Source: Candidatus Mcinerneyibacteriota bacterium (lineage in GTDB: Bacteria > AUK180 > JAQVHJ01). From it: a stretch of 5,193 nt of DNA. Positions 1 through 5,193 of the stretch are shown piece after piece. The notes under the pieces were generated by a model that had not been told where the DNA came from, searched no databases, and worked only from the letters and a program-made list of their open reading frames with translations. The stretch spans positions 1-5,193 of the forward strand of contig DAOVMD010000253.1 in assembly GCA_030630935.1 (NCBI GenBank), in the 5' to 3' direction. Position 1 is the first letter of the stretch. Every line of letters starts with the position of its first letter. Made by a program: the position numbers and the translations under genes.

Positions 1-575
1 GTCAATAAAAGATTACTCGGTAACTCCTTCGCAAGTGCTTGAATCTCCTTCGATGTTAATACTTCAACACCAAATGTAAAAAATACACCTAAAGAAATCA
101 GCTCCCTGAAAATATTTATAGGTCCGGAATACCAGTGAATTATAACTCTCTCCAAATTGTATTTCTTCAATAAGGAAAGAACTTCCTTCTCTGCTCCCTT
201 TGTATGTATGGTTATTATCTTTTGCTGATCCTGTGCAGATTGAAGAAAAAACTCAAATATCTTCTTCTGCGCAGCATACTCTGAAGAATCTTTTACAAAA
301 TGAAAATCAAGCCCTACTTCACCTATCATTTTACTCGAGCGTATACAATTCCTGAGAGGGTTTAGGTCACTGGCATACTCCGGTGCATTCCAGGGATGAA
401 TTCCAAATGTCGGAATAATATATTCACTAAATTCCGATAATATCATATTCTCCTGATACGAAGGGATATCCATTGAATTGGAAATCGTAAATATCTTATT
501 CTCATCAATCTGGGATATGATCTTACGGCGGTTGCCCTTATACATATCCAAGTGTGCATGTGCATCAATAAACAT
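1..575 (-). CDS. TatD-family metal-dependent hydrolase, C-terminus cut off by the window edge
   Basis: The reading frame begins at an ATG whose complement is 573-575 and stays open for 191 codons to the left edge, so the C-terminal 60-70 residues expected of a roughly 250-residue TatD protein lie outside. TatD enzymes are cytoplasmic metal-dependent nucleases/phosphoesterases with a TIM-barrel amidohydrolase fold. The family landmarks are in order: DAHAHLD at residues 4-10 (metal ligands H6 and H8), GIHPW at 58-62, IGEVGLDF at 84-91 (E86 as the bridging metal ligand), IHTKGAEKEVL at 123-133 (H124), and HWYSG at 147-151 (H147), then FTFGVEV. The final conserved Asp-containing motif would lie beyond the edge. 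An AAGGA site sits 8-9 bases upstream of the ATG. The gene diverges from the downstream operon and has its own promoter. The barrel motifs make the family call firm; the exact substrate is unknown. Confidence 0.93.
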   Translation of the reverse strand, partial: MFIDAHAHLDMYKGNRRKIISQIDENKIFTISNSMDIPSYQENMILSEFSEYIIPTFGIHPWNAPEYASDLNPLRNCIRSSKMIGEVGLDFHFVKDSSEYAAQKKIFEFFLQSAQDQQKIITIHTKGAEKEVLSLLKKYNLERVIIHWYSGPINIFRELISLGVFFTFGVEVLTSKEIQALAKELPSNLLL

Positions 576-596
576 TATATATCCTTACCTTATAAT

Positions 597-628
597 ATTA
601 TATTAGCATATTGAGAGAATATTTTCAA
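597..628 (-). promoter_or_regulatory. Predicted sigma70-type promoter of the TatD-family gene
   Basis: Read on the minus strand, TTGAAA (complement of 623-628) is followed after 17 bases by TAATAT (600-605), preceded by TG plus one base as in extended -10 elements. A full-consensus TATAAT overlaps at 597-602, but its spacing to the -35 would be 20. A run of ten A on this strand (complement of 630-639) lies just upstream of the -35, like an UP element. Transcription would start near 592 and give a leader of under 20 bases with an AAGGA ribosome site. The -10 region also lies in a 12-bp perfect palindrome (591-602). Confidence 0.6.
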
Positions 629-649
629 GTTTTTTTTTTAAGAAGGATC

Positions 650-673
650 GTTAAATTGTTAAAGTGTTAAAAA
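650..673. repeat. Three tandem imperfect 8-mers starting GTTAAA
   Basis: GTTAAATT (650-657), GTTAAAGT (658-665) and GTTAAAAA (666-673) follow each other without a gap. They share the first six bases and differ in the last two. The repeat lies between the two divergent promoters and could be simple slippage in AT-rich DNA. A binding role is speculative. Confidence 0.45.
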
Positions 674-726
674 CAAGTTTAAATATTAAATACATGGAGA
701 TAGTTAAATGGTTCACGTGTTTTATA

Positions 727-743
727 AAAGCATGCTTTGCATG
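727..743. repeat. Perfect 12-bp palindrome AAAGCATGCTTT with an adjoining GCATG
   Basis: Positions 727-738 are self-complementary. The sequence immediately continues TTGCATG, so CATGC (731-735) and GCATG (739-743) also form a 5-bp inverted repeat with a 3-base loop. The site lies about 50-60 bases upstream of the operon's -35 element, a usual place for an activator site, but no regulator is identified. Confidence 0.45.
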
Positions 744-785
744 TGTTTAAATGTGTCTCGAGCAAAGCGAAACTCCCATAAACCC

Positions 786-814
786 TTGACTTTTTCAATT
801 AAACATGCTATAAT
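786..814 (+). promoter_or_regulatory. Strong sigma70-type promoter of the marR operon
   Basis: TTGACT at 786-791 (five of six consensus bases) and a perfect TATAAT at 809-814 are separated by exactly 17 bases. The -10 is preceded by TG plus one base (806-808), the extended -10 signature. Transcription is expected to start around 821, leaving a leader of about 76 bases before the first gene. This is the best promoter in the window and the only clear one reading into the five-gene operon. Confidence 0.85.
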
Positions 815-820
815 TACTTC

Positions 821-860
821 GGAATATGAAATATTTTATTTCTTAATATTTCATATTACC
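821..860. promoter_or_regulatory. Twin inverted 13-bp near-palindromes at the transcript start: probable MarR operators and/or 5' hairpin
   Basis: AATATGAAATATT at 823-835 recurs as its exact complement, AATATTTCATATT, at 845-857, with a 9-base spacer. Each arm is itself a near-palindrome, AATAT-N3-ATATT, so the element can be read as two dyad-symmetric binding sites. Their centres (829 and 851) are 22 bases apart, about two helical turns. GG at 821-822 and CC at 859-860 extend the pairing past one bulged base (A858). The element starts where transcription is predicted to begin and lies upstream of a gene for a MarR repressor, a class that usually binds short palindromes in its own promoter. 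As RNA it would fold into an AT-rich hairpin, but no U-run follows, so it is not an intrinsic terminator. Confidence 0.65.
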
Positions 861-896
861 AAGGTTCTGAATTTGTTATTTTAAAGGAGATGTTTA

Positions 897-1352
897 ATGA
901 AAAAGATACCAAAAAGAATACAGGCCCTTGAAAGGTTACTCAGGGAGATTAACTGGAGTATAACAATCAAGGGTAGGGAGATATTAAAAAAGTTTAATTC
1001 ATCGAAATCTCAACTTCAATGCCTATCAACTCTTTATTTCTTTAACTCCAGTAATGATAAGCAAGAGATGACGATGGGTGAGCTTGCTAAAAGTACAGAT
1101 ATGTCTTTCAGTGCAATGACAGGATTAGTTGACAGGCTTATAAAAAACAAATTAATACGAAGGAGACGTTCAAATACTGATCGACGTAAGGTAATAATTG
1201 ATTTATCGAAGCGTGGGACTTCTTTAATTAAAGAGATAATAAATGAAAGACAGAGTTATCTTCATTTTCTTTCTAAAAAGTTAAAGGTTTCTGAATTAAG
1301 TTCAACTCTTGAAACATTAAAACAATTATCTATTGAAATAAAAAAAGGTTAA
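897..1352 (+). CDS. MarR-family winged-helix transcriptional regulator
   Basis: This 151-residue protein has the normal MarR length and layout: N-terminal dimerisation helices (about 6-34), a core helix (about 38-50), a winged helix-turn-helix (about 58-103) and C-terminal dimerisation helices (about 106-149). Within the DNA-binding part, MTMGELAKSTDMSFSAMTGLVDRLIKN (residues 58-84, written here as one block only to locate it) holds the two HTH helices, with SFSAMTGLVDRL as the recognition helix. IRRRRSNTDRRKVIIDLSKRG follows as the wing, with the conserved Asp-Arg (D95, R96). The start is set by AAAGGAG at 883-889, seven bases before the ATG. MarR proteins are dimeric cytoplasmic repressors released by small phenolic, carboxylic or oxidising ligands. 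As first gene of the operon, behind a strong promoter with twin palindromes, it most likely represses itself and the transporters. Its ligand cannot be read from sequence. Confidence 0.95.
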   Translation: MKKIPKRIQALERLLREINWSITIKGREILKKFNSSKSQLQCLSTLYFFNSSNDKQEMTMGELAKSTDMSFSAMTGLVDRLIKNKLIRRRRSNTDRRKVIIDLSKRGTSLIKEIINERQSYLHFLSKKLKVSELSSTLETLKQLSIEIKKG

Positions 1353-1353
1353 C

Positions 1354-2595
1354 ATGTTGGAATTCCTTAGAATATTATACATAATTCTTTTTTCGGGGAC
1401 TGTTATTTTTTTAATTTCCCGAAAGAAATTTCCTGTAGGGATTACGATTTTATTTATCTCGATTGGGATATTAGTTTACCTTGCAGTGCCTTTAGATATT
1501 ATTCGAAAAATTCTATTTCAAACTTTTCAAAACTATTTAATGTATAAATTAATGGTTGTAATATTTCTTATTCTCTTTTTCAGTAAGTTATTGAAAGAGA
1601 TTGGATTATTAGATGAAGCAGTATTCGTTCTGGAGAAATCATTCAATAATAAATCAAAGATTCTCCCTGTTTTTCCTGCGTTAATCGGTTTACTACCGAT
1701 GCCTGGCGGGGCAATGTTTTCAGCACCGATGGTAAGATCAATCACGAATAATATGGAGATTAGAAATGAGGATAAGACCTTTATCAATTACTGGTTCCGG
1801 CATATGTGGGAACCGATTCTTCCTCTTTATCCCGGGTTCATTCTCCAATTAGAGTTAGTAATTGCGGTTACTAATCATTCTAATGCAATTTTACGAATTC
1901 TTTTATGGCAGCTTCCAATAACCATTTTAATATTTCTGGGCGGATATATTTTCAAGTTAAGGTCTTTCTCAAAAAAGCAATCGAATAATAACACATTAAA
2001 TTTAAAGAATATTTATTCTCTTTTAAAGAAGATCTGGTCGATTCTTTTATTAATATTTCTTGTTATATTTTTTAATCGTATTGACTTCGCACTTTTAATT
2101 GCATGTGTAACAATTCTTACAGCATTAATATATTTCAAGAAACTTTCAACTGAGTTAATATTTAAAATTTTAAAAGACTCCCTTTCAGTTATGATAGTAG
2201 TATTGATATTCGCAGTATTTTTCTTTCAGAGTACAATGGAAGGAACAGGTGTTCTCAATGAGATTTCATTTTTTTTAAGTAATTCCGGAATCCCAATTGC
2301 GATAGTAATATTTGTGATCCCTTTAATTATAGGAGTTTTATCAGGATTAACCATTACATTTATTGCTATTACATTTCCCTTAATTATTCCTTTGATTTCA
2401 ACACCTGAGTTTAGTTATAATTTAATTGCCCTCGCTTTTCTAGGGGGATATTTTGGAGTTTTATTATCACCTGTTCATCTATGTTTAGTTCTTACAAACG
2501 AGTATTTCGAGAGTCATTTAAATAAAGTATATTTTTTACTTTTTAAATCCATGCTATTAGCAGGGATATATGGAATATTTTTAAGTTTAATTTAA
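1354..2595 (+). CDS. DUF401-family multi-spanning membrane protein, probable permease
   Basis: The 413-residue product is highly hydrophobic, with about ten membrane spans (near 4-22, 27-49, 62-82, 160-175, 178-201, 226-241, 245-260, 276-292, 312-337, 335-349, 355-381, 392-413; some pairs may be re-entrant). I recognise DUF401 (COG1906), an uncharacterised family placed near the ion-transporter superfamily, from its signatures: PALIGLLPMPGGAMFSAPM (108-126), NYWFRHMWE (145-153) followed by PLYPG (157-161), GVLSGLTITFIAITFP (327-342), and GYFGVLLSPVHLCLVLT (365-381) followed by NEYFE. The two halves each carry a Pro/Gly-rich segment, as in transporters with inverted repeats. The ATG lies one base after the marR stop, with an AAAAAAGG ribosome site inside the last marR codons, so translation is probably coupled. 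Substrate is unknown; an organic anion is a guess from superfamily relations. Confidence 0.88.
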   Translation: MLEFLRILYIILFSGTVIFLISRKKFPVGITILFISIGILVYLAVPLDIIRKILFQTFQNYLMYKLMVVIFLILFFSKLLKEIGLLDEAVFVLEKSFNNKSKILPVFPALIGLLPMPGGAMFSAPMVRSITNNMEIRNEDKTFINYWFRHMWEPILPLYPGFILQLELVIAVTNHSNAILRILLWQLPITILIFLGGYIFKLRSFSKKQSNNNTLNLKNIYSLLKKIWSILLLIFLVIFFNRIDFALLIACVTILTALIYFKKLSTELIFKILKDSLSVMIVVLIFAVFFFQSTMEGTGVLNEISFFLSNSGIPIAIVIFVIPLIIGVLSGLTITFIAITFPLIIPLISTPEFSYNLIALAFLGGYFGVLLSPVHLCLVLTNEYFESHLNKVYFLLFKSMLLAGIYGIFLSLI

Positions 2596-2612
2596 TAACC
2601 AAGGAGTCTAAA

Positions 2613-3185
2613 ATGTCAAAAGTAAAAGGTGGCACAATAAAGTCGAGAATAAACTTTATTAAGGAGACCTACGGGCAAAAGGGTTTAGATTTATTATTAA
2701 ATTCATTACCCGTAGAAGATCAGGGAATTTTAAGTGGAATACTTTTATATTCGTCCTGGTATCCATTTGAACTTTATGAAAGACTTGATAATGCAATTAA
2801 AGAGAAGTTAGCACCTGTTGATAAACATATCTATGAGAAGATGGGTGCATTTTCTGCAAGAACACATTTAAGTACTATCTATAAATCGTATCTAAAAGAA
2901 AATAACCCAATGGCGTTCTGTAAAATCTTTCATAATATCTTTAAAAGTTATTATGATTCAGGTCGAGTTGAAATGGAAGAGCTGTCCCCACATGCAGTAA
3001 TCTTCCGAATTTATGATTTTGCAAGTCCTTCACGTCAGGATTGTGAGAGTAATATTGGTTATATTAGAGAAGGACTAACAATTTGCGGTGCAAAAAATCC
3101 CAAAGTGCTTGAATCAAAGTGTAGAGTAAAAGGTGCTGATTATTGTGAAATCTCAATCCCTTGGGAGCCGAATGAAGAAATTTAA
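2613..3185 (+). CDS. V4R/DUF2378-like small-molecule-binding protein with a Cys-Glu-Cys-Cys zinc-site pattern
   Basis: This 190-residue soluble protein has no signal peptide, membrane span or DNA-binding domain. The N-terminal half is helical (about 10-115), with the WYP (49-51) and aromatic/Leu pattern I associate with the DUF2378 (TIGR02265) family known from myxobacteria. The C-terminal part (about 118-186) ends in ESKCRVKGADYCEISIPW, the typical end of V4R/heme-NO-binding-like domains. C144, E167, C170 and C178 give the spacing C-x22-E-x2-C-x7-C. As I recall, the zinc site of phenol-sensing MopR/PoxR uses Cys155, Glu178, Cys181 and Cys189, the same spacing. V4R domains bind small hydrophobic ligands and are often fused to regulators; here the domain is not fused to an output module. 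AAGGAG at 2601-2606 sets the start. It sits between two transporter genes, which suggests a ligand-binding accessory or sensor. The family call is good; the role is inferred. Confidence 0.78.
   Translation: MSKVKGGTIKSRINFIKETYGQKGLDLLLNSLPVEDQGILSGILLYSSWYPFELYERLDNAIKEKLAPVDKHIYEKMGAFSARTHLSTIYKSYLKENNPMAFCKIFHNIFKSYYDSGRVEMEELSPHAVIFRIYDFASPSRQDCESNIGYIREGLTICGAKNPKVLESKCRVKGADYCEISIPWEPNEEI
3163..3174 (+). promoter_or_regulatory. Shine-Dalgarno site and ATG that decide the MFS gene start
   Basis: GGGAG at 3163-3167 lies four bases before ATG 3172-3174, inside the last codons of the V4R-like gene. The frame is also open from an earlier GTG at 3133, but that codon has no comparable ribosome site and would add 13 residues that merely shadow the conserved C-terminus of the upstream protein. 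The ATG opens a basic leader (MKKFKAQ), typical of an MFS N-terminus. Confidence 0.65.
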
Positions 3186-4425
3186 AGCACAAATTTCTGA
3201 ATATATATCACATATTAAATTATTTAAAAAAAACGCACGGATTTATCTTTATTCAGGTTTTCTAATTGGAATTAGTTTTTCGGGATTCAGATTATTATAT
3301 AATTTATTTTTAAAGGAGCTTAATTTTTCTGAAGAGATAATGGGGAAACGATTAGCAATATTTTCGTTAGGTTCATTAGTAATTGCCATACCTGCTACAT
3401 TGTCAGCAAAGAAAAATAAATTCAGTACAATTTATATGATATCCTTAGCAATCCTTTTTCTTTCCTGGTTATCACAAGCATTTTTTACTAATTTAATCCC
3501 ATTATTCTCAGCATCATTAATAGGGGGGATGTTCATGACATATTATTCAGTTGCAGTTGCTCCATTTATAATGAGAAACTCCACAGATAAAGAAAGAACA
3601 CATCTATTTAGTTTTAATTTTGCAATTATGCTTTTATCAGGTGTTGTTGGCAGCATTATTGCCGGGTTCCTCCCTGATATTTGTGCAAACTTTACTGATT
3701 CAAAAATAGAAACCCTGAGAATGTCGCTTGTAGTGATATCCGGAGTTTCATTATTAGCATTTTTACTTATCCCAAAAATAAAAGAATTAAATAGAGTTCA
3801 TGAAAAAGACATTCGACTCGCGGATATTTTTAAAATTAAGAACCCCTTACTTTTATTTAAAATTACACTTCCCGCATTTATAGTTGGTATGGGAGCCGGA
3901 ATGATTATTCCATTTATGAATTTATACTTTAAGGATAGAATAAAGCTGGAGATTAATCAGATTGGAATTATCTTCTCTATCACTCAACTTTTCATGTTCC
4001 TGGGAATCTTACTTGGTCCGCCATTAGCAAAGAAATTCGGGAAGATTAGAACAGTCGTGATCACACAATTTCTATCTATTCCATTTATGTTAATATTAGC
4101 ATTTTTTAATCAGTATTTTCTAGTTGCACTTGCATTTTTTATGAGAGCTGCTTTTATGAATATGGCTCAACCTCTTACTACAGCTTTTGCAATGGAATTA
4201 GTTCCAAAAAATGAACAGGAAATAACCAACAGTACTTTAATGGTTGCCTGGACTTTCTCATTGGCGATTAGTACTGCAATCGGGGGAAAGTTAATAGCTA
4301 CATCAGGCTTTACAATACCGCTGATTATTGCATCAGGATTATATGTTTTATCAAGTATGTTTTATTTCTTATTCTTTTTTAAAACTGAAAAAATTACTCG
4401 GGTGGTCGAATGCTCTGGAAATTAA
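3172..4425 (+). CDS. Major facilitator superfamily transporter, 12 membrane spans
   Basis: From the chosen ATG the protein has 417 residues, standard for a 12-TM MFS carrier of the inner membrane. Spans lie near 24-46, 57-78, 85-105, 108-130, 148-168, 183-202, then a charged central loop (about 203-227, KIKELNRVHEKD) and 228-253, 262-283, 292-311, 315-336, 355-375 and 380-403. A motif-A-like sequence, GPPLAKKFGKIR (282-293), falls in the loop between spans 8 and 9. The matching loop between spans 2 and 3 is reduced to LSAKKNKFS. GKRLAIFSLGSLVIAIPA at the second span and QPLTTAFAMELVP (333-345) are typical of prokaryotic drug/metabolite MFS proteins. The gene overlaps the V4R-like gene by 14 bases and FxsA by 16, implying coupled translation. 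Uptake or efflux cannot be told from sequence; MarR control favours efflux, but weakly. Confidence 0.92.
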   Translation: MKKFKAQISEYISHIKLFKKNARIYLYSGFLIGISFSGFRLLYNLFLKELNFSEEIMGKRLAIFSLGSLVIAIPATLSAKKNKFSTIYMISLAILFLSWLSQAFFTNLIPLFSASLIGGMFMTYYSVAVAPFIMRNSTDKERTHLFSFNFAIMLLSGVVGSIIAGFLPDICANFTDSKIETLRMSLVVISGVSLLAFLLIPKIKELNRVHEKDIRLADIFKIKNPLLLFKITLPAFIVGMGAGMIIPFMNLYFKDRIKLEINQIGIIFSITQLFMFLGILLGPPLAKKFGKIRTVVITQFLSIPFMLILAFFNQYFLVALAFFMRAAFMNMAQPLTTAFAMELVPKNEQEITNSTLMVAWTFSLAISTAIGGKLIATSGFTIPLIIASGLYVLSSMFYFLFFFKTEKITRVVECSGN

Positions 4426-4799
4426 TTTTAGCTTTTACAGTTATCCCTATAATCGAATTATATATTCTTCTAATGCTGGCGGATTTAATAGGACCGCACA
4501 TCACTATCCTGATAATCATTCTTACCGGGATAACCGGCGGGATATTAACAAAAGCACAAGGTCTCAATACAATCAAAAAGATAAAAACACAATTAGCAGA
4601 AGGAGATGTTCCAACAGATGAATTATTAAATGGATTATTAATTTTATCAGGGGGATTGTTATTATTAACACCTGGGATATTAACAGACCTAACTGGGTTC
4701 ACCTTGTTGATACCTTTTACAAGAACACCAATAAGGAATTTTCTTAAAAAGAAATTTAAGAAAATTATAGAAAAGAATACAATTACATTTAATCAGTAG
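4410..4799 (+). CDS. fxsA: FxsA-family cytoplasmic membrane protein
   Basis: The 129-residue product matches FxsA throughout: VIPIIELYILLML (11-23) as the first span with the PIIELY signature, a second span at about 28-46, then the amphipathic TKAQGLNTIKKIKTQLAEGDVPTDELLNG stretch (47-75; conserved QG, EG.VP.DEL), a third hydrophobic part LILSGGLLLLTPGILTDLTGFTLLIP (77-102) with the hallmark LLTPGxLTDxxG, and a Lys-rich cytoplasmic tail (109-123). In E. coli, FxsA is an inner-membrane protein whose overproduction relieves F-plasmid exclusion of phage T7; its normal function is unknown. The ATG lies inside the 3' end of the MFS gene, preceded by GGGTGG (4400-4405), so translation is probably coupled. 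It is the last gene of the operon. The family assignment is secure, while the reason for its place beside two transporters is not. Confidence 0.94.
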   Translation: MLWKLILAFTVIPIIELYILLMLADLIGPHITILIIILTGITGGILTKAQGLNTIKKIKTQLAEGDVPTDELLNGLLILSGGLLLLTPGILTDLTGFTLLIPFTRTPIRNFLKKKFKKIIEKNTITFNQ

Positions 4800-5193
4800 T
4801 TGTCAGTGGCAAATAAAAAAGGACACCATTTCTATGTTATATTAATATTTTGGTTCTTCTCCAAAAAAGTTGGTAAAATAACAAGAAGAGCTATATATAA
4901 TGAAAAAGAAAGATAAAAACAAAAAAAATAAACAAACTCGCTTCGCTCAAACTTTTTTATTTGACATGGAACTGAAGAGAACTAACGAGAACTTAAAAAA
5001 AACAAAGAGAAAAACAAAGAAAGATAATTAACCATAAAGAGCATGAAGAAAAAACAAAAAAAAAGAAATCTTTTTAACAGGGACTTTTACGAGACTTATA
5101 AGTGATAATTAAAAACGACTGAGTGTCATTATTTAACATCTGAAAGGATCACCAAACGATAGAAACACAGGTTTATCAATTAATAATTATCAA
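4800..5193. other. Downstream region with no convincing gene
   Basis: These 394 bases hold no recognisable protein, tRNA or rRNA. A 43-codon open frame (4900-5031), almost all Lys/Asn/Thr and with only a poor ribosome site, looks like a by-product of A-rich DNA. Other contents are a 10-bp palindrome ATATTAATAT (4839-4848), a mirror repeat (4933-4952), a strongly purine-biased stretch (about 4966-5068), an AAAAAGA/TCTTTTT dyad (5060-5075) with a 2-base centre that could act as a very weak AT-rich terminator, and a 10-bp palindrome ACTTATAAGT (5094-5103). TTGACA at 4961-4966 has no -10 partner. No GC-rich hairpin plus T-run follows fxsA, so where the operon ends is not visible. Confidence 0.7.
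4933..4952. repeat. 20-base mirror repeat centred on CTCGCTTCGCTC
   Basis: The sequence reads the same backwards on the same strand, out from the CTCGCT/TCGCTC centre through AAAC on both sides. This is mirror rather than dyad symmetry, so it does not form an ordinary hairpin. Its complement contains GAGCGAAGCGA, one base different from the GAGCAAAGCGA at 760-770 on the plus strand in the other intergenic region. Such GAGCGAAGCGAG-like strings often recur between genes in AT-rich genomes, which suggests a dispersed short repeat. Confidence 0.5.

Follow-up and report, generated by a model that had tools for sequence, protein, structure and literature searches.

The window, the whole stretch of 5,193 nucleotides analysed here, opens with a partial gene for a TatD-type nuclease on the reverse strand (3-575; QatD model below threshold, 128 versus 230 bits), which diverges from an operon on the forward strand. 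A promoter-like site, TTGACT-17-TATAAT with an extended -10 (786-814, forward strand), matches at 11 of 12 positions, and adjoining its -10 lies an imperfect palindrome (817-863, with 19-nt arms at 817-835 and 845-863) that is a candidate MarR operator. The first gene of the operon encodes a MarR-family transcriptional regulator of 151 aa (897-1352; Pfam MarR, 6.9e-10). It is followed by genes for a transporter-like DUF401/TIGR00529 membrane protein (1354-2595; Pfam DUF401, 2.1e-47; TIGR00529 below its cut-off), a 190-aa protein that we describe below as a heme-less H-NOX-fold protein with a predicted V4R-type zinc quartet (2613-3185), an MFS transporter (3172-4425; Pfam MFS_1, 4.2e-30), whose gene begins with ATG at 3172 and shares its first 14 nt with the preceding gene, and an FxsA-family membrane protein (4410-4799; Pfam FxsA, 4.3e-32), whose gene overlaps that of the MFS transporter by 16 nt. 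The sequence-only reading of this DNA had placed the gene at 2613-3185 between two transporter genes under a MarR-type repressor, and the Pfam assignments bear this out; the operon extends beyond the genes named there to include that of the FxsA-family protein.

The same order of five genes is found in a sister genus (L036/L055) between different flanking genes. In L036 the MarR orthologue occupies the corresponding position and is 54% identical, and the DUF401, MFS and FxsA products are 61, 64 and 64% identical, respectively; the H-NOX-like protein, at 73%, is the operon's most conserved product between the two genera. Since the promoter-like site and the palindrome lie upstream of the MarR gene and are both conserved in the sister genus, the arrangement fits an autoregulated MarR operon. 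Outside the two genera of family f1, this gene context is not conserved. In the phylum's other family (L133-L137), DUF401 adjoins three NAD-dependent epimerase-like genes, not MarR or MFS, and therefore the link between DUF401 and an H-NOX-like gene is confined within the phylum to the two f1 genera. Small lipoprotein-like ORFs lie beside DUF401 in three of these five loci.

The gene at 2613-3185 has its own start and stop and carries neither an AAA+ nor a DNA-binding fusion; an HTH is likewise absent from the 190-aa product, which, as had been claimed, has no output domain. Four residues of its C-terminal half are putative zinc ligands: Cys144 (codon 3042-3044), Glu167 (3111-3113), Cys170 (3120-3122) and Cys178 (3144-3146), all read on the forward strand. 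They stand where the sequence-only reading had put them, and their spacing, C-x22-E-x2-C-x7-C, is indeed that of the phenol sensor MopR gap for gap (alignment with PDB 7vqf/5kbe) and that of plasmid MobR, whose C154/E177/C180/C188 correspond to the quartet in a gap-free profile alignment. The solved MopR chain also aligned with the family profile without gaps in the quartet region. The motif arose in 24 of 200,000 composition-preserving shuffles of the protein; because of this low frequency, and because relatives mostly retain or lose the four sites in concert (see below), a chance origin of the motif is unlikely.

The profiles that had been suggested for comparison, HNOB, V4R and DUF2378/TIGR02265, all matched the protein and all below threshold. 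HNOB was the best Pfam match (18.5 bits, E 0.0019, gathering cut-off 25.5), followed by V4R (16.2 bits, E 0.011, gathering cut-off 31) and DUF2378 (12.5 bits, cut-off 22.2); TIGR02265 scored 12.7 bits against a cut-off of 25. Other members of the family reached 7.6e-7 for DUF2378, 6.4e-7 for TIGR02265 and 2.6e-5 for V4R, and one quartet-bearing relative (L063) exceeded the Pfam DUF2378 cut-off (27.7 versus 22.2). In profile-profile comparison against ten H-NOX domains from other genomes the family profile gave an E of 3.3e-14 over 158 columns (hhalign), whereas against MobR-type V4R it gave 6.5e-6 over 55 columns of the V4R half alone, an alignment that is reliable only in these C-terminal 55 residues.

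A single-sequence search of the PDB with the window protein yielded nothing useful. A first model built from three sequences (pLDDT 70.7) found the same families as later, with a poor rmsd to full H-NOX; addition of one partial relative raised the pLDDT to 84.3 (AlphaFold, pTM 0.83, four sequences). This second model superposed on Nostoc H-NOX over 172 of 182 residues at 2.6 Å (VIA Z 16.8), with a Foldseek TM of about 0.75. Bet3/TRAPPC3 structures came next in the fold search at a Z of about 10, palmitate-bound TRAPPC3 among them. A viral-structure library gave no match with an E of 0.001 or lower. A phage origin of the gene was rejected, since neither phage records nor viral contigs contained a match. 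The N-terminal half, which the sequence-only reading had called helical, is so in the predicted model (helices 6-29, 34-40, 43-47, 52-65, 73-89 and 99-113), but it forms part of the H-NOX fold and is no add-on of unknown kind; the model thus suggests a complete H-NOX fold over the whole length. From the positions of the predicted helix 144-157, which Cys144 begins, and of strands 167-172 and 175-183, the quartet would fall at the place of the V4R and H-NOX zinc sites. The proposed likeness to V4R therefore holds for the C-terminal half and the quartet, while over its full length the protein is closer to H-NOX.

The heme-binding histidine of H-NOX is replaced here. The MAFFT and hhalign alignments agree in placing the proximal histidine on Phe110 (codon 2940-2942, forward strand), and among 88 non-redundant relatives, collected by searching whole genomes with the window protein and alignments built on it, this column holds Trp, Phe or Tyr in 60 and His in four. 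Heme binding is not expected, since Phe110 stands at the heme-histidine position, the nearby H107 is unconserved and the Y-x-S-x-R motif is missing from the H-NOX-equivalent place; the only similar string, YDSGR, lies elsewhere, at 114-118. That the protein is nonetheless an ordinary heme-containing gas sensor would be in keeping with the shared fold, with HNOB as the best (sub-threshold) Pfam match and with H107 lying a single helix turn from the heme-histidine position. The sister orthologue, however, has Asn in place of H107, the family does not conserve a histidine there, and H-NOX proteins are said to keep the heme histidine without exception (PMC7108781). We consider this reading hardly credible, and an identity as heme H-NOX was rejected on the missing proximal histidine.

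The cysteines of the H-NOX zinc site do have counterparts. H-NOX proteins of the zinc-bearing groups (HNOB, PF07700), such as those of Shewanella oneidensis, Vibrio cholerae and Caulobacter, share with the window protein the whole fold and homology at the profile level over the full length. S. oneidensis H-NOX has a three-cysteine zinc site, C-x21-H-x2-C-x7-C, at the same place as the quartet, with C139, H161, C164 and C172 as ligands (PMC7108781). The three cysteines of the window protein fall in the same columns as the zinc-site cysteines of H-NOX; its fourth residue is Glu, and some relatives have His or Gln there. Zinc-bearing H-NOX proteins are unfused and act in trans, and the window protein is likewise unfused. 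It differs from them in its heme site, in having Glu in place of His/Gln as the putative fourth ligand and x22 in place of x21, in falling below the HNOB cut-off and in its neighbours: neither a histidine kinase nor a cyclase, the usual H-NOX partners, is encoded in the operon. When their zinc cysteines are oxidised, the H-NOX proteins of V. cholerae and Caulobacter become inhibitors of their histidine kinases, with zinc retained, and in V. cholerae this inhibition works without heme (PMC7108781, PMC12329717). A Glu-containing quartet, C-x21-E-x2-C-x7-C, occurs in five of the ten heme H-NOX domains from other genomes (L144, L146, L149, L150 and L151), whereas the literature gives His or Gln as the fourth ligand.

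The phenol-sensor framing of the sequence-only reading did not survive this comparison. The V4R domains of MopR, PoxR, DmpR and MobR share the identical motif, without gaps over the C-terminal 55 residues; those proteins, however, have XylR-N, AAA+ and DNA-binding domains that the window protein lacks, and its N-terminal half is H-NOX-like. W134 of MopR, which anchors phenol and is invariant in the MobR-type alignment, has no counterpart among the only two tryptophans of the window protein (W49 and W184). The other phenol anchor of MopR, H106, falls outside the 55 residues over which the alignment can be relied on. A V4R phenol sensor was rejected on the low V4R score, the missing Trp and the lack of an output domain, and H-NOX is the better relative over the full length. 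In the phenol sensors, the zinc is credited with keeping the structure intact (PMC10715001). In MsvR, a redox-sensing repressor of methanogens, C206, C232 and C240 are 26 and 8 positions apart, as are C144, C170 and C178, and a C206A substitution abolishes the redox dependence of DNA binding (PMC3729527). MsvR carries its DNA-binding half in the same chain, whereas the window encodes MarR as a protein of its own, two genes upstream of the H-NOX-like gene. The cysteines of H-NOX and MsvR on the one hand, and the zinc site of the phenol sensors on the other, thus provide precedents for such a site as a switch and as a structural element alone. Bet3/TRAPPC3 shares the superfamily fold; it lacks the full N-terminal part of H-NOX and has another ligand set and function, zinc being bound in Asgard TRAPPC3 through four cysteines (PMC10933270). 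DUF2378/TIGR02265 proteins are of the same size as the window protein, and several members of its family match them; they have no listed function and are described as exclusive to myxobacteria (PMC9257966), while the window protein itself scores below threshold and is encoded in an operon with MarR and transporter genes.

Relatives were found in 39 of 386 sampled genomes, at least one in each. The window's own genome has eight further paralogues, and all seven genomes of its phylum have several members each. Most relatives are unfused proteins of 180-210 aa, and V4R is reported to occur "either by itself or fused" (PMC2253512); the unfused state, which the sequence-only reading had set against the fused MopR/PoxR sensors, is thus common. 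Among the 88 relatives, the quartet is exact in 18 and ligand-compatible in 26 (Glu replaceable by His or Gln, and the final Cys by His), while 50 have none of the four residues. The sites co-occur pairwise with a Fisher p of about 4e-9 or smaller, a value in which kinship among the 88 relatives is still included. On the tree, about seven changes of quartet label are needed, at least four of which are forced by well supported branches, and therefore the quartet was gained or lost as a block several times. Quartet-bearing proteins of other phyla are joined on the tree by the window protein and its orthologue (73% identity; support 96/79), which do not group with the paralogues of their own genomes; nearly all of these paralogues form a separate quartet-less clade (99/98). 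The window's genome has a tandem array of three quartet-less H-NOX-like paralogues at L040:7129-8871 (G000:C404) and a tandem pair, likewise quartet-less, downstream of a 1314-aa cyclase-AAA-TPR protein at L043:6792-7919 (G000:C471). Quartet-bearing members in other phyla have no common neighbour, and the unfused ones adjoin unrelated genes. One distant quartet-bearing relative (L022:244-2106, reverse strand) is fused to GAF and HD-type domains, a possible readout for a sensor half, and this fusion lends support to a signalling role for the superfamily.

Conservation of the quartet in homologues, on which the sequence-only reading had made its claim depend, is accordingly divided: the set is absent from all eight own-genome paralogues, yet the sister-genus orthologue has it, and so, as a unit, do the relatives of other phyla that cluster with the window protein. 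The paralogues, which are presumably functional without it, might suggest that the quartet is a fossil, inherited with no present function. Its retention in a 73%-identical orthologue and in distant relatives, and its loss mostly as a block, which is unexpected of neutral positions, make such a fossil very improbable. Taken together, the data argue strongly that the protein is a member of the H-NOX/V4R/DUF2378 superfamily in which the H-NOX fold is complete, the heme histidine has been lost and a putative C-terminal Cys-Glu-Cys-Cys metal site has been kept.

As to function, we tentatively favor a zinc/thiol sensor that acts in trans on a co-encoded partner as the likeliest role, somewhat short of an even chance; of the roles proposed in the sequence-only reading, that of a sensor working through another protein survives. 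The explanation of the locus as a whole that we regard as best, at nearly an even chance, is a heme-less H-NOX-fold zinc-thiol switch acting in trans within an operon that is an export module. Its support comes from the predicted fold, the homology, the coupled quartet and the missing heme histidine, and from conservation of the operon together with its promoter and operator-like palindrome. A single zinc would tie helix 144-157, at its first turn, to the C-terminal strands, and oxidation or modification of the zinc cysteines would rearrange this C-terminal end; the response of the cysteines may be tuned by a hydrophobic ligand occupying the pocket left by the heme. The rearranged end would then alter contact with a partner protein in trans, much as heme-free H-NOX acts on its histidine kinase and the V4R half of MsvR on its own DNA-binding half. 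The likeliest partners would be the co-encoded MarR repressor or the transporters, and the operon would be a stress- or compound-responsive export module to which the H-NOX-like protein adds a second signal. In this scheme we infer the zinc itself, the redox response, the partner and the direction of export. Against it, MarR proteins usually sense ligands by themselves and need no helper, the operon lacks the usual H-NOX partner genes and its context is limited to two f1 genera.

The main rival holds that the zinc is structural only and that a hydrophobic or aromatic compound is bound in the pocket left by the heme; the protein would be a carrier or sensor that passes this compound on to the MFS pump or to MarR. 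The fourth ligand weighs in its favor and against a redox switch, Glu being found in the structural zinc site of MopR (PMC10715001) and His/Gln in redox-active H-NOX. V4R proteins are also thought to bind hydrophobic molecules and to signal in cis or in trans (PMC2253512), a palmitate-bound protein figures in the fold search, and a MarR regulator and an MFS transporter are neighbours. The missing counterpart of the phenol-anchoring Trp speaks against this rival, however, and the bulky aromatic residue at the heme position may close the pocket; we judge it rather unlikely, though to be taken seriously. A special case of the trans-acting switch, with MarR as the partner, would be an MsvR split in two, the H-NOX-like protein and MarR together forming one redox repressor encoded in halves. 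By analogy, the three cysteines at MsvR spacing and the presence of both genes in one operon with a conserved palindrome would suit it, as would weak matches to the MsvR model, of MarR to positions 24-94 and of the H-NOX-like protein to 144-235. These matches, at 14.8 and 11.7 bits, are nevertheless far below the NCBIfam cut-off of 220, and the 151-aa MarR is already a complete protein, which leaves a split MsvR improbable.

If the trans-acting zinc-thiol switch is the right reading, the window protein would belong to a widespread branch of H-NOX that has dispensed with heme and uses the zinc-thiol switch only, as a dedicated sensor of oxidants or electrophiles with trans control over a MarR-regulated transporter operon, with the zinc-site-less paralogues sensing or binding other things; in this full form the proposal is speculative and we think it possible but unlikely. 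Relatives in roughly a tenth of the sampled genomes, tied to H-NOX by fold and profile, suggest as a family hypothesis an H-NOX without heme, so that a large uncharacterised protein family becomes testable. One metal/thiol site, putative here, would connect H-NOX, V4R and MsvR, and a naturally heme-free case may serve to test whether the oxidation response of the H-NOX zinc cysteines is a signal in its own right.
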